From Halostella pelagica (GTDB taxonomy: Archaea > Halobacteriota > Halobacteria > Halobacteriales > Natronoarchaeaceae), in the NCBI GenBank assembly GCA_005954745.1, contig CP040678.1, forward strand, positions 1,116,001 to 1,180,000: 64,000 nt of DNA, given 5' to 3'. The notes below the pieces were generated by a model. That model searched no databases, had not been told where the DNA came from, and was given only the letters and a program-made list of their open reading frames with translations. Every line of letters starts with the position of its first letter. The stretch's first letter is position 1. The position numbers were made by a program, and so were the translations under genes. Shown one piece after another: positions 1 to 64,000 of this stretch.

Positions 1-171
1 CCCCACGTGGCCGGTGCCGGCGGACAGCTAATGGCCAACGGCTACACGAACGACGAGGCCCGACAGCGCCTGCGAGACACTGCGGAGGACATCGGCCTCG
101 GCGACAACGAGCAGGGTGCCGGCCTGCTCGACGTTGCCGTCGCGCTGGGGCTCGACTCCAGCGACGACTGA
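1..171 (+). CDS. Subtilisin-like serine protease, C-terminal end (5' truncated)
   Basis: The window opens inside a reading frame of 56 residues that starts PHVAGAGGQLM. This is the segment directly after the catalytic serine in subtilases (usual motif GTSMAxPHVAG), so the Ser itself lies just upstream of the window. The frame ends with the family's closing GAGLLDVAVAL helix and an acidic DSSDD tail. It stops about 50 residues after the motif, so the roughly 100-residue extension found in secreted halolysins is absent. Known of the family: S8 endopeptidases. Inference: without the N-terminus I cannot say whether it is secreted. A BsuPI-like inhibitor gene follows 79 bases downstream. Confidence 0.85.
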   Translation, partial: PHVAGAGGQLMANGYTNDEARQRLRDTAEDIGLGDNEQGAGLLDVAVALGLDSSDD

Positions 172-220
172 CGACCGCCGGCCGCCGCTGTCGGTTCCCC
201 TGTTCTCTCGCTGCAGAAAG

Positions 221-229
221 TCTATACTC
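221..229 (+). promoter_or_regulatory. TATA-like box for the BsuPI-domain gene
   Basis: The sequence TCTATACTC lies 22-30 bases before the ATG at 251. That spacing fits a leaderless haloarchaeal transcript and favours 251 over the out-of-frame ATG at 244. It implies the inhibitor-like gene has its own promoter, separate from the protease. Confidence 0.45.
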
Positions 230-250
230 TCCCACTCGGTACCATGCCGT

Positions 251-580
251 ATGCCACTCGACAGTTCCCTCGACGTGACTACGGATCGGGACGTTCAGTT
301 CACCTTCATCGTCACTAACTCCGGCGCTGACCCCGTCGACCTTTCCTTTTCCGACGCGCTCGAAGCGGACTTCGCCGTCCTCGACGACGGGTCGGAGCGT
401 TGGCGCTTCAGCGAGGGCCGCATGTTCGCTCAGATGCTCGGGTCGGAGACGTTAGACCCCGGCGGTACCGCCACCTATGAGGCGACGTGGGACGATCCGG
501 ACTCGGGGTCGTACACCGCAGTGGCGACGCTCGAAGCGAACGAGACGGAGTGCGAGGCCCGGGCGGAGTTTTCGGTGTAA
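251..580 (+). CDS. BsuPI-like intracellular proteinase inhibitor domain protein
   Basis: This 109-residue acidic protein has no signal peptide. Its pattern is that of the BsuPI family: an opening beta strand (FTFIVTNSGADPVDLSF), a middle RWRFSEGRMFAQML segment, then GGTATYEATWD and a closing GSYTAVATLEAN strand. The fold is Ig-like. The founding member inhibits the main intracellular subtilisin of Bacillus subtilis. The frame is open upstream to 116, but the TATA box at 221 places the start at 251. The gene follows a subtilase on the same strand, which makes a protease/inhibitor pair plausible. Some archaeal BsuPI domains occur without a protease neighbour, so inhibition is inferred. Confidence 0.75.
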   Translation: MPLDSSLDVTTDRDVQFTFIVTNSGADPVDLSFSDALEADFAVLDDGSERWRFSEGRMFAQMLGSETLDPGGTATYEATWDDPDSGSYTAVATLEANETECEARAEFSV

Positions 581-650
581 CGGTCGGTGTTCGCCCTTCA
601 TATGGAATAGCCGTCCGGGACCGGAACACGGTGTATCACTGGTCACACTA

Positions 651-660
651 CGGCTATATT
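651..660 (+). promoter_or_regulatory. TATA-like box for the 98-residue membrane protein gene
   Basis: GGCTATATTT lies about 23-32 bases before the ATG at 683, the spacing of a leaderless transcript. It decides between the two in-frame ATGs at 662 and 683 in favour of 683. Confidence 0.5.
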
Positions 661-682
661 TATGCAGCGCGTACCTGTTCGT

Positions 683-979
683 ATGGATACCGCTTCTAGC
701 ACCCAATCTGACCGGTCGTTCGGATACGTCTCCGTTACCGCCGTCCTTATCGGACTGTTCGTGGTCGGCTACGGACTCCTGCTCGTTCCGCAATCGCTAC
801 TCGGCGGGGCCTGGATCGCCGCCATAGGAGTCGCATTCGCGCTTGCAGGCATCTTCAACACCGTTTGGGCCGGTCGGCGCTTCGGTCTCTCTGACGGTGA
901 CCGTCGCACCCTGACGGTCACGTCAGTCGCCCTCGCCGCGGTGCTGACCGTCGCTTTCGTCGTTATCAACGTGTGGTGA
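683..979 (+). CDS. Small three-helix membrane protein, unknown function
   Basis: The 98-residue product has three predicted membrane helices, at about residues 16-35, 44-62 and 79-98. The protein ends inside the third helix. A short basic loop (RR at 64-65) follows helix 2 and an acidic stretch (SDGDRR) precedes helix 3. No catalytic motif is visible. An in-frame ATG at 662 exists, but the TATA box at 651-660 would then overlap the start, so 683 is preferred. The gene appears monocistronic. I do not recognise a named family. Confidence 0.7.
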   Translation: MDTASSTQSDRSFGYVSVTAVLIGLFVVGYGLLLVPQSLLGGAWIAAIGVAFALAGIFNTVWAGRRFGLSDGDRRTLTVTSVALAAVLTVAFVVINVW

Positions 980-1120
980 AGCGTCGAATCAGGAGTGAAC
1001 GCCGAACCGGGCGCAGTGACGAGTCAAAGTAACGGCATCTCATACTGTCGGCTGTCACTTCGGAGCGATACTCGGGTCTCCGAGGGTCCGAAATTCTTCA
1101 TGGGAGTACAGCCGAGAGTA

Positions 1121-2050
1121 TCAGTCCAACTGGTCGACCAGTTGCCGCGCCGCCTTCCGGACCGAGTCGTCGCTGGAGAGCGGCGGCTCCCACCCGAGCG
1201 CGGAGAGTTTCTCGACGGAGAGGCGCATCTTCGGCACGTCGCCGGTCCATCCGCGGTCGCCGCCGGTGTACTCGTACTCCGGATCGACGCCCATCTCGTC
1301 GGCGACGATGTCAGCGATTCGGTTGACGGACGTCGTCGTTCGCGTGCCCAGGTTGTACACGTTGTGTGCGTCGTCGGCGTGTTCGACGGCGTGGCGAATA
1401 GCGTCGACGCACTCCTCGACGTGGAGGTACGACTTCTCCTGTCGTCCGTCGCCGAGAATTGTGAGTTTCTCGGGGTTCGCGTCGAGTTTCTCGACGAAGT
1501 CCGGGATGACGGACCCGTCGAACGCCGGGCCGGGGATGTTTGCGAAACGGAACGTCCAGACCGTCAGACCGTGGGCGGTAGCGTACGTGGAGAGGAGGCC
1601 CTCCTCGGCGAGTTTGCTCGCGCCGTAGATGCTTATCGGTTCGAGGGGGGCGTAGTCCTCCGGCGTCGGGCGGGGAGCCTCGCCGTACACCGTCGAGGAC
1701 GACGTGAACGCGATGCTGTCGACGCCGACCTGGTCCATCCGTTCGAGGAGGTTGTACGTCATCGCGTTGTTGGACTCGAACTGCGCGCGAGGGCGGTCGG
1801 TGTTGACGTTTTTCGACGCCGCGAAGTGAAAGACCACGTCGACGTCGGGCGTCAGGACTTCGGCGACCTGTTCGGGGTCGGTGAGGTCGACTTCCGCGAA
1901 CGATGCGGCGTCGGGGACCCACTCGACGTGACCGTTCGAGAGGTCGTCCGCGACGAGGACGTCGTTGTCGTCGACCAGTCGCGCAGCCATGTGTGAGCCG
2001 ACGAGGCCGGCACCGCCTGTGACGAGAACTCGCTTTCCGGAGAGATCCAT
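1121..2050 (-). CDS. NAD-dependent epimerase/dehydratase (extended SDR, GalE-like)
   Basis: The 309-residue protein has the SDR nucleotide-binding motif TGGAGLVGS (residues 11-19) and an acidic residue closing strand 2 (VADDL). The catalytic set is TSSST (116-120) and Tyr142-x3-Lys146 in SIYGASK. The family acts on nucleotide-activated sugars such as UDP-glucose, in the cytoplasm, usually for surface glycan or exopolysaccharide synthesis; the exact substrate cannot be read from sequence. The frame is open upstream to 2143, but the upstream residues are basic and unlike the family, so MDLSGKRVLV at 2050 is taken as the start. No glycosyltransferase lies beside it. Confidence 0.88.
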   Translation of the reverse strand: MDLSGKRVLVTGGAGLVGSHMAARLVDDNDVLVADDLSNGHVEWVPDAASFAEVDLTDPEQVAEVLTPDVDVVFHFAASKNVNTDRPRAQFESNNAMTYNLLERMDQVGVDSIAFTSSSTVYGEAPRPTPEDYAPLEPISIYGASKLAEEGLLSTYATAHGLTVWTFRFANIPGPAFDGSVIPDFVEKLDANPEKLTILGDGRQEKSYLHVEECVDAIRHAVEHADDAHNVYNLGTRTTTSVNRIADIVADEMGVDPEYEYTGGDRGWTGDVPKMRLSVEKLSALGWEPPLSSDDSVRKAARQLVDQLD

Positions 2051-2286
2051 GCTTCGCCTTTGACCGCTGGAGGACATTAGTTTGTGGTCCCTACTCCCGC
2101 TGGTAGACTGTCCATGTCGTCGACTCGGGGTCGTCCGAGGCACCCGAGTGCTATACTGTCGTCCGTCGATCAGTGAGCCGATTCATTGGACCTGCCCAGC
2201 GGATCACGAGCAAACAAGACAGTCGCAGCGCTCCGGAGCGTCGCGGAAGCGAAACCCCCTAACCCTCGCTCCGACACTGTCCGACC

Positions 2287-2823
2287 ATGCAGGGGGAACC
2301 CGAGGTCGCCGTTTTGCGGCTCGGCCACCGGCCAGGACGCGACGAACGGATGACAACGCACGTTGGACTGACGGCTCGTGCGCTCGGTGCCGACCGCGTC
2401 GTTCTCACTCGGTCGTCGCAGGCCCGGGAGACGATCCGGGACATTACCGACCGCTTCGGCGGTCCGTTCGAGGCTGAACTGACTGACTCGCCGAAGGCGA
2501 CGATCCGCGACTGGCCCGGGCGGGTCGTCCATCTGACGATGTACGGCGAACGCGTCCAAGACGTCGAAGACGAGGTTCGGGCGGCACACGACGACGAACC
2601 GGTCCTCGTCGTCGTCGGCGCGGAGAAGGTGTCGTTCGACGTGTACGAGGCGGCGGACTGGAACGTCGGCGTCACCAACCAACCACACTCCGAGGTCGCG
2701 GGGCTGGCCGTCTTCCTCGACCGCCTGTTCGACGGTCGCGAACTCGACCGAGAGTGGGCGGACGCCGACCAGCGCGTCGTCCCGATGGAGACCGGCAAGA
2801 AGGTCGTCTCGCCCGACGAGTGA
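2287..2823 (+). CDS. trm56: tRNA (cytidine(56)-2'-O)-methyltransferase, aTrm56
   Basis: The 178-residue protein matches archaeal Trm56, a SPOUT-class enzyme. It begins with VAVLRLGHRPGRDERMTTHVGL, and later shows the knot segments VVGAEKVSFDVYE and WNVGVTNQPHSEVAGLAVFLDR. Known role: SAM-dependent 2'-O-methylation of C56 in the T-loop of tRNA. The length is normal for the family. It lies 101 bases upstream of tfe, but two hairpins (2839-2888) and a separate TATA box intervene, so co-transcription is not required. Confidence 0.93.
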   Translation: MQGEPEVAVLRLGHRPGRDERMTTHVGLTARALGADRVVLTRSSQARETIRDITDRFGGPFEAELTDSPKATIRDWPGRVVHLTMYGERVQDVEDEVRAAHDDEPVLVVVGAEKVSFDVYEAADWNVGVTNQPHSEVAGLAVFLDRLFDGRELDREWADADQRVVPMETGKKVVSPDE

Positions 2824-2838
2824 GGGATTCGGTGGTGA

Positions 2839-2888
2839 GCAGACCGCAGGTCTGCGAGCCTCGGAATGCGAACGAAGTGAGCATTCCG
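2839..2888 (+). repeat. Two adjacent perfect hairpins with a CGAACGAAGTGA loop
   Basis: GCAGACC (2839-2845) pairs with GGTCTGC (2849-2855) across a three-base loop. Next, CGGAATGC (2862-2869) pairs with GCATTCCG (2881-2888) across the loop GAACGAAGTGA. The same loop core recurs, mostly in reverse complement, near 8086, 8213 and 52230. It lies between the trm56 stop and the tfe promoter, where it could end trm56 transcription. Confidence 0.6.
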
Positions 2889-2891
2889 GAG

Positions 2892-2900
2892 GGTTTAAAC
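2892..2900 (+). promoter_or_regulatory. TATA-like box for tfe
   Basis: GGTTTAAAC lies 25-33 bases before the ATG at 2925. It abuts the second hairpin of the preceding repeat. Confidence 0.55.
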
Positions 2901-2924
2901 GATTCACGCTACGATTCTTTGGTA

Positions 2925-3443
2925 ATGGCTTTTGAGGATCTACTCGAAGACCCCGTCATCCAGAAGTACCTTCACGAGCTCGTCGGACCGAAGGGGATGC
3001 CGGTCGCGGCCGCCCCGCCGGACGGCGAGGTTACGGACGAGGAGCTGTCAGAAGAGCTAGACCTCGAACTCAACGACGTTCGCCGGGCGCTATTTATACT
3101 CTACGAGAACGACCTGGCGACGTACCGACGGCTCCGCGACGAGGATTCGGGGTGGTTGACCTACCTCTGGACGTTCCAGTACGAGAACATCCCGGAAAAC
3201 CTCGAAGAGGAGATGCACCGCCTGCTCGACGCGCTCGACGACCGCCGCGAGTACGAGCGTAACCACGAGTTCTACCTCTGCGAGGTCGACTCCATCCGGT
3301 TCGAGTTCGGCGAGGCGATGGACTTCGGCTTCGAGTGCCCCGAGTGCGGGTCGCCGCTGGAAGCGATGGAGAACACGCGACTCGTCGACTCGATGGACGA
3401 ACGCATCGATGCGCTTCGCGACGAGTTAAACGTCGAGGCATAA
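2925..3443 (+). CDS. tfe: Transcription initiation factor E, alpha subunit (TFE)
   Basis: The 172-residue protein has the TFE layout. A winged helix occupies about residues 1-90, with ELSEELDLELNDVRRALFILYENDLATYRR as the recognition region. A linker helix follows (residues about 95-115), then a zinc-ribbon-like C-terminal part with CPECG. Only one cysteine (FYLCEV) is visible where a canonical ribbon has a first CxxC, so the zinc site looks reduced. Known role: it stabilises the open complex of archaeal RNA polymerase with TBP and TFB. The start is supported by the TATA box at 2892. The stop overlaps the next start by one base. Confidence 0.95.
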   Translation: MAFEDLLEDPVIQKYLHELVGPKGMPVAAAPPDGEVTDEELSEELDLELNDVRRALFILYENDLATYRRLRDEDSGWLTYLWTFQYENIPENLEEEMHRLLDALDDRREYERNHEFYLCEVDSIRFEFGEAMDFGFECPECGSPLEAMENTRLVDSMDERIDALRDELNVEA

Positions 3444-4117
3444 TGGTTGTACTCGCAACAAAACTCTACGTCGAGGGCGACGCGCGCGAACGGTCGCTAG
3501 ACTCGCTCCGGTCGCTCGTAGGGAACACTCTCGGTGACCTCGATGTCACGTACGACGTTGGGATCCGCCACGACGACTTCCCGTCGATCACGGTCGAGGG
3601 CGACGACGCCGTTGTCGCGCGAAACCTGCTGCGCGAGGAGTGGGGCGAGATCACCGGCGAGTTCGAACCCGGTGAGACGTACGTCGGGACGCTCGAACGC
3701 TGGGACGACGACGGGTTCGTACTCGACGCCGGCGAAGCGATCCGTATCCCGACGAGCGAGATCGACCTCGGACCGGGGTCGCCCGACCAGGTCCGCGAAC
3801 GGTTCGGACTGGTCCAGCACCTTCCGATGACGTTCGTGTACGGTACCGAGGACCAGCCTCACCGTCTCGCCGACGAGGAGCGCGACCGGCTGTACGAATG
3901 GACTCGCGGGACCGGCCGTGTCAACGTCAATAGCGCGACTCGCGCCGAAGTACGCGCGACGGTCAACCGGGCAGGACACGCACAGGACATCGTCACCGTC
4001 GAGCGGCTCGGATTACTCGAACAGAGCATCATCTGCGGCGAGGGAACGGACCCGCCGGGGCTGCTCGCGAGCATCGGGGAGTACGTCCCCGCCGAACTCC
4101 GCTGCGTCGTTCCATGA
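3443..4117 (+). CDS. DUF2110-like protein
   Basis: This 224-residue cytoplasmic protein resembles the archaeal DUF2110 family, commonly encoded just after tfe. It has an N-terminal alpha/beta part, an S1/OB-like central stretch (GETYVGTLERWDDDGFVLDAGEAIRIPTSEIDLG, about residues 72-107) and a helical C-terminus. No catalytic motif is seen. Its start overlaps the tfe stop by one base and its end overlaps the next gene by four, so the three genes are probably one transcript. The OB-like stretch and the context suggest a role near transcription or RNA, which is inference. Confidence 0.8.
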   Translation: MVVLATKLYVEGDARERSLDSLRSLVGNTLGDLDVTYDVGIRHDDFPSITVEGDDAVVARNLLREEWGEITGEFEPGETYVGTLERWDDDGFVLDAGEAIRIPTSEIDLGPGSPDQVRERFGLVQHLPMTFVYGTEDQPHRLADEERDRLYEWTRGTGRVNVNSATRAEVRATVNRAGHAQDIVTVERLGLLEQSIICGEGTDPPGLLASIGEYVPAELRCVVP

Positions 4118-4872
4118 ACCGTCGGCTGGTCCTCGCCACGGTTCTCGTCGGCGCGGTCGCGCTCACCGCCGGCTGTAGTTTCGGCCCGTTCGCGGACGAC
4201 ATCTCCGACGAGGAACTGGACGAAGACGCCGAGTACGACTGGGAGACGAACTCGACAGTCACGATACGGATCGAAGACAGCGAGTACCAAGCGGTGTACG
4301 ACGTATCCGACCAGTCGAAACTCTCCGTGTATCAGAGCGGGTTCAGCGGCAACGAACCGGTGAACGTACGGGCGGTCCAGTACCGGTATCCCAACGGGAC
4401 GTTCGTCAACGGGTCCGAACTCGACGTGTCCAAAGAGGGCGGCGAGACGGTCATCGAACTCCCGCAGGAAAACGGTACGGTCGCGTACACGGCCGATACG
4501 CGGCCCAAGGAGTTCGGAACGCCCGTTCTCGTCGAAGGGTCTCACGAGGTCGTCCTCCCGCCGAACCATCAGACGGGGAACTTCATCTTCAGCCACGTCA
4601 GTCCCAGCAACCCGGAGAAGCGGTCCGTCGACGACCGTGTTCATCTGCGGTGGGACGACCCCGACCAGAACATCTTCGTCCGGTACTATCTCGAGCGTGA
4701 CATCTACATCTTCGGCGGCCTCGTCGCGATACTGGGCGTAGTGATGATCGGCGGACTGATCTACTACCTCCGACAGATCCGCGAACTAGAGGCACAGCGC
4801 AAGGAGTTGGGGCTTGACGTCGAGACCGAGGACGACGAGTTCGACGACGAACCGCCGCCGGGAATGAGGTAG
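4114..4872 (+). CDS. Lipoprotein with a C-terminal membrane anchor (DUF5803-like)
   Basis: The 252-residue protein starts with a signal peptide and lipobox (LTAGC, Cys21). An acidic extracellular domain of beta character follows to about residue 195. A second hydrophobic helix lies at about 197-219, then a charged cytoplasmic tail rich in Asp and Glu. It is therefore anchored at both ends with the middle outside the cell. It starts four bases inside the DUF2110-like gene. The function is unknown; DUF5803 is my best recollection of the family. Confidence 0.75.
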   Translation: MNRRLVLATVLVGAVALTAGCSFGPFADDISDEELDEDAEYDWETNSTVTIRIEDSEYQAVYDVSDQSKLSVYQSGFSGNEPVNVRAVQYRYPNGTFVNGSELDVSKEGGETVIELPQENGTVAYTADTRPKEFGTPVLVEGSHEVVLPPNHQTGNFIFSHVSPSNPEKRSVDDRVHLRWDDPDQNIFVRYYLERDIYIFGGLVAILGVVMIGGLIYYLRQIRELEAQRKELGLDVETEDDEFDDEPPPGMR

Positions 4873-4876
4873 TCCG

Positions 4877-4887
4877 CGGGTTTTTAC
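4877..4887 (+). promoter_or_regulatory. TATA-like box for the CinA-like gene
   Basis: GCGGGTTTTTA (about 4875-4885) lies about 25-35 bases before the ATG at 4910. The T tract just after the preceding stop could also help end that transcript. Confidence 0.35.
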
Positions 4888-4909
4888 TCGACCGACCGTT
4901 AACGGCAGT

Positions 4910-5602
4910 ATGAACGTTGCGGTCGTCACTGTCGGCGACGAACTTCTGGCGGGAGACACGACGAACACAAACGCGACCTGGCTCTGCGACGAACTCGACG
5001 CGAGAGGCGTCTCGGTCGAGCGCGTCACCGTGGTTCCGGACCGAGTGGCCGACATCGCGCGCGTCGTCAACGAGTACCGGGCGGAGTACGACGCGGTGAT
5101 CGTGACGGGCGGTCTCGGCCCGACACACGACGACCTGACGATGAAGGGCGTCGCCGCGGCGTTCGGACGGCCGGTCGTCGAACACGAAGAAGCGCTGACG
5201 TGGCTCACTGAACACGGCGGGTACACCCGCGAGGACCTCGCGACGGGGACTGCACATCTGCCCCAGGGAGCCCGCGTTCTCCACAACGAGGTCGGCGTCG
5301 CGCCCGGCGCTGTCGTCGACTCGGTCTACGTTCTCCCGGGAGTCCCGTCGGAGATGAAAGGGATGTTCGAATCTGTCGCCGACGAGTTCAGCGGCGTCGA
5401 GAAACACGTCACCGTCGTCGAAGCGGACGAACCCGAGAGCGCACTGCTTGACCGGATCGAAGCGCTACAGGAGACGTTCGACGTGACCGTCGGAAGCTAC
5501 CCCGGCGAATACGTACGCGTGAAGATTTCCGGACCGGATCCGGAGGTCGTCGAAGCGGCTGCCGGATGGCTTCGGGACCGCGTCGACCCGGTAGAAAACT
5601 AG
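4910..5602 (+). CDS. CinA N-terminal (molybdopterin-binding-like) domain protein
   Basis: The 230-residue protein is a single MoaB/MogA-type domain of the CinA family. It shows TVGDELLAGDTTNTNATWLCDEL at the N-terminus and the ligand-binding TGGLGPTHDDLT near residue 66. The C-terminal deamidase domain of bacterial CinA is absent, as is usual in archaea. In bacteria related proteins act on pyridine nucleotides or damaged metabolites; the archaeal substrate is not known. The stop overlaps the stop of a small convergent membrane gene. Confidence 0.85.
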   Translation: MNVAVVTVGDELLAGDTTNTNATWLCDELDARGVSVERVTVVPDRVADIARVVNEYRAEYDAVIVTGGLGPTHDDLTMKGVAAAFGRPVVEHEEALTWLTEHGGYTREDLATGTAHLPQGARVLHNEVGVAPGAVVDSVYVLPGVPSEMKGMFESVADEFSGVEKHVTVVEADEPESALLDRIEALQETFDVTVGSYPGEYVRVKISGPDPEVVEAAAGWLRDRVDPVEN

Positions 5603-5709
5603 CGGTACAGGTACGCCAGCCAGGCCGCGGTGATCAAGAGACTCACTGCGAAGACGCCGTAGCCGACAGCGTCGATCGGTAACACGGTTTCGGCGAGGAT
5701 CGTCGTCAT
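5599..5709 (-). CDS. 36-residue membrane microprotein
   Basis: The minus-strand frame reads MTTILAETVLPIDAVGYGVF and continues to YLYR before TAG. It is one membrane helix (about residues 14-34) with a short N-terminal head. Codon choice is typical of the window (GCC, GTC, CTC, GGC). It exactly fills the space between the CinA-like gene, whose stop it overlaps by three bases, and the upstream region of the NAD-kinase-like gene. It has no named family that I recognise. Good codon use and tight packing argue that it is real. Confidence 0.6.
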   Translation of the reverse strand: MTTILAETVLPIDAVGYGVFAVSLLITAAWLAYLYR

Positions 5710-5817
5710 GGGATGACGTTTCCGTGCCGTTCTCTTAACTCTTGACGAACGGATTGCAGGTAGCGGGCCGAGACCACGGTCGGTCGGCTTTTGACCGTCC
5801 CGCCCGAACCGCCGGCC

Positions 5818-6882
5818 ATGCGACGGATCGGACTGGTCGTGAACCCTATCGCCGGCATGGGCGGGCGCGTCGGCCTGAAGGGGACGGACGGGAAAGTCGA
5901 CGAGGCGCGAGAACGCGGCGCTGAACCCCGCGCACCGGACCGCGCTCGGGAAGCGCTCGACGCGCTCTCCGAGCGGTCGGACGGCGTCGAGATCCTCGCC
6001 GCGGGCGCCGCGATGGGCGCTGACGAGGCGCGCGCGGCTGGGTTCGACCCGGTAGTCGTCACTGACCCCGGCAGTGAGACGGACGCCGCCGACACCCGAG
6101 AGGCCGTCCGGGAGTTCGTCGAACGCGGAACCGATCTGGTCCTCTTCGCGGGTGGTGACGGCACCGCAGTCGACGTTGCGAACGTCCTCGACGAGCGCCA
6201 GAGCGACACTCCGATGCTGGGAATTCCCGCGGGCGTCAAGGTGTACTCCTCGGTGTTCGCCGTCACGCCGGCGGACGCCGGCCGTATCGCGGCCACCTTC
6301 GACGCGACGGCGGACCGCGAGATAAACGACATCGACGAGGACGCCTATCGCGGTGGCGATGTCGAGACGGAGCTACGCGCCGTCCGGCCCGTCCCCGTCG
6401 CCGACGAGATGCAATCGAGCAAGCAACTCGGCGGCGGGACCGTCGAGGCGCTGGCCGAGGGGTTCGCTGCCGACGTCGATGCCGGCGTGACCTACGTCCT
6501 CGGACCCGGGAGTACGGTCGGCGCGGTCAAAGCCGAACTCGGGTTCGACGGCTCCCCCCTCGGCGTCGATGTCTGGCGCGACGGCGAGTTGCTCGTCCGG
6601 GACGCGACCGAGTCCGAAATCCTCGACGTTCTCGGTGAGGAGTCCGTGATAGTCGTCTCCCCCATCGGCGGCCAGGGGTTCATTTTCGGCCGTGGCAACG
6701 ACCAGATATCCCCGCCGGTGATCCGCCAGTCGGCAGTCGAAGTCGTCGCGTCCCGAGCGAAACTCGATACGACCGGCGTGCTTCGCGTCGACACCGGCGA
6801 CCGGGCGCTCGACGAGTCGCTCCGCGGCTGGCGAAAGGTTCGAGTCGGCCGCGTCGAACAGCGTATGATGCAGGTGCAGTGA
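5818..6882 (+). CDS. ATP-NAD kinase family protein
   Basis: The 354-residue protein has NPIAGMGG (residues 9-16) and FAGGDGTA, the two glycine-rich motifs of the diacylglycerol kinase/NAD kinase superfamily. A long C-terminal domain follows, ending in the conserved SPIGGQGFIFGRGNDQISPPVIR. That architecture is the archaeal and bacterial group longer than classical PpnK, often called NAD-kinase-like. NAD phosphorylation is likely but not certain. An in-frame ATG at 5791 adds nine residues; 5818 starts right at the family's first strand. Confidence 0.85.
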   Translation: MRRIGLVVNPIAGMGGRVGLKGTDGKVDEARERGAEPRAPDRAREALDALSERSDGVEILAAGAAMGADEARAAGFDPVVVTDPGSETDAADTREAVREFVERGTDLVLFAGGDGTAVDVANVLDERQSDTPMLGIPAGVKVYSSVFAVTPADAGRIAATFDATADREINDIDEDAYRGGDVETELRAVRPVPVADEMQSSKQLGGGTVEALAEGFAADVDAGVTYVLGPGSTVGAVKAELGFDGSPLGVDVWRDGELLVRDATESEILDVLGEESVIVVSPIGGQGFIFGRGNDQISPPVIRQSAVEVVASRAKLDTTGVLRVDTGDRALDESLRGWRKVRVGRVEQRMMQVQ

Positions 6883-6971
6883 ACCCGACGATCATTCGTA
6901 TTATAATACGCCTCGGAATATTAATGGGTGTATAGTCAAGGTTAAGGTCTTCGCAGCCGGAAGAGGGGCGT

Positions 6972-8003
6972 ATGGAAACGCGAAAAGTGCAGCGACTCGG
7001 TCCGTCCACGCTGGCGATGACGTTGCCGGCGGAGTGGGCGCAAGAACACGATGTCGAGAAGGGCGACGAGGTGTCTCTTCGGATGGGCGGGAAGGGGACG
7101 CTGACCGTCATGCCGGAGTCCGTAAACACGGGCGAGTCGGAGGCGATCATCCACGCCGACGACCTCGACGCCGACGCGGTCGAACGCGCGATCCTCGCAC
7201 AGTACGTGCTCGGCCGTCGAGTCATCCGCGTCGAACAGTCTTCGGGAGCCCTCGACAGCGACCACATCAACGCCGTCTACAAGGCTGAAACGCAACTGAT
7301 GGGTCTCGGAGTCATCGAGGAGACACCCGAGAGCATCTCGATCCGCTGTTCGGTCGACCCGGAGGACTTCACCCTCGACAACCTGCTCGAACGCTTAGAA
7401 TCCACGGGGTCGACGATGCGCGGCGAAGCGGTCAAATCGCTCGCTCACGGCAATCCCGACCTCGCCCAGCGCGCCCTGAACCGCGAGCGACAAGCGAACA
7501 AGATCTTCGTTCTCCTGCTCCGTCTCATCTTCACTGCCTACCAGAACCCCAACCTCGCACGCGCCGTGGGGCTCGGCGACGGCTTCCCGCTCATCGGCTA
7601 TCGCTCCATCGCGAAGAACCTCGAACTCACCGCCGACAACGCCGAGGACATCGCCGAAATCGTCCTCGAATCGGAGGGACACAGTCTGGACGTCGACAGC
7701 GGTACCATGCGACGCATCCGCGAGTTCACGGACGACGTCGACGAAGTCACCGCCCTCGCCGTCGAAGCCGCCGTCGAACGCGATTACGACCTGACGATCC
7801 AGACCCGAGAACTGTTCCACGACATCGCCGACCGCCAGCAGGAGATCCTGGCCGACCTCCCCGAGATGGAAAACGGGTCGTTGCTTGAAGTCCGCGAAGT
7901 GCTCGTCAGTCTCCAGCAGACTGCGGAGTTCGCCATGCGGAACGCCGAGATCGCCGCGAACCTCGCGCTGAACGAGGAGAGCGAGCACACCACCATCAAC
8001 TAA
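6972..8003 (+). CDS. phoU: PhoU-type phosphate uptake regulator with an AbrB-like N-terminus
   Basis: The 343-residue protein begins with a SpoVT/AbrB-type DNA-binding fold (METRKVQRLGPSTLAMTLPAEW to about residue 50). A linker and then two PhoU three-helix repeats follow (about residues 120-210 and 225-330). In archaea this fusion is thought to regulate phosphate transport genes directly. No pst genes lie next to it here. The region before it is AT-rich (6900-6950), and a strong hairpin/T-run lies directly after the stop. Confidence 0.9.
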   Translation: METRKVQRLGPSTLAMTLPAEWAQEHDVEKGDEVSLRMGGKGTLTVMPESVNTGESEAIIHADDLDADAVERAILAQYVLGRRVIRVEQSSGALDSDHINAVYKAETQLMGLGVIEETPESISIRCSVDPEDFTLDNLLERLESTGSTMRGEAVKSLAHGNPDLAQRALNRERQANKIFVLLLRLIFTAYQNPNLARAVGLGDGFPLIGYRSIAKNLELTADNAEDIAEIVLESEGHSLDVDSGTMRRIREFTDDVDEVTALAVEAAVERDYDLTIQTRELFHDIADRQQEILADLPEMENGSLLEVREVLVSLQQTAEFAMRNAEIAANLALNEESEHTTIN

Positions 8004-8010
8004 AAACCCT

Positions 8011-8046
8011 CGCGAGCACTTGGCAGCGCTCGCGTCGCCCTTTTTA
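8011..8046 (+). terminator. Hairpin and T-run after phoU
   Basis: CGCGAGC (8011-8017) pairs with GCTCGCG (8028-8034) across a ten-base loop, and TTTTTA follows at 8041. The position eight bases after the phoU stop suits a transcription terminator. Confidence 0.6.
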
Positions 8047-8402
8047 TGTCCGCCGGAGGACGCTTCGCGCCCTCCGAGCCTTCGCTCACTTCGTTCGCGA
8101 AGACGCCAACGAGCGCCGGCGGCGCTCGTTCCAGGCCCGCCAGTTTGTGCGGTCCTCGCGGTTGCTCGGACACGCTCCGAGCGCCTGCCTTTCCCCGTCC
8201 ACTGACCGCACTCACTTCGTTCGCGCAGGTCAGTGCGGCCGCGTTGCAATAGTCGTGGTATCGTCTGAGTACCTCACTCTCGCGTATCAATACGCTCGAA
8301 CCAGCACCGGGCCGTAATCACGAGGATCGCAGGCGATAGCTCTCCGTCTGTACCCCCTCACAGTTAACCATCCGCTCGTCGTCCTGCGTGTGGGGTGGAC
8401 CA
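8047..8402. repeat. Intergenic region with a modular hairpin repeat, copy 1
   Basis: This 356-base gap holds no convincing gene. It contains TTCGC...GCGAA (8081-8101), a perfect ten-base stem AACGAGCGCC/GGCGCTCGTT (8108-8130), and ACTGACC/GGTCAGT (8201-8234). The block at 8169-8205, read on the minus strand, matches 22628-22662 closely (GGACGGGGAA-GGCAGG, then CTCGGAGCGTGTC). The last 100 bases lead to the DUF892 gene and include AGTTAACC (8362-8369), a possible TATA element. Confidence 0.6.
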
Positions 8403-8927
8403 ATGAGCGATTCAGAGCAGTACATCGAGTCGTTAGAGGGATTGTTCGAGTACGAACTCGAAGGGATCTACAACATGGAAGTGAAACTCGTCAGCGCGCT
8501 GGACGAGATGGCGCTCGCGACGACGAACGGGCACTTAGAGAGCGGGTTCAACTCGCACCGCGACGAGACGGAGACGCAGGTCGAGCGACTGGAGGACGCG
8601 TTCGAAGCGTACGGCGTGGAACCGCGCCAGCGGGACTGTCCTCTCGTCGACGCGCTCGAGAAAGACCGCAAGCAGTTCGAGGGGATGGTCCGGGACGACG
8701 ACCTGAAAAACCTCTATTTCCTCGGTGCTGCGATGAAGACCGAACGGATAGAGATCAGCAGTTACCAGTCGCTTCTGACGACTGCGGACAAACTCGACCT
8801 CGGGAGCGAGGTGACGAACCCGCTGCAGGACAACCTCGAAGAGGAAAAAGAGACGTTGCGGAAACTGGAAGGGCTCTCCGAGGGCTCCGAACTGAAGTCT
8901 CTCTGGGACCGGTTGACTGGCGGCTGA
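8403..8927 (+). CDS. YciE/YciF-type ferroxidase-like protein (DUF892)
   Basis: The 174-residue all-helical protein fits the ferritin-like DUF892 family. Glu-rich helices include LEGLFEYELEGIYNMEVKLV, the second-helix HRDETETQVERLE, and KTERIEISSYQSLL in the third. The spaced Glu/His residues fit a di-iron site. Known members are linked to stress responses; the activity is poorly defined. The frame is open to 8388 (MWGGP), but MSDSEQYIESL at 8403 matches the family start. It is monocistronic and convergent with the acyl-CoA dehydrogenase at 9040. Confidence 0.85.
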   Translation: MSDSEQYIESLEGLFEYELEGIYNMEVKLVSALDEMALATTNGHLESGFNSHRDETETQVERLEDAFEAYGVEPRQRDCPLVDALEKDRKQFEGMVRDDDLKNLYFLGAAMKTERIEISSYQSLLTTADKLDLGSEVTNPLQDNLEEEKETLRKLEGLSEGSELKSLWDRLTGG

Positions 8928-9039
8928 ATGCCATCCCACGGTAACTGGGTTTTCGCGGCGACGCTGGAAACCGAACGTGAAGTCGCTGCGGGTGCGGTCC
9001 TGCGGTAGCGGGCGCTGAACGCCCCTCTCAAAGCCGTTT

Positions 9040-10182
9040 CTACAGCCCGAGCTCTCGGCCGATGACGAGATGCTGAATCTCGCTCGTTCCCTCGCCGATC
9101 TCCATGAGCTTGGCGTCGCGGTAGAACCGCTGCGGCGCGAAGTCCGTCGTGTAGCCGTATCCGCCGAGGGTCTGGACGGCCTCCTCGGCTACCTCGCGGG
9201 CGGCCTCGCTGGCGTCGAGTTTGGCTATCGCGCTCTCTTTCGTAACGGACTCGCCCCGGTCGTACTTCCAGGCGGCCTTGTGGGTGAGCAGACGCGCGCG
9301 TTCGGTCTTGCGCTCCATCGCGACCACCTTGTCGCGGACCGCGTCGAACTTGGAGATGGGCTGGCCGAACTGCTCGCGCTCTTTCGAGTACCCTTTCGCG
9401 GCCTCGTATGCGCCCTGGGCCAGGCCCACTGAGAGCGCCGCGATGGAGATCCGTCCGCCGTCGAGCGTCTTCTTGGTCTGGTCCCAGCCGTCGCCCTCCT
9501 CGCCGAGCAGGCGGTCCTCGGGGAGTCTGACGTCGTCTAGCTGGATCTCGCAGGTGGGCGAGGCGTTCAGGCCCATCTTGTCCCAGATCGTCGTCACTTC
9601 GAAGCCGTCGTCCTCTCGGGGGTCGACGATGAACGTCGAGATGCCGTCGTACCCCGCGTCGGGGTCCGTGACCGCCTTGACGAGGACGGATCCGGCCTCG
9701 CTGGCGTTGGTGATGAACTGCTTGGTGCCGTCGAGAACCCACTCGTCCCCGTCTTTCTCCGCGGTCGTGTTCATGTCGCTGGCGTCGCTCCCGCTTTCCG
9801 GCTCAGTGAGCGCCCAACCGCCGACGTAGTCGCCTTCCGCGAGCGGTCGGAGCCAGCGCTCTTTCTGCTCGTCCGTGCCGAACAGTTCGAGGGGCTTGCT
9901 GGCGAGACTTACGTGGGCCGCGTACGAGAGTCCGACGGATCCGGACACCCGGCCGAGTTCCTCCGTGACCAGCGCGTACATCAACTGATCACCGCCGAGT
10001 CCGCCGTACTCCTCGGCGACGGGGACGCCCATCACGTCCAGTTGCGCGAGTTGGTCGAATATCTCCGCGGGAAATCGGTGTTCGTCTTCGATGTCCTGGG
10101 CGATCGGGGCGATCTCCTCCTCGCAGAACTCCCGAACGCTGTCCCGGATCATCCGGTGTTCGTCGGACAGGGTGAACTCCAT
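9040..10182 (-). CDS. Acyl-CoA dehydrogenase
   Basis: The 380-residue flavoprotein starts MEFTLSDEHRMIRDSVREF. It has ALTEPESGSD and the FAD-contact FITNA in the middle domain, and ends with QTLGGYGYTTDFAPQRFYRDAKLMEIGEGTSEIQ. The Glu in IGEGTSE is the position of the catalytic base in short-chain-type enzymes. It oxidises acyl-CoA to 2-enoyl-CoA with electrons passed to ETF. The start at 10182 removes a basic upstream extension. It has a paralogue at 37552 that carries an extra loop. Confidence 0.93.
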   Translation of the reverse strand: MEFTLSDEHRMIRDSVREFCEEEIAPIAQDIEDEHRFPAEIFDQLAQLDVMGVPVAEEYGGLGGDQLMYALVTEELGRVSGSVGLSYAAHVSLASKPLELFGTDEQKERWLRPLAEGDYVGGWALTEPESGSDASDMNTTAEKDGDEWVLDGTKQFITNASEAGSVLVKAVTDPDAGYDGISTFIVDPREDDGFEVTTIWDKMGLNASPTCEIQLDDVRLPEDRLLGEEGDGWDQTKKTLDGGRISIAALSVGLAQGAYEAAKGYSKEREQFGQPISKFDAVRDKVVAMERKTERARLLTHKAAWKYDRGESVTKESAIAKLDASEAAREVAEEAVQTLGGYGYTTDFAPQRFYRDAKLMEIGEGTSEIQHLVIGRELGL

Positions 10183-10352
10183 ACGCAATAATTGCCGAAC
10201 TCGAAGATAAAAATACGGGAATCTGTCCCACGGCGGATCGTCCGCCGTTCGCCGCGGCTCTCTGTCCGCCATCAACCGACCGCCAGACTCCTGAAAACTT
10301 CCTGTTATTTCCGAGACCTCGGTACGTCAACAGTTGTATGTGTAACAATTCT

Positions 10353-10364
10353 AGATAATTTTAT
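10353..10364 (+). promoter_or_regulatory. TATA-like box for the nuclease fusion gene
   Basis: AGATAATTTTAT lies about 26-37 bases before the GTG at 10390. It supports a GTG start close to the twin-arginine signal over the long upstream open frame. Confidence 0.45.
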
Positions 10365-10389
10365 CCCGGGTGACGGTGTGGGGCCTGTC

Positions 10390-12615
10390 GTGCGACGCCG
10401 AAACTTCCTCGCAACGCTGGTAACTGCGGCCGCCGGAACCAGCGTCGCGACACGACGTAGCGCCGCCACGAGTAGCCCCTTCCAACCGTCGTCACGGATC
10501 GACGATATCGGGTTCTACTCGACGGCGAGTCTCCTCGCCGCCGACGGGACCCCGCTGACCGCCGGCGGGACCGTCGCAGTGTGGGCCGAACCGACCGCGT
10601 ACAACGTCGACGAGGACGGCGACGGCGACGCGGTCGACTATCCGGACGACGTCGAGATACCGCTGGTGGCAGTCGACGGCGATGTCGTGGGCTACGGCGC
10701 GCCGTTGGCGAACGACGACGCGAACTTCGACCTCGGTAACGAGGAGTTCGTGCTCAACCTCTGGGACGAACACGTCGACGGCGACCGCGTCGTCTGGGAC
10801 GAGGGACACGACCAGTTCTACGACCTCTCGGCGTACGACGTGTTCACGGAGTACGCCGAAGAAAACGGCTACGCGGTCGAGGGGACGGACTCGCTCGCCG
10901 ACGCCCTGGCGGACGCCGACGGTGTCGTCGTCACGTCCCCTAGCCGGGCGTTCGACGACGACGAGACGGCGGCGCTTTCGGAGTTCCTCGACGACGGCGG
11001 CGCGCTGTTTCTCATCGACCAGTCCGATTTCAACGGCTTCGACGAGACGGCAAATCTGAACGCGCTCGCGACGGCGCTGGATCTGTCGTTCCGGTTCAAC
11101 GACGACCAGGTGATGGATCCCGAGAACAATCTCGGCTCGGAGTTCGCACCCGTGACGGGCGAGTTCAACGACGACTTCCCCTACTTCGAGGAGCGCGACG
11201 GAATCGGCTTCGAGATCGACCCCGAGGAAACGTACGCGGTCGACGTGGTCGATGTCGCGGACGGCGACACGGTCACTGTCACGTTCGACGACGGCCACGA
11301 AGAGAGCATCCGGATCCTCGGCGTCGACACCCCGGAGACGGCGACGAACAGCGCCGCCGAGCGCCTCGAAGAGTGGGAGGGGATCGAAGATATCGAGTAT
11401 CTACAGGAGTGGGCCGACCAGGGGAGCGATTTCGCTCGCGAGGCGCTGCTTGGCGAGACAGTCGAACTCTCGTTCGACGAGAACGAGGGTGTCCGCGACG
11501 AGTTCAACCGCATTCTCGGCTACGTCAGATACGACGCGAACGGCGACGGCGACAGGGCAACCACGTACAACCGTGAACTGATCGAGCGGGGTCTCGCTCG
11601 CGTGTACGGGTCAGGGCTCGACAGGCACGACGAGTTCTGGCGAGCGGAGGCCGAGGCCCGCGCCGACGACGTCGGACTCTGGGCCGAGAGCACCCCGGAG
11701 AACAGCGACCCGATCCGAAACCGCGACGTAGACGACCTGTTCGTTCCGGATCCGGTCACTATCTCGACGATCGGCCGACGCCTGACACCCAACCGCGTCC
11801 CCGTCTTCGCGGAGGACAGCGCGGAGGGTGCGACCGCTGTGACGAACGGCCGGATCCCCCTCGCAGCCGTCGACGAACGGTCACGCGTCGGCCTCGTCGC
11901 CGGCCCCCTGATCGACGAGTCGTACGAGGCCGCGGAGGGGTACGGCGTCGATACCGCCGGGTTCGAGAACTTCGTCTTCCTCACGAACCTGATCGACGCG
12001 CTCGCCGACCGGACGGACGACGAGGTACTCATCGACGGGGGTCGCGGCCAGTTCGCTTCGGACTACGCCCTCTCGAACGAGGACGCCGCCTACTACCAGC
12101 GCTATCTCGAAGGCGTCGGGATCGGCTTCGAGCAGGTGAACGATATCACCGGCGACCGCCTCGACGATGCCCGTGCCATCGTGGTCACTACGCCCGCCGA
12201 CTCGTTCGACGACGAGACGGTCGGCGAACTCCGCTCGTTCGCGGCGGACGGGGGTGCCGTTGTCCTGCTGGGCAGTTCCGCCGCGCCGACCGACGCCCGG
12301 GAGAACCTGAACGCACTCGCGGCCGGCCTCGGGACCGACCTCCGCGTCGGCGGCGGCGGCGTGCGCGACGAAGCGGCGAACGTGAACGACGATCCGTCCG
12401 TCCCGACCACGACCGCGTTCAACCGGCGGTTCGACGTGTTTCGCGCGTACGACGGCGCGGCGGACCCGCCGGGACGGGGTAACGGAAATGGCCGCGACAA
12501 AGGGCACGGTAAGGGTCGCGACAAAGGACACGGGAACGGCCGAGGCAGTGGGCGCGGTAACGGCCGTGGAAAAGGACACGATAAGGGTCGGGGCAAGGGA
12601 CGCGATGCCGACTGA
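10390..12615 (+). CDS. Tat-exported fusion: GATase-like domain, thermonuclease, second GATase-like domain, basic tail
   Basis: The 741-residue protein opens with a twin-arginine signal (RRRNFLATLVTAAAG). Residues about 37-273 form a DUF4350/GATase-like fold (VVTSPSRAF, GGALFLIDQ). Residues about 283-433 are a staphylococcal-nuclease domain: RILGVDTPET carries the first Arg and the Glu, FNRILGYVRYD the second Arg. A second GATase-like domain spans about 463-690 (IVVTTPADSF, GGAVVLLGSS). The last 47 residues are Gly, Arg, Lys, His and Asn with almost no acid, very unlike the acidic rest. The start is GTG, with another in-frame GTG at 10378. Extracellular DNA or RNA degradation is likely. The role of the flanking domains is unknown. 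Confidence 0.8.
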   Translation: MRRRNFLATLVTAAAGTSVATRRSAATSSPFQPSSRIDDIGFYSTASLLAADGTPLTAGGTVAVWAEPTAYNVDEDGDGDAVDYPDDVEIPLVAVDGDVVGYGAPLANDDANFDLGNEEFVLNLWDEHVDGDRVVWDEGHDQFYDLSAYDVFTEYAEENGYAVEGTDSLADALADADGVVVTSPSRAFDDDETAALSEFLDDGGALFLIDQSDFNGFDETANLNALATALDLSFRFNDDQVMDPENNLGSEFAPVTGEFNDDFPYFEERDGIGFEIDPEETYAVDVVDVADGDTVTVTFDDGHEESIRILGVDTPETATNSAAERLEEWEGIEDIEYLQEWADQGSDFAREALLGETVELSFDENEGVRDEFNRILGYVRYDANGDGDRATTYNRELIERGLARVYGSGLDRHDEFWRAEAEARADDVGLWAESTPENSDPIRNRDVDDLFVPDPVTISTIGRRLTPNRVPVFAEDSAEGATAVTNGRIPLAAVDERSRVGLVAGPLIDESYEAAEGYGVDTAGFENFVFLTNLIDALADRTDDEVLIDGGRGQFASDYALSNEDAAYYQRYLEGVGIGFEQVNDITGDRLDDARAIVVTTPADSFDDETVGELRSFAADGGAVVLLGSSAAPTDARENLNALAAGLGTDLRVGGGGVRDEAANVNDDPSVPTTTAFNRRFDVFRAYDGAADPPGRGNGNGRDKGHGKGRDKGHGNGRGSGRGNGRGKGHDKGRGKGRDAD
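12475..12612 (+). repeat. Degenerate short tandem repeats encoding a basic glycine-rich tail
   Basis: Imperfect units of about 12-18 bases (GGTAACGG, GGCCGCGACAAAGG, GGGCACGG and variants) repeat to the end of the nuclease fusion gene. They encode alternating Gly with Arg, Lys, His or Asn. The units stay in frame, so they are part of the protein and are not CRISPR-like. Confidence 0.7.
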
Positions 12616-12734
12616 GGCAGGGGCGCGGTAACGGTCACAGTCGCGGCCGTCGAACGATAAGGCCAGCGGCACAAGCACAATTTAGCTCGAACGAAACACA
12701 CGATCGGCGGCGGGCAGCGGGTCACATGCCGCCA

Positions 12735-12745
12735 AGGCATTTATG
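12735..12745 (+). promoter_or_regulatory. TATA-like box for the RIO-like kinase gene
   Basis: AGGCATTTATG lies about 26-36 bases before the ATG at 12771. Confidence 0.45.
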
Positions 12746-12770
12746 CTCGTGCGTCTGTCTCTTAAACAAC

Positions 12771-13568
12771 ATGGAAGTACGCGACCTGGTTCGAGGGACC
12801 GTCGGGTGGGACGAGACGGAGGCCGTCGCCCGGGAGATCGCGGACCGGACCGGTCGCGACGCGGTGCGCGTCACGTTTCTGGACGCGGATAACTGGCTCT
12901 CGACGCCCTGCGTGGTCGACGACGAGTGGTTCGTCAAGATCATCTCCCCGCAGAACTCGATCGTCCACGCGCTGTTTACCACGGGGAGAAACCTCGGCGC
13001 GGTCACGAGCGGCCGGGAGGGGTTTTTCGACCACTGCGGCAGTCCCGTCGAGATGGCCGAACGAGAACTCGACGCCGCGGAACGGATGCGCGAGATCGGG
13101 GTGAACGCTCCGGAACCGATCGAGGCCTTCGAAGTCGACGGCCTGGGCGTGCTCGTCTTCGAGTTTCTCGACGACTTCCGAACGCTCGACGACGTCTCCC
13201 CGGACGAAGCCCGCACGCTCGCACCGGACCTGTTCGAAAGCCTCCGGCGACTCCACGACGACGGCCTGGCTCACGGAGACCTGCGCGGCGAGAACGTCCT
13301 CGTCTTCCACGGGGAGATCTACTTCATCGACGCCACAAGCGTCAACGAGGAGGGCATCGTCGACGCCCGCGCCTACGACCTGGCCTCGGCGCTGGCCACG
13401 CTCGAACCGGTTATCGGCACCCGAACGGTCATCTCTGTCGCCCGCGAGTTCTACTCCCCGAGCGAACTCCTCGACGCCCGCGCGTTCCTCGATTTCGTCA
13501 ACGTCCGGCCCGACCACGACTTCGACGCCGAGCGCCTGAAAGGCGAGATCGAGAAGATCGCGGCGTGA
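12771..13568 (+). CDS. RIO-family-like protein kinase
   Basis: The 265-residue protein has a compact kinase fold. The N-lobe lysine lies in EWFVKIISPQNS, the catalytic loop is LAHGDLRGENVLV, and the metal-binding position is YFIDATS. An IDxxx motif in place of DFG is typical of RIO kinases. No winged-helix N-terminus of RIO2 is present. RIO proteins are ATPases or kinases in ribosome maturation; this shorter haloarchaeal group has no assigned target. The TATA box at 12735 supports the start. Confidence 0.8.
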   Translation: MEVRDLVRGTVGWDETEAVAREIADRTGRDAVRVTFLDADNWLSTPCVVDDEWFVKIISPQNSIVHALFTTGRNLGAVTSGREGFFDHCGSPVEMAERELDAAERMREIGVNAPEPIEAFEVDGLGVLVFEFLDDFRTLDDVSPDEARTLAPDLFESLRRLHDDGLAHGDLRGENVLVFHGEIYFIDATSVNEEGIVDARAYDLASALATLEPVIGTRTVISVAREFYSPSELLDARAFLDFVNVRPDHDFDAERLKGEIEKIAA

Positions 13569-13626
13569 GCGGAAAGCGAACCGGCCAGAACGGCTAAGCC
13601 GACCATCGCGTAACGACTCCGTCACG

Positions 13627-14853
13627 ATGGCAATTGTTATCGTCGGGACGTTAGACACGAAAGGAGAGGAGGTCGCGTTCGCTCGTGAGATCATCGAGGA
13701 CCACGGAGCGGACACCCACATCGTCGACGCGGGAGTGCTCGGTGAACCAGACTTCGACCCCGACACGCCGGCCGACGAGGTCGCGGCCGCCGGGGGGACG
13801 ACCCTGGAACGTCACCGCGAGGAGCGGGACCGGGGGAAGGCGATCGAGGCGATGGGGGAGGGCGCGGCGGCGGTCGTGACCGATCTCTACGAAGGCGGTT
13901 CTTTGGACGGCGTCCTCGGACTCGGCGGCTCCGGCAACACCTCGATCGCGACGGCGGCGATGCGGGCGCTCCCCGTCGGCGTGCCGAAGATGATGGTCTC
14001 GACGATGGCATCCGGCGACACGGAACCGTACGTCGGCATCTCCGACGTCACGATGATGTACTCCGTCGGGGACATCGAGGGGCTGAACCAGATCACGCGG
14101 ACGGTCATCTCTAACGCGGCGCTCGGCCTCGTCGGGATGGCGACAAATGACGTCGACGCCGCGGCTGACGACCGTCCGACTGTCGGGATCAGCATGTTCG
14201 GCGTGACGACGCCCTGCGTGAAGACCGCCCGCGAATATCTCGAAGAGCAAGGGTACGAGACGGTCGTGTTCCACGCGACCGGATCCGGTGGACGGGCGAT
14301 GGAACACCTCGTCGCCGAGGGCGTGATAGACGGCGTCCTCGACGTCACGACCACCGAACTGGCGGACGAACTGGTCGGCGGCATCCTGAGCGCGGGCCCG
14401 GACCGCCTCAGCGCCGCCGCGGAGGCGGGGATCCCACAGGTCGTCTCCGTGGGCGCGCTCGACCTCGTGAACTTCGGCCCGGAAGAGACCGTCCCTGAGG
14501 AGTTCCGCGACCGGTCGCTGCACGTCCACAACCCGCACGTAACGGTAGTGCGGACGAACGCCGACGAGAGCGCGGAACTCGGTGCGACCGTCGCGGAGAA
14601 GCTAAACGCCGCGACGGGACCCACGGCGCTGGCGCTCCCGACGGCCGGCCTCTCCATGCTCGGCGTCGACGGCGAACCGCTCCACGACCCCGACGCCGAC
14701 GAGGCGCTGTTCAATGCGCTCCGGACCAGCATCGACGGCGACGTCGACCTCGTCGAGATGGACACACACGTCAACGACGGGGAGTTCGCGCTGGCGATGG
14801 CGCAGAAACTGGACGAGTACATGAGCGACGACGAACCGGAACCCGCCGTCTAG
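13627..14853 (+). CDS. Tm-1-like ATP-binding domain protein (UPF0261)
   Basis: The 408-residue protein has the family start VIVGTLDTKGEEVAFARE, the glycine-rich LGLGGSGNTSIATAAMRALPVG and the second-domain VFHATGSGGRAMEHLV. The plant homologue Tm-1 binds ATP and a viral replicase; prokaryotic members have no agreed function. The length is full for the family. It lies 58 bases after the RIO-like kinase gene on the same strand and converges on the sensor kinase, overlapping its stop by four bases. Confidence 0.85.
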   Translation: MAIVIVGTLDTKGEEVAFAREIIEDHGADTHIVDAGVLGEPDFDPDTPADEVAAAGGTTLERHREERDRGKAIEAMGEGAAAVVTDLYEGGSLDGVLGLGGSGNTSIATAAMRALPVGVPKMMVSTMASGDTEPYVGISDVTMMYSVGDIEGLNQITRTVISNAALGLVGMATNDVDAAADDRPTVGISMFGVTTPCVKTAREYLEEQGYETVVFHATGSGGRAMEHLVAEGVIDGVLDVTTTELADELVGGILSAGPDRLSAAAEAGIPQVVSVGALDLVNFGPEETVPEEFRDRSLHVHNPHVTVVRTNADESAELGATVAEKLNAATGPTALALPTAGLSMLGVDGEPLHDPDADEALFNALRTSIDGDVDLVEMDTHVNDGEFALAMAQKLDEYMSDDEPEPAV

Positions 14854-16856
14854 CCGTCGACGGTCTCGACGCCCGTGATCTCGAACCGTGCACCGCCGTC
14901 GCGGCCGTCATCGACCTCGAGGCCCCAGTCGTGAGCGGCGGCGATTTCCGAGACGATGTACAGCCCGTACCCGGTGCCGTCCGTCGCGGACGTTGACCCG
15001 GCCTCCAGTACGCTCTCCTTTCGGTTCCGGGGGATCCCCGGGCCGTCGTCCTCGACGAAGAAGCCGACGGCGCGCCGCTCGTCCGAGGTTCGGCCGCCGT
15101 CCCACAGGGGACCAACGGTGACCGTGACGCCGTCGCCGACGTGTTCAACGGCGTTGCGGAACAGGTTCTCGAACAGTTCCTGCAGGCGGAACTCGTCGGC
15201 GAGGACATCGATGCCCTCGTCTTCGACCGTCAGTGTCGCCGACCTCGTCTCGACGTTCGTCCACGCCTGCCGGACAACGGCGTCGAGCGAGACGTTCGTC
15301 GCGTCGCCGACGAGTTCACCCTGACGCGCGAGCGAGAGGATGTCCTCGATGAGCGACTCCATGCGGTCGAGACAGGCGTCGATCGATTCGATGCGGTCGG
15401 CCGACGCCGACTCCATCAAGGTCAACTCCCCGCGAGCGACGTTCAGCGGGTTGCGGAGGTCGTGTGCGACGATGCTGGCGAACTCCTCCAGTCGCTCGTT
15501 CTGTCGCTGGAGTTCCTGCTCCGAACGGATCCGGGTGAGCGCGCCGGTCGCCAACTTCGTCAGCACGCCGAGGATCTCCACGTCGGGTTCGTCGAACGCG
15601 TATGGCTCCGTATCGCCCGTACTGAGGACGCCGTGGTCGCCGATGGGGACGTAGACCCCCGAGCGCAGAGCACCTCGGTCGTACTCGTCGTCAGTCCGGT
15701 CGAGGTCGTCGAATATCTCCGGTTCGCCCTCGCGGTAAGTGCGTGCAGCGGGCGTATCGCCATCGATCCGGTACCCCGGTCGCTTGCCCGCCTCGGTGAC
15801 AGTCTGGTCGGTTGCCACGAACGTTCGCAGCATCTCCTCGTCTTCGTCGGCGAGGCGGACGGTCGTCATGACGTAGCCGAGGATGTTCTTCGAGGCGTCG
15901 GAGACGATCCGGGCCACGTCCATCCGGGTCTTCGCCTCCATCAGTTCCCTGCTCGCGTCGTGGAGGGACTCGAACTGCAACTCGCGGCGCTTCAGGTCAG
16001 TGATGTCCTGGTAACTCCCACGGATGTAAACGACTTCGCCGTCCTCGAACACTGGTTCGCCCCGCGTTCGGATCCACCGCGTCTCGTCGTCCGAGCCGTC
16101 GAGTTTGAGTTCGACGTCGTACTGGACGCCGTCGCGTAGCGCCTGGTCGAACGCCGCTTCGATCGTCTTCCGACCCTCGGGGTCGTAGAGATCGAAACTC
16201 TCCGCGACGGTCGGTTGGGCGTCGGCCGACAGGCCGTGAATGCGTCGGACCTGCTCGCTCCACCACAGCGTCTCAGTCTCGGCGTTGTACTCCCAGGCAC
16301 CGACATCCGCGATGTCTTGAGCCTTCGCGAACAGTTCCCCCCGTCGACGCTCCGCGCCGCGCCGTGTGGCCGTCCGCACGGCACGTTCGACCCGGGTAGC
16401 AAGAACACCGGGACGGTCTCGGACGACTGCGCTCGGTATATAGCCCGTAACGCCGATAGAGAGCGCCTCGCCGACGAGATCGTCGTCTCCGCCGAGCAGT
16501 AGTAGAGGGAGACGGGGATGCCGGTCCCGGACCTTCCGCAGGAATTCCGTCACGGCGGCGGTCGGGAGTTCCGGACCGACGACGACGACGCAGTTGATCC
16601 CGCCGGACGACAGCAGTTCTCGCCCGGTAGCGGCGGTCGATGCCGCGCGAACGGTGATACCGTCTCCCCGCCGTTCGAGAGAGGACACCACTTCGGTGTC
16701 GCTCTCTGTCCCCGTGATCAGGACGTTGATATTGCCGTCGGCAACAGGCGATATGTCGAGTGGCGTCCCTGGCAATCGTATCAGCGATACGGATGCGACC
16801 CACGACCATTTGCCTTGTGGCTGATGTTTCGACGGCTGACAGTCCTCTGTCGGCAC
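14850..16856 (-). CDS. PAS/GAF sensor histidine kinase with a pseudo-receiver N-terminus
   Basis: With a GTG start at 16856 the protein has 668 residues. In order: a receiver-like fold (INVLITGTESD to about residue 150) with no Asp at the phosphoacceptor place; a PAS domain (about 175-285, DVGAWEYN to YQDITDLKRRE); a GAF domain (about 300-440); HisKA with the H-box IVAHDLRNPL; and an ATPase domain with N-box ENLFRNAVEH, G1 DDGPGIP and G2 GTGYGLYIV. No membrane helix is seen, so it senses inside the cell. The start is uncertain: the frame is open to 16991 and a TTG lies at 16775. No response regulator is adjacent. Confidence 0.85.
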   Translation of the reverse strand: MPTEDCQPSKHQPQGKWSWVASVSLIRLPGTPLDISPVADGNINVLITGTESDTEVVSSLERRGDGITVRAASTAATGRELLSSGGINCVVVVGPELPTAAVTEFLRKVRDRHPRLPLLLLGGDDDLVGEALSIGVTGYIPSAVVRDRPGVLATRVERAVRTATRRGAERRRGELFAKAQDIADVGAWEYNAETETLWWSEQVRRIHGLSADAQPTVAESFDLYDPEGRKTIEAAFDQALRDGVQYDVELKLDGSDDETRWIRTRGEPVFEDGEVVYIRGSYQDITDLKRRELQFESLHDASRELMEAKTRMDVARIVSDASKNILGYVMTTVRLADEDEEMLRTFVATDQTVTEAGKRPGYRIDGDTPAARTYREGEPEIFDDLDRTDDEYDRGALRSGVYVPIGDHGVLSTGDTEPYAFDEPDVEILGVLTKLATGALTRIRSEQELQRQNERLEEFASIVAHDLRNPLNVARGELTLMESASADRIESIDACLDRMESLIEDILSLARQGELVGDATNVSLDAVVRQAWTNVETRSATLTVEDEGIDVLADEFRLQELFENLFRNAVEHVGDGVTVTVGPLWDGGRTSDERRAVGFFVEDDGPGIPRNRKESVLEAGSTSATDGTGYGLYIVSEIAAAHDWGLEVDDGRDGGARFEITGVETVDG

Positions 16857-17009
16857 GTCTGTTCGCTCGGGTTCGATCAGGAGACGGTCGGCGTTCCGTG
16901 ACGCGGTTAGGACAGTGGGGGAAGTCCACGAAGGAGTTCCGGCTGTCGAAAATAACGACCGCGGTCGATCTCCCCGTCGCCGTCGACTCACCTCCGGTCG
17001 AACTAGATG

Positions 17010-17020
17010 ATTTTATAATT
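17010..17020 (+). promoter_or_regulatory. TATA-like box for the aldehyde dehydrogenase gene
   Basis: ATTTTATAATT lies about 27-36 bases before the ATG at 17046, which allows a leader of only a few bases. Confidence 0.5.
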
Positions 17021-17045
17021 GTGGATGTTCCAATATTTGCCAAGC

Positions 17046-18584
17046 ATGAGCCAACAGTCAAGCGAGCAGGTTCACCGCCACTACATCGGCGGAGAGTGGA
17101 CGGACGGCGAGGGCACAGAGACGTTCGAGAGCGAGAACCCGGCGACGGGCGAGAGCCTCGGCGAGTTCCAGCGCGGCACCCCAGCCGACATCGACCGCGC
17201 GATGGCCGAGGCCGACGCCGCCTTCGAAGAGTGGCGCGAACTCTCCTACATCGACCGCGCGGAGTACCTCTGGGACATCTATCACGAACTCCGCGACCGC
17301 CACGACGAACTCGGCGAGATCGTCACGAAAGAGTGCGGCAAGGAGATAAGCGAAGGGAAAGCCGACGTGACCGAAGCCTGGCACATGGTCGAGTGGGCCG
17401 CCGGCAACGCCCGCCACCCCCACGGCGACTCCGTCCCCAGCGAAATCCCCAGCAAGGACGCCTACATGCGCCGGAAACCCCGCGGCGTCGTCGGCTGTAT
17501 CACTCCCTGGAACTTCCCCGTCGCGATCCCGTTCTGGCACATGGCCGTCTCGCTGGTCGAAGGCAACACCGTCGTCTGGAAGCCCGCCGAGCAAACCCCC
17601 TGGTGCGGCCAGGTCATCGCCGAAATGTTCGAGGACAGCGGCATCCCCGACGGCGTGTTCAACATGGTCCAGGGCTTCGGCGACGCCGGCAACGCCATCG
17701 TCGAAGACGACCGCACTGACACCGTACTATTCACCGGCTCCGCGGAAGTCGGCAACGAGGTCGCAAGTACGGTCGGGGGCACGCCCGGCAAACTCGCCGC
17801 CTGCGAGATGGGCGGCAAAAACGGGATCGTCGTCACCGAGCAGGCGGACCTCGACATCGCCGTCCACAGCGCCGTGATGTCGTCGTTCAAGACGACGGGC
17901 CAGCGGTGTGTGTCCTCGGAACGGCTCATCGTCCACACGGACGTGTACGACGAGTTCAAAGAGCGCTTCGTCGAAAACGCCAAGAAAGTCGCGGTGGGCG
18001 ACCCGCTAGAGGAGAACACGTTCATGGGGCCGGCGATAGAGCCGGGCCACGTCGAGAAGATCCAGCGGTACAACGACCTGGCACAGCAGGAGGGCGCGAA
18101 CGTGCTGGTCGACCGGACGGAACTCGACGACGAGGAGATCCCGGACGGGCACGAGGACGGTCACTGGGTGGGGCCGTTCGTCTACGAGGCCGACTACGAG
18201 GAGGACCTGCGGTGTCTGAAAGAGGAGGTGTTCGGCCCGCACGTTGCGTTAGTGGAGTACGAAGGCGACATCGACCGTGCGATCGAGATCCACAACGATA
18301 CGCCGTACGGGCTCGCGGGCGCGGTGATTTCGGAGGATTACCGGCAGATCCACCGGTTCCGCGACCACGCGGAGATCGGGCTGGCGTACGCGAACCTGCC
18401 GTGTATCGGCGCGGAGGTCCAGTTGCCGTTCGGCGGCGTCAAGAAATCCGGCAACGGCTACCCCAGCGCCCGCGAAGTCATCGAGGCCGTCACCGAACGC
18501 ACCGCCTTCACCCTCAACAACTCCAAGGAGATCGAAATGGCCCAGGGTCTCTCGGCAGACATCAAGACTGAAGGCGACGAGTAA
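17046..18584 (+). CDS. NAD(P)-dependent aldehyde dehydrogenase
   Basis: The 512-residue protein is a full-length ALDH. It has GCITPWNFPVAIPFWH and FTGSAEVGNEVAS for nucleotide binding, Glu254 in CEMGGKN, and catalytic Cys288 in TTGQRCVSS. It ends with PFGGVKKSGNG. It oxidises an aldehyde or semialdehyde to the acid in the cytoplasm; the substrate is not clear. Codon third positions change inside the gene: C-ending in the first part, strongly G-ending from about 17980 to 18430, then C-ending again. An ATG at 17019 exists, but 17046 fits the TATA box and the family. Confidence 0.92.
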   Translation: MSQQSSEQVHRHYIGGEWTDGEGTETFESENPATGESLGEFQRGTPADIDRAMAEADAAFEEWRELSYIDRAEYLWDIYHELRDRHDELGEIVTKECGKEISEGKADVTEAWHMVEWAAGNARHPHGDSVPSEIPSKDAYMRRKPRGVVGCITPWNFPVAIPFWHMAVSLVEGNTVVWKPAEQTPWCGQVIAEMFEDSGIPDGVFNMVQGFGDAGNAIVEDDRTDTVLFTGSAEVGNEVASTVGGTPGKLAACEMGGKNGIVVTEQADLDIAVHSAVMSSFKTTGQRCVSSERLIVHTDVYDEFKERFVENAKKVAVGDPLEENTFMGPAIEPGHVEKIQRYNDLAQQEGANVLVDRTELDDEEIPDGHEDGHWVGPFVYEADYEEDLRCLKEEVFGPHVALVEYEGDIDRAIEIHNDTPYGLAGAVISEDYRQIHRFRDHAEIGLAYANLPCIGAEVQLPFGGVKKSGNGYPSAREVIEAVTERTAFTLNNSKEIEMAQGLSADIKTEGDE

Positions 18585-19115
18585 TCGGCAAGTACCACAG
18601 GGCGCGTGAGAACCGTGATCGCACCCGCAGAGAAGGCGACGAGTGAGCGGTAAGAGCTGGTCGGGCCGTAACCGACCGGCGGTCTATCCTTCGTAGAACC
18701 CGACGGCTGAGCGGTGAAGACCCGAGCAAAGGTCGTGTCCGAACTGCGGTCTCGAACTCGCGGACACAGAGGATCCACCGACGAGTACTGCGAAGCGCGT
18801 GCCAGCAATGCTCGTCCGACTCACGAGTCGGAGAGCTGCCAGGAGCGGACGGAGATGACCAAAATGACCAGATAGCTTCGCACAGATGCGAACGCGCGGC
18901 GACCCCGCTCGATACCGCCGCCGGCGAAGTTACTCCGTGTCGTACGGAAAGAGGACGAGGATGGAAGATGCGGTCGGGACGCCCCGGATCGGAACCGCCC
19001 GGGCGGTTCCGGAAGTGGACGTGGACGCGAGCGCGACGGGCTTGCCGGTTCGACGTGAAAAGCGTCGGATACCGGCACACAGGAGTACGGTATGAACCCC
19101 AATAAACCCACGGTC
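18585..19115. other. Intergenic region without a supported gene
   Basis: This 531-base stretch holds no intact gene I can defend. GAAGGCGACGAGT occurs at the ALDH stop and again near 18631, so a small part looks duplicated. From 18736 one frame reads CPNCGLELADTEDP, and shifted frames continue with cysteines, which resembles a decayed zinc ribbon. The rest (18880-19115) has open frames only with poor codon use. Confidence 0.5.
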
Positions 19116-19919
19116 TTAGTCGCGGCGACGGTCGCGCAGGGCGGGGAACTCCGTTCGGACGCCTGTGACCGCGTCGGGGTCGGCGTTGGCGGTGACGAGC
19201 GTCGGATCGTCGTCGCTACTGGCGACCGGCGTGCCCCAGGGGTCGTAGACGGTCGACCGACCCAGTAGTTCCGCGTCGTCGAACGCGCCACTGCCGTTTA
19301 TCGTCGCCACGTAGAACTGGTTCTCGATGGCGCGGGCCCGCGAGAGCGTCCGCCAGTGTTCGACCCGCGGATACGGCCAGGCGCTTGGGACGAGCGTGAG
19401 CGTCACGTCGTCGGCGAACTCGCGGTACAGTTCGGGGAACCGGAGGTCGTAGCAGGTGGTGACCGCGACCGTGTGGTCCTCGAAAGAGGCGACCTGGACG
19501 CGGTCGCCGGGGACGAGCAGTTCGTTTTCGGCGGATTCGTAGCCGAACAGGTGGTGTTTCCGGTAGACGAGGCGGCGCTCGCCGGAGCGGTCGAACAGGA
19601 CGGACGTGTTGGCCAGCCCATCGTCGGCCGGGGTGTACGCTGTGTCCGTCGCTTCCAGGTCCTCAACGATACTCCCGGCGAGGACGCCGATGCCGTGGTC
19701 GTCGGCAGCGTCGGCTATCCGTGTGAGCGTCTCACCGTCGAGCGGTTCCGCGTGGCGGTGGTAGAGATCGAAGGCGAAGTAGCCGACGTTGAAGATCTCC
19801 GGGAGCGCAACGAGGTCGGCGCCGTCAGCGGCGGCAGTCGCGATGGCCTGTTCGGCGCGCTCGACGTTAGCAGTCACCTCGCCGCTCTCGATCCGGATCT
19901 GTGCGAGCGCGACCTTCAT
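19116..19919 (-). CDS. Carbon-nitrogen hydrolase (nitrilase superfamily)
   Basis: The 267-residue protein has the catalytic triad Glu41 (ALPEIF), Lys121 (VYRKHHLFGY) and Cys156 (TTCYDLRFPE). Length and motifs fit the omega-amidase/NIT2-like branch, which hydrolyses amides such as alpha-ketoglutaramate; the substrate is inferred from similarity only. The start MKVALAQIRI is standard for the family. It begins four bases inside the upstream SRPBCC gene, so the two are co-transcribed. Confidence 0.9.
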   Translation of the reverse strand: MKVALAQIRIESGEVTANVERAEQAIATAAADGADLVALPEIFNVGYFAFDLYHRHAEPLDGETLTRIADAADDHGIGVLAGSIVEDLEATDTAYTPADDGLANTSVLFDRSGERRLVYRKHHLFGYESAENELLVPGDRVQVASFEDHTVAVTTCYDLRFPELYREFADDVTLTLVPSAWPYPRVEHWRTLSRARAIENQFYVATINGSGAFDDAELLGRSTVYDPWGTPVASSDDDPTLVTANADPDAVTGVRTEFPALRDRRRD

Positions 19920-20350
19920 GCTTCGACGCCGAAGTCGGCCCGGAGCGCCGTCTCCAGGTTGTCCAGTTCTTTGTCTAGGTTGCGTTCGAAGAAGCGCTCG
20001 ACCCCGGGGAGGCGGCCGTCCACGATGAACGTGTTGATCAACCGGCTCCCGTTCTCGGTCGGCCGAATCTCGTGTTCGCCGCTAACGCGCATTATCTTGG
20101 ACCGACCGACGAACTTCACGTACCGTGGCGGGTCCCGTTCGACGTCTTCCGTCCGAACCTTAGCCGACGCGTCGAGCAGGGGTATGGGGAGGTCGACGTA
20201 CCAGATCGCCTCTCGTCCGTCGTTTTCTTTCAGTTCGAAGTCGGTGACGACGCTTATCGAGCGAGCGCGTTTCTCCGGGTCGGCGATGAATTTCCAGACG
20301 CGCTCGGGCGACACGTCGAACTCGAACGTCCGCTCAACCCGGACAGTCAT
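19916..20350 (-). CDS. SRPBCC-fold protein (polyketide cyclase/START-like)
   Basis: The 144-residue protein opens MTVRVERTFEFDVSPERVWKFIADPEKRA, the first strand and helix of the SRPBCC fold. It closes with the long C-terminal helix RFFERNLDKELDNLETALRA. Such proteins bind hydrophobic ligands in a deep cavity; no catalytic residue is evident. It is translationally coupled (four-base overlap) to the nitrilase gene downstream. Confidence 0.85.
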   Translation of the reverse strand: MTVRVERTFEFDVSPERVWKFIADPEKRARSISVVTDFELKENDGREAIWYVDLPIPLLDASAKVRTEDVERDPPRYVKFVGRSKIMRVSGEHEIRPTENGSRLINTFIVDGRLPGVERFFERNLDKELDNLETALRADFGVEA

Positions 20351-20392
20351 GGTAGAAGGTCCGACCTGTAGTGATAAAAGTCCGCTGGAACG

Positions 20393-20617
20393 TTAGCTCT
20401 GGGTGACCTTCCACGTCGTCGAACGTGCCCGGCCCCACTTTTCGATATCGACCTCGTCGCTCTTCTCCGCGAGGCGCGGCAGACGCACACCGACCTGCTT
20501 CGCCGATAGCTCGATGGCGTCGGCGATGTTTTTCGCCCGGAAATACTGCTCACCCCGGGAGACGCTCTCGCGGAGGTAGGCGAGGATGCGTCGTTCCTCT
20601 TCGGTGTACTCAGTCAT
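20393..20617 (-). CDS. Small winged-helix-like haloarchaeal protein (DUF7123-like)
   Basis: The 74-residue protein begins MTEYTEEERRILAYLRESV and contains AKNIADAIELSAKQVGVRLPRLAEK, a helix-turn-helix pattern. It ends with a beta hairpin (STTWKVT). The upstream open frame is basic and low quality, so ATG 20617 is used. Probably a DNA-binding protein; no target is known. It is conserved in haloarchaea as far as I recall. Confidence 0.8.
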   Translation of the reverse strand: MTEYTEEERRILAYLRESVSRGEQYFRAKNIADAIELSAKQVGVRLPRLAEKSDEVDIEKWGRARSTTWKVTQS

Positions 20618-20672
20618 CGTATTCACTCCAATGTAGGGCAGTGATACGTATAACCATTTCTGTGGTTCGGAC

Positions 20673-20855
20673 TCACCAGTAGAGGTGGATGTAAGCGATT
20701 GCGAGCGAAGCGAACAACATAGCGGCGGCAAAGCCCCAGGCAGCCGTCTGTTCCGGCGCTCCGGCGAACATGGCGACGGCCCCGCCCGCGGCGAGGAACG
20801 AGAACAACATCGCAAATCCGATCCCCTTGTCCGATACGACGGTATCTGTAGTCAT
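20673..20855 (-). CDS. 60-residue two-helix membrane protein (DUF7525-like)
   Basis: The protein has a short head (MTTDTVVSDKG) and two membrane helices, at about residues 12-31 and 38-58. It ends YIHLYW. Codon use is typical. The start at 20855 excludes the five-residue extension of the longer frame. It lies 55 bases upstream of the winged-helix gene on the same strand. The function is unknown. Confidence 0.7.
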   Translation of the reverse strand: MTTDTVVSDKGIGFAMLFSFLAAGGAVAMFAGAPEQTAAWGFAAAMLFASLAIAYIHLYW

Positions 20856-20933
20856 ACCCGTTCCTTCCAACGGCGGGAACTTAGTTCATACTATTGAGAA
20901 AGCATATACCGGACGGCGGCTATCCCCGGTACG

Positions 20934-21959
20934 ATGGATAGTACATGGCTCAAATCGGCGTTACTGGGTAGCAAAGCCCGGATCGCCGTGACAGCTGTCG
21001 GGGCTCTCGTGGTAGCCCTCGGTGCGACCGTCGCTCTCGGCGTGTTCGGGGTTCCGAGCCTCGAAAGCGTCGACAACGAGTTCGGCGAGACCAACGAGAC
21101 GACGACGGTCATCGCCACGGACCTCACGCTGGACAATCCCAACCCGTTCGGGACCGGGTTCGTGGGCATCTCAGCCGAGTACGCGATTCGGATGAACGAC
21201 GTGGAAATGGCGGAAGGAACGAAAGACGACATCGACATCGGTACCGGGAGGAGCACAGTTCATCTGGAGACGTACATGGACAACGGGCGGATCCCGGACT
21301 GGTGGGTCTCTCACGTCCGCAACGACGAGCAGACGGAGGTCGCTATCGACGCTGAGGTACAAGCGGCAGGACAGACCGTCCCCATCGAACGAGAGCGGAC
21401 GATAAACACCAGCATGATAGAGCGGTTCAACTCCAACGAGACCCGTCCGATCAACGGTAGCACCCTGCTCGTCGACGACCCAGTGCTATACGTCAACCAA
21501 ACCCGCGGCGACTGGGGGGAAGTCACCGAATCGGAGACGCCTATCGATACGTCGTTCGTCGCGTACAATCCCAAATCCGTCCCCTACACCGTTACCGAGA
21601 TGAGATACGAGATCACGATGAACGACGTGACGGTCGGCGAAGGGACGAGTCGGGAGGAGTACGTCATCGCGCCGGGAACGACCGAACGGATATCCACGCG
21701 CACCGCGATCCGGAACGAGAACCTCGACGACTGGTGGGTGACGCACGTCCGTAACGACGAGGTGACCGAACTCCGCATCGAGTTCGAGGCGACGGTCCAA
21801 CTCGATGACCCGTCGTCGATAACTGGCGAGACGGTCGAAATCAGGGTACCGCTGAACGAACTCACGCACGAAGAGACGATCGAAACGGACCTCCTCGGGA
21901 GCGAGAACGGAACCGACGACAGGACCGAGAACGTTTCGCGGAGTGTGCCCCGGGCGTAA
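20934..21959 (+). CDS. LEA14-like protein with two WHy-type repeats
   Basis: The 341-residue protein has an N-terminal membrane helix at about residues 17-39. Two related beta-sandwich domains follow (about 55-165 and 205-315). The repeats share DLTLDNPNPFG / FVAYNPKSVPY, then RMNDVEMAEGT / TMNDVTVGEGT, and then IPDWWVSHVRNDE / LDDWWVTHVRNDE. This is the LEA type-2 'water stress and hypersensitive response' fold. It is probably anchored with the domains outside. A protective or envelope role is inferred. Confidence 0.85.
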   Translation: MDSTWLKSALLGSKARIAVTAVGALVVALGATVALGVFGVPSLESVDNEFGETNETTTVIATDLTLDNPNPFGTGFVGISAEYAIRMNDVEMAEGTKDDIDIGTGRSTVHLETYMDNGRIPDWWVSHVRNDEQTEVAIDAEVQAAGQTVPIERERTINTSMIERFNSNETRPINGSTLLVDDPVLYVNQTRGDWGEVTESETPIDTSFVAYNPKSVPYTVTEMRYEITMNDVTVGEGTSREEYVIAPGTTERISTRTAIRNENLDDWWVTHVRNDEVTELRIEFEATVQLDDPSSITGETVEIRVPLNELTHEETIETDLLGSENGTDDRTENVSRSVPRA

Positions 21960-21974
21960 ACAACGGGCCGATAG

Positions 21975-21984
21975 AGTTTTAAAC
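21975..21984 (+). promoter_or_regulatory. TATA-like box before the frameshifted gene
   Basis: AGTTTTAAAC lies 24-33 bases before the ATG at 22008. The promoter looks intact although the gene behind it is out of frame. Confidence 0.5.
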
Positions 21985-22007
21985 ATCCCCTCACGAACTA
22001 CTGTTGC

Positions 22008-22524
22008 ATGACACGGAGTACTTCCGCTCCTGATCGAGTTCTTCTCCGGCGATGAGGTATCGGTATCCACGACAGACGACGGCGAGTCGGTCGTAATCGA
22101 AGTCGACGACGACGAACACGAATTACCGCGTAGCGACGCTGTTGCGCTGCGAGAGGCCATCAGCGACGCGGTCACGGAGACCCGCGAGTTCTTCCGGACG
22201 GCGGGAACGTTCCGAGAGGACGGGTCCTACGAGGTGAGCCGCCGCGGTGCGGACTCCTCGGGCAACGCGAAAGTGTTCGAGAGCTTCGACGCCGTCAAAC
22301 GCCTGTACGGCCGCCTGCCCGACCAGTTCGACGCATCGGACGTCGAACACACCGGGATCACCGGGTCGCGCAGACACATGATGGTTCGGCATTTCGCCGA
22401 ACATCCGGCGTTCGACTGCCAGATCGACCAGCGAAGCCCGCTGACCGCCGAAAAGACCGCCACGGAGTCCGACGAACCAACCGACCGATCGGACGCGGCG
22501 CAACCGAACGCGACGGCCGACTAG
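22008..22524 (+). pseudogene. DUF7528-like gene with a frameshift near its start
   Basis: From ATG 22008 the frame stops at 22053-22055 after 15 residues. A frame shifted by one base is open from 22012 to the TAG at 22522-22524. It encodes an acidic, well-behaved protein: SGDEVSVSTDDGES, DAVALREAISDAV, TREFFRTAGTFREDGSYEV, RRGADSSGNAKVFESFD and GSRRHMMVRHFAEHPAFDC. This resembles a haloarchaeal family I recall as DUF7528. The open frame has no ATG; the first GTG is at 22234, already inside the conserved part. A net one-base change between about 22030 and 22047 explains it. Either a real pseudogene or a sequencing error. Confidence 0.7.
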
Positions 22525-22801
22525 CCGTCACGCCGTTTTGCGGTGTGAGATGTGTGAGGAGCGGCCGGTAAAGAGAAGCAAACCACTCGGCCGCGCTGGC
22601 GTCTGTGAGCGATAGCGAACAGCGTCAGCGGACGGGGAAGGGCAGGTACTCGGAGCGTGTCGCGGCGACCGCCGGCGTCTTCGCGAGCGGAGCGAGTGAC
22701 GGTTCGGGAGAGCAACGCTCTCCCGGTGACTCGCGCAAACTGGCGGACCGTAGCGAGAATCACAAACCGATTTCCAACCGCCAGGCGCTCACACGGGCTT
22801 T
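22525..22801. repeat. Intergenic region with a modular hairpin repeat, copy 2
   Basis: No gene is supported here. The block 22628-22662 matches the minus strand of 8169-8205. GGCGTCTTCGCGAGCGGAGCGAG (22675-22697) matches the minus strand of 8086-8108. GCGCAAACTGGCGGACC (22734-22750) matches the minus strand near 8137-8153. The three blocks occur in a different order in the two copies. A nine-base hairpin CGGGAGAGC/GCTCTCCCG lies at 22705-22725. Confidence 0.6.
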
Positions 22802-24058
22802 CTATGGCCAGTTCCCGGACTGCTCATACGCGTCCAGCACGCGCTGAATGGCGACGACGTAGGCGGCCGTTCGGAAGTTCGGAAGGTCGTGCGTCTCGAA
22901 CGCGGTGGTCAGGTCGTCGAAGGCGTCGATGATGATCCCTTCGAGTTCGTCGTTGACCTTCTCCTCGGACCAGTAGAAGCGCTGACGGTTCTGGACCCAC
23001 TCGAAGTACGAGACGGTGACGCCGCCGGCGTTCGCGAGGATGTCGGGGACGACGGTAACGTCTTTCTCGGTGAGCACGTCGTCTGCCTCGGGAGTGAGCG
23101 GGCCGTTGGCCGCCTCGGAGATGAGATCGGCGGAGACCTCTTCGGCGAGGTCGCCGTCGATAGCGTTCTCGAGGGCCGCCGGAACGAGCAGGTCCACATC
23201 GAGGGTGAGGAGGTCGTCGTTGGAAATCTCCTCGTCAGCCTGGGGGAAGCCGACCACGCTGCCGGTCTCGCGCTTGTGGTCCTTGGCGGCGACGGGGTCG
23301 AAGCCGTCCTCGCTGTAGATACCGCCGCTGGAGTCGGAGACGGCGACGACGGTCGCGCCGAGTTCGGCGACGAGCTTGGCCGTGATCCATCCGGCGTTCC
23401 CGTAGCCCTGGACGGCAACGGTGGCGTCCGAGATGTCGCGGTCGAGATACTCGAACGCCTCGCGGGCGGCGATGACGGTCGAGCGGCCGGTCGCCTCGAC
23501 GCGGCCGGCGCTGCCGCCGCTGGAAATATCCTTGCCGGTGATGACGCCCGGCGCGGTCGTGTTCTCCAGCGTCTCGTACGTGTCCTTGATCCAGTTCATC
23601 TCTCGCTGCCCGGTGTTTACGTCCGGAGCGGGGATGTCGCGGTCCTCGCCGATGAGCGGACGGAGTTCCTTCGCGAACGAGCGAGTGAGACGTTCCAGTT
23701 CGCTCTCACTGTATTCGTTCGGGTCGACCGTGATCCCTCCCTTGCCGCCGCCGTACGGGATGCCGACGGTCGCACACTTGTACACCATCCACCCGGAGAG
23801 CGCCTTCACCTCGTCGCGGTTGACGCCCGGGTGGTAGCGGATACCCCCCTTGTACGGCCCGCGGTCGCCGTTGAACTGCGACCGGTAGGCGCGAAACACC
23901 TCGATGGACCCGTCATCCATCTCGACGGAAAGGTTGGTCTCGAGGACGCGCTCCGGGTTTTTGAGGCGGGTTTGGATGCCCTCACTGATATCGAGATGCG
24001 CCGCAGCATCGTCGATTTGCTCCTGTAGACTTTCGAACGGGTTGGTCTCCCCTGTCAT
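22802..24058 (-). CDS. gdh: Glutamate dehydrogenase (Glu/Leu/Phe/Val dehydrogenase family)
   Basis: The 418-residue protein has the substrate-binding [11 protein letters not shown] and the catalytic-lysine segment [27 protein letters not shown] follows, then the nucleotide-binding [10 protein letters not shown]. It interconverts glutamate and 2-oxoglutarate with ammonium as a cytoplasmic hexamer. NAD or NADP preference is not clear from the Rossmann end (VAVSDSSGG). [14 protein letters not shown] at 24058 is preferred over the basic upstream extension. A strong palindrome (24095-24116) lies just before its TATA-like box. Confidence 0.94.
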
Positions 24059-24080
24059 ACTTTGATGGTCGGCCACTCCG

Positions 24081-24088
24081 GGTAAAAG
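24081..24088 (-). promoter_or_regulatory. TATA-like box for gdh
   Basis: On the minus strand ACCTTTTACCC (24079-24089 region) lies about 23-31 bases before the ATG at 24058. Confidence 0.4.
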
Positions 24089-24094
24089 GTATTG

Positions 24095-24116
24095 GGTACG
24101 GTATGAATATCGTACC
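24095..24116. promoter_or_regulatory. Palindromic candidate operator upstream of gdh
   Basis: GGTACG (24095-24100) and CGTACC (24111-24116) are perfect inverted arms. The inner bases extend the symmetry to 18 of 22 positions. The site sits immediately upstream of the gdh TATA-like box, where an archaeal activator would bind. No adjacent regulator gene is seen, so the binding protein is unknown. Confidence 0.5.
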
Positions 24117-24158
24117 TTCAACCCCTAATACGCATACGGGGACGTATGAGGTACAGAA

Positions 24159-25016
24159 TCAATCAAAATCGACATCTCCGGCGGCGTGCGCCCGTTCGAG
24201 GACGCGTTCGGCCTGTTGTATCAGCGGTGCGTCGACCATCTCATCATCGACACGGACGACCCCGTCGTCCGCATCGCTCGTCGCCTCGACGATACGGCGC
24301 GCCCACTGAATGCGCCCCTCGTCCGGCGTGAACGCGTCGTTTATCGGGTCGACCTGCGACGGATGGATCGCCATCTTCCCGTCGTACCCCAGTTCGACGG
24401 CGAACTGCGTCGCCTCGCGGAGACCGTCGGCGTCCTCGATATCCGTGTGTACAGTGTCGATAGCGTCGATACCGGCCGCGCTGGCGGCCAAGACTACGTG
24501 TTCACGAGCGTACAGCACTTCGGTCCCATCGCTCGTTCGCGTCGCACCCACGTCGGCGGACAGGTCTTCCGCCCCGAACAGTAACGCGTCCGTCGGGTCG
24601 GCAGCGGCGATCGACTCCGCGTGTAACACGCCGGCGGCCGACTCGACGAGCGCCATGACCGGCAGGGACCGGTCGTGTTCGTTCAGTATCCTGTCGAGCG
24701 TTCGCACGTCGTCCTCGTCGCTCACTTTCGGAAGCAAAACCCCGTCGACCCGCCCGACCGCCTCGTCGGAAAACACCGCTTCGACGTCGTCGTCGGCCTC
24801 CGTACCGACCGGATTGACGCGAACCCACACCTCACACTCGGGATCGAACTCCGGGTCGGCGAGAACGTCGTGGACTGCCGTTCGCGCGTCGGATTTCCTC
24901 GCCGGAGCGACGGCGTCTTCGAGGTCGAATACGACGACATCCGTGCCCGTTCCGGGCGCTTTTCGGAGAAGGTCTGGTTGGTCTCCCGGACTGAACAGGA
25001 CGCTTCTTCGTGCCAT
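24159..25016 (-). CDS. HpcH/HpaI aldolase family protein, CitE-like
   Basis: The 285-residue TIM-barrel protein begins MARRSVLFSPGD and has VVFDLEDAVAP, WVRVNP, LLPKVSD and ALVESAAGV. These are the metal- and CoA-binding elements of the CitE/malyl-CoA lyase group, and GKMAIHPSQV closes the barrel. Candidate reactions are cleavage of malyl-CoA or beta-methylmalyl-CoA, or malyl-CoA thioesterase. Haloarchaea have such paralogues in the methylaspartate cycle. None of the diagnostic mutase genes of that cycle are here, so the assignment stays open. The neighbour gdh is on the same strand but has its own promoter. Confidence 0.85.
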   Translation of the reverse strand: MARRSVLFSPGDQPDLLRKAPGTGTDVVVFDLEDAVAPARKSDARTAVHDVLADPEFDPECEVWVRVNPVGTEADDDVEAVFSDEAVGRVDGVLLPKVSDEDDVRTLDRILNEHDRSLPVMALVESAAGVLHAESIAAADPTDALLFGAEDLSADVGATRTSDGTEVLYAREHVVLAASAAGIDAIDTVHTDIEDADGLREATQFAVELGYDGKMAIHPSQVDPINDAFTPDEGRIQWARRIVEATSDADDGVVRVDDEMVDAPLIQQAERVLERAHAAGDVDFD

Positions 25017-25227
25017 ATCTTCGATTCGCCGAGGAAGAGTATCAAACTATGCGGACTGTCGTGCGTTCTCGGACAGACATCGAAACTCAGCCCGCCAGTA
25101 TAATTCCTATCCCATCCCGAGATAAATCATCTCCGTTCGTTATTAACAGATGAGGTATACTTACGTAGATCCGACACCTCAGTCTCGGTGAGATAGCAGA
25201 CTGGCGAGGGTATCGAGCGACAGCGGG

Positions 25228-25237
25228 GGATTAAACG
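25228..25237 (+). promoter_or_regulatory. TATA-like box for the pilin-like surface protein
   Basis: GGGATTAAAC lies 23-32 bases before the ATG at 25260. The whole 25017-25259 interval is AT-rich for this genome. Confidence 0.45.
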
Positions 25238-25259
25238 ATATCAATGCCGCAGAGAGATA

Positions 25260-27113
25260 ATGAGAGATACTAATTCGGCACAAATTTCGGACGAGGGGAC
25301 AGACCGGGCTACTGATACGATGACGACTGGCGGTGGCAGTTCCGTCGAATCGCTTCGGGACGCGGAACATGCACAGTCGTCAGTCATCGCTGTTGTCCTT
25401 CTCGTCGGTCTCACTGTTACCGGTGCCGCTACCGTCTTTCTCGTCGGGTCGACTGCGATATCGGAGTCGCAGGATGACGCGGAACTGGAGAACGCTGAGA
25501 ACGCCCTCGCACAGATAGATTCCAAGGCGAACCGCGTCGCCGCGGGGTCGAACAACACGGAGGAGATTCAGGTCACGGACTCAGACGCCGGCGAGACGTG
25601 GGTCGAACCCCAGGCCGGCAGCGTGAATATCACCGTCGAAAACGAGACGACGGGCAATGTGAAACAGGTGCTACTCGACGAGGAACTCGGGCAGGTCGTT
25701 TACGAGATAGACGGCGAACGGATCGCCTACCAGGGCGGTGGCGTCTGGCGGTCGACTGAAAACAGCAGTCGAATGCTCTCGCGACCGGACATTCACTACG
25801 AAGGGGGCGAACAGGACAACCCGACCTCGACCATTCCGCTGACGCTAATCGACGGGAACAGATCGTCGGGCGACTCGCTCACCATCTCCGATAACGGAAC
25901 CGAACTCCGATATCCGATTCGGGGTAACGAGAACCGCTCGAACCCCATCCTGAGCGGACAGATCAGACTCACCATCCAGAGCGAGTATTATCTGGCCTGG
26001 GGGGACTACCTCGAACAGTTGACCGGTGGGATCGCGGACTACGATCACGCAAACAAGGAGGTCAATATCGTTCTCATTTCGCCTCGGGACCGCGATAGCC
26101 TCCAGCAGGGCCTGTTCCAGACCGGGTCGGACACTGACCTCACTATCGGTGCGGGGGGCGGGACTGCGACAGTCGACAGTTACAACTCCTCGAAAGCCAC
26201 CTACGCCGCCCAGAACACTGAAAACGGGTCGATCCGGACGGCCGGCAACGTCGACGTCCAGAGCAACGGCGAGGTGTACGGAGACATCATCGTCGGCAGC
26301 GACATTGCGATCCAGGCGTCCGCCGCCACGATCACAGGAAACGTCTCCTACGGCGGAGTGAGAGGCAACAAGTTCAAGGCAGGTGCTGTGGACGGATGGA
26401 TAGCGAACAACGCGTCGGTCAACAGCACCCCGACCATTCGAGCGTACGTGGAAGGTCGAGTCGACCAGTTCAGCAACGGGACAATCAACGACAACAACGA
26501 GGAAGGTTGGGCCTTTACGAGTAACGACCGACTCGACTTCGGGAACAACGGGGGCGATATAACGCTTCCCAGCGATCCTGACGGTCGGCGGTACTACGTC
26601 GACGGCGACCTGGCGATGAGCAACGGCGATAACCTGACCTTCGACACGACGGACGGCAACATCTACGTCGGCGTCGAGGACAGCCTCACGATGGACGAGG
26701 ACGCGAACATCACCGTCGACGGTCAGGGAACCGTCCGCATCTACATCCTCGACGACTTGACGATGAACGATCAGGCGTCCGTGTACGTCCCCAAAGACAA
26801 CTCCACCAAGATGTGGGTGTACGGAACGCCCGAGACGGACATCGACTTCGACGGGAACGGGAACGGCAATAGCCCGGAGTACATCGGTGCGATCTACGCT
26901 CCGACGACCGGTGACGGATCCGGCGGCGTCAGCATCGACAACCACGTCGAAGTGTACGGCGGTATCGTGGGCGGTCAAGCGGACATCCGACAGGGGTCCA
27001 TTCACTTCGACGAGGCCCTGCGAGGCGTTGATCCCCTGCCGGTCGACGAGTCGATCCCGCGGGTCACTCACCTGCACCTGAGCATCAATCGCGTTCACGT
27101 CGAAGCCGACTGA
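25260..27113 (+). CDS. Pilin-like surface protein with a C-terminal polymer-forming-like domain (DUF7289-like)
   Basis: The 617-residue protein has a 40-residue polar head, then AQSSVIAVVLLVGLTVTGAATVFLVG (about residues 39-64). That is the hydrophobic helix seen in haloarchaeal pilin-like proteins, followed by the heptad-like ENAENALAQIDSKANRVAAG. Asparagine-rich beta segments come next, with many N-x-S/T sites. The C-terminal half has repetitive GDLAMSNGDNLTF, EDSLTMDEDANITV and LDDLTMNDQASVYV units, like a beta-solenoid of the bactofilin/DUF7305 kind. It is probably exported and membrane-anchored, with N-glycans. The gene stands alone. Confidence 0.75.
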   Translation: MRDTNSAQISDEGTDRATDTMTTGGGSSVESLRDAEHAQSSVIAVVLLVGLTVTGAATVFLVGSTAISESQDDAELENAENALAQIDSKANRVAAGSNNTEEIQVTDSDAGETWVEPQAGSVNITVENETTGNVKQVLLDEELGQVVYEIDGERIAYQGGGVWRSTENSSRMLSRPDIHYEGGEQDNPTSTIPLTLIDGNRSSGDSLTISDNGTELRYPIRGNENRSNPILSGQIRLTIQSEYYLAWGDYLEQLTGGIADYDHANKEVNIVLISPRDRDSLQQGLFQTGSDTDLTIGAGGGTATVDSYNSSKATYAAQNTENGSIRTAGNVDVQSNGEVYGDIIVGSDIAIQASAATITGNVSYGGVRGNKFKAGAVDGWIANNASVNSTPTIRAYVEGRVDQFSNGTINDNNEEGWAFTSNDRLDFGNNGGDITLPSDPDGRRYYVDGDLAMSNGDNLTFDTTDGNIYVGVEDSLTMDEDANITVDGQGTVRIYILDDLTMNDQASVYVPKDNSTKMWVYGTPETDIDFDGNGNGNSPEYIGAIYAPTTGDGSGGVSIDNHVEVYGGIVGGQADIRQGSIHFDEALRGVDPLPVDESIPRVTHLHLSINRVHVEAD

Positions 27114-27219
27114 TTCTGTCGGCTCGTGATGACGGAGCCGTCACGGCGGAATCACTCACGGGCGGGCAACGGTATGAAAGTCGGTGCGCTTTTCTTCCCG
27201 GTTCCCGTCGGTCGGATCT

Positions 27220-27678
27220 ATGCCCGGCCGGTACTACGAGCAGTTCGAGGTCGGCGAGACCATCGAACACGACAAGCGGCGGACGGTAAGCGAACGGGAC
27301 AACCAGGCGTTCTGCGATATGACGATGAACCAGCAACCGCTCCATCTGGACGCCGAGTTCTCCGCGGACACGCAGTTCGGCGAACGCCTCGTCAACGGCC
27401 TGTATACGATGAGTCTCGCGGTGGGGCTGACCATCCCGGAAACGACCGACGGCACTATCGTCGCTAACCTCTCGTACGACGACGTAGAACATCCCGCTCC
27501 GGTTTTTCACGGCGATACGCTCCGCGTACAGTCGACGGTGACGGACAAACGGGAGACGAGCGACGGTGAGCGCGGCGTCGTCACCATGCACGTCGAAGCG
27601 TACGCGGTCAACCGCGAGGACGAACTCGTCTGTGAATTCGACCGGACCGTGCTGGCGAAAAAAGCGCCTGACGCCTGA
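27220..27678 (+). CDS. MaoC-like hot-dog-fold dehydratase
   Basis: The 152-residue protein starts MPGRYYEQFEVGETIEHDKRR. It has the MaoC catalytic-type stretch CDMTMNQQPLHLDAEFSADTQFG and then ERLVNGLYTMSLAVGL. It would hydrate a 2-enoyl-CoA or an analogue such as mesaconyl-C1-CoA. The position downstream of a CitE-like gene (on the opposite strand) hints at the same CoA-ester pathway, but this is inference. An ATG at 27184 exists; the family start is at 27220. Confidence 0.88.
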   Translation: MPGRYYEQFEVGETIEHDKRRTVSERDNQAFCDMTMNQQPLHLDAEFSADTQFGERLVNGLYTMSLAVGLTIPETTDGTIVANLSYDDVEHPAPVFHGDTLRVQSTVTDKRETSDGERGVVTMHVEAYAVNREDELVCEFDRTVLAKKAPDA

Positions 27679-27848
27679 GAGGGATCGTAATTCATCTCGG
27701 TCTTTCGCTGACCTGCATCGGGAATATCGGTTCACCGGTTTGCGACGCTCTGAGCGCCACTGACGAGTTCTCCGGACAGTTATGATCAGCGAGTGGTAGG
27801 TCCGCGATCTTTTCGCAGTCGGCGTGGTACTCGTACACCGCACCGAAA

Positions 27849-28949
27849 ATGAGTGATCGACGGGAGGTACTGGCGGAGGAACGAGAGGCGATCGAGGAGA
27901 TCGACCTCGACGAGCACGTCCCCTCGTTTCTCAGGTTAGAGGACGAGACCGGGTTCCGGCAGTGGTTCCTGATCACGGGAAACCGCCTCGCCGTTGCACT
28001 CGTCTTACTCGCCGTCGTGTTCATCTCGCTTTTCGCGTGGGGAATGTTCCGGCCGCTCGAGATGCGCACGCTACTGACCGAGACGACGACCGTCCAGACG
28101 CTGTTCAACACGATGCTTTCGGGGATCATCCTGCTGGTCTCCATCGTCGTCTCGGTCAACTCTATCGTCCTGTCACAGGAGCTAACGTCGCTGGAACAGC
28201 AACAGGGCCGGGTCGAATCGTCGATGGAGTTCAGCCGCAGTATCGAGGAGTACGTCAGCGAGGGCGTCGCGCCGACGACGCCGCCGGCGTTTCTCGACGT
28301 CTTGCTCGATACCCTCTCGGACCGGGTAACGGACTTACAGGAGATCTGCGCCGAGGTTCCGGACGACGAACTTCGGGCCGACGTAGACGCGTTCACCGCG
28401 AAAGTGCTCAATCACATCGACGAGGTGGATACCCAACTGGAAGGGGACTCCTCGGGCACGGCGGACATCCTTCTGGCCGGGTTGAGCTACGATTACTCCT
28501 GGCAGCTGTACGCGGTGCGACAACTACGCGCGAAACACGACGACGTTCTCCCGGAGGCAGCGGACGAGATCATCGGCGAGTTCCTCGAGGCGCTGAAGTA
28601 TTTCGCGACCGGACGGGGGTACTTCAAGACGCTCTACTACGAGCAGGAGTTCGCGAACCTCTCGAACACGCTGTTGTACGTTTCGTTGCCCGCGATCGTC
28701 TTCCTGTCGCATTTCCTGCTTGCGCTCGACGCCGCCCAGATACCCGACGTACAGATACTCGGCGTCGACCCGCTGATGATCTACGTCATCTTCGCGTACA
28801 CGTTCGCCCTGGCACCGTACATCGTCTTCACTTCGTTTCTCATCCGTAGCACCGTCGTCGCTCGCCGCACCCTCGGTGCCGGACCGTTCGTCGTGCGCCA
28901 CGACACCGTCGAGTTACGGGGCGAGAAGTCCGGCGCGGAGGACGACTAG
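27849..28949 (+). CDS. Four-helix membrane protein with a cytoplasmic helical domain, unknown function
   Basis: The 366-residue protein has membrane helices at about residues 46-66, 88-112, 270-295 and 305-335. Between the second and third pairs lies a soluble, mostly helical region of about 150 residues. The N-terminus is charged (SDRREVLAEEREAIEEIDLDEHVPSFLRL). Two pairs of helices around a helical domain resemble bestrophin-like or mechanosensitive-type channels only in outline. No motif supports a transport role. It converges on the carboxylase gene with a four-base overlap. Confidence 0.7.
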   Translation: MSDRREVLAEEREAIEEIDLDEHVPSFLRLEDETGFRQWFLITGNRLAVALVLLAVVFISLFAWGMFRPLEMRTLLTETTTVQTLFNTMLSGIILLVSIVVSVNSIVLSQELTSLEQQQGRVESSMEFSRSIEEYVSEGVAPTTPPAFLDVLLDTLSDRVTDLQEICAEVPDDELRADVDAFTAKVLNHIDEVDTQLEGDSSGTADILLAGLSYDYSWQLYAVRQLRAKHDDVLPEAADEIIGEFLEALKYFATGRGYFKTLYYEQEFANLSNTLLYVSLPAIVFLSHFLLALDAAQIPDVQILGVDPLMIYVIFAYTFALAPYIVFTSFLIRSTVVARRTLGAGPFVVRHDTVELRGEKSGAEDD

Positions 28950-30748
28950 AGTATCGTCCCGTGTTTCTTGTCGGGGAGGTCCTTTTCGACGCCCTCGTAG
29001 AACGCGAACCGCGCGGCGAGTTCGTCGCGGAGTTCGCTCGGCGGGACGATGTCGTCGATGACGACCTCGCTCGCCATCCGGTGGGCGTCGATGTCGTGGC
29101 GGTACTCCTCGCGCTTTTCCTCGACGAATCGCTCTCGTTCGGCCTCGTCGTCGATCTCGTCTATCTTCCGGCGATACACCGCGTTGATGGCCGCTTCGGG
29201 ACCCATGACCGCTATCTCGCCGCTGGGGAGTGCGATCGTCGATTCGGGGTCGTAGGCCGGACCGCCCATCGCGTAGATGCCCGCGCCGTACGCCTTGCGG
29301 GCGACGACGGTCTGTTTCGGCACCGTCGCGGATGACGTCGCGTAGATGAACTTCTTGCCCTTCTCCAGGATGGCGTCTTTCTCGACCTGCGACCCGGCCA
29401 TGAATCCGGGCGTGTCACAGAGGTACAGCAGCGGGATGTTGTACGCGTCGCACGTCCAGATGAACCCGGCGGCCTTCTCCGCAGCGTCCGGGAAGATGGC
29501 GCCTGCCCGGTGTGCCGGCTGGTTGGCGACGATGCCGACCGGTCGGCCGTCGATGCGGGCGAACGCGGTGATGATCTCCTCTCCGTAGTCGCGTTGGAGG
29601 GGGAAGTATGACCCGCTGTCGACGACGCGGTCGATGAGGTCCTCCATGTCGTACCCCTTGTTCGGGCTCTCCGGGATGACGGAGTCGATACCCTGCGGCG
29701 ACAGCTTCGGGGGTTTCGGTTCGCTGCGTGGTGGGTCGTCGTCCGCACTGTCGGGGAGGTACGTGACCAACTGGGCGACGAGTTCCCGGGCGTGTTCCTC
29801 GTCGCGTGCCACCAGGTCCGCGCTACCGGAGTGTTCGGCGTGGACCTTCGCTCCGCCTAGGTCCTGCATGTCGATGTCCTCGCCGGTGACCATCTTGACC
29901 ATCCGGGGGCTGGCGATAGCCATCGCGCTCACGCCCTCTACCATCACCGTGAAATCGGAGAAGACTGGAGTGTAGGCCGCGCCGGCGATGCAGGGGCCGT
30001 AGAGCACGCAGATCTGTGGGACGCGCCCGGAGAGCATCGAGTGGTTGTAGTAGTACTTTCCGATCCCCTCACGGTTGGCGAAGAAACCCCGCTGCTGGTC
30101 TATCCGCGCGCCGGAGGAGTCCATCAGGTACAGCACGGGCCGCCCGCTCTTGAGCGCGCGCTGTTGCATCCTGAGGAACTTCTCGACGCCTTTCTCGGCC
30201 ATGCTCCCAGCCTTCACGGTGAAGTCGTTGGCCATGAAGTGGAGGTCTCGGCCTTCGAACTCGGCCGCACCGGTCAGTAGACCGTCGCCCGGTAGGCGGT
30301 CGCCGTCGTCCTCGCTCCCGTCCGTTCCGTCGGGGTGCCAGGCGTCGAAGTTGGCGAACTTCCCGTCCTCGAAGTGGATACCGCCGGCGGCACCGGACCC
30401 GGTCTCGCCGCTGGTCCCGTCCGCGTCGTCCTCGTCGCCGAACCAGAGGTCGAGCCGGTCGCGGACGAACAGTTTCCCCTGCTCTTCGAGGCGGTCGCGG
30501 TACTTCTTCGGACCGCCCGCCTCGATGTCCGCTATCTCCTCCCGGATTTTCTCCTCGCGTTCCGTCGGTCCCAGGTCGTCCGTCTCCGCCGGCGCGTCGT
30601 CGCCGCTGTCGGTAACCTCGTGGCTAGCGACGAGTTCGTCGTCGTCGCCCGCGTACACCTCCACGGAGTCGCCGACGTGTTCCGCGAGCGCCGCCGCGAT
30701 AGCGGAAGCCTCTTCCTCGCTGGCCGCCTGACCGATGCGGACTTTCAT
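28946..30748 (-). CDS. Acyl-CoA carboxylase beta (carboxyltransferase) subunit with an acidic N-terminal extension
   Basis: The 600-residue protein contains both crotonase-like halves of a biotin-dependent carboxyltransferase. These show GSMAEKGVEKFLRMQQRAL, the LMDSSGARIDQQRGFF oxyanion region and the second-half IPLLYLCDTPGFMAGSQVEKDAI. It is probably propionyl-CoA or acetyl-CoA specific, forming (methyl)malonyl-CoA. It exceeds the usual 510-525 residues because of an acidic N-terminus (about residues 1-90) and two acidic inserts (DEDDADGTSGETGSG; DGTDGSEDDGD). No biotin-carboxylase or biotin-carrier gene is in the window. A decarboxylase subunit is an alternative. Confidence 0.88.
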   Translation of the reverse strand: MKVRIGQAASEEEASAIAAALAEHVGDSVEVYAGDDDELVASHEVTDSGDDAPAETDDLGPTEREEKIREEIADIEAGGPKKYRDRLEEQGKLFVRDRLDLWFGDEDDADGTSGETGSGAAGGIHFEDGKFANFDAWHPDGTDGSEDDGDRLPGDGLLTGAAEFEGRDLHFMANDFTVKAGSMAEKGVEKFLRMQQRALKSGRPVLYLMDSSGARIDQQRGFFANREGIGKYYYNHSMLSGRVPQICVLYGPCIAGAAYTPVFSDFTVMVEGVSAMAIASPRMVKMVTGEDIDMQDLGGAKVHAEHSGSADLVARDEEHARELVAQLVTYLPDSADDDPPRSEPKPPKLSPQGIDSVIPESPNKGYDMEDLIDRVVDSGSYFPLQRDYGEEIITAFARIDGRPVGIVANQPAHRAGAIFPDAAEKAAGFIWTCDAYNIPLLYLCDTPGFMAGSQVEKDAILEKGKKFIYATSSATVPKQTVVARKAYGAGIYAMGGPAYDPESTIALPSGEIAVMGPEAAINAVYRRKIDEIDDEAERERFVEEKREEYRHDIDAHRMASEVVIDDIVPPSELRDELAARFAFYEGVEKDLPDKKHGTIL

Positions 30749-30927
30749 AAACGATCCTGCGACGGGTCGTCTGAAACCCTTTTCTATTTACAATATTTGC
30801 GAAACCCGCGCGACGCTCCCCGCCGGTGACGGGTCCGCTCGGGTCATACTGTTTGACGGAGCGTCGTGACGAGGTTCGATATCTCGGCGTGTCGACAGTC
30901 GTCGTGGACCTCCGCCCGACAGTGTCG

Positions 30928-31452
30928 CTACCCGACGCGGTACTCGACTTCGGGCGCGTCGACGTCGACGCCCAGTTCGGCAAGCGCCGCGGCGGCACCG
31001 TCGAACGGCGACTCGTCCGGCACTTCGAACGGATCGGCGAACGACCGGGCGTGTCGAACCGTCCAATCGGAGTCTACCACGAACAGCGCCCGACCGGGGA
31101 TGTCGCGGTGGCCGTGCCAGTCGTCCAGGCGGACGCCGTACGCGTCGGCGACGCCGGCGTGGAAGTCGCTGAGAACGGGGTAGTTCAGCGCGAGATCCTC
31201 GTACGCCCTCGCGTTCGCGAAGACGCTGTCGCCCGTGAGAGCCCACACGAGCACGTCGTCTCTCTCGGCCCACCCCGACTCGCCGAGCGCCCGGAGTTCG
31301 TCCCGACAGATCGGGGCGTGGGCGGACGGAACGAACGCGAGAACCGCCCCCGCTACGTCCTCGACGAAGCGGACCAGTTCGTACATCTCCGGCTCGCGCC
31401 CCTCGACGCCGGAGAGCGTAAAATCCGGTGCCGTACCGCCGATCTGAACCAT
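30928..31452 (-). CDS. Peroxiredoxin-like (redoxin) protein
   Basis: The 174-residue thioredoxin-fold protein opens VQIGGTAPDFTLSGVEG, as AhpC/TSA proteins do. The probable peroxidatic cysteine is in SAHAPICRDELRAL; the usual Pro-x3-Thr/Ser-x2-Cys context is altered. No second cysteine is visible, so it would be a 1-Cys type. Its likely role is reduction of peroxides in the cytoplasm. The start at 31452 leaves 56 bases to the Vms1-like gene stop upstream on the same strand, so the two may be co-transcribed. Confidence 0.85.
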   Translation of the reverse strand: MVQIGGTAPDFTLSGVEGREPEMYELVRFVEDVAGAVLAFVPSAHAPICRDELRALGESGWAERDDVLVWALTGDSVFANARAYEDLALNYPVLSDFHAGVADAYGVRLDDWHGHRDIPGRALFVVDSDWTVRHARSFADPFEVPDESPFDGAAAALAELGVDVDAPEVEYRVG

Positions 31453-31508
31453 GACGGTGTATCCGTGCCCGGGAAAAAGAACCTGCCGCTGAGACCGGAA
31501 CGTCTCCG

Positions 31509-32591
31509 TCACTCGATAGGAAACCGGAGGAGTGCGCCGACGCCGCCGAAGGCCTCCGCGAAGCGCTGACCGCCCTCGAAGTCCGTCGAAACGACGACCG
31601 TCTCGCCTCCCTCTTCGGCCGCCGCCTCCTCCAGTTCGGTCACGTCTTCGACGGCCAGCGAATCGGCGAGCAGCATCGTCTCGACGGCTCCGAACTCCAG
31701 GGCCTCCTCGGTCACGTCGCGCCCGTACACGACCGTCTCGCCGTCCTTTTTCAGTGCGGTGTAAAACTCGTCTACGGCGTCGCGTGCGGCCCGCTGCTCG
31801 GGGTCGAGCAGTTCCTCTTCGGCCCGGTCGACGAGTTGGCGAAGCCCCTGCTCCGAGGCGTACTCGACCGGGAACGTGCCGCCCTCGATCCGCTCTTCGA
31901 GTCGGTAGTCGAGGTAGTCGCCCTCCAGAAACGCGTCGGCCGTTACCGTCGTTCCGCCGACTAGCAGGCGGTCGACCGGATCGTCGCCGAGGAACGCGCT
32001 CTTTGCCTCGTCGGCCACCTCGCCGAAAAAGGCCTCTTTCTGTCGCTCCCGCTCCCGTTCGAACCGGGCCGCCGACTGGCCGCCCGCTCGCGTCTTGCCC
32101 ATCACCTGACTCTCCAGTCGCTCCTCGACAGTCAGGTCGTCGCCGACGAGACGGCCCAGGACGGCAGCGCCGCGTTCCACGACGACCAGACCGTCGGTCG
32201 ATTCGGGCATCGTCGCGCCGTCAAGCGGGTCGGCGTCGAACTCGTTGTCGAACTCGTACGTCCACTCCGCGACGGGGTGTGGGAGGTCGTCGAAGACGTG
32301 CGAGACGGTCTCGCCGCCGACGTCGCCGGCGTACACGACGAGGCCGTTCTCCGGGAGCGCATCGTACTCCAGCAGGACCCGCCGAGCGCGTTCGAGAGCG
32401 TCCCGGTCCGCATGGCTAGCGTGGTCCGCGTCCAGGTATTCGGCCTCGGCGTGGTCCTCCTCTATCTCCTCGCGGACCGCGCCGAGTGACCGGTCCGGCG
32501 GAACTGCGAGCGTGAGCAGATCCGTGTCGCCGCTTTCGGCGGTTTCCACGCGTTCGATGCGCTCGCGGAGTTCGTGGTCAGTGGTCGTCAT
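31509..32591 (-). CDS. Vms1/aRF1-like peptidyl-tRNA hydrolase
   Basis: The 360-residue protein has an eRF1-type middle domain with GKTRAGGQSAARFERERER. Gly170-Gly171-Gln172 is the peptidyl-tRNA hydrolysis motif. A C-terminal L7Ae-like domain (KDGETVVYGRDVTEEALEFGAVETMLLAD) completes the two-thirds that resemble aRF1. The N-terminal stop-codon-recognition region with NIKS is not seen, so it is unlikely to be the canonical release factor. The best assignment is the Vms1/Ankzf1 branch, which frees nascent chains from stalled ribosomes. Confidence 0.82.
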   Translation of the reverse strand: MTTTDHELRERIERVETAESGDTDLLTLAVPPDRSLGAVREEIEEDHAEAEYLDADHASHADRDALERARRVLLEYDALPENGLVVYAGDVGGETVSHVFDDLPHPVAEWTYEFDNEFDADPLDGATMPESTDGLVVVERGAAVLGRLVGDDLTVEERLESQVMGKTRAGGQSAARFERERERQKEAFFGEVADEAKSAFLGDDPVDRLLVGGTTVTADAFLEGDYLDYRLEERIEGGTFPVEYASEQGLRQLVDRAEEELLDPEQRAARDAVDEFYTALKKDGETVVYGRDVTEEALEFGAVETMLLADSLAVEDVTELEEAAAEEGGETVVVSTDFEGGQRFAEAFGGVGALLRFPIE

Positions 32592-32727
32592 CGGAGTACC
32601 ACTCGTACGCCACCCAGCGGTGTAACGCTCGGGAACTGTTCGGCGGGTGACCTGACTGTCTGTCGGGGAGAAAATCGGACAACGACTGCGGACGGATCGA
32701 TCAGTAGTTCGGATTCGTGGCGGTCGA

Positions 32728-33585
32728 TCAGTCCAGTTCCGCTTCGAGGCGGTCGATCAGGTTCGCGTTACCGACATGGACCGGCACGCGCTGGTGGATC
32801 CGCGTCGGTTCCACGTCGAGCAGTGACTGCTCGCCGTCCGACGACCGGCCGCCAGCGGCTTCGACGATGTAGGCGATCGGGTTCCCCTCGAACTGGAGGC
32901 GGAGTTTCCCCTCCGGGCGCGACTGGAGCGCGGGGTAACAGAACACGCCGCCGTACCCCATCACCTGGTTGACGTCGCCGACCAGCGCACCGCCGTAGCG
33001 GAGTTTGAGTTCGGACTCGATCTCGTCGGCGTAGTTCTCGAACTCCGGAGTCCAGTCGGGCACGCGGCCGCCGAACCCGTAGACGGTCGGGTCGTCGCCG
33101 AGCGTCACGTCGCTTTCGATGGGGCGGCGCTCCCCGTCGACGATCTCGTACTCGGTCACGCTGTCGTCGACGGCGGCAACCATCGTCGTGATGGGGCCGT
33201 ACACGACGTACGCCGCGGCGGCGAGATCTCTGCCTTTCGCCGGCAGGTCCCCGTCGTAGACGGCGACGATGGTCCCGATCAGGTTGTTCGATTCGAGGTT
33301 CGAAGAGCCGTCCAGCGGGTCGAGCGCCACGGAGAGTCCCTGTCCGCAGTCCGTCACGTCGTCCCGTTCCTCGCTGACGAACTGGCCGACGCCCTCCACG
33401 TCGGTGATGCGGTCCGCGAGGACGTCGTCGGCCCACACGTCGGCCGCGAGTTGGGCTTCGCCGCTTGCGTTCTCCGAGTCCACGCTCTCACGTCGGCCTC
33501 GGAGGCCGTCCCGGATCTCTGCCGTCGTCTCCGCGACGGCGTCGAACACCGTTTCGGCGACCGCTTCGCGCTGTAGCGTGCTCAT
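32728..33585 (-). CDS. fbp: Fructose-1,6-bisphosphatase, class I
   Basis: The 285-residue protein has the metal-binding signature DPLDGSSNLESNN and the substrate-binding RYGGALVGDVNQVMGYGGVFCYPAL. It hydrolyses fructose 1,6-bisphosphate to fructose 6-phosphate in gluconeogenesis. The start MSTLQREAV at 33585 overlaps the aldolase stop by four bases; a longer upstream frame would run through fba. The coupling with fba makes a two-gene gluconeogenic operon. Confidence 0.94.
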   Translation of the reverse strand: MSTLQREAVAETVFDAVAETTAEIRDGLRGRRESVDSENASGEAQLAADVWADDVLADRITDVEGVGQFVSEERDDVTDCGQGLSVALDPLDGSSNLESNNLIGTIVAVYDGDLPAKGRDLAAAAYVVYGPITTMVAAVDDSVTEYEIVDGERRPIESDVTLGDDPTVYGFGGRVPDWTPEFENYADEIESELKLRYGGALVGDVNQVMGYGGVFCYPALQSRPEGKLRLQFEGNPIAYIVEAAGGRSSDGEQSLLDVEPTRIHQRVPVHVGNANLIDRLEAELD

Positions 33586-34367
33586 TCTAGTGCGGCGTCG
33601 GCAGTCGCCCCCTCGTAGATGACCTGTTCCAGGGCGTCGAGGATGGCCTCGGGGTCCTCTCGTTGCCAGACGTTTCGGCCGACAGCGAGGCCCGAACCGC
33701 CCGCGTCCATGACCGCTTCGACGCTCTGCAGGAACTCGTAGTCGGAAACCTTCGACCCGCCGCTCATGACGACTTTCACGTCGCCCGCGGCGTCGACGGC
33801 CCACTCCATTCCGTCCTTGCTACCGGGGTATTTCACCTTCGCGATGTCGGCACCGAGTTCCAGCGCGATGCGGGACCCATAGGCGATCACTTTGTCCTTG
33901 GTGTCGTTTTTCAGCCCCTGTCCGCGGGGGTAGGACCACATGACCACCGGCGTGTCGTGGTCGTGGGCGGCCTCCTGCACGTCGCGGAAGTCCTCGTACA
34001 TCTCGGGTTCGTGGTTCGACCCCGAGTACACCGTGTATCCGACCGCGTCGGCCCCGAGTTCGAGGGCGTTCTCGACGGTCCAGTTCTTCGGCGAGTACGG
34101 TTCGCCCATCCAGAGATTGCTCGTCCCGTTGAGTTTCGCCAGCAGCGACACGTCGTCCTCGTACGACGGATAGTACGTCTCAGCGACGCCTTTCTGGACG
34201 GCCATCGACGTCACCGCGTCGTGGGTCGCGATGTCGAAGACAGTCTCCGGATCGAGCGTTTCCGGAACCGCCTCGAAATCGGTCGGTCCGTGCTCCAGTC
34301 CGTGGTCCATCGCCAGAATAAGTACGTTTCCGTCCCGAGTGATATCTGAGTCGGTCAGCGGGATCAT
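33582..34367 (-). CDS. fba: Fructose-bisphosphate aldolase, archaeal class I (DhnA/FbaB type)
   Basis: The 261-residue protein begins MIPLTDSDITRDGNVLILAMDHGLEHGP. It contains SNLWMGEPYSPKN and the probable Schiff-base lysine in IAKVKYPGSKDG. It closes with SGGSKVSDYEFLQSVEAVMDAGGSGLAVGRN, the phosphate-binding end of the barrel. It condenses dihydroxyacetone phosphate and glyceraldehyde 3-phosphate. It is first in the fba-fbp pair. Starts further upstream would add a hydrophobic, non-homologous stretch. Confidence 0.94.
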   Translation of the reverse strand: MIPLTDSDITRDGNVLILAMDHGLEHGPTDFEAVPETLDPETVFDIATHDAVTSMAVQKGVAETYYPSYEDDVSLLAKLNGTSNLWMGEPYSPKNWTVENALELGADAVGYTVYSGSNHEPEMYEDFRDVQEAAHDHDTPVVMWSYPRGQGLKNDTKDKVIAYGSRIALELGADIAKVKYPGSKDGMEWAVDAAGDVKVVMSGGSKVSDYEFLQSVEAVMDAGGSGLAVGRNVWQREDPEAILDALEQVIYEGATADAALE

Positions 34368-34512
34368 CTGGTTCGGAATTCCATGAACATACATATATAC
34401 TTGATGGAGGGGAACGAGGACCGGATAACGGCACAAGGAGAGCGTATCTTGACTGTATAGCCGTTCAAACGGGCTACTCCGAACTGCCAACTATTACTAC
34501 TGAGATAGTAAA

Positions 34513-35157
34513 TCAGTTCGCGAGTCGATTCCCCGCGGCAGCGCACCACTCCGCGACGCGCTCCTCGTCTATCTGGAGGAAGTCCGCGATGCTCTCCGGG
34601 TCAGCCGTAGCTAGGCGGCGGACCGACGATACGCCGGCGTCGGCCAGCATCTCCGCGTCGCCCTCGCCGACGCAGTCGAGGTCGGTCACCGGGTCGGGCC
34701 TGCTCCGCTCGCGCCACGCGGACTCCGCCGCTTCGGCCGCACCGCTGCCGTCGGCCTCCGCGTCGGCGGCCGCGTCCGTCCCGCCGTCGGACGGCGTCCA
34801 GTCCCCCGACTGTGTCGGCGACTCGTCCGAGTTCGTCGTCTGCCAGTCGCCCTGGCTCTCGGCGACCCAGTCGCGCTCCGCGTCCTGTAGGCCGCGGACC
34901 GTGTTCGAACGGTTGCCGAGGTCTTCGCCCTGCCCGTCCAAGTTCCAGTGCAACGAGTGTTCCCGGCGTATCTTGGTCGCCACGCCGGGGTTGACCCCCG
35001 CGTCGACCAGCTGCCGGTACGACACCGTCTTCGCTCTGACGTCCGCGGCGTTCACGCCCAGTTCGCGTAACGTCGACGCCGTCGACTCGCCCACGAACTG
35101 CAGGTCGGTCAGATCATCCGTGTCGGCCTCGCCGGCCGAGTCGTCGTTTTTACTCAC
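34513..35157 (-). CDS. Protein with helix-hairpin-helix ends and a low-complexity centre
   Basis: The 214-residue protein starts with GTG. An HhH-like fold lies near residues 17-70 (LQFVGESTASTLRELGVNAADV) and another near 155-205 (LDCVGEGDAEMLADAGVSSVRRLATADP). The middle, about 75-150, is rich in Asp, Ser, Ala and Thr and looks disordered. Such tandem HhH modules often bind DNA or rRNA without sequence preference. A similar family is catalogued as DUF7409, from memory. It lies 145 bases upstream of fba with a separate start region. Confidence 0.75.
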   Translation of the reverse strand: MSKNDDSAGEADTDDLTDLQFVGESTASTLRELGVNAADVRAKTVSYRQLVDAGVNPGVATKIRREHSLHWNLDGQGEDLGNRSNTVRGLQDAERDWVAESQGDWQTTNSDESPTQSGDWTPSDGGTDAAADAEADGSGAAEAAESAWRERSRPDPVTDLDCVGEGDAEMLADAGVSSVRRLATADPESIADFLQIDEERVAEWCAAAGNRLAN

Positions 35158-35508
35158 GTAAACTCACTGATTTTCAGATACCTGTCACCAATCCCCCTTG
35201 AAAGTTGTTACTGATCGGTCATCTCTGGGACAAACGTCTGACGCGAGTACCGAGCCGGGTTCGAGTCGATGCAGTCCGGCGTATTCGCGATCCTACTCAG
35301 TGTACAACACTACGAACGTGTTCTCTCTCCGGAACGACGCTCAACGTGCTTCCATCGCAGCACGATCCCCGAGCGGCCCTGTCTGAACCCATACAGACGG
35401 TACCCATTCGGGTCGGTGCTGTCAAGTGGAAGCCGATTCGTTCGGGAGCAGCGGCCAGCGGCCGCCGAAAGGCGGCACACTTAGGTGGGATTCGCAAGGA
35501 TTGCCAGT
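35158..35508. other. Divergent intergenic region between the HhH and hydroxyacyl-CoA dehydrogenase genes
   Basis: This 351-base gap has no gene I can support. It contains a GTCTG/CAGAC hairpin (35381-35398) and a GC-rich inverted repeat near 35451-35475. Both flanking genes start from here, so it must hold two promoters. AT-rich TTGAAAGTTGTTACTG (35197-35212) and CACTTAGG (35479-35486) are weak candidates. Confidence 0.4.
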
Positions 35509-36372
35509 ATGGTACGCGGACTCGACTCGATAGAACGCGTCGGCGTCATCGGCGCGGGAACGATGGGAAGCGGTATCGCGCAGGTCGCCGCGACGAACGG
35601 CTACGATGTCGTGTTGCGAGACATCGAGCAAGACCTGGTCGACCAGGGGTTCGAAACGATAGACGATAGCCTCGCTCAGTTCGTTCGGAAGGAGACAATC
35701 ACCGAGGACGGCGCGGAGACGATCCGCGACCGGATCACCGGCACGACCGAGCTATCCCACCTGGAAACCTGTGACCTCGTGATCGAGGCGGTCGTGGAGA
35801 ACATCGACGTAAAACAGGACGTGTTCGCGGATCTTGACCGGGTGACTGACGACGACGTTTGTCTCGCGACCAACACCTCGACGCTCTCTATCACCTCGAT
35901 AGCGAGCGCGACGGACCGGCCCGACCGGGTCGTCGGTATCCACTTCATGAACCCCGTTCCGGTGATGGAGGGGGTCGAAATCGTCACCGGCGAGAAGACG
36001 AGTTCCGAGACTGCCGATCTGGCCCACGAGTTCTCCGAGTCCCTGGACAAGACGACGTGGGAGTCCGACGACAAGCCGGGATTCGTGTCCAACCGGATCC
36101 TGATGCCGTGGATCAACGAAGGCATCCGCGCGTTCGACGAGGGCGTGGCCACCAAGGAGGACATCGACAACGGAATGAAACTCGGCACTAACGTCCCGAT
36201 GGGTCCGCTCGAACTGGCCGACCACATCGGATTGGACGTTTGTCTCGACGCGACGGAGACGCTCCACTCGGAACTGGGCGATCGCTACAAACCCGCCTAC
36301 TTGCTGAAACGAAAAGTCGACGCCGGCGACCTCGGGAAGAAGTCCGGACGGGGGTTCTACGAGTACGACTAA
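35509..36372 (+). CDS. 3-hydroxyacyl-CoA dehydrogenase
   Basis: The 287-residue single-function enzyme has the NAD-binding VGVIGAGTMGSGIAQVAA and TNTSTLSIT. The catalytic His lies in VGIHFMNPVPVMEGVEIV, and GFVSNRILMPWINEGIRAF leads the C-terminal helical domain. It oxidises L-3-hydroxyacyl-CoA to 3-ketoacyl-CoA. The ATG at 35509 is chosen; an in-frame ATG at 35485 adds eight residues. It ends 19 bases before the convergent squalene synthase stop. Confidence 0.94.
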   Translation: MVRGLDSIERVGVIGAGTMGSGIAQVAATNGYDVVLRDIEQDLVDQGFETIDDSLAQFVRKETITEDGAETIRDRITGTTELSHLETCDLVIEAVVENIDVKQDVFADLDRVTDDDVCLATNTSTLSITSIASATDRPDRVVGIHFMNPVPVMEGVEIVTGEKTSSETADLAHEFSESLDKTTWESDDKPGFVSNRILMPWINEGIRAFDEGVATKEDIDNGMKLGTNVPMGPLELADHIGLDVCLDATETLHSELGDRYKPAYLLKRKVDAGDLGKKSGRGFYEYD

Positions 36373-36391
36373 CCATCGCCGACACGGGACG

Positions 36392-37447
36392 TTACGAGTT
36401 CGACTGGTGTAATGGGCGCTCCGTCATGTCGGCTCGGAGGCCCGAGAGCTCTTCTCTGTCGACACCTTGACCGAATCGGGCGACGAGCGTTGTGACCTCC
36501 GCACGGGGGACTTTGACGGTCCCTTCGGTCACGACGTCGGCCGGGCGTTCGCGGAGTTCGCGGATCGTCGCTACCGCGAGCAGATACGGGATGGCCCACG
36601 CGGCGAGAGTGTTGCCGTCCGTCTCCGGGAGCGCTTCGAGATACGCCTGCGCGTCATCGAGATATCCTGCGGCGTGGTCGGTGACGCGTTCGACGACCCG
36701 CGCGACGTCTGCCGCTCGTTCGGGCTGGGCGACCTCCTCCGCGGTCAGGCCCTCCTCGCGTAACCACGTCGCGGGGAGGTACACGTTGTCCTCCTCGTCG
36801 TAATCCGCGGAGACGTCTTTCGCGACGTTTACCAACTGAAGCAACAGCGCGAACGACCGTGCGTTTTCCTCCAGCGTTTCGGCCTCTTTCGGGGCGGCGT
36901 CTTCGGCGAGGAGATTCGTTATCAGGTCGCCGACTGTCCCCGCCGCGTACCAGCAGTACTCCTCCAGTTCGTCGATAGTCTCGATCCGCAACCCGCCGAC
37001 GTCCGCGTATCGCTCGACGAACATCGCCATCCCGGAGACGAGTTCGCGAACCGGACCGCGGAGCGCTGACTGGGCCTGGTCGGGGAGCGCGGAGAACGTA
37101 CTGGTCACTCGTGGTGTCGCCGCGACCACGTCCCAGTCGGCGGTTCGCTCGTCCGGGATCCACGGTTCGACCGTCTCACTGAACTCCTCGACGGTCGTCT
37201 GGTCGTCCGGCGAGAGCACGCGGTCGTACTGGCGAAGCAGGTCGGCTTTCTTCTGGGCCGGCACGTGGCCGGCGTCCTCTACAGTGTCTGCGATCCGACA
37301 CATTAGATATCCGACACAGATTCGCGACGACATCGGCTCTTTCAGCGCGTCTATCGTTATCGCGAACGTCCGCGATACACCTTGAACGGCGTCGTGACAC
37401 CAGTCGAGGTTCTCGGCGGCCGTCCGCGTGCTTCGGCCCGAATGCAT
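36392..37447 (-). CDS. Squalene/phytoene synthase family protein, probably squalene synthase
   Basis: The 351-residue protein has both aspartate-rich motifs: MCRIADTVEDAG for diphosphate/Mg binding, and LLQLVNVAKDVSADYDEEDNVYLP as the second. VSRTFAITIDALKEPMSSRICVGYL matches the head-to-head prenyl synthases. Length and the SRTFA...EP layout favour squalene over phytoene synthase, so it would join two farnesyl diphosphates for squalene and polar lipid or quinone-like pools. No carotenoid desaturase gene is near. MHSGRSTRTAAENLDWC at 37447 is the likely start. Confidence 0.87.
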   Translation of the reverse strand: MHSGRSTRTAAENLDWCHDAVQGVSRTFAITIDALKEPMSSRICVGYLMCRIADTVEDAGHVPAQKKADLLRQYDRVLSPDDQTTVEEFSETVEPWIPDERTADWDVVAATPRVTSTFSALPDQAQSALRGPVRELVSGMAMFVERYADVGGLRIETIDELEEYCWYAAGTVGDLITNLLAEDAAPKEAETLEENARSFALLLQLVNVAKDVSADYDEEDNVYLPATWLREEGLTAEEVAQPERAADVARVVERVTDHAAGYLDDAQAYLEALPETDGNTLAAWAIPYLLAVATIRELRERPADVVTEGTVKVPRAEVTTLVARFGQGVDREELSGLRADMTERPLHQSNS

Positions 37448-37551
37448 TCCACTCGATAGCCATAGGAACCCACGGAGTAAAAGCATCCGGGAGACGCGGT
37501 CGTCACACCGATGCCGGGAAAACTAAAGCATCGTCCATCAAAGATACGTGC

Positions 37552-38742
37552 ATGGACTTCACTCTCTCTGCGGAGCAGGCGCAGATCCGCGACATGGTCA
37601 CCGAGTTCGTGGACGAAGAGGTCGTCCCCCGTGCCCGGGAGATAGACCACGAGGACGAGTTCCCCGCCGACCTGGTCGACGAGATGGCCGACCTGGGACT
37701 CATGGGGATGCCGTTCCCCGAGGAGTACGGCGGCGCAGGCCTCGACTACCACTCCTACGCCATCGGGCTGGAACAGATAAGCCGCGGGAGCGGCGGTCTC
37801 GGGACCGTCGTCGCCGCACACATCAGCCTCGCCGGCAACATGGTGTACGAGTTCGGCGACGAGCGCCAGAAGGAGAAATACCTGACGCCGCTGGCCGCCG
37901 GCGACGACATCGGCGCGTTCGCGCTCTCGGAGGCCAGTGCCGGGAGCGACGTGCCCGCGATGGAGACTACCGCCGAGCGAACCACGGCGACGTCTCGCTC
38001 GGACGGGGACGAGACGACGGCGGAGAGGGAAGGCGACGAGTACGTCATCAACGGCGGCAAGCTCTGGATATCGAACGGCTCCGTCGCCGACACTGTCACC
38101 CTGTTCGCCAAGACGGACCCCGACGCCGACAATAAGGGTATCTCCTCGTTCATCGTCCGCCCCGAGGAGGACGACGGCTTCATCGTTGAAGGAACTGAGG
38201 AGAAACTCGGCGACAAGGGCTGTCCCACTGCCGAACTGCGCTTCGACGACATGCGCATCCCCGCTGACCGCCGCCTCGGAGAGGAGGGCGAAGGGTTCGT
38301 CCACGCACTCAAAACGCTAAACGGCGGGCGGATAACCATCGCGGCCCGCGGCGTCGGTATCGCCCGCGCAGCCCTGGACGAGGCACTGGAGTACGGCCAG
38401 CAGCGCGAGCAGTTCGACCAGCCAATCGCCGAGTTCCAGTCGATCAAACACAAACTCGCGGATATGGACACCAAGCTCCAGGCCGCGAAGATGCTGATGC
38501 ACCGCGCTGCGGACAAGAAGATCCGCGGCGAGAACTTCGTCAAGGAGGCCGCACAGGCCAAACTGTACGCAAGCGAGATCAGCCGCGAAGTCGCGAACGA
38601 AGGCATCCAGATCCACGGCGGCTACGGCTACACCAAGGATTTCCCCGCTGAACGGTTCTACCGGGACGCCAAGCTCAACGAGATCTACGAGGGGACGAGC
38701 GAAGTCCTGCGCAACACTATCGGCGACCAGCTACTGGACTGA
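37552..38742 (+). CDS. Acyl-CoA dehydrogenase with an extra loop
   Basis: The 396-residue flavoprotein has ALSEASAGSD, LWISNGSVADT and the closing IQIHGGYGYTKDFPAERFYRDAKLNEIYEGTSEV. The catalytic Glu lies in IYEGTSE. Compared with the paralogue at 9040 it carries an insertion of about 18 residues after AMETTAER (about 140-160), in which TTAER appears twice. Electrons pass to ETF. The gene runs divergently from squalene synthase, with about 100 bases between starts. Confidence 0.94.
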   Translation: MDFTLSAEQAQIRDMVTEFVDEEVVPRAREIDHEDEFPADLVDEMADLGLMGMPFPEEYGGAGLDYHSYAIGLEQISRGSGGLGTVVAAHISLAGNMVYEFGDERQKEKYLTPLAAGDDIGAFALSEASAGSDVPAMETTAERTTATSRSDGDETTAEREGDEYVINGGKLWISNGSVADTVTLFAKTDPDADNKGISSFIVRPEEDDGFIVEGTEEKLGDKGCPTAELRFDDMRIPADRRLGEEGEGFVHALKTLNGGRITIAARGVGIARAALDEALEYGQQREQFDQPIAEFQSIKHKLADMDTKLQAAKMLMHRAADKKIRGENFVKEAAQAKLYASEISREVANEGIQIHGGYGYTKDFPAERFYRDAKLNEIYEGTSEVLRNTIGDQLLD

Positions 38743-38799
38743 CCGGACCAGTTCGCCCACCCGGCGTACAGTCAAGCTCTCCGGTGATCCACCCGGTGT

Positions 38800-39072
38800 T
38801 CAGTCGACCTGCCCGTCGAGCCACTCCGCGTGGGCCGCGACCGCTCGCTCTCCCGCGTCCGTGAGCGCGTACACGTCGTGGAGACCGTCCGTATGCTTCT
38901 CCGCGTAGCCCGCCCTGACAAGCTTCTGCATCGCGCCGTAGAACCGGTCGGGGTCGATCCGGTCGTCGTAATGGGCTTCGAGCGCCGCTTTCAGTTCCTG
39001 CCCGCGCAGTTCCCCGCCGTACAGCAACGCACAGAGGTCCCGCCGCATACCGCTCTGGAGCCACTTGCTCAT
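38800..39072 (-). CDS. PadR-like winged-helix regulator
   Basis: The 90-residue protein MSKWLQSGMRRDLCALLYGG has the PadR pattern. A first helix is followed by LRGQELKAALEAHYDDRIDPDRFYGAMQKLVRAGYAEK (helix-turn-helix) and a wing HDVYALTDAGERAV. It lacks the long C-terminal helix of full PadR and probably dimerises through the last helix. It is likely a repressor; its target is not shown. It has no clear operon partner. Confidence 0.85.
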   Translation of the reverse strand: MSKWLQSGMRRDLCALLYGGELRGQELKAALEAHYDDRIDPDRFYGAMQKLVRAGYAEKHTDGLHDVYALTDAGERAVAAHAEWLDGQVD

Positions 39073-39116
39073 ACGGAAGGCAAGGCATAGGCGGAGTCAT
39101 GGCTTGCGTTTCCGAA

Positions 39117-39848
39117 TCAGGCCTCGTCGCCGTAGGTGGTCGTGATGTACCGAAGCAGTTCGTCTACGATCGCCGCATCGTAGGTCCAGAATCCCGTGTA
39201 CTCGTCGTCCCGAACCTCCGTTCCTAGGAACGCGCACTTTCGCTCGTCGTCACCGTTGCCGTCGAAAACCACGAACCACGAATCGGCTATCTCGTCAGCG
39301 TCCGATGGATACACCGAAAGCCCCTGCCATTCAGGGGCGACGCCGTCGGGACGACCGTACACGTGCACACCGACCGCACTGTCCGCGAGCTTCGAATACA
39401 CCTGATCCTGTGACGAGAGGAGGGGCAGTCGCTGGAATCCGACGTGTAACTGGCCGCGCCCCGCGTTCCACGCCTGCATCTCTATCTCTCTCGAAGCGAT
39501 TATCATCCGCCGTTTGTCGTATCCCGAGAACGTCGTGTTGTCGACGTGGCGCAGTATCTCGGTGTACTCCACGTCGGCGACCGTCTCGCTCCCGTATATC
39601 CCCTTCTCGAAATCGAGCGCGACCGCCAGTTCTTCGATTCCGCTGGCGGCGATGAACTCCTCGTTCTCGTGTAACACTGCGAAATTACGCGGACAACCGT
39701 CGTCCGTGCTGGACCGGCGCAGTTGCACCTGTTGCGGGCGAAAGAACGCTTCGATCCCGTCGATACGTTCCTTCGGAACGTCGACGTTGTACAGGGACAG
39801 TGTCCGCTTTCGACCGTCTACCCGGTCGATGAACGCAGTGAAACTCAT
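39117..39848 (-). CDS. DICT-like sensory domain protein
   Basis: The 243-residue protein begins MSFTAFIDRVDGRKRTLSLYNVD. It has NFAVLHENEEFIAASGIEELAVALDF and later RMIIASREIEMQAWNAGRGQLHVGFQRLPLL with SSQDQVYSKLADSAVGVHVYG. This order matches DICT domains, which sit in bacterial and haloarchaeal signalling proteins. No output domain is attached, so it would act through partners. It is divergent from the 90-residue gene at 39938. A TATA-like ACATTTATC on the minus strand lies near 39873-39881. Confidence 0.75.
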   Translation of the reverse strand: MSFTAFIDRVDGRKRTLSLYNVDVPKERIDGIEAFFRPQQVQLRRSSTDDGCPRNFAVLHENEEFIAASGIEELAVALDFEKGIYGSETVADVEYTEILRHVDNTTFSGYDKRRMIIASREIEMQAWNAGRGQLHVGFQRLPLLSSQDQVYSKLADSAVGVHVYGRPDGVAPEWQGLSVYPSDADEIADSWFVVFDGNGDDERKCAFLGTEVRDDEYTGFWTYDAAIVDELLRYITTTYGDEA

Positions 39849-39937
39849 ATATTGGGTGTTACATCAGTAAACAGATAAATGTGTTCACCATCCGGCAGAA
39901 CCGACAGGTTAGATTGTCTGGACGCCAAAGCGGCGGT

Positions 39938-40210
39938 ATGACCGAGACGGCGACCGAGAACGATGTCACCGCCCGCTACTACGAGACCGAGACAGAACGG
40001 GTTCTGGAGTTCGAACGCGACGGGCGTACGGCGGCCGTCGCACAGAACGTCGAGGGGTACGCCATGCTGAAAGTACGACCCGCCGCCGACGGCGACGAAC
40101 TCGAACGGTACTACGGGTTCGACATGGCGCTCGACCACGCCGCGGAACTGCTAGGAGCGTCCCCGAACGAACTCCCCGTGCCCGAACCCGCCGACGATAT
40201 GGGTATGTAG
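39938..40210 (+). CDS. Small haloarchaeal protein (DUF7111-like)
   Basis: The 90-residue acidic, soluble protein reads MTETATENDVTARYYETETERV at the start and has a compact alpha/beta pattern (GRTAAVAQNVEGYAMLKVRPA). The end is proline-rich (NELPVPEPADD). The function is unknown. A hairpin with a T tract follows directly at 40212. A longer start at 39881 would add basic residues and is not supported. Confidence 0.75.
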   Translation: MTETATENDVTARYYETETERVLEFERDGRTAAVAQNVEGYAMLKVRPAADGDELERYYGFDMALDHAAELLGASPNELPVPEPADDMGM

Positions 40211-40211
40211 A

Positions 40212-40232
40212 GCGAGCTTTTTTTCCGCTCGC
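40212..40232 (+). terminator. Hairpin with a T-rich loop after the DUF7111-like gene
   Basis: GCGAGC (40212-40217) pairs with GCTCGC (40227-40232). Seven T bases lie between them. It starts two bases after the stop codon, so it is a good candidate for transcription end on the plus strand. Confidence 0.55.
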
Positions 40233-40343
40233 GTACGCGAAGCGCACCACTCGCTCGGGGTAACTCTTTCTTGGTTACCGGCCTGCCCTCCCCCGTCCTC
40301 GCGCGACGTTCGGTAGACCGCCTCGCGCCGCGCTCCCGGCCGC

Positions 40344-40658
40344 TCAGGTGACGATCGAGTACGTGAACAGGAACCCGAAATAGAGCAACACGAGGCCGCC
40401 GATAGCCTTCAGTCGGAACAGCCGTATCTCCTCGCCCTCCTCGCTGTACGCGTCCTGAAACGCCTCTATCTCGGCGTCGGTGCACTCGTCGTGGTGGTCG
40501 AGGCCGACGTGGAGCGTGCGGTACTGCTCGCGGGCGAACGGTCGGTCACAGTAGTTGCAGTCGTACGTCGTCTCGTCCGCCGACGCGTCGACGTTCGTAC
40601 TGGGCGATCCGTCGGTTGCGCTGGCGGGGCCGTCGTCCGTGTGGTTGTCAGTCGTCAT
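40344..40658 (-). CDS. C2H2 zinc-finger protein with a C-terminal membrane helix (DUF7410-like)
   Basis: The 104-residue protein has an acidic, low-complexity head (about 1-35). A single C2H2-type finger follows (YDCNYCDRPFAREQYRTLHVGLDHH), then an acidic helix and one membrane helix at about residues 86-103. It is therefore tethered with the finger in the cytoplasm. It begins four bases inside the preceding membrane-protein gene, which itself follows coxC. Its conserved place in the oxidase cluster suggests an assembly or regulatory role, which is inference. Confidence 0.75.
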   Translation of the reverse strand: MTTDNHTDDGPASATDGSPSTNVDASADETTYDCNYCDRPFAREQYRTLHVGLDHHDECTDAEIEAFQDAYSEEGEEIRLFRLKAIGGLVLLYFGFLFTYSIVT

Positions 40659-42037
40659 AGGTATGGGGGAGTGACGCTCGGTTCCGAAACTATCCAGAGG
40701 CTCACCATCGTGTATATCACCATGACGAGGATGAACGGGTACTGGCTCCGGATGGCCTGCAAGCGACCCGGGAAGACGTCGTACGCTGCGGCGTGTGCGA
40801 CCCAGATGGCGACGAGGTGGCCGACCAGTACGAACGTGAGTTCGAGGCCGCCGAACCACGACGGCATCACGTACGTCAGGGGGTTCGACGGCGGGGAGAA
40901 CGGGTCCGAGAGGGCGGCGGTCAGCGGCGGGAGCAGCGAGAGGAAGTAGCCCAGGAAGTGCGCGAGATGATAGCCCGCGGCGATAGCCAGCAGCGGCGGC
41001 GCGAAGTTCCGTGCGAGCCTCGCGGGCCGGAGGTACGTCTCAGCCAGTCGCCGCGACGCGTACGAGGCGAGGACGTACGCACCGAAAAACAGGACGAACC
41101 CGCCGAGCAGGCTACCGACGTACACCGCCTGAACCGGAAGGCCCGCGCCGACGGCCCCCCTCGTCGCGTCGGCCCAGGCCGGCACCGTCACGAGGCCGTC
41201 GTACGTCGTCACCCACAGCAGCGCGACGATGAATGCGACCTCGGAGATACTGTCGACGCCGCGCGAGTCCGTCAGCGCCATGCCCGGCAGGCGGAGCGAC
41301 AGGCCGTCGTCGATGCGTTCCACCGGTGCGACGCGGCCGTAGTAGCTGAAGACGCGTGAAATCGGATCGACGGTCGAGAACCAGCGCTCCGGGCCGAACG
41401 CCGCGCCGCCGACCACAGTGACCGCAGTGTAGGCCGCGACTACCTGTGCGAGCAACTGCGGGTCGTCGGCGAGTGGACTCACTACTTCGACCCAGATCAG
41501 CGCGATCAGGCCGGCGACGCTCGGCCACGACCCCAGGCGCTCCGGATAGGCCAGTTCGAGTGAGGGAAGGAGTTCGACGAGCGTCCGAAACGGGTTCAGC
41601 GTCGGCCACGTGTTGCCGACGAGATACACGGACATGACGTATCCGGCCCACCAGCCGACCCAGACGACGAGAACCGCGAGGTTTCGAAACGGGTCAGTCG
41701 GGCCTCGAACCCCGAACCAGAGGACCGCCGCGAGTCCGGCCACGCCGACAATGGACCCGAACACGTCGACCACTCGCGCTCGCGAGAGAGCGAGCGTCGA
41801 CCCGTACTCGTCGATCCGCCGGACGAGAGTCCGGTCGGTGACCAGGCTGGCGAGCAGGAACGACGCTCCGACGACGCCGCCGCCCGTTGCGAGAAACAGC
41901 CACGTCGGTACGGCGAGTGACTCTCCCGAGGACCGAAGCGCGCCACCGTGGGCGAAGGCCCGGCCCGAGAGCAACGCTACCGCGACCAGCACTGCCGCCA
42001 CGAGGCCACAAAACTGCCGACGTACGTGGCGTTCCAT
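40655..42037 (-). CDS. Polytopic membrane protein of the cox cluster, unknown function
   Basis: The 460-residue protein starts MERHVRRQFCGLVAAVLVAV with a signal-like helix ending FAHGG. It has roughly ten further membrane helices. Possible ligand residues are the early His and GYHLAHFLGYFL and VGHLVAIWVAHAAAYDVF in the last third. No known transporter motif is present. It lies 16 bases downstream of coxC on the same strand and overlaps the zinc-finger gene by four bases. The histidine-bearing helices would suit heme or metal handling, but I cannot assign a function. Confidence 0.75.
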   Translation of the reverse strand: MERHVRRQFCGLVAAVLVAVALLSGRAFAHGGALRSSGESLAVPTWLFLATGGGVVGASFLLASLVTDRTLVRRIDEYGSTLALSRARVVDVFGSIVGVAGLAAVLWFGVRGPTDPFRNLAVLVVWVGWWAGYVMSVYLVGNTWPTLNPFRTLVELLPSLELAYPERLGSWPSVAGLIALIWVEVVSPLADDPQLLAQVVAAYTAVTVVGGAAFGPERWFSTVDPISRVFSYYGRVAPVERIDDGLSLRLPGMALTDSRGVDSISEVAFIVALLWVTTYDGLVTVPAWADATRGAVGAGLPVQAVYVGSLLGGFVLFFGAYVLASYASRRLAETYLRPARLARNFAPPLLAIAAGYHLAHFLGYFLSLLPPLTAALSDPFSPPSNPLTYVMPSWFGGLELTFVLVGHLVAIWVAHAAAYDVFPGRLQAIRSQYPFILVMVIYTMVSLWIVSEPSVTPPYL

Positions 42038-42053
42038 GATGGAACGAGCGCGG

Positions 42054-42902
42054 TCAGGCCGACGCGCCGGCGTACAGGACGACGACGAGGAAGATCCAGA
42101 CGACGTCGACAAAGTGCCAGTACATCGAGACAGTACTCACCGAAACGTGGCGTTCCGCGGAGTACTGTCCGTTCAGGCCGCGGGCGAACACGACCGCGAG
42201 CATCACCGCGCCGAGCGAGACGTGGAGACCGTGTAGTCCCGTCAGCCCGTAGAACCCGTTCCAGTAGATGCTCTCGGTCAGCGTGTGTCCCTCGTGGACG
42301 ATGAACTCGTAGTACTCGTACACCTGCCCGCCGATGAATATCAGGCCGAGCAGGAGCGTCAGGCCGAGCAAGAGGAGGAACCGGCGACGGTTGTTCTTCC
42401 GGAGTGCGACGTGCGCGTAGTGGATAGTGACGCTGCTAATAACCAGAATGATGGTGTTAGCGAGGACGAGTCCGGTCAGTCCCGGCACCTCGCCCGGCGG
42501 CCACTCGCCTACTCGGATGAAGAAGTAGTAGACGAATCCAGCGCCGAACGTCGCTATCTCGGAGCCGAGGAACGCGATCATCCCCCAGCGGAGTTTGCTC
42601 TCGCTCTGATGGTCCGCACCGCGTTCCCAGAACGCCTTGACGAAGGCGTGGTACACCCAGCCGTACAGGCCGAGGAGGAACACGAATGTGCTCGCGACGA
42701 ACGCGTACGGGCCGACGCTCGACCCGACGAGTCCAGAGTCGCCGCCGAGCAGGTACAGTCCTGCGGCAACGTAGAACCCAGCGCCGCCCAGTGCGGTGAT
42801 AAACGGCCACCAACTCGCCTCGCCGAACCCCTGGGGCCAATCCTCCACCGCCGGCAGGTGGTGCCCGTGATGGTCATCCGCCGTGTCGTCCGCTACGGTC
42901 AT
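42054..42902 (-). CDS. coxC: Cytochrome c oxidase subunit III
   Basis: The 282-residue protein has seven predicted helices. Subunit III landmarks are KLRWGMIAFLGSEIATFGAGFVYYFFIR and the closing TGLHGLHVSLGAVML and YWHFVDVVWIFLVVVLY. The N-terminus is His-rich and soluble (ADDHHGHHLPAVEDWPQGFGEASWWPF). It supports the stability of the catalytic subunit. It is about 108 bases downstream of coxB on the same strand, followed by the unknown 460-residue protein. Confidence 0.94.
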   Translation of the reverse strand: MTVADDTADDHHGHHLPAVEDWPQGFGEASWWPFITALGGAGFYVAAGLYLLGGDSGLVGSSVGPYAFVASTFVFLLGLYGWVYHAFVKAFWERGADHQSESKLRWGMIAFLGSEIATFGAGFVYYFFIRVGEWPPGEVPGLTGLVLANTIILVISSVTIHYAHVALRKNNRRRFLLLLGLTLLLGLIFIGGQVYEYYEFIVHEGHTLTESIYWNGFYGLTGLHGLHVSLGAVMLAVVFARGLNGQYSAERHVSVSTVSMYWHFVDVVWIFLVVVLYAGASA

Positions 42903-43010
42903 ACTTGGCTGGTTTCGTTTGGACTACCAAAAATCCATCCAACTGCGTCGGCGACTGCTCGAACGTCGGCGACGCTGTTCGGAAACGGATCGAGGCGGAG
43001 AAAAGAACGG

Positions 43011-43757
43011 TCAGTACGCGGTCTGGTTCGCCGCTTCGGTGTCAGAGTCTTCCTGTTGCTCCTGGATCCACGCCTCGAACTCCTCTTGACTGACGACTCT
43101 CACTTCGAACATCATCTGCGAGTGTCCCTGCCCGCAGTACTCGGCACAGTACCCCTGGTAGGTGTTTCCGGGATTGGTCGCTTCAGTCTGTAGGACGTGT
43201 TGTTGGCCCGGAACCGCGTCCTGTTTCAGGCCGAGGTCGGGAACGTGGAACGCGTGTAACCAGTCCGCGGTCCCGATCTCGAGGTACACCGTCTGGTTAG
43301 CCGGGAGGACTAACTGCCCCTGATTGGAGTCGACGGTCACGTTGTGTTTCTCGTACTCGAAGGTCCAGTAGTACTTCTGGGCGGTGACGTTGATCTGTTC
43401 GTCCTCCGGCCCCGGATCGACCTCGGTCGGCGTGATGACGTCGTCCGCTCCCATCACGTTGTACGCGCCGACGCCGACGAACAGTAGGATGATCGCGGTT
43501 GCTATCGTCCACGTTATTTCGAGTCGGCGATTCTCCCGGGTCGGTTTGGGATCGTCGTTGTCCTTGAACCGAACTACCGTGTAGATGAGGATGCCCTCGA
43601 CCAGCAGCGTGATCGGGACCGCGACGAACAGCAGTTCCTGGTTGAGATTGCTGATGAGGCGGTCCGTCGTGGACTCCGCGGCCGCTGCCGGTTGGGCGGC
43701 CAGCGCCAGCAACGCTACCCCGAAAAGCGTCACGGCGGTAATCCGCGTTCTCTTCAT
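43011..43757 (-). CDS. coxB: Cytochrome c oxidase subunit II (CuA protein)
   Basis: The 248-residue protein has a signal peptide (about residues 1-27), two membrane helices (about 40-62 and 80-100) and an outer cupredoxin domain. The CuA site is complete: the first His in WLHAFHVPDLGLKQDAVPG, then Cys-x3-Cys, His and Met in YCAEYCGQGHSQMMF. It accepts electrons from a halocyanin-like or cytochrome donor. A TATA-like TATTTAACC (minus strand, 43783-43791) supports the ATG at 43757. Confidence 0.95.
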   Translation of the reverse strand: MKRTRITAVTLFGVALLALAAQPAAAAESTTDRLISNLNQELLFVAVPITLLVEGILIYTVVRFKDNDDPKPTRENRRLEITWTIATAIILLFVGVGAYNVMGADDVITPTEVDPGPEDEQINVTAQKYYWTFEYEKHNVTVDSNQGQLVLPANQTVYLEIGTADWLHAFHVPDLGLKQDAVPGQQHVLQTEATNPGNTYQGYCAEYCGQGHSQMMFEVRVVSQEEFEAWIQEQQEDSDTEAANQTAY

Positions 43758-43782
43758 AACACGCTGGAAGTTAGGAATTCTC

Positions 43783-43791
43783 GGTTAAATA
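43783..43791 (-). promoter_or_regulatory. TATA-like box for coxB
   Basis: On the minus strand TATTTAACC lies 26-34 bases before the coxB ATG. The plus-strand heme-modifying fusion gene starts 110 bases away in the other direction, so this is a divergent control region. Confidence 0.6.
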
Positions 43792-43897
43792 CCTGCTGAA
43801 TTTCCGGCAGACAGAGGAGTCGCGACGGCGTCTCCGGATGGAGAAAACGGCGGGCCTAAGTGGACGGAAACGAACATTCAAACAGAGAGGATCCGAC

Positions 43898-45355
43898 GTG
43901 GACAACTCGAACAGGGACCGCACTGAGAGAGACGGCGACGCATACCCTCGTCCCGTCCGCACTGACGAACGATTCACGGGACTCGTCGCAGCGACGGCGA
44001 TGGGCGTCTACCTGCTCATCATCGTCGGCGCGACGACAGCTATCACGGACGCGGCCGCCGCCTGCTCTACCTGGCCCGCCTGTAACGGCCAGTGGCTCGT
44101 CGACGTTCGAAACCCTGACCTCGCCGTCGCCTGGGGTCACCGCGTCGCCGCGCTCGTTGTCGCCGGACTGGTTCTCGCCACCGGAATATTCGCCTGGCTC
44201 GGTGATCCGCCCCGACGCGTACGAGCGGCGCTCACCGCTGCCATGCTCGGCTATCCGATTCAGGTCGGACTCGGCGCTATCGCCGCAGTGAGCGGTCCGA
44301 CCGCTGCTCTGTCTGGATTTCACCTGTTGCTCGGAACCGGACTGTTCGCCTGTCTCACCCTCGCAGTCGCGTGGCTTCTGGAAGTCCAGACCGCGACCCC
44401 CGCCGACCGGGAGCCGGTCGGTGTAGTCGAGGAGGCAGACGCCACCGAAGTCGCGCCCGAGAACCCGACGTTACCTGACGCGCCGCTCGCGCGTGCAAAA
44501 ACGTACGCAGGTGCCTACGTCAGCCTGATGAAGCCCCGGCTCATGTGGCTGCTCTGTCTCGTCGCCGCCGCCGGGATGGCACTCGCCGCCGGGCCGGGAC
44601 TCACCGTCAGGACGGTAGTGCTGACGCTTCTCGGCGGCGTCCTCGCCATCGGTGCGAGCGGGACGTTCAATCACGTTCTGGAGCGCGATGTCGACCGCCG
44701 AATGAACCGCACCTCGGACAGACCGATAGCGACAGACATCGTCTCGGTCCGGAACGCGGTGGCGTTCGGCGTCTCGCTGACCGCCCTGTCGCTGGTCGCG
44801 TTCCTGCAGTTGAACGTGCTCGCGGCCGCCCTCGGACTGTCGGCGATCCTGTTTTACAGCGTCATCTACACGGTGGTGCTCAAACCCAACACCGTCCAGA
44901 ACACGGTCATCGGCGGCGCGGCCGGCGCGCTTCCGGCGGTCATCGGCTGGGCCGCGGTGACCGGGTCTGTCGGCGTTCCGGGGCTGGCGCTTGCGGGCGT
45001 CATCTTCCTCTGGACTCCCGCGCACTTCTACAACCTCGCGCTGGCGTACAAGGACGACTACGCCCGCGGCGGGTTCCCGATGATGCCGGTCGTCCGCGGT
45101 GAGGCCAAGACCAGAAAACACGTCGTCTACTACCTCGCCGCGACGCTCGTCAGCGCAACGGTGCTTTCGGCCGTCAGCGAACTCGGTCTGCTGTACGCGT
45201 TGACGAGCGTCGCGCTCGGCGGCGTCTTCCTCTGGGCCGTGATCCGTCTACACCGTGAACGGACCGAAACGGCCGCGCTGCGCGCGTTTCACGCGTCGAA
45301 CGCCTACCTCGGCGCGCTCTTACTGGCCGTCGTCGTCGACTCCATCGCAGTATGA
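43898..45355 (+). CDS. ctaB: Half-size heme A synthase (CtaA) fused to heme O synthase (CtaB)
   Basis: The 485-residue protein has two parts. Residues about 20-165 form four membrane helices with CSTWPACNG in the first outer loop, AWGHRVAAL in helix 2 and SGFHLLLGTG in helix 4, matching one half of CtaA. An acidic linker (about 170-195) leads to a full UbiA-type CtaB. That part shows YVSLMKPRLMWLL, FNHVLERDVDRRMNRTSDRP and the second Asp-rich AYKDDYARGGFPMMP. CtaB adds farnesyl to heme B, and CtaA oxidises heme O to heme A. GTG 43898 is used; the ATG at 43838 would add a basic stretch unlike the rest. Confidence 0.88.
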   Translation: MDNSNRDRTERDGDAYPRPVRTDERFTGLVAATAMGVYLLIIVGATTAITDAAAACSTWPACNGQWLVDVRNPDLAVAWGHRVAALVVAGLVLATGIFAWLGDPPRRVRAALTAAMLGYPIQVGLGAIAAVSGPTAALSGFHLLLGTGLFACLTLAVAWLLEVQTATPADREPVGVVEEADATEVAPENPTLPDAPLARAKTYAGAYVSLMKPRLMWLLCLVAAAGMALAAGPGLTVRTVVLTLLGGVLAIGASGTFNHVLERDVDRRMNRTSDRPIATDIVSVRNAVAFGVSLTALSLVAFLQLNVLAAALGLSAILFYSVIYTVVLKPNTVQNTVIGGAAGALPAVIGWAAVTGSVGVPGLALAGVIFLWTPAHFYNLALAYKDDYARGGFPMMPVVRGEAKTRKHVVYYLAATLVSATVLSAVSELGLLYALTSVALGGVFLWAVIRLHRERTETAALRAFHASNAYLGALLLAVVVDSIAV

Positions 45356-46029
45356 GCCGTAGCGCGACCTCGTTCCGGCCGTCGCCGCCCGAGCGGGACA
45401 CCGTGGTGTACGGCGCGCTGGTGCTGAACACCGAGCTACTGGTGATCCTGTTTTACCCGGGGTTCTGGCGGACGACCCTGAATGGGTTGTTCAACATCTT
45501 TCTCGCGTTCGTCTGGATCAACGTCGGCGTCTGGGCGCTCCTTCGGACGGACCCGCCCGACGCACCGCGGCGCCAGCGCAGGACCGCGTTCGGAATCGCG
45601 GTCGGATACTTCGCACTCATCGCCGTCGCTGGCGGGCTGGTGTCCGTCGGGGACCTCTTTATCGACGTTCCCCTCCCCGAATCGGGGCCGCGTATCGCCT
45701 GGCTCATCCCCGGATGGGGTCCAGCGGTGACCTACGTCGGCGACCTGGTTCGCGTTGCGCTCCTGCCGTACCGCGTCATCGGGTATCTCGCACTGTCGTA
45801 TCTCGTGTACGCGACCGTTCTGGACGCTACCGGCTCCGCCGTCTCCGGCGCGCTCGGTCTGCTCTCCTGTGTTAGCTGTACGTGGCCCGTTCTGGCGTCG
45901 CTCGCGACCGGACTGCTCGGGAGTTCCTCGGCGGTCGCGCTCTCGGTGATGAACTGGTCTTACACGCTCTCGACCGTGGTGTTTCTCGTCACAGTCGCGT
46001 TATTGTACTGGCGGCCCTTCGCTCGATAG
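45352..46029 (+). CDS. Cox-cluster membrane protein (DUF7546-like)
   Basis: The 225-residue protein has about six membrane helices. A short segment LLSCVSCTWPVLASLATGLLG carries a Cys-x2-Cys between helices. The gene overlaps the CtaA/CtaB stop by four bases, so it is translated with it. The CxxC next to a membrane edge could bind copper or form a redox pair for oxidase assembly. That is inference from context; the family has no known function. Confidence 0.75.
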   Translation: MSRSATSFRPSPPERDTVVYGALVLNTELLVILFYPGFWRTTLNGLFNIFLAFVWINVGVWALLRTDPPDAPRRQRRTAFGIAVGYFALIAVAGGLVSVGDLFIDVPLPESGPRIAWLIPGWGPAVTYVGDLVRVALLPYRVIGYLALSYLVYATVLDATGSAVSGALGLLSCVSCTWPVLASLATGLLGSSSAVALSVMNWSYTLSTVVFLVTVALLYWRPFAR

Positions 46030-46033
46030 AGCG

Positions 46034-46447
46034 ATGTACTCGCGCGAACACTTCGCCGTCGGGAGCGTCGTTTCGGGCCTCTCCGTCGCCGTTCTACGGG
46101 AATCGTTCCCGACACCCGTTCTGATCGGACTGTTCGCGTACGGCGTTTTCGTCTCGGTGTTCATCGACCTCGACCACTTCGTCGTCGCCCGCCGACACGC
46201 CGGCGATTGGTCGCATCTCTGCGCCTGCCTGACTGACCCAATTTTCGCCTTCACGGAGCAAGACGAGGTGTTCGAGGGGGTCCCAGGCAGCCAGATGCGG
46301 TTAGAGCGACTGCTTAGCCACGCAGTGATCGGCGGTGTGTTGACGGCCGCACTGGCACTCGTTTCCGTTCCTGTCGCCGCGTTCACCGCGGTCGTCGTGT
46401 ACGCTCACGTCGTCGCCGATCTCGTTCGGGACGCCGGGTTCGCGTGA
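46034..46447 (+). CDS. Membrane protein with a DxDH motif, possibly a metal-dependent hydrolase-like family
   Basis: The 137-residue protein MYSREHFAVGSVVSGLS has about three to four membrane helices. FIDLDHFVVARRHAGDW places Asp-x-Asp-His at a membrane edge, and a second His lies in ERLLSHAVIGGV, with VYAHVVADLVRD near the end. This His/Asp pattern resembles YdjM-type membrane-bound metal-dependent hydrolases. It starts four bases after the previous stop, completing a three-gene run from the heme-modifying fusion gene. Confidence 0.7.
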   Translation: MYSREHFAVGSVVSGLSVAVLRESFPTPVLIGLFAYGVFVSVFIDLDHFVVARRHAGDWSHLCACLTDPIFAFTEQDEVFEGVPGSQMRLERLLSHAVIGGVLTAALALVSVPVAAFTAVVVYAHVVADLVRDAGFA

Positions 46448-46550
46448 CGCGCGAGGTACCCGTCAGTACGGGAAAAAGGGCGACAACGTGTCAGGCACGC
46501 AGCGGTTGGTGCAGTTCTCCGTTGAATCCTGTGACTATCTTCTCCCCGCG

Positions 46551-46560
46551 TAGTATAATT
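46551..46560 (+). promoter_or_regulatory. TATA-like box upstream of the zinc-ribbon gene
   Basis: TAGTATAATT lies 44-53 bases before the GTG at 46604. Transcription would start near 46580 and give a short leader that carries the Shine-Dalgarno sequence. Confidence 0.4.
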
Positions 46561-46590
46561 ACACTCAACCACAGCTATGTATTTACCATA

Positions 46591-46596
46591 GGAGGT
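46591..46596 (+). promoter_or_regulatory. Shine-Dalgarno site GGAGGT
   Basis: A perfect GGAGGT ends seven bases before the GTG at 46604. It is too far from the ATG at 46613 to serve that codon. It is unusual here because most genes in the window look leaderless, and it decides the start. Confidence 0.6.
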
Positions 46597-46603
46597 TGAA
46601 CGA

Positions 46604-46849
46604 GTGTGTACGATGGAAAGAAACGACGAAACACTGTGGCCCTGTACGAACCAGAATCGGGGGGACGGCGGCGTTCACCAGCGGTTCCGCAGGTCCGGTC
46701 CGGACCGGTCCGGAACCGATGGACGGAGAGAGGACACCGAGAGGGCAGACGGGCCGAACGCGACGGCCTGCCCGGACTGTACCGCGGCGACCGTCAACGT
46801 GCAGGGACTCCACAGCTGCGTCGAGTGTGGCTGGACCGGCTCCCGCTGA
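46604..46849 (+). CDS. Small zinc-ribbon protein
   Basis: The 81-residue product starts with GTG behind a Shine-Dalgarno site. The C-terminal third is a four-cysteine ribbon: ACPDCTAATVNVQGLHSCVECGWTG (Cys-x2-Cys, then Cys-x2-Cys). The first 50 residues are polar and low-complexity, partly coded by a CCGG-rich repeat with a 14-base palindrome (46695-46708). Haloarchaea have many such mini zinc-finger proteins, often with regulatory effects. Its target is unknown. Confidence 0.65.
   Translation: MCTMERNDETLWPCTNQNRGDGGVHQRFRRSGPDRSGTDGRREDTERADGPNATACPDCTAATVNVQGLHSCVECGWTGSR
46695..46708. repeat. 14-base perfect palindrome inside the zinc-ribbon gene
   Basis: CCGGTCCGGACCGG reads the same on both strands, and CCGG/GGTCC units continue on both sides (46692-46717). 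It codes for the Ser-Gly-Pro-Asp linker. It may be simple repeat growth, or a folded mRNA element. Confidence 0.5.
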
Positions 46850-46916
46850 CGGGGCGTGAGGTCCGGAACCGCTGAAGATCGAACGGCTTACCTCCGGGAC
46901 CGGACTGTCTCCTCGT

Positions 46917-47876
46917 ATGGACGCGCTCGTCGCCGAGAACGTCGAGAAACGTTACGACGAAACCGTCGCACTCGACGGCGTTTCGCTCTCCGTCGCGGAG
47001 GGCGAAGTGTTCGCTCTCGTCGGTCCCAACGGTGCGGGGAAGACAACGCTGGTCAGGGCGCTGACCGGAACGACCGCGCCGACTGCGGGCAACGTCACCG
47101 TGTTCGGTGAGAGCCCGGCGGCGGTCGACGAGTCCCGGCTCGGCGTACTCCCCCAGTCCTTCGCGCCCCCGGCGCGACTCACCGCCCGGGAACTCGTCAC
47201 GTACTACGCGGGCCTCTATGACCGGTCGCGCGACCCCGACGACGTGCTGTCGACGGTCGGCGTGGCGGCCGCGGCGGAGACCCGGTACGAGAACCTGAGC
47301 GGCGGACAGCAGCGCCGGACCTGTCTCGGCGCGACGCTGGTTAACGACCCCGACGTTCTCTTTCTCGACGAACCGACCACCGGTATCGATCCCGCGGGAC
47401 GGCGAACCGTTCAGGAGCGGATCAACGACCTCGCCGACGGCGGCGCGACGGTGTTTCTCACGACGCACGACATGGCCGAGGCCGAACGCGTCGCGGACAG
47501 GGTTGGGTTCCTCGCGGACGGTCGACTGGAGGCGGTCGGCAGTCCGTCGGCTCTCGTCCGCGACCACGGCGGCGAGCGCCGCCTCGTCGTCGAGACTGAT
47601 GCCGGTACTGACGGAAGTGACGCGACTGCTGCAGACACTGCGGCGGGCGTGCTCTCCGAACTCGACTACGCCGCGCGGACCGACGACGACGAACTCGTCG
47701 TTTTCGGCGTCGAACCCGACGACATCGGCGACATCGTCGGCGCTCTGGAGTCGGCCGGCGTCGCCTACTCCGAGCTAACCTGGACCGAACCCGATTTGGA
47801 GGACGTGTATCTCGAATTGACTGACGGCCGGGACGCCCGCGCGCCAGCGGCCGCAGTCGCCGGAGGTGAACACTGA
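46917..47876 (+). CDS. ABC exporter ATP-binding protein
   Basis: The 319-residue protein has Walker A GPNGAGKTT, signature LSGGQQRR, Walker B LFLDEPTTGID and the switch His in TTHDMAEAERVADR. The C-terminal 90 residues resemble the extra domain of drug/antibiotic-type (CcmA/NatA-like) ATPases. It pairs with the permease that overlaps by one base. The substrate is unknown. The place within the cox cluster leaves a role in oxidase maturation possible. Confidence 0.9.
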   Translation: MDALVAENVEKRYDETVALDGVSLSVAEGEVFALVGPNGAGKTTLVRALTGTTAPTAGNVTVFGESPAAVDESRLGVLPQSFAPPARLTARELVTYYAGLYDRSRDPDDVLSTVGVAAAAETRYENLSGGQQRRTCLGATLVNDPDVLFLDEPTTGIDPAGRRTVQERINDLADGGATVFLTTHDMAEAERVADRVGFLADGRLEAVGSPSALVRDHGGERRLVVETDAGTDGSDATAADTAAGVLSELDYAARTDDDELVVFGVEPDDIGDIVGALESAGVAYSELTWTEPDLEDVYLELTDGRDARAPAAAVAGGEH

Positions 47877-48622
47877 TGGGAACCGCGACGCGCATCAACG
47901 CCGAGGCCGGTGCGGCGTGGCGTTCGTTCGTCCGGCGGCGGACTGCAGTCTTTTTCACCTTCTTCTTCCCGGTGATCCTCATCGTCATCTTCGGAGCGTT
48001 GGTGCGGACGGATCCCACGGGAACCGGCCTGTTCACGGAGCCCGCTGGCTACTACGTTCCGGGGTACCTCGCTGTCGTGGTGCTTTTCACGCCGCTTTCC
48101 CGGGTGGGAAGCACGGTCGCGCGACACCGCGAGGGGAACCGGTTCGAGAAACTCGCGACCACGCCGCTCTCGCGCGCAGAGTGGCTGGCGGCGCACACGC
48201 TCGTCAACGTGGGTATCATCGGCGTCGCCAGCGTTCTGTTGCTGGCGCTCATACTACTCATCACGGACGCTCAGTTCGGGTTCTCGCTCTGGCTCGTCCC
48301 GTTGCTCGTGTTCGGCGTGACGCTGTTTTGCGGTATCGGGGCGGCGCTCGGTCGGATCGCGGACTCGCAGGACGGCGTCATCGCCGCGAGCAACTCGATC
48401 GCCTTGCCGATGCTGTTTCTCGCGGAGACGTTCGTCACGCCCGACCTGCTCCCGGAGTACGTGTTGCCGCTCGTCGATCTTCTGCCGTTGACGTACTTCT
48501 CCCGGGGAGTTCGAGCGGCGACGTACTACGGCCGTTCGCCGGCCGTCGACCTGGCTATCCTGGCTGCGCTCGCTATCGCCAGTTTCGCCGTCGGGGCGTA
48601 CGCGATACCTCAGACGGACTGA
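47876..48622 (+). CDS. ABC-2 type permease
   Basis: The 248-residue protein has six membrane helices, beginning near residues 25-45, with TARHREGNRFEKLATTPLSRAEWLAA, the conserved ABC-2 cytoplasmic loop. It ends VGAYAIPQTD. The start codon overlaps the ATPase stop (TGATG), and GGAGGTG (47861-47867) inside the upstream gene can serve as its ribosome site. It forms a complete two-gene exporter with the gene before it. Confidence 0.9.
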   Translation: MGTATRINAEAGAAWRSFVRRRTAVFFTFFFPVILIVIFGALVRTDPTGTGLFTEPAGYYVPGYLAVVVLFTPLSRVGSTVARHREGNRFEKLATTPLSRAEWLAAHTLVNVGIIGVASVLLLALILLITDAQFGFSLWLVPLLVFGVTLFCGIGAALGRIADSQDGVIAASNSIALPMLFLAETFVTPDLLPEYVLPLVDLLPLTYFSRGVRAATYYGRSPAVDLAILAALAIASFAVGAYAIPQTD

Positions 48623-48948
48623 GTCGTCCCGTCGTGGATGCGGACAGTGTTTCTGTCGCGGTCGAACTCCACGAACTCCGCGTCTGCGAGTTTGGGGACG
48701 TGGACGTGATAGAGCGAGATCTCTATCTCGCGGGCGAGTTCCTTCAGACCGTCGTCCGACGGTTCGTCCGTCTCCCGTTCGGCTACGTCAACTGCCAGAT
48801 CCGCGAGTGCGGTCGGCCCATCGCGGTTCCGGAGCGCAACGAGAGCGTGCCGGCGGTAGCGGTGTGACAGCACGTCGAATAGCTCGTCCATCGTCCGTTC
48901 GCCCGGGATATCTCTTACGCCCGCGTGCAGTGCGTTTCTTACTGTCAT
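48610..48948 (-). CDS. Winged-helix protein of the haloarchaeal DUF7344 type
   Basis: The 112-residue protein contains MDELFDVLSHRYRRHALVALRNRDGPTALADLA and EIEISLYHVHVPKLADAEFVEFDRDRNTVRIHD. This is a helix-turn-helix with a wing, typical of haloarchaeal regulators. It converges with the ABC permease gene; the two coding ends overlap by 13 bases, so each could damp the other's transcription. The ATG at 48948 is used; 48891 is a shorter option. Confidence 0.8.
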   Translation of the reverse strand: MTVRNALHAGVRDIPGERTMDELFDVLSHRYRRHALVALRNRDGPTALADLAVDVAERETDEPSDDGLKELAREIEISLYHVHVPKLADAEFVEFDRDRNTVRIHDGTTQSV

Positions 48949-49259
48949 GGGAGTTTCTAACACGGTTAGAACCCCCCTGTCGGTGAACGACTTACGGGAC
49001 GGCCCCAGCGTCCGAATGCCGAAGTCTTCTCCGCACCGTTCAAAGCCATACTACTATCTGCAACCTCCCGCTGATAACGTTAGCCGTTGTCCACGTTCGG
49101 TTAGTAGTTAGATAATTGACTTTCTTCGCCGAAACGGACGTTTGAAGTAACAGATCATCTCGATTCCCGCGTTCGACCGTTCGAGCAACGCTCGATATCG
49201 GGGAACATTTCTCAGAAACTTCCGTTAGAATCAAACTGTCGGGCGTCGAACCACCGGTC
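48949..49259. other. Divergent intergenic region before the mutase small subunit
   Basis: This 311-base gap holds no gene. TTCTAACC on the minus strand (about 48964-48971) may serve the winged-helix gene, and GTTAGAATC (49225-49233) may serve the mutase subunit. GAACG...CGCTCG around 49170-49195 can form a short hairpin (TTCGAGCAACGCTCGA). Confidence 0.4.
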
Positions 49260-49676
49260 ATGAGCGTCGACCAGACGCAGCGGTCAATTCGATGTCTCGT
49301 CGCCAAAGTCGGTCTGGACGGCCACGACCGAGGTGCCCACGTCATCGCGCGGGCGTTCCGCGACGCCGGGTTCGAAGTCATCTACTCGGGGCTCCACAAG
49401 GCACCCGACGAGATAGTCCAGGCGGCCGTCCAGGAAGACGTCGACGTTATCGGCATCTCCATCCTCTCGGGCGCGCACAACACGCTTATCCCCAAGGTCA
49501 TCGACGGCCTGAAGGAGTACGACGCGTTCGATGACACGCTCGTTCTCGTCGGCGGCGTGATCCCCGACGAGGACAAAGAGGACCTCAAACAGATGGGGGT
49601 CGCGGAGGTGTTCGGTCCCGGAACCAAGATGGAAGAGACCATCGAGTTCGTCCGTGAGAACGTGCCGGAACGATGA
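49260..49676 (+). CDS. mcmA2: Methylmalonyl-CoA mutase cobalamin-binding subunit
   Basis: The 138-residue protein is a single B12-binding Rossmann domain. It has CLVAKVGLDGHDRGAHVIA (the DxHxxG lower-ligand motif), DVIGISILSGAH and a closing LVGGVIPDEDKEDLKQMGVAEVFGPGT. Archaea often encode this as a separate chain from the TIM-barrel subunit, which lies here at 59198 on the other strand. It is coupled by a four-base overlap to meaB, the mutase-protecting GTPase. Confidence 0.93.
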   Translation: MSVDQTQRSIRCLVAKVGLDGHDRGAHVIARAFRDAGFEVIYSGLHKAPDEIVQAAVQEDVDVIGISILSGAHNTLIPKVIDGLKEYDAFDDTLVLVGGVIPDEDKEDLKQMGVAEVFGPGTKMEETIEFVRENVPER

Positions 49677-50779
49677 CCGTGGACGACGAAACCCTCGTCG
49701 ACGAACTCCTCGGCGGGAAACAGCGAGCGCTCGCCAGGACGATCACGACGATAGAGAACCGCGAACCCGGCTACCGCGACCTGGTGTCGGCGCTGTACGA
49801 ACACACGGGGAACGCGGAGGTGATCGGGATCACCGGCAGCCCCGGCGCGGGCAAATCGACGCTCGTCGACAAACTCACGAACACGTACCGCGACCGCGGC
49901 GAGACGGTCGGCGTCATCGCCGTCGACCCGTCGTCGCCGTACACCGGGGGCGCAGTGCTCGGCGACCGCATCCGGATGGCGTCGAACGTGGGCGACATGG
50001 AGGTGTTTTTCCGGTCGATGAGCGCGCGCGGCAACCTCGGCGGTATCTCGACGGCGACGGCGGACGCGGTCAAGGCGCTCGACGCGTTCGGAAAGGACAA
50101 GATCATCGTCGAGACGGTCGGCGCGGGGCAAAACGAGATAGATATCGTCCGGACGGCGGACACCGTCGCCGTCCTCGTCCCGCCGGACAGCGGCGACGAA
50201 GTCCAGACCCTAAAAGCGGGAATTCTCGAAATCGGCGACGTGTTCGTGGTCAACAAGTCGGATCTTCCGGGGGCCGACCGAACGGTACAGGAACTGAAAG
50301 AGATGATCCAGTTACGCGGCGACACCGGCGTCTCCGGCGGCCATCACGGCCCGGACCACCACGCTCTGGGCGACGCCGACGCCGCGGGCGGTACCGACGC
50401 GGGAACCGCGAGCGCAGTTAGCGAAGCGGCGGCCGCTGACGGTGAGGCGGGGAACTGGACACCCAGCATCGTCGAGACGGTCGCCACTGATGGAACCGGG
50501 ATCGACGAACTGATCGACACGTTCGCCGCCCATCGCGAGTACATGGAGGCAAGCGGTCGCCTTGACGAGAAAGCCCGCACACGGACTGCCGAGGAGATAC
50601 GGCTGTTGCTTCGCGAGGACGCGAGCGGTCTGCTGGAACGCGAACTTGACCGTCACGGTGGGATCGAGGCGCTGGTCGAAGCCGTCCACGCGGGCGAGAC
50701 GGACCCGTACGCTATCGCGGACGAGGTGGTCGACCCTATCGAAGAATGTCTGTCGGACCGGCAGGACGACCCCGCTTAA
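49673..50779 (+). CDS. meaB: MeaB-type GTPase, methylmalonyl-CoA mutase chaperone
   Basis: The 368-residue G3E-family GTPase has Walker A in ITGSPGAGKSTLVDKL, the switch VGVIAVDPSSPYTGGAVLGDRIRM, ETVGAGQNEIDIV and the guanine-binding VVNKSD. An insertion of about 45 residues after ELKEMIQLRG is His- and Ala-rich (GGHHGPDHHALGDADAAGG), unlike standard MeaB. It gates cofactor loading and protects the mutase from inactivation. It overlaps the mutase small-subunit stop by four bases. Confidence 0.93.
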   Translation: MTVDDETLVDELLGGKQRALARTITTIENREPGYRDLVSALYEHTGNAEVIGITGSPGAGKSTLVDKLTNTYRDRGETVGVIAVDPSSPYTGGAVLGDRIRMASNVGDMEVFFRSMSARGNLGGISTATADAVKALDAFGKDKIIVETVGAGQNEIDIVRTADTVAVLVPPDSGDEVQTLKAGILEIGDVFVVNKSDLPGADRTVQELKEMIQLRGDTGVSGGHHGPDHHALGDADAAGGTDAGTASAVSEAAAADGEAGNWTPSIVETVATDGTGIDELIDTFAAHREYMEASGRLDEKARTRTAEEIRLLLREDASGLLERELDRHGGIEALVEAVHAGETDPYAIADEVVDPIEECLSDRQDDPA

Positions 50780-50804
50780 GTCGCTGGCCGAAGTATGTCA
50801 GTGT

Positions 50805-51743
50805 ATGAAACTCCGGAACCTCGCCGCCGCCGCTGCGGGCGGTCTCGGCGTGACGGCTCTCGTGAACGAGGCGCTTGCGCGACGCGCTGACCCGCTCGAC
50901 CCACCGCTCGCGGGCGATCAGGGAACGTATCGCTGGCGCGGAATGGACATCGCCTACACCGAGGGTGGCGACCCCGAGGACCCCGACCTGCTACTGCTTC
51001 ACGGCGTCAACGCGGCGGGGACGAGCAGGGAGTTCGAAGCGGTGTTCGAGCGGTTCGCCGAGAACTATCACGTTATCGCGCCCGACCTTCCCGGGTTCGG
51101 CCTGTCGAGTCGGCCGCCACTGCTGTACTCGGCCTCACTTTACGAATCGTTCCTAACCGACTTCGCCGGGGACGTAACCGAGGATGCGGTCTGTGTCGCC
51201 TCGTCGTTGACCGCCGCGTACGCCGTCCGGGCCGCGGCCGAAACCGACATCTCGCGGCTCGTGTTGATCTGTCCGACCGCGGAGTCGATGCCCGGCCGGA
51301 AGGTGTGGCTCCGGTCGCTACTCCGACTGCCGGGGATCGGCACCGCTGCGTTCAACGGCATCGCCAGCGAACGGTCGATCCGCTACTTCAGCGCGGACCA
51401 CGGGTACTACGACGAATCGAAGATCCCGGAGGAAGAGGTCGAATACCAGTGGCAAAGCGCCCATCAGCCGGGAGCACGCTATGCGCCGGCGTCGTTCATT
51501 AGTGGTTTCCTCGACCCGGAGATGGACCTCGGCGCGGAACTGGCTGAACTCGATATCCCCGTGACGCTCGTCTGGGGCCGAGAGGCCGAGATAACGCCGC
51601 TCGCGGATGGTCGCGACCTCGCCGAAGAGGCAGACGCGCGCCTCGTCGTCATCGACTATGCCCGTCTGCTACCCCACGCCGAGCATCCGGACCAGTTCCT
51701 CGACGCTGTCGAGGCGGAGCTACCGCTGGCGAACCCCAAGTGA
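50805..51743 (+). CDS. Alpha/beta-fold hydrolase with an atypical nucleophile elbow
   Basis: The 312-residue protein starts with a hydrophobic Ala-rich stretch (about residues 4-22) that may be a membrane anchor. It has LLLLHGVNAAGTSREFEAVFERFA (oxyanion HG) and VIAPDLPGFGLSSRPP, and a late His in LLPHAEHPDQF. At the elbow, VCVASSLTAAYAV replaces the usual Gly-x-Ser-x-Gly; a serine is present but both glycines are not. It could still be a hydrolase or a non-catalytic relative. It follows meaB by 25 bases and may be in the same transcript. Confidence 0.82.
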   Translation: MKLRNLAAAAAGGLGVTALVNEALARRADPLDPPLAGDQGTYRWRGMDIAYTEGGDPEDPDLLLLHGVNAAGTSREFEAVFERFAENYHVIAPDLPGFGLSSRPPLLYSASLYESFLTDFAGDVTEDAVCVASSLTAAYAVRAAAETDISRLVLICPTAESMPGRKVWLRSLLRLPGIGTAAFNGIASERSIRYFSADHGYYDESKIPEEEVEYQWQSAHQPGARYAPASFISGFLDPEMDLGAELAELDIPVTLVWGREAEITPLADGRDLAEEADARLVVIDYARLLPHAEHPDQFLDAVEAELPLANPK

Positions 51744-51782
51744 AGCGTCGACTCCGAACCGGCGAAAAAACCGTGCCTGTGA

Positions 51783-52193
51783 CTACCGCGGGCGGAAGCC
51801 GAGGAACCGCTCCGTCCCCGCCTCCGACCGGGCGGTCGTCAGTTCGACTGGAAGGCCTTCTTCTACGTTGTCCGGGTCTATATTTCGGATCTGTCCCGTG
51901 ACACGTACAGCTCCGAACCGAGCGATGGCAGTGACGTACGGCGTGTCCTCGCTGAACGACGGCGTCGCAACGTGTGTGACGGTGTACGTTTCGATCTCGC
52001 CGGACTCGGGCAACGGCGTCTCCGTCAGGTCGTCGGTGCCGCAGTCGGGACAGACCCGCCGCGGCGGAACGGAGCCGTGACCGTTCGCACACTCCAGATA
52101 GTATCCCGATCCGTCCTCGACCGCGTCCAGCAGGTCGTCGTAGCCATCGTCGCGAACCCCGGTTCCGGCCGAGTGAGACGATTCGTCGCTCAT
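51783..52193 (-). CDS. DUF35-type zinc-ribbon and OB-fold protein, thiolase partner
   Basis: The 136-residue protein has a helical start (GYDDLLDAVEDGSGYYLEC), a zinc ribbon (Cys with GHGSVPPRRVCPDCGTDDL) and an OB fold (GEIETYTVTHVATPSF to FRPR). Archaeal DUF35 proteins bind thiolases and pass acyl-CoA intermediates. The thiolase gene is directly upstream on the same strand. Normally these genes overlap at ATGA; here a 59-base duplication separates them while leaving both intact. Confidence 0.9.
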   Translation of the reverse strand: MSDESSHSAGTGVRDDGYDDLLDAVEDGSGYYLECANGHGSVPPRRVCPDCGTDDLTETPLPESGEIETYTVTHVATPSFSEDTPYVTAIARFGAVRVTGQIRNIDPDNVEEGLPVELTTARSEAGTERFLGFRPR

Positions 52194-52264
52194 GCGACCA
52201 CCTCCGGAGTCGCGCTCCGGCGTACTCGCATTCGGTCACTTCGTTCGCTCATGCGACCACCTCC
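52187..52264. repeat. 19-base direct repeats around a hairpin element at the thiolase/DUF35 junction
   Basis: CGCTCATGCGACCACCTCC occurs at 52187-52205 and at 52246-52264. The 40 bases between include CGGAGTCGCGCTCCG (hairpin) and GGTCACTTCGTTCG, the reverse complement of the CGAACGAAGTGA element seen near 2870, 8086 and 8213. The first copy holds the DUF35 start codon, the second the thiolase stop. This looks like an element insertion with target duplication. Confidence 0.65.
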
Positions 52265-53415
52265 ATCACGTGAACCAGGCAACTCGCGACCGTGCCGCCC
52301 GCGTTGTGAGCCAGTCCGACCTCGGCGTCGGCCACGGCGTCGCTGTTGACGTGGTCGCCCCGTAGCAGTTCGGTGATCTCCGCCACCTGTGACGTTCCCG
52401 TCGCGCCGACGGGGTGACCCTTCGCCTTCAGGCCGCCCGAGAGGTTAACCGGAACGTCGCCTTCGGCGGTCGTCTCCCCGCGGCGGGCCGCACCGATTCC
52501 CTCGCCCACCTCGTAGAAGCCGAGCGACTCCAGCGCGAGCACTTCCGCGATGGTGAAGCAGTCGTGGACCTCCGCGAAATCGACGTCGTCGGGGCCGATC
52601 CCCGCGTCGGCGTACGCCTCCTCGGCGGCGCGGTTGGACGCCGGCGTGCGCGCCAGATACTTGCGGTCCTGCAACGCCATGTCGTCGCCACCCTGCCCCG
52701 TTCCGGTGATTGCGACGGGCGCGTCGACGCCGTTTTCCTCAGCGTACTCGTCGCTGACCAGCACCAACGCGCTCGCGCCGTCGCTGATCGGACAGGAGTC
52801 GTAGAGGCCGAGCGGCTCGGAAACGGGCGGTGCCTCTAACACGTCGGAGACGTCGATCCGACGCTGATACTGCGCGTGTTCGTTACCCATCGCGTGGTCG
52901 TGGTTTTTCACGGCGACGTGAGCCAGGTCCGTCCGGTCCCCTCCGTACTCGTCGAAGTACGCTTTCGCCATGAGGGCGTACGCTCCGGGGAACGTCATCC
53001 CCGAGCGGACCTCCCACAGTTCGTCCGCGGCGATGGCGAGCGCCTCCGTCGCGCCGGCCGTGCCGAGATTGGTCATCCGCTCCGCACCGCCTACGAGGAT
53101 AACGTCCTCCTCATTGTTCCGGATGTCCTTGACGGCGGAACGGAGTGCGGCACCGCTGGAGGCACAGGCACTCTCGTAGCGCGTCGACGGTGCCCGCACT
53201 CCCGCCGCTTCGGCCATCAGCGGCCCCTGGTGACCCTGGCGTTCGGAGAGTTCTCCCATGAAGTTCCCGTATCGGACCGATTCGATGTCCGCCCGCGGCA
53301 CGTCCGCGTCGGCGAACGCTTCGGTGCTGGCTGCGCCGAAGAGGTCGCGACCCGTCCGACTCGGTTCCTCCCCGAACTCGGTCAACCCTACGCCGGCCAC
53401 TCGTACCTCGGTCAT
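52249..53415 (-). CDS. Thiolase-family protein (SCP-x-like acetyl-CoA acyltransferase)
   Basis: The 388-residue protein has the active-site Cys in TRYESACASSGAALRSAVKDI. FAEVHDCFTIAEVLALESLGF carries the His/Cys region, and LNLSGGLKAKGHPVGATGTSQV-like text (VNLSGGLKAKGHPVGATG) is the C-terminal signature. It condenses or cleaves acyl-CoA; archaeal members with DUF35 partners often make acetoacetyl-CoA for isoprenoids. It is first in a two-gene run with the DUF35 gene. Confidence 0.92.
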   Translation of the reverse strand: MTEVRVAGVGLTEFGEEPSRTGRDLFGAASTEAFADADVPRADIESVRYGNFMGELSERQGHQGPLMAEAAGVRAPSTRYESACASSGAALRSAVKDIRNNEEDVILVGGAERMTNLGTAGATEALAIAADELWEVRSGMTFPGAYALMAKAYFDEYGGDRTDLAHVAVKNHDHAMGNEHAQYQRRIDVSDVLEAPPVSEPLGLYDSCPISDGASALVLVSDEYAEENGVDAPVAITGTGQGGDDMALQDRKYLARTPASNRAAEEAYADAGIGPDDVDFAEVHDCFTIAEVLALESLGFYEVGEGIGAARRGETTAEGDVPVNLSGGLKAKGHPVGATGTSQVAEITELLRGDHVNSDAVADAEVGLAHNAGGTVASCLVHVMEVVA

Positions 53416-53512
53416 AACATACGATACGCTGCGCAGAGATTAAAGGGATCCGTCTTGCACAAAGCGAGGAGTTTCCGTGGGGTTTCTATACGGTCGTCCC
53501 GTACGGGCGAGC

Positions 53513-53929
53513 ATGGAAGAGCAGCCAGGACTGAGCGACCAGTATCGGATGTCAAGCCCCTGGCCGATGCTCATCGCGTTCGGTCTGGCGATAGCCGAGG
53601 TGGGAATTATCTGGCCGCTCGCGCCGTTGGCCGTCGGCGGCTTGCTCCTGCTCACCGGGAGCATCGTCGGCATCGTTCGAGAGGCCGGATACGTCGAAAG
53701 CCCCTGGCCGCTTCTCTCCGGGTTCGCCCTCGCACTGGTCGCCATCGGTCTCGCGCTGTTTGCCTACAGCGGCGGCGCGTTCGCGGTGAACAGCGTCTCC
53801 GAGAGCCTGCGAACGAGCGGAAGCATCGGTCTCCGCGGCCTGTCGATAGCGTTTGCCGGAGTCATCGCACTGGTCGGTGCCCTCGTCGGGAAGTACTGGA
53901 CGACGGCTAACGCTGGTCACTCGGTCTGA
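53513..53929 (+). CDS. Cox-cluster membrane protein (DUF7541-like)
   Basis: The 138-residue protein MEEQPGLSDQYRMSSPWPMLIAF has four membrane helices in two similar pairs. SSPWPMLIAFGLAIAEVGI and ESPWPLLSGFALALVAIGL show an internal repeat. The function is unknown; similar proteins sit beside haloarchaeal coxA. A TATA-like TTTCTATAC (53482-53490) lies 23-31 bases before the ATG. Confidence 0.78.
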   Translation: MEEQPGLSDQYRMSSPWPMLIAFGLAIAEVGIIWPLAPLAVGGLLLLTGSIVGIVREAGYVESPWPLLSGFALALVAIGLALFAYSGGAFAVNSVSESLRTSGSIGLRGLSIAFAGVIALVGALVGKYWTTANAGHSV

Positions 53930-54004
53930 TCGTCCGAGCCGATCCAGTTCGGCCCCGTCCGAAACCGACAACCTATTTGTGAACGGACCCGAAACCGCGG
54001 ATAC

Positions 54005-54259
54005 ATGTCACCAACCGTCTTCGACCGGGAGACGCTCCTAGACCTGACCGTCAACGTGATCCCTCTCGGGATCCTCCTGTTTTTCGTCGGGGCCTTCGCG
54101 CTTTTCAATCCGTACGGCTGGGACTCGACGTACTCGGTCCTGCAGTTCGGCCTTATCAGTACGATGTTCGTCGCGCTCACTGCGCTGACCTACTACTCCG
54201 GAAAGCTCATCGCGGAAGACGAGAAGGCCCGGGAGGAAGTCGCCGACGAAGCCGAGTAA
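54005..54259 (+). CDS. Cox-cluster membrane protein (DUF6684-like)
   Basis: The 84-residue protein has two membrane helices (about residues 15-35 and 45-66) and an acidic C-terminal tail (LIAEDEKAREEVADEAE). It lies between the DUF7541-like gene and coxA on the same strand. Small two-helix proteins here may be accessory oxidase subunits, which is inference. Confidence 0.8.
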   Translation: MSPTVFDRETLLDLTVNVIPLGILLFFVGAFALFNPYGWDSTYSVLQFGLISTMFVALTALTYYSGKLIAEDEKAREEVADEAE

Positions 54260-54295
54260 CGCGGGGTTCTGACGGTCGGTCGTGTACCACAGCAG

Positions 54296-54306
54296 GGACC
54301 TTTTTG
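54296..54306 (+). terminator. T-run downstream of the DUF6684-like gene
   Basis: GGACCTTTTTG lies about 40 bases after the stop. No strong hairpin precedes it. T-rich stretches alone can end archaeal transcription. Confidence 0.3.
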
Positions 54307-54417
54307 CCGGCGAATCACATCCGTTCGGTACCTAATCGTTTACCGGTAGCACGATCTTTGCGGACATGTTCGGGGAGAGAGTATTGATGGTACGTGACAA
54401 ACAGCCCGCCGGAACCG

Positions 54418-54450
54418 TCCCTTTCTTTAGCCTGCAAACCTGAGATTTGC
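54418..54450 (+). promoter_or_regulatory. coxA promoter region with a small inverted repeat
   Basis: CCCTTTCTTTAG (54419-54430) lies 23-34 bases before the coxA ATG and may be its TATA element. GCAAA (54434-54438) and TTTGC (54446-54450) form an inverted repeat close to the start, where a repressor could act. Confidence 0.35.
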
Positions 54451-54452
54451 CC

Positions 54453-56255
54453 ATGGCAATAGAAGGGCAGATAGCGCTAACCGTGCTGATGGGCGCCTTG
54501 CTCGTCGGGGTCGCAGTGTGGCTCACGCGCCTCGAAGACTGGCGCTCGTACACCCCATTAGCAGGCGGTGCTGGAGGTGCTATCGGCGACGAATCTGCAC
54601 ACGTACACGAGGAGAAGCCGGCCGGGATAATCCGCTGGCTGACGACGGTTGACCACAAAGACATCGGAATTCTATACGGGACGTACGCGCTTATCGCGTT
54701 CGTCTGGGGCGGTCTCGCCGCCGTCCTGATGCGAGCAGAACTCGCGACTGCGAGTCTCTCTCTGCTCAACAACACCCAGGTGTACAACGCTCTACTGACG
54801 AGCCACGGCATCACGATGCTGTTCCTGTTCGGGACGCCGATCCTCGCAGCGTTCTCGAACTACTTCATTCCGCTTTTGATCGATGCCGACGACATGGCGT
54901 TCCCCCGGATCAACGCCATCGCCTTCTGGCTACTTCCTCCGGGCGCGATCCTCATCTGGGCGGGCTTTTTCGTCGCTCCGTTCACCGAGGCGATGACCAC
55001 GGGCGCGGCGACTTCCTGGACGATGTACCCGCCCCTATCGGTCGAACAGACGAACCCATCGGTCGACCTGATGTTGCTCGGACTGCATCTCACCGGCGTC
55101 TCCGCGACGATGGGTGCGATCAACTTCATCGCGACTATCTTCAGTGAGCGCGGCGAGGACGTGGGCTGGAGCAACCTCGACATCTTCTCGTGGACGGTCC
55201 TCACCCAGTCGGGGCTTATCCTCTTCGCGTTCCCGCTTCTGGGCAGCGCCATCATCATGCTCCTGCTCGACCGGAACTTCAGTACGGTGTTTTTCGCCGC
55301 GGAGGGCGGTGGGACGATCCTCTGGCAGCACCTGTTCTGGTTCTTCGGTCACCCCGAAGTGTACATCCTCGTCCTCCCGCCGATGGGTATCGTGAGCTAC
55401 GTCCTGCCGAAGTTCTCGGGACGGAAACTGTTCGGGTTCAAGTTCGTCGTCTACTCGACGCTTGCCATCGGCGTCCTCTCGTTCGGCGTCTGGGCCCACC
55501 ACATGTTCACCACGGGCATCGACCCTCGTCTTCGGGCTAGCTTCATGGCCGTATCGCTGGCTATCGCGATACCGAGTGCAGTCAAGACGTTCAACTGGAT
55601 CACAACGCTGTGGAACGGGTCTCTACGCCTGAACACGCCGATGCTGTTCTGTATCGGCTTCATCTCGAACTTCATAATCGGCGGCGTCACCGGCGTGTTC
55701 CTCGCGGCTATCCCGATCGACCTCGTGCTTCACGACACCTACTACGTCGTCGGTCACTTCCACTACGTCGTCATGGGTGCTATCGCCTTCGCCGGGTTCG
55801 CCGGCATCTACTACTGGTACCCGATGTACACCGGACGGATGTACCAGCGTACGCTTGCGAAGTGGCACTTCTGGCTCTCGATGATCGGGACCAACCTGAC
55901 GTTCTTCGCCATGATCATCCTGGGCTACGCAGGCTTCACGCGCCGGTACGCGACCTACGACGGCCTCACCGTCGGTCCGGTCGAAGTCATCACTGCCATG
56001 CATCAGGCGGCAACACTCGGCGCGTTCCTACTACTGATCGGCCAGATCATCTGGGTCTGGAACATGGTCAGTTCCTGGATCGATGGCCCGAAAGTCGAGG
56101 ACGGCGACCCCTGGAACCTCGCCGAAACCAACATGAAAAGCCGCGAATGGGCCTGGTTCGAGCGGAAACTCGACACCACCATCGCAACCGACGGCGGCGC
56201 GGAAGAAGAACCGCTCGCGGACGGCGGTGAGCCGACAGAAAGCGACGAGAGCTAG
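54453..56255 (+). CDS. coxA: Cytochrome c oxidase subunit I
   Basis: The 600-residue protein has twelve core helices and all ligands: low-spin heme His in LLTSHGITMLFLFG, CuB His and cross-linked Tyr in WFFGHPEVYILVLPPMG, His-His in VWAHHMFTTG, and heme a3/a His pair in YYVVGHFHYVVMGAI. YILVLPPMGIVSYV fits the A-family. The N-terminal helix before WLTTVDHKDIG is an extra segment. It reduces oxygen and pumps protons. An in-frame TTG at 54447 is not preferred. coxB and coxC lie about 10 kb away, on the other strand. Confidence 0.96.
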   Translation: MAIEGQIALTVLMGALLVGVAVWLTRLEDWRSYTPLAGGAGGAIGDESAHVHEEKPAGIIRWLTTVDHKDIGILYGTYALIAFVWGGLAAVLMRAELATASLSLLNNTQVYNALLTSHGITMLFLFGTPILAAFSNYFIPLLIDADDMAFPRINAIAFWLLPPGAILIWAGFFVAPFTEAMTTGAATSWTMYPPLSVEQTNPSVDLMLLGLHLTGVSATMGAINFIATIFSERGEDVGWSNLDIFSWTVLTQSGLILFAFPLLGSAIIMLLLDRNFSTVFFAAEGGGTILWQHLFWFFGHPEVYILVLPPMGIVSYVLPKFSGRKLFGFKFVVYSTLAIGVLSFGVWAHHMFTTGIDPRLRASFMAVSLAIAIPSAVKTFNWITTLWNGSLRLNTPMLFCIGFISNFIIGGVTGVFLAAIPIDLVLHDTYYVVGHFHYVVMGAIAFAGFAGIYYWYPMYTGRMYQRTLAKWHFWLSMIGTNLTFFAMIILGYAGFTRRYATYDGLTVGPVEVITAMHQAATLGAFLLLIGQIIWVWNMVSSWIDGPKVEDGDPWNLAETNMKSREWAWFERKLDTTIATDGGAEEEPLADGGEPTESDES

Positions 56256-56347
56256 CTTCGACGGTTTCTCGCCGTTTTCTCGGCTGTCTCCGGCCTTTCT
56301 TGTGAGATCGTATCACTCGTTCAGGCGTAGTGGTGGAACGGCTATCA

Positions 56348-56395
56348 AGAATATTCTAGACAGTGATGAGTGCATTTAACAATGAGAATGTTCTA
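56348..56395. promoter_or_regulatory. Paired AGAATNTTCTA boxes around a TATA-like element
   Basis: AGAATATTCTA (56348-56358; core is a perfect ten-base palindrome) and AGAATGTTCTA (56385-56395) are 37 bases apart. Between them, CATTTAAC (56373-56380) sits 25-32 bases before the ATG at 56405. The boxes thus bracket the core promoter, a layout fit for one regulator binding twice. Confidence 0.5.
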
Positions 56396-56404
56396 AAATA
56401 GTGT

Positions 56405-56602
56405 ATGACCGAGAAGAACGCCGTGGAGTTGGTCGAACAGTGGCAGACCGGCTTCTTCTTCGTAATCGGGAGCGCATTATTCGGGGCCCTTCTCGCTACG
56501 CTTCTGTCTTCGATCAAGCCCCCGGTCGGGGGGTTGATAGGGTTCTTCGGTGGAGCGGCGCTTGCTTTCCTTGCGTTCTCGTATCTCAGCTACGGTCGGT
56601 GA
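56405..56602 (+). CDS. 65-residue two-helix membrane protein
   Basis: MTEKNAVELVEQWQTGFFFVIGSALFGALL begins a protein with helices at about residues 15-35 and 41-62, separated by KPPVGG. Codon use is more AT-rich than in its neighbours. It follows coxA but has its own promoter with paired palindromes. The function is unknown. Confidence 0.65.
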   Translation: MTEKNAVELVEQWQTGFFFVIGSALFGALLATLLSSIKPPVGGLIGFFGGAALAFLAFSYLSYGR

Positions 56603-56631
56603 GGCCACCGCCAGACCGTCGCCTTGCCGCG

Positions 56632-56718
56632 CTATCCGAGTACCAGCACGATACCCATCACGAACATCAGTACGGCGATACTGCCGAGGACGATCCCGAG
56701 GAGTTCCTTCTCGCTCAT
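56632..56718 (-). CDS. 28-residue membrane microprotein
   Basis: The minus-strand frame reads MSEKELLGIVLGSIAVLMFV, then MGIVLVLG and TAG. It is a charged head of five residues and one membrane helix. Single-helix peptides of this size are common accessory subunits of oxidases, such as CcoQ-like ones, and this lies in the cox cluster. It is convergent with the 65-residue gene and divergent from the DUF7520-like gene. The family is not recognised. Confidence 0.6.
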   Translation of the reverse strand: MSEKELLGIVLGSIAVLMFVMGIVLVLG

Positions 56719-56776
56719 ACCGATCGTTCGGACGGAGAGCGCAAAAGCCTAACCGTTACCGGCCCTAGCCACAGCC

Positions 56777-57049
56777 ATGTCGACGCTTTCCAGCCGAGCC
56801 ATCAGCGGTCGCCGAGCGGTACTGGTGATCTACGCTACCATCGTCGCGTTGGCCGCCCTGTTCGGCGCGCTGGTCGGCCTGGTGCTTCCCGGCAAGGAAA
56901 ACGCCCCCGAAATGGCCGGGTTTGGCCCGTTCGTCTTCGAGATAACGCCGCTGAACTTCGCGGTGTATGGGGCCGTCAACGTCGGCCTCTTGCTCGGAGT
57001 ACTATTGCTCCTGATGGCGGCCGTCTCGAAGAAGTACCCGAACGCCTGA
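56777..57049 (+). CDS. Cox-cluster membrane protein (DUF7520-like)
   Basis: The 90-residue protein has helices at about residues 13-37 and 57-82 joined by PGKENAPEMAGFGPFVFEITPLN, and ends KKYPNA. It is a small accessory-type membrane protein next to oxidase genes. The function is unknown; the family is often called a cox cluster protein in haloarchaea. Confidence 0.78.
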   Translation: MSTLSSRAISGRRAVLVIYATIVALAALFGALVGLVLPGKENAPEMAGFGPFVFEITPLNFAVYGAVNVGLLLGVLLLLMAAVSKKYPNA

Positions 57050-57110
57050 CGGTGTTCAGGGGACGGGATGAATCCGTTCCGGTCCTCCGGCGCCCGACAT
57101 CGGCGCGTGT

Positions 57111-59102
57111 TCAGTCGCTCTGGACTTTCGCCTGGATGTCGTCGACGACACCGGGGTTCCGAAGCGTGGAGGTGTCGCCGAGGTCGTTCTCGTTGGCGAT
57201 ATCTTCGAGCAGTCGCCGCATGATCTTCCCCGACCGCGTTTTCGGCAGTTCCGGGGTGAAGATGACCTCCTCGGGCCGAGCGATCGGGCCGATGGCGTCC
57301 TCGACTCCCTCGACTATCTTCTGACGCAACTCCTCGCTTTCCTCGTACCCGTCTTCGGTGATGACGTATGCGTAGACGGCTTCACCTTTCACCTCGTGGT
57401 CGCCGCCGACGACCGCCGCTTCGGCGACGCCGGGAACGCCCACGATGGCCGATTCGATCTCCATCGTGCCGAGACGGTGGCCCGAGACGTTGAGCACGTC
57501 GTCGACGCGGCCGAGCACCGTGATGTAGTCGTCGTCGTCGATTTTCGCGCCGTCCTCTGGGAAGTACACCCACTCGCCCGAATCCTCGTCGGAGTACTCA
57601 GTCCAGTACTCCTGGACGAATCTGTCGTCGTTCCGATAGAGCGTGCGGAGCATCCCCGGCCACGGTCGGTTCACCGTGAGATAGCCGGCTTCACCCGCCT
57701 CGACTTCGTCGCCCTCGGCGTCGACTACGCGGGCGTCGACACCGGGCAGCGGCGGCCCGGCGGAACCGGGCTTCATGGTGTTGACCCCGGGGAGCGTGGT
57801 GATCATCATGCCGCCGGTTTCGGTCTGCCACCACGTGTCCACGACGGGGCAGTTCTCGTTACCGATATGCTTGTAGTACCACTTCCACGCCCGCGGATTG
57901 ATCGGTTCACCGACCGTCCCGAGCAGTCGGAGACTGGAGAGGTCGTGCCGTTCCGGGTACTTCTCACCCCATTTCATGAACGCGCGGATCGCCGTCGGTG
58001 CCGTGTAAAGAGTGTCGACGGCGTACTTCTCGACGAGCTCCCAGAGCCGGTCCTTGTCCGGGTAGTCCGGCGTCCCCTCGTACATCGTCGTCGTCGTCCC
58101 GAGCGCGAGCGGCCCGTAGACGATGTAGGAGTGGCCCGTGATCCACCCGATGTCTGCAGCGCACCAGTACGTGTCCTCGGGTTTCACGTCAAGCACCGCG
58201 TGGCTCGTCCAGGCGACGTACGAGAGGTAGCCGCCGGTCGTGTGTTTGACGCCTTTGGGCTCTCCGGTGGTCCCGGAGGTGTACATGAGAAACAGCATAT
58301 CCTCCGCGTCCCGTTCGACCGGGTCGACGCGTTCGCCCTGCTGTGCGTCGACAAGGTCGTCGTAGTCGTACGCGTCGTCACCGAGGAAGTGCGTCAGCTC
58401 GTCGCCGAGGCGGTCGACGATGACCGTCTGGACCTCGTGGTCGACGTCTCGAAGGCCTTCGTCCGCCTTCTGCTTGTGGTTCAGCGCGTCGCCGCGACGA
58501 TAGTAGCCGTCACAGGTGATCAAGAATTCGGAGTCGGCGCTGTTCATCCGAGTCGCAAGCGCGTCCGCCGAAAATCCGGCGAATACGACGCTGTGCGGAG
58601 CGCCGATGCGGGCGCACGCGAGCATGGCGATAGGTAACTCCGGAACCATCGGCATGTACAGCGTCACGACGTCGTCTTCTTCGACGCCGAGGTCGCGCAG
58701 CGCCGCGGCGAACTCGTTGACCTCACGGTAGAGGTCCTGATACGTGTACGTCCGCGTCTCTCCGAGTTCGCCTTCCCACCTTATCGCCGCCTGATTCTTT
58801 CGACCGGCTTCCACGTGGCGGTCGATGCAGTTGTACGACGCGTTCAGCGTGCCGTCGCTGAACCACTCGTAGAAGGGGGCGTCGGAGTCGTCTAATACGG
58901 TGTCGTACTCCTCGTCCCAGTCCAGCAGGTCCGCGGCCCGTTCCCAGCAGTCCGGCCAGTCCTCCTCGAACTCCTCGTAGATAGACTCGTCGCTGACGTT
59001 CGCCTGCTCGACGAACGATTCCGGTGGTTCGAACTCCTCCTGTTCGGCGAGTCGAGCCTCCAGTTCCACCTCGCCGTTACTATCCGTGGTATCGTCTGAC
59101 AT
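57111..59102 (-). CDS. acs: Acetyl-CoA synthetase (acetate-CoA ligase, AMP-forming)
   Basis: The 663-residue protein has the adenylate-forming signature MYTSGTTGEPKGVKHTTGGYL, TWWQTETGGMM, YRNDDRF and the hinge GRVDDVLNVSGHRLGTMEIE. The catalytic lysine is in TRSGKIMRRLL near the C-terminus. It activates acetate through acetyl-AMP to acetyl-CoA. MSDDTTDSNGEVELEA at 59102 is used over an upstream basic extension. A palindrome covers the probable transcription start. Confidence 0.95.
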   Translation of the reverse strand: MSDDTTDSNGEVELEARLAEQEEFEPPESFVEQANVSDESIYEEFEEDWPDCWERAADLLDWDEEYDTVLDDSDAPFYEWFSDGTLNASYNCIDRHVEAGRKNQAAIRWEGELGETRTYTYQDLYREVNEFAAALRDLGVEEDDVVTLYMPMVPELPIAMLACARIGAPHSVVFAGFSADALATRMNSADSEFLITCDGYYRRGDALNHKQKADEGLRDVDHEVQTVIVDRLGDELTHFLGDDAYDYDDLVDAQQGERVDPVERDAEDMLFLMYTSGTTGEPKGVKHTTGGYLSYVAWTSHAVLDVKPEDTYWCAADIGWITGHSYIVYGPLALGTTTTMYEGTPDYPDKDRLWELVEKYAVDTLYTAPTAIRAFMKWGEKYPERHDLSSLRLLGTVGEPINPRAWKWYYKHIGNENCPVVDTWWQTETGGMMITTLPGVNTMKPGSAGPPLPGVDARVVDAEGDEVEAGEAGYLTVNRPWPGMLRTLYRNDDRFVQEYWTEYSDEDSGEWVYFPEDGAKIDDDDYITVLGRVDDVLNVSGHRLGTMEIESAIVGVPGVAEAAVVGGDHEVKGEAVYAYVITEDGYEESEELRQKIVEGVEDAIGPIARPEEVIFTPELPKTRSGKIMRRLLEDIANENDLGDTSTLRNPGVVDDIQAKVQSD

Positions 59103-59108
59103 GACGTT

Positions 59109-59121
59109 TGTACGTCGTACA
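59109..59121. promoter_or_regulatory. Palindromic candidate operator at the acs start
   Basis: TGTACGTCGTACA is symmetric around one central base. It lies 7-19 bases upstream of the acs ATG and downstream of the TATA-like box, so a bound protein would block initiation. Confidence 0.5.
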
Positions 59122-59128
59122 GAACCGG

Positions 59129-59137
59129 TGATAAATG
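59129..59137 (-). promoter_or_regulatory. TATA-like box for acs
   Basis: On the minus strand ACATTTATC lies about 27-35 bases before the acs ATG at 59102. Confidence 0.5.
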
Positions 59138-59197
59138 TTCCCAAAACAGTAATCGAAACCGCGGGAGGGTACCGAGAATCGCGTGTGGCTGCCCGGC

Positions 59198-60898
59198 TTA
59201 TGCGATGCTGGCCGTCTCCTGATAAGAGCCGTACTGGCGCTCGAAGACGCGCATGATCTCGCCCATCGTAGCGTAGGCCTTTACGGCCTCGATGATCGGC
59301 GGCATCACGTTGTCGTCGCCCTCGATAGCGTCGTCGATCGCTGCCAGCGCGGTCTCGACCGCCTCGTCGTCGCGTTCGTCTTTGACCTCGTTCAGCCGGT
59401 CGCGCTGGCGCTTCTGAACCGTCTCGTCGACTTTGAGGATCTCCGGGCGGGTGTCCTCCTCGATCGAATACTCGTTCACGCCGACGACGGTCTCGTCGCC
59501 TGCCTCGACGCGTTCCTGATACTCGTAGGATGCGTCCTGGATCTCGCGGTGGAAGTACCCGCTCTCGATGCCGGCGAGCACGCCGTCGCGCATCGACCCG
59601 TCGCCCATCTCCTTTATCTCTTCGAGGTAGGCCATCGTCTTCTCCTCGGTTTCGTCGGTCAGGCTCTCGACGGCGAAACTACCGCCGAGCGGGTCGACGA
59701 TGTCGGCCGCGCCGCTTTCCTCGGCGATGATCTGCTGGGTGCGAAGCGCGACTCGCACCGCCTTTTCAGAGGGCAGGGCGAGCGCCTCGTCGAAACTGTT
59801 CGTGTGAAGGCTCTGGGTGCCGCCGAGAACGCCCGCAAGCGCCTGAATGGTGACGCGGACGACGTTGTTCAGCGGCTGTTGGGCCGTCAGCGACTGCCCG
59901 GCGGTCTGCGTGTGGAACTTCAACTGCTTCGACTCCGTTCGTTCGGCGTCGTACCACTCCTCCATGACGGTGGCGTAGATCCGCCGGGCGGCGCGGAACT
60001 TCGCAACCTCCTCGAAGATGGCGTTGTGGGAGTTGAAGAAAAAGGAGAGCTGAGGGGCGAACTCGTCGATGCCGAGGCCGCGGTCGAGGCAGTCCTCGAC
60101 GTAGGCGAACCCGTCTGCGAGAGTGAATGCGAGTTCCTGAATCGCGGTCGACCCGGCCTCGCGGATGTGATAGCCCGAGATGGAGATCGGCTTGAACTTC
60201 GGCGTCTCCTCGACGGCGAATTCGATAGTGTCAGTGACGACGTCGAGACTCGGTTCCGGGGGGACGACCCATTCCTTCTGTGCGATGAACTCCTTCAGCA
60301 TATCGTTCTGGAGGGTTCCGCGAACCGCTTCGCGGGGAATGCCCTGTTTGTCCGCCAGCGCGACGTACATCGCGTAGATGACGGGCGCGCTGGGGTTGAT
60401 GGTGAACGACGTGGAGACTTCGCCGAGGTCGATCCCGTCAAACAGGATCTCCATGTCCCGGAGGGTGTCGACGGCGACGCCCTCCTTGCCGACCTCACCG
60501 TCGGAGAGGGGGTCGTCCGAGTCCTTGCCCATCAGCGTCGGCATGTCGAAGGCCGTCGAAAGGCCGGTCTGGCCCTCGTCGGTGAGGTAGTGGAAGCGCT
60601 CGTTTGTCTCCTCGGCGGTGCCGAACCCGGCGAACTGCCGCATTGTCCACGTCCGCCCGCGGTACATCGTCGGGTAGACGCCGCGGGTAAAGGGCGGTTC
60701 GCCGGGGAAGCCGAGGTCCTCCTCGTAATCGGTGTCGGCGACGTCTTCGGGCGTGTAGAGGCGGTCCACGTCCAGGTTTGACACGGTAGCGAAGCGGTCC
60801 TTTCGCTCGCCGAAACGGTCCAGTACCGGGTCGAGTGTGTCGGACTCCCATTCCTCCCTGGCCTCGCGGATCGACGCGAGGTCGTCATCGTCGTACAT
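59198..60898 (-). CDS. mcmA1: Methylmalonyl-CoA mutase large (TIM-barrel) subunit
   Basis: The 566-residue protein has YPTMYRGRTWTMRQFAGFGTAEETNERFHYL and STAFDMPTLMGKDSD. PISISGYHIREAGSTAIQELAFTLADGF and LTAQQPLNNVVRVTIQALAGVLGGTQSLHTNSFDEAL follow, all hallmarks of the substrate-binding chain. The B12 domain is missing and is encoded at 49260. It interconverts (R)-methylmalonyl-CoA and succinyl-CoA. MYDDDDLASIREAREEWE is the start; an upstream ATG adds nine residues. Confidence 0.95.
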   Translation of the reverse strand: MYDDDDLASIREAREEWESDTLDPVLDRFGERKDRFATVSNLDVDRLYTPEDVADTDYEEDLGFPGEPPFTRGVYPTMYRGRTWTMRQFAGFGTAEETNERFHYLTDEGQTGLSTAFDMPTLMGKDSDDPLSDGEVGKEGVAVDTLRDMEILFDGIDLGEVSTSFTINPSAPVIYAMYVALADKQGIPREAVRGTLQNDMLKEFIAQKEWVVPPEPSLDVVTDTIEFAVEETPKFKPISISGYHIREAGSTAIQELAFTLADGFAYVEDCLDRGLGIDEFAPQLSFFFNSHNAIFEEVAKFRAARRIYATVMEEWYDAERTESKQLKFHTQTAGQSLTAQQPLNNVVRVTIQALAGVLGGTQSLHTNSFDEALALPSEKAVRVALRTQQIIAEESGAADIVDPLGGSFAVESLTDETEEKTMAYLEEIKEMGDGSMRDGVLAGIESGYFHREIQDASYEYQERVEAGDETVVGVNEYSIEEDTRPEILKVDETVQKRQRDRLNEVKDERDDEAVETALAAIDDAIEGDDNVMPPIIEAVKAYATMGEIMRVFERQYGSYQETASIA

Positions 60899-61054
60899 GC
60901 TCGTAAATATTGCTGGCCCGGTCATTAATGATGTGGGTCGTTCAGGGGGGAGAAAATACCGTCGCGGGGCGCTTATACTGTCGACTGGAACACCGGGAAA
61001 AATAACCCGGCCCCGGGAGGTTCAATATGCTCCAAGAGAGTACGGCCGCCGGTG

Positions 61055-61879
61055 TCAGTAGTGGCCCATCACGCCTCTGCGCCGCGCGAGTCGTTGGGCG
61101 CGGTCGAAGACGAAATACCCCACGGCGAGATAGCCCACGCCCGTCCCGACGAGTATCGCAATGTCGGCGGCCGGGAACTCCCACAGTTTGTCCCCGTCTT
61201 GCATGGCGCGCTGGAGCATCGCGCTCCCCTGAACGAGCGGAAGCGCGCGGAGCACCTGGGTCTCCGCCAGCGGAGCCGAGATGAGACCGATGAGGACGAA
61301 CTGCATCAGTTGCGAGATGTTCTGGACGCGTTTGTACAGGATCGCAGCGCCCGCGTAGACGAATCCGAGACCGATCACCGAAAGCAGCGCGAACACGCTG
61401 ATACCGCCGACAGTGAGGACGTTCACTGCCAGGTCGCGGTTGGTCGTCAGGAGCATCAGCGGGAGGATGATAGCACCCCACAGCAGACTCTCCAGCAGGA
61501 ACGCCACGACGCTCGCACCCATCACGGTGCCGAACCCGTACGGCGACATGAACAGTTGTTCGAGCGTCCCCCACTGTGACTCGCTGGTGATGCTCTGCCC
61601 CAGGCTGAAGTAGGCCGCCAGCGACATCGTCCAGAGAAACCACCCGACGACGAGGCCGTCGAACGTCCCGCCCAGCGCGCCAGCGCCCCCGCCCACGTTC
61701 TCGGCGGCGGCCTTGCCGCCGAAGAATATCACCGCGAAAAACAGGTAGACGGTCACTATCGTGGCCAGAGTGTTGATCGGGTACCGCGCCAGCAACAGCG
61801 CGCGCTTGTACAGCACCGCGCCAAGCAGCGTCGGCAGCCCGGCGACGTCGACACTCTCTGCGGCGTCCGTCTCCGTCAC
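61055..61879 (-). CDS. ABC-2 type permease
   Basis: The 274-residue protein begins with GTG (VTETDAAES) and has six membrane helices. The cytoplasmic ABC-2 loop is SESQWGTLEQLFMSPYGFGTVMGASV. It ends RAQRLARRRGVMGHY, a basic tail. It overlaps the ATPase stop by four bases and forms the second exporter of the window. The substrate is unknown. Confidence 0.9.
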   Translation of the reverse strand: MTETDAAESVDVAGLPTLLGAVLYKRALLLARYPINTLATIVTVYLFFAVIFFGGKAAAENVGGGAGALGGTFDGLVVGWFLWTMSLAAYFSLGQSITSESQWGTLEQLFMSPYGFGTVMGASVVAFLLESLLWGAIILPLMLLTTNRDLAVNVLTVGGISVFALLSVIGLGFVYAGAAILYKRVQNISQLMQFVLIGLISAPLAETQVLRALPLVQGSAMLQRAMQDGDKLWEFPAADIAILVGTGVGYLAVGYFVFDRAQRLARRRGVMGHY

Positions 61880-62937
61880 GACTCGTCACCCCCGTTTTCG
61901 GTTATCCGGAGGAACACCTCTTCTAAGTCCGGGTCGACGGCGTCGACGGACGCGACCGTGTGGCCGGACTCCCGAAGCGCGTCCGTCAACGCGTAGAACT
62001 CGTCGCCCGTGACTGCGGCGACGAACCGCTCCCGGTCGCCGCGGCGGTCGAAGCCGTCGGCGTCGAACTCCCGTTCGAGTCGCGTCCGCGTCTCGTCGGA
62101 CAGCGTCCCCGACACCTGCATCTCGTAGGCCTGCGTTCGAAAGAGGTCGAGCAGGTCCTCGACGGTGTCGTCGGCGACGATACTCCCCTCGCTCATGATG
62201 ATCACGCGGTCGCAGACGGCCTCGATGACGTCCATATCGTGACTCGACAGCAACACGGTCATCCCCTCGTCGTCGGCCAGCGTGCGTAGCTCCGACCGAA
62301 GTTCGAGCGAACTCTCCACGTCCAGTCCCAGCGTCGGTTCGTCGAGAAAGACCACGTCGCCGTCCCGGGCGAGGGTACACGCCAGCGACACCTTCTGTTT
62401 CATGCCGCGAGAGAGTTCGCGTACCGCCGTGTCGGCTTTCTCCGTAAGGGCGAACTGCTCCAGGAGTTCGTCGTGACGCTCGCGCACCGCCGACGGCCGA
62501 CGCCCGGCGAGCGCGGCGTAAAACCACAGGTTCTCCCGAACGGTCAACCGCCAGTAGACGTTTCGAGCCCCTTCGAGCATCGCGCCGACGTGGCGGTACG
62601 CCTCCGCCGGACGGTCGTGGACGTCGACGCCGCAGATGCGGGCCGACCCTTCCGTGGGCACGATCAGCCCTAGCAGCGACTTGATCGTCGTTGTCTTCCC
62701 CGCTCCGTTCGGACCGAGTAAGCCGACAACCGTGCCCGGTTCGACTGAGAAGCTAACGTCGTCGACTGCGGTAACGGCGTCCTCACCGTCGCCGTAGGCC
62801 TTTCGCAGGCCTTCGACGGCCACAGCCGGGGTCCCGCTACCGGTCAGTCTCGTTGCCGTGTCCGACTCCGTCGTCGGGTCTGTGTCAGCATCCGTCATCT
62901 GCTCGGTGTTCGTGTCCGGTCGTGCTTTCGGCGGCAT
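61876..62937 (-). CDS. ABC exporter ATP-binding protein
   Basis: The 353-residue protein has an acidic, Thr-rich head of about 40 residues, then Walker A GPNGAGKTTTIKSLLG, signature ELSRGMKQKVSLA, Walker B VVFLDEPTLGLD and the switch SSHDMDVIEAVCDR. The signature has SRGMKQ where many members have SGGQ. A C-terminal domain follows. An ATG at 62898 is an alternative start. It is coupled with the permease downstream. Confidence 0.9.
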   Translation of the reverse strand: MPPKARPDTNTEQMTDADTDPTTESDTATRLTGSGTPAVAVEGLRKAYGDGEDAVTAVDDVSFSVEPGTVVGLLGPNGAGKTTTIKSLLGLIVPTEGSARICGVDVHDRPAEAYRHVGAMLEGARNVYWRLTVRENLWFYAALAGRRPSAVRERHDELLEQFALTEKADTAVRELSRGMKQKVSLACTLARDGDVVFLDEPTLGLDVESSLELRSELRTLADDEGMTVLLSSHDMDVIEAVCDRVIIMSEGSIVADDTVEDLLDLFRTQAYEMQVSGTLSDETRTRLEREFDADGFDRRGDRERFVAAVTGDEFYALTDALRESGHTVASVDAVDPDLEEVFLRITENGGDES

Positions 62938-63313
62938 TCGTTACGTCCTTATCGGGAGACGGGGTTAGTCCTTTCCAGAACGGCGCTTCGGTAATAAATC
63001 TAATACGTTCGCTCACGGATTTGTCTGGTGGGCTGGCAGTGATGCGAGACGTCGGATGACAGAGAGCCACCGACGGACGCGTTCGAGACACTCGGCAACG
63101 AAACACGACTCGTGTTCGTCCAGACGGTAACCGAGAAACGACGGACGAACTGGATCCCGGCGAGAATGACGTTCTCGGAGGTGCAAGCCGGAGGCGTCGG
63201 CGATGCAGGGAAGTCCAACTACCATCTCGGTGTACTGTTCGGACGTTCGGGGCGAGAGACACACTACAGTGCCGGCGACTCCGCCCGAGCGGAGTTGTTC
63301 CGGGGCTTCCCGG
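62938..63313. other. Intergenic region without a supported gene
   Basis: This 376-base gap lies upstream of the ABC ATPase gene and downstream of the CBS/ParB-like gene. An AT-rich patch (GGTAATAAATCTAATACG, 62990-63007) may be a promoter. A minus-strand frame (63013-63264) has fair codon use but is basic, cysteine-bearing and unlike any known family, so it is not called. Nothing else is seen. Confidence 0.4.
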
Positions 63314-64000
63314 CTACTGTAACCGCTCGGTCGTCTCGACGAGCGGATGACGGGCGTAGTCGACGACTTCGACGTCTTCTAGATGCTCTAACCCCTCCTC
63401 GTCGGCAGTGCGTTCCATCCCGAGTTCCACGTCCTCGTCGACGACGATGACGTAAGCGTCCATCTCATCGATTTCGAGGCTGTCGGCGGCGAGTACTCGG
63501 TGATGTCCGTCGGCGAGTAGAAGCTTCTTCTCCGCTGATCCGTCGTCGTTCGACGCCGCTCTCTCGCTGTCGATGACGACCAGCGGTTCCGCCAGCCCCC
63601 GTTCGAGTTCGTAGCGCCGACCTTCCAGTTCGTCGGCGTACACGCGACCCTGTGTCGGAGTGAGGTCGTCGAGTTCGACCTCCCGTCGCTCCTCGCGGAG
63701 GTCGATGTTGTGAATGCTCTCCAGAGTCCGCCGAAGCTTTCCCACCTTCTCCGGAGTCGCGCGCTCTATCTGACTCCGAATGACATCGGCGTTGCTGATG
63801 ATCCCGACCAGATTGCCCGCGTCGTCGACGACCGGGAGCTTCTGGATGCCCGACCGGAGGATGACCCGTGCGGCGTCGGTCACCTTCATCTCAGGGTGGG
63901 CAACGATGAGGTCGTTCGTCATCACCTTGAAGATCGGTTCGTCGTCGTCGGCGAGCAGCAGGTCGCGGGCGCTGATGAACCCCTCTACGCGTCGGCGGTC
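63314..64000 (-). CDS. CBS-domain and ParB-like protein (5' truncated by the window end)
   Basis: The visible 228 residues begin inside a CBS pair: VEGFISARDLLLADDDEPIFKVMTND, then LIVAHPEMKVTDAARVILRSGIQKLPVVDDAGNLVGIISNADVIR. A ParB/sulfiredoxin-like domain follows, with LTPTQGRVYADEL and LLLADGHHRVLAADSLEIDEMDAYVIVVD (GHHR is the ParB GxxR-type motif). The frame runs through the end of the window. CBS pairs bind adenosyl ligands; the ParB-like part binds nucleotides. The role is unknown. Archaeal proteins of this fusion are known from genome surveys. Confidence 0.87.
   Translation of the reverse strand, partial: DRRRVEGFISARDLLLADDDEPIFKVMTNDLIVAHPEMKVTDAARVILRSGIQKLPVVDDAGNLVGIISNADVIRSQIERATPEKVGKLRRTLESIHNIDLREERREVELDDLTPTQGRVYADELEGRRYELERGLAEPLVVIDSERAASNDDGSAEKKLLLADGHHRVLAADSLEIDEMDAYVIVVDEDVELGMERTADEEGLEHLEDVEVVDYARHPLVETTERLQ

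Follow-up and report, generated by a model that had tools for sequence, protein, structure and literature searches.

Dispersed hairpin elements at Shine-Dalgarno sequences of overlapping gene pairs in haloarchaea, with a putative ribosome-relay micro-ORF

In Halostella pelagica, the minus strand of the window (the whole 64,000-nucleotide stretch analyzed here) carries a thiolase gene followed by a gene for a DUF35-type protein, and the junction between the two contains a direct repeat with hairpin-forming sequence between its copies. This raises the question of what has entered the junction, and how the two genes tolerate it. The exact repeat, given as 19 bases in an initial annotation made from the sequence alone, is real but 20 nt long (minus strand, 52264-52245 and 52205-52186; sequence GGAGGTGGTCGCATGAGCG(A), reading TCGCTCATGCGACCACCTCC on the plus strand) and has a period of 59, leaving 39-40 nt between the copies. 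The pair covers the thiolase/DUF35 overlap, and the full unit with both repeats comprises 79 nt. The features of the junction are:

52249..53415, minus strand: upstream gene, thiolase, 388 aa (ORF list; Pfam Thiolase_C_1/Thiolase_N)
52245..52264, minus strand: left direct repeat GGAGGTGGTCGCATGAGCGA, with Shine-Dalgarno (SD) sequence GGAGGTG and ATGA overlap; the TCGCATGAGCGA portion is element-type (repeat comparison)
52225..52257, minus strand: hairpin 1, arms GTCGCAT ... ATGCGAG, tandem G.A mismatches, GAA tip (covariation)
52199..52257, minus strand: 59-nt repeat unit GTCGCATGAG...CTCCGGAGGTG, inserted after GGAGGTG (exact occupied/empty comparison)
52190..52252, minus strand: micro-ORF MSERSDRMRVRRSATPEVVA with stop; its start overlaps the thiolase stop and its stop the DUF35 start, by ATGA both times
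52204..52220, minus strand: hairpin 2, CCGGAG CGCGA CTCCGG, extending into the downstream SD (6/6 pairs with double changes across copies)
52186..52205, minus strand: right direct repeat GGAGGTGGTCGCATGAGCGA, SD and DUF35 gene start (repeat comparison)
51783..52193, minus strand: downstream gene, DUF35/ChsH2-type OB-fold protein, 136 aa (ORF list; Pfam PF01796)

Both flanking reading frames are whole (thiolase 53415-52249, DUF35 52193-51783), as initially annotated, and the final thiolase codons GAG GTG GTC GCA TGA fall inside the left repeat, the gene ending in ...GGAGGTGGTCGCATGA. Two features were absent from that annotation, namely the micro-ORF of 20 codons, which is open between the repeats and would encode the 20-residue peptide ATGAGCGAACGAAGTGACCGAATGCGAGTACGCCGGAGCGCGACTCCGGAGGTGGTCGCATGA, and the joint recurrence of the repeats and the middle sequence at other genes. 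Each end of the element has the ATGA/GTGA/TGATG overlap with an SD that marks termination-reinitiation junctions between co-directional genes. In NCBI annotations of relatives, the thiolase ends exactly in one of the two repeats and the OB-fold gene begins exactly in the other, and the micro-ORF is unannotated. A scan of 51900-52600 with the Rfam 15 covariance models gave nothing at E<=1.

When the region was compared with relatives by BLAST, the whole 79 nt, including both repeats, was matched at C1:3049561 of the same genome (91% identical), where one flanking gene shows a weak ssb-like OB-fold match and the other encodes 502 aa (the ssb/RPA-like junction), and also at different junctions in other genera. 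From 13 copies we built a covariance model, which found matches in 40 of the 145 genomes sampled across the class (E<=1e-5) and in 32 of 121 genomes from the family of Natribaculum breve (E<=1e-8). The strong matches collapsed to 74 arrays in at least 49 haloarchaeal genomes, with one to five units each; by the model's count 60 arrays hold one unit, 12 hold two, and one each holds three and five, one Natribaculum breve array counted as two holding three. Units are 50-65 nt long, most commonly 59, and genomes carry one to seven copies. A phylum-wide search at reduced sensitivity returned matches only within the same order. Phages gave no match, so a phage origin was rejected, and the plasmid matches were megaplasmid thiolase or ABC operons. 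We found no paper on the motif or on such elements in haloarchaea.

Most of the targets are pairs of subunit genes, among them thiolase/DUF35, ETF subunits, aconitase halves, GcvP halves, ABC ATPase/permease, EIIA/HPr and the ribosomal proteins L18e/L13. Among arrays with both flanking genes, thiolase/DUF35 and its paralogues account for ~60%, so that many copies may share descent and the counts are not independent; this preference may reflect retention by selection or a good target. A third, weaker copy in the window genome (L052 1501-1573; G000:C1:2050509) is flanked by genes for a 4Fe-4S dicluster subunit and for a subunit of ethylbenzene-dehydrogenase type; it has a repeat (GGTGTTCGAC) and a micro-ORF (MRAKSRSPERSSGGVRQ) of its own. 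In G045 (L033), the region from thiolase end to DUF35 start apparently contains similar hairpins in a longer array that has diverged.

Where the thiolase/DUF35 junction is empty, as in many species, the two genes simply overlap (e.g., CTGGAGGTGGCAGAATGAGCG), and in most sampled species this junction has neither the element nor an element-type scar. Within its genus, only the window genome is occupied at the ssb/RPA-like junction, which is an empty ATGA overlap in four congeners and in nearly all of 15 further genomes (e.g., GAGGAGGTGGGAGCATGAGCGAGAG); these comparisons identify the insertion there as a lineage-specific gain. The empty sites in congeners, which the initial annotation had proposed to look for, bear out its view of an inserted, copied hairpin element. 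It had also held that the same duplicated junction in distant haloarchaea would refute its reading; such occupancy was found, but it is patchy, and the evidence for mobility, mainly from the ssb/RPA-like junction, stands. Part of the patchiness could be due to vertical inheritance followed by precise deletion between the direct repeats.

The cleanest occupied/empty pair, G488 versus Natrinema versiforme, has a 59-nt insert (GTCGCATGAGCG...CTCTGGAGGTG) that follows GGAGGTG and leaves the native ACGAACTGATGAGCGACTCC on its right undisturbed, and the unit boundary in the window was transferred from this pair. GGAGGTG(G) flanks the insert on both sides and is present once in empty sites; the element itself also ends with GGAGGTG. 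A left copy of element type (TCGC before the start) with a differing right copy was seen in 17 arrays and the reverse in five (P=0.017). Sequence comparison thus places the insertion point at the SD sequence GGAGGTG, and the occupied/empty pairs together with the left/right asymmetry restrict the certain duplication to the SD core GGAGGTG(G), only 7-8 nt. At the cleanest junctions the duplication is confined to GGAGGTG(G), and TCGCATGAGCGA in the left copy belongs to the element, so the 19 nt are not simply the target duplication that was first proposed. The longer identity in the window is made up of GGAGGTG(G), the common start context GCATGAGCG and two matching bases, TC, that are either native or the product of homogenisation. 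Both repeats fit their own locus better than they fit shuffled partners, and the inner arm agrees with the left repeat of its own copy, in a test where a few copies were misparsed by the script and shared ancestry inflates the result.

An intact reading-frame relay was found in 68 of the 74 arrays (64 overlapping stop/start chains and four in-frame fusions), in a search whose model was built from ATGA-containing copies and thus favours ATGA ends, though not flanking long ORFs; automatic reading gave no intact relay in the other six. The start-to-start distance is 2 mod 3 in 48 of 57 single-unit arrays, spread over six lengths (50, 53, 59, 62, 65, and 101 nt). Across the family the micro-ORF has 17-22 codons, and in G430 five 20-codon micro-ORFs follow each other consecutively with the relay intact. 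A conserved peptide as the function was rejected, as the peptide sequence is not the same in all length classes and the reading frame within hairpin 2 shifts; only openness and overlap are kept.

We consider it likely, with a probability of about 0.68, that the junction holds a copy of a haloarchaeal element that is dispersed, lacks a transposase, carries a ribosome-relay micro-cistron and inserts at the SD of overlapping gene pairs. Such an element would always enter in the same orientation, at the GGAGGTG of gene pairs that overlap and are presumably coupled in translation. It would supply an in-phase stop for the upstream gene, an overlapping start, the micro-ORF of 17-22 codons, another GGAGGTG, and a further stop that overlaps the start of the downstream gene. 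A ribosome ending the first gene could then reinitiate at once on the micro-ORF, terminate, and reinitiate on the second gene, and translation of the micro-ORF would melt the hairpins masking the downstream SD and start. As the needs of the junction would be restored, the insert may be 'transparent' and could persist between subunit genes, even those for ribosomal proteins. In Haloferax (H. volcanii), a stop-to-start distance of 22-23 nt abolishes reinitiation (PMC10666635), so a 59-nt insert without a relay would be expected to uncouple the pair. From this loss of termination-reinitiation over a ~20 nt gap, taken with the intact relay, we infer a mobile, translationally transparent element. 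Spread would proceed by a copying process, microhomology template switching or gene conversion, from one SD-flanked site to another, without a dedicated transposase. The two strong window-genome copies are mutual nearest neighbours (91%), closer to each other than to the same-junction copies of G002/G003; in general, copies at different junctions of a genome resemble each other little more than other copies do (median 0.69 vs 0.66), and recent intragenomic copying is thus clear only for the window genome. Tentatively, at slightly less than even odds, we suggest a class of selfish or domesticated DNA with the SD as target and a 'ribosome relay' micro-cistron that keeps translation coupled as cargo, copied transposase-free between SD-flanked sites.

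The element encodes no transposase, in agreement with the initial annotation. REP-RAYT elements, too, are short, dispersed and hairpin-forming, with no transposase encoded. An unlikely alternative is a classical MITE or REP-like palindromic element moved in trans (e.g., by Y1 IS200/IS605 or RAYT) with a target duplication of 7-8 nt or 19 nt, the micro-ORF being a by-product of the sites tolerated. Hairpins, dispersed copies, tandem arrays and insertion after a fixed short sequence would all suit such an origin, and the right end carries the target's GGAGGTG, as site-specific single-strand transposition might give. However, a search for Y1 transposase (PF01797) gave no match in G000 (the window genome), G002, G003, or G035, all of which carry copies, and a Y1 transposase as mover was rejected on these grounds. 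Fixed terminal inverted repeats were not found, the arms varying by locus and pairing internally; in addition, copy number is very low (1-7) and the frame geometry very regular. The element resembles MITEs (reviewed in PMC10969869) in being short, hairpin-forming, dispersed and free of its own transposase, and differs from them and from REP-RAYT elements in the lack of fixed-sequence terminal inverted repeats and of a matching transposase in the PF01797 search, and in having the SD as target.

The consensus of hairpin 1 is GTCGCAT-GA-GC-GA-AC-GAA-GT-GA-GC-GA-ATGCGAC, with CGAACGAAGTGA (52247-52236 in the window) as its tip. Base pairing is supported by covariation, with double-sided changes in 10 of 17 pairs over both hairpins; none of 500 shuffles reached 10, and slid controls collapsed. 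The middle arm can pair alternatively with the left or the right repeat, the left pairing being better preserved and the right one broken where the right copy is native. The SD and start are predicted to be less accessible at occupied than at empty junctions (P=0.002). A translational attenuator selected for stoichiometry at thiolase/DUF35-like junctions, mostly vertical and repeatedly lost by direct-repeat recombination, would account for hairpins that covary, exclude one another and cover both start sites, for the lowered predicted accessibility and for the strong thiolase/DUF35 preference, including paralogues in one genome. We nevertheless regard such an RNA regulatory element as quite improbable, given that most sampled species have the same junction without element or element-type scar, that the ssb/RPA-like junction shows a lineage-specific gain, and that the targets are diverse and unrelated.

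The initial annotation had grouped the element with the genome's other CGAACGAAGTGA hairpins, a grouping that did not hold. Of 13 genomic copies of this 12-mer, only that at thiolase/DUF35 has a long flanking repeat; the others have 0-10 nt and are mostly tips of different hairpins, and CGAACGAAGTGA was rejected as a family signature. In haloarchaea it is a hairpin tip of general occurrence, accompanied by tandem G.A mismatches. Exact copies at 2869-2880, 8086-8097, and 8212-8223 are tips of different hairpins with locus-specific arms (e.g., GGAATG..CATTCC, GCACTGACC..GGTCAGTG-type). A second, longer repeat family in the window genome (GGGCCTGG...hairpins...GGACAT..AAAGGGCG; several copies, in L003, L006, L011, and L012, around 1500) contains the same tip motif. 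Weaker model matches or motif copies were also seen close to or directly adjoining genes for tRNAs (Pro, Arg, Leu, Glu) in L108 (1513-2005), L105, L118, and L010, some of them flanked by direct repeats particular to the locus (e.g., GGCGGTCCCAT, present on either side in L108); these are possibly a tRNA-associated branch of the same architecture.

At orthologous-looking loci, Natribaculum luteum has one unit, against two, two, and three units at three loci of Natribaculum breve. Together with a derived tip shared by two units on a N. breve plasmid, these differences indicate that units recombine and homogenise. Plain local tandem duplication of the 19-20 nt overlap around unrelated intervening sequence, with no element, would fit such local changes in unit number but is already refuted by the dispersed copies, in which the 40 nt between the repeats show homology across genera and unrelated junctions, and describes unit expansion only.

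Among known systems, coupling of genes by termination-reinitiation has been described for ATGA overlaps (Huber et al. 2019, PMC6728339; 2023, PMC10666635), and the host junctions are overlaps of just this type, with an SD and often with subunit genes on either side; here, a dispersed element adds a complete extra mini-cistron and duplicates the overlap. Rickettsia palindromic elements are likewise small palindromic repeats whose insertion in coding DNA keeps frames, but they are ~150 bp long and fused in frame inside proteins (PMC10969869), whereas the present element occupies the space between two genes with a micro-ORF of its own that has an SD and stop/start overlaps, forming a separate ORF chain in 64 of 74 arrays and an in-frame fusion in only four. 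Pneumococcal BOX elements share a modular repeat of variable unit number and can supply stop codons and ORFs in operons; their ORFs are without good SD, relay geometry is not described for them, they can exceed 500 bp and they are not SD-targeted (PMC3049150).

The family adds a set of unannotated ORFs of 17-22 codons, and is a warning that gene-finding tools miss them. Its natural series of 0, 1, 2, 3, and 5 units at the same kind of junction offers test material for archaeal termination-reinitiation. Judged from sequence, the element can probably occupy essential operons without breaking them, through a ribosome hop via the mini-gene. It would thus represent a route for DNA into the tightest places of a compact genome, the stop/start overlaps of subunit genes, with both proteins left intact and, probably, their coupling as well.
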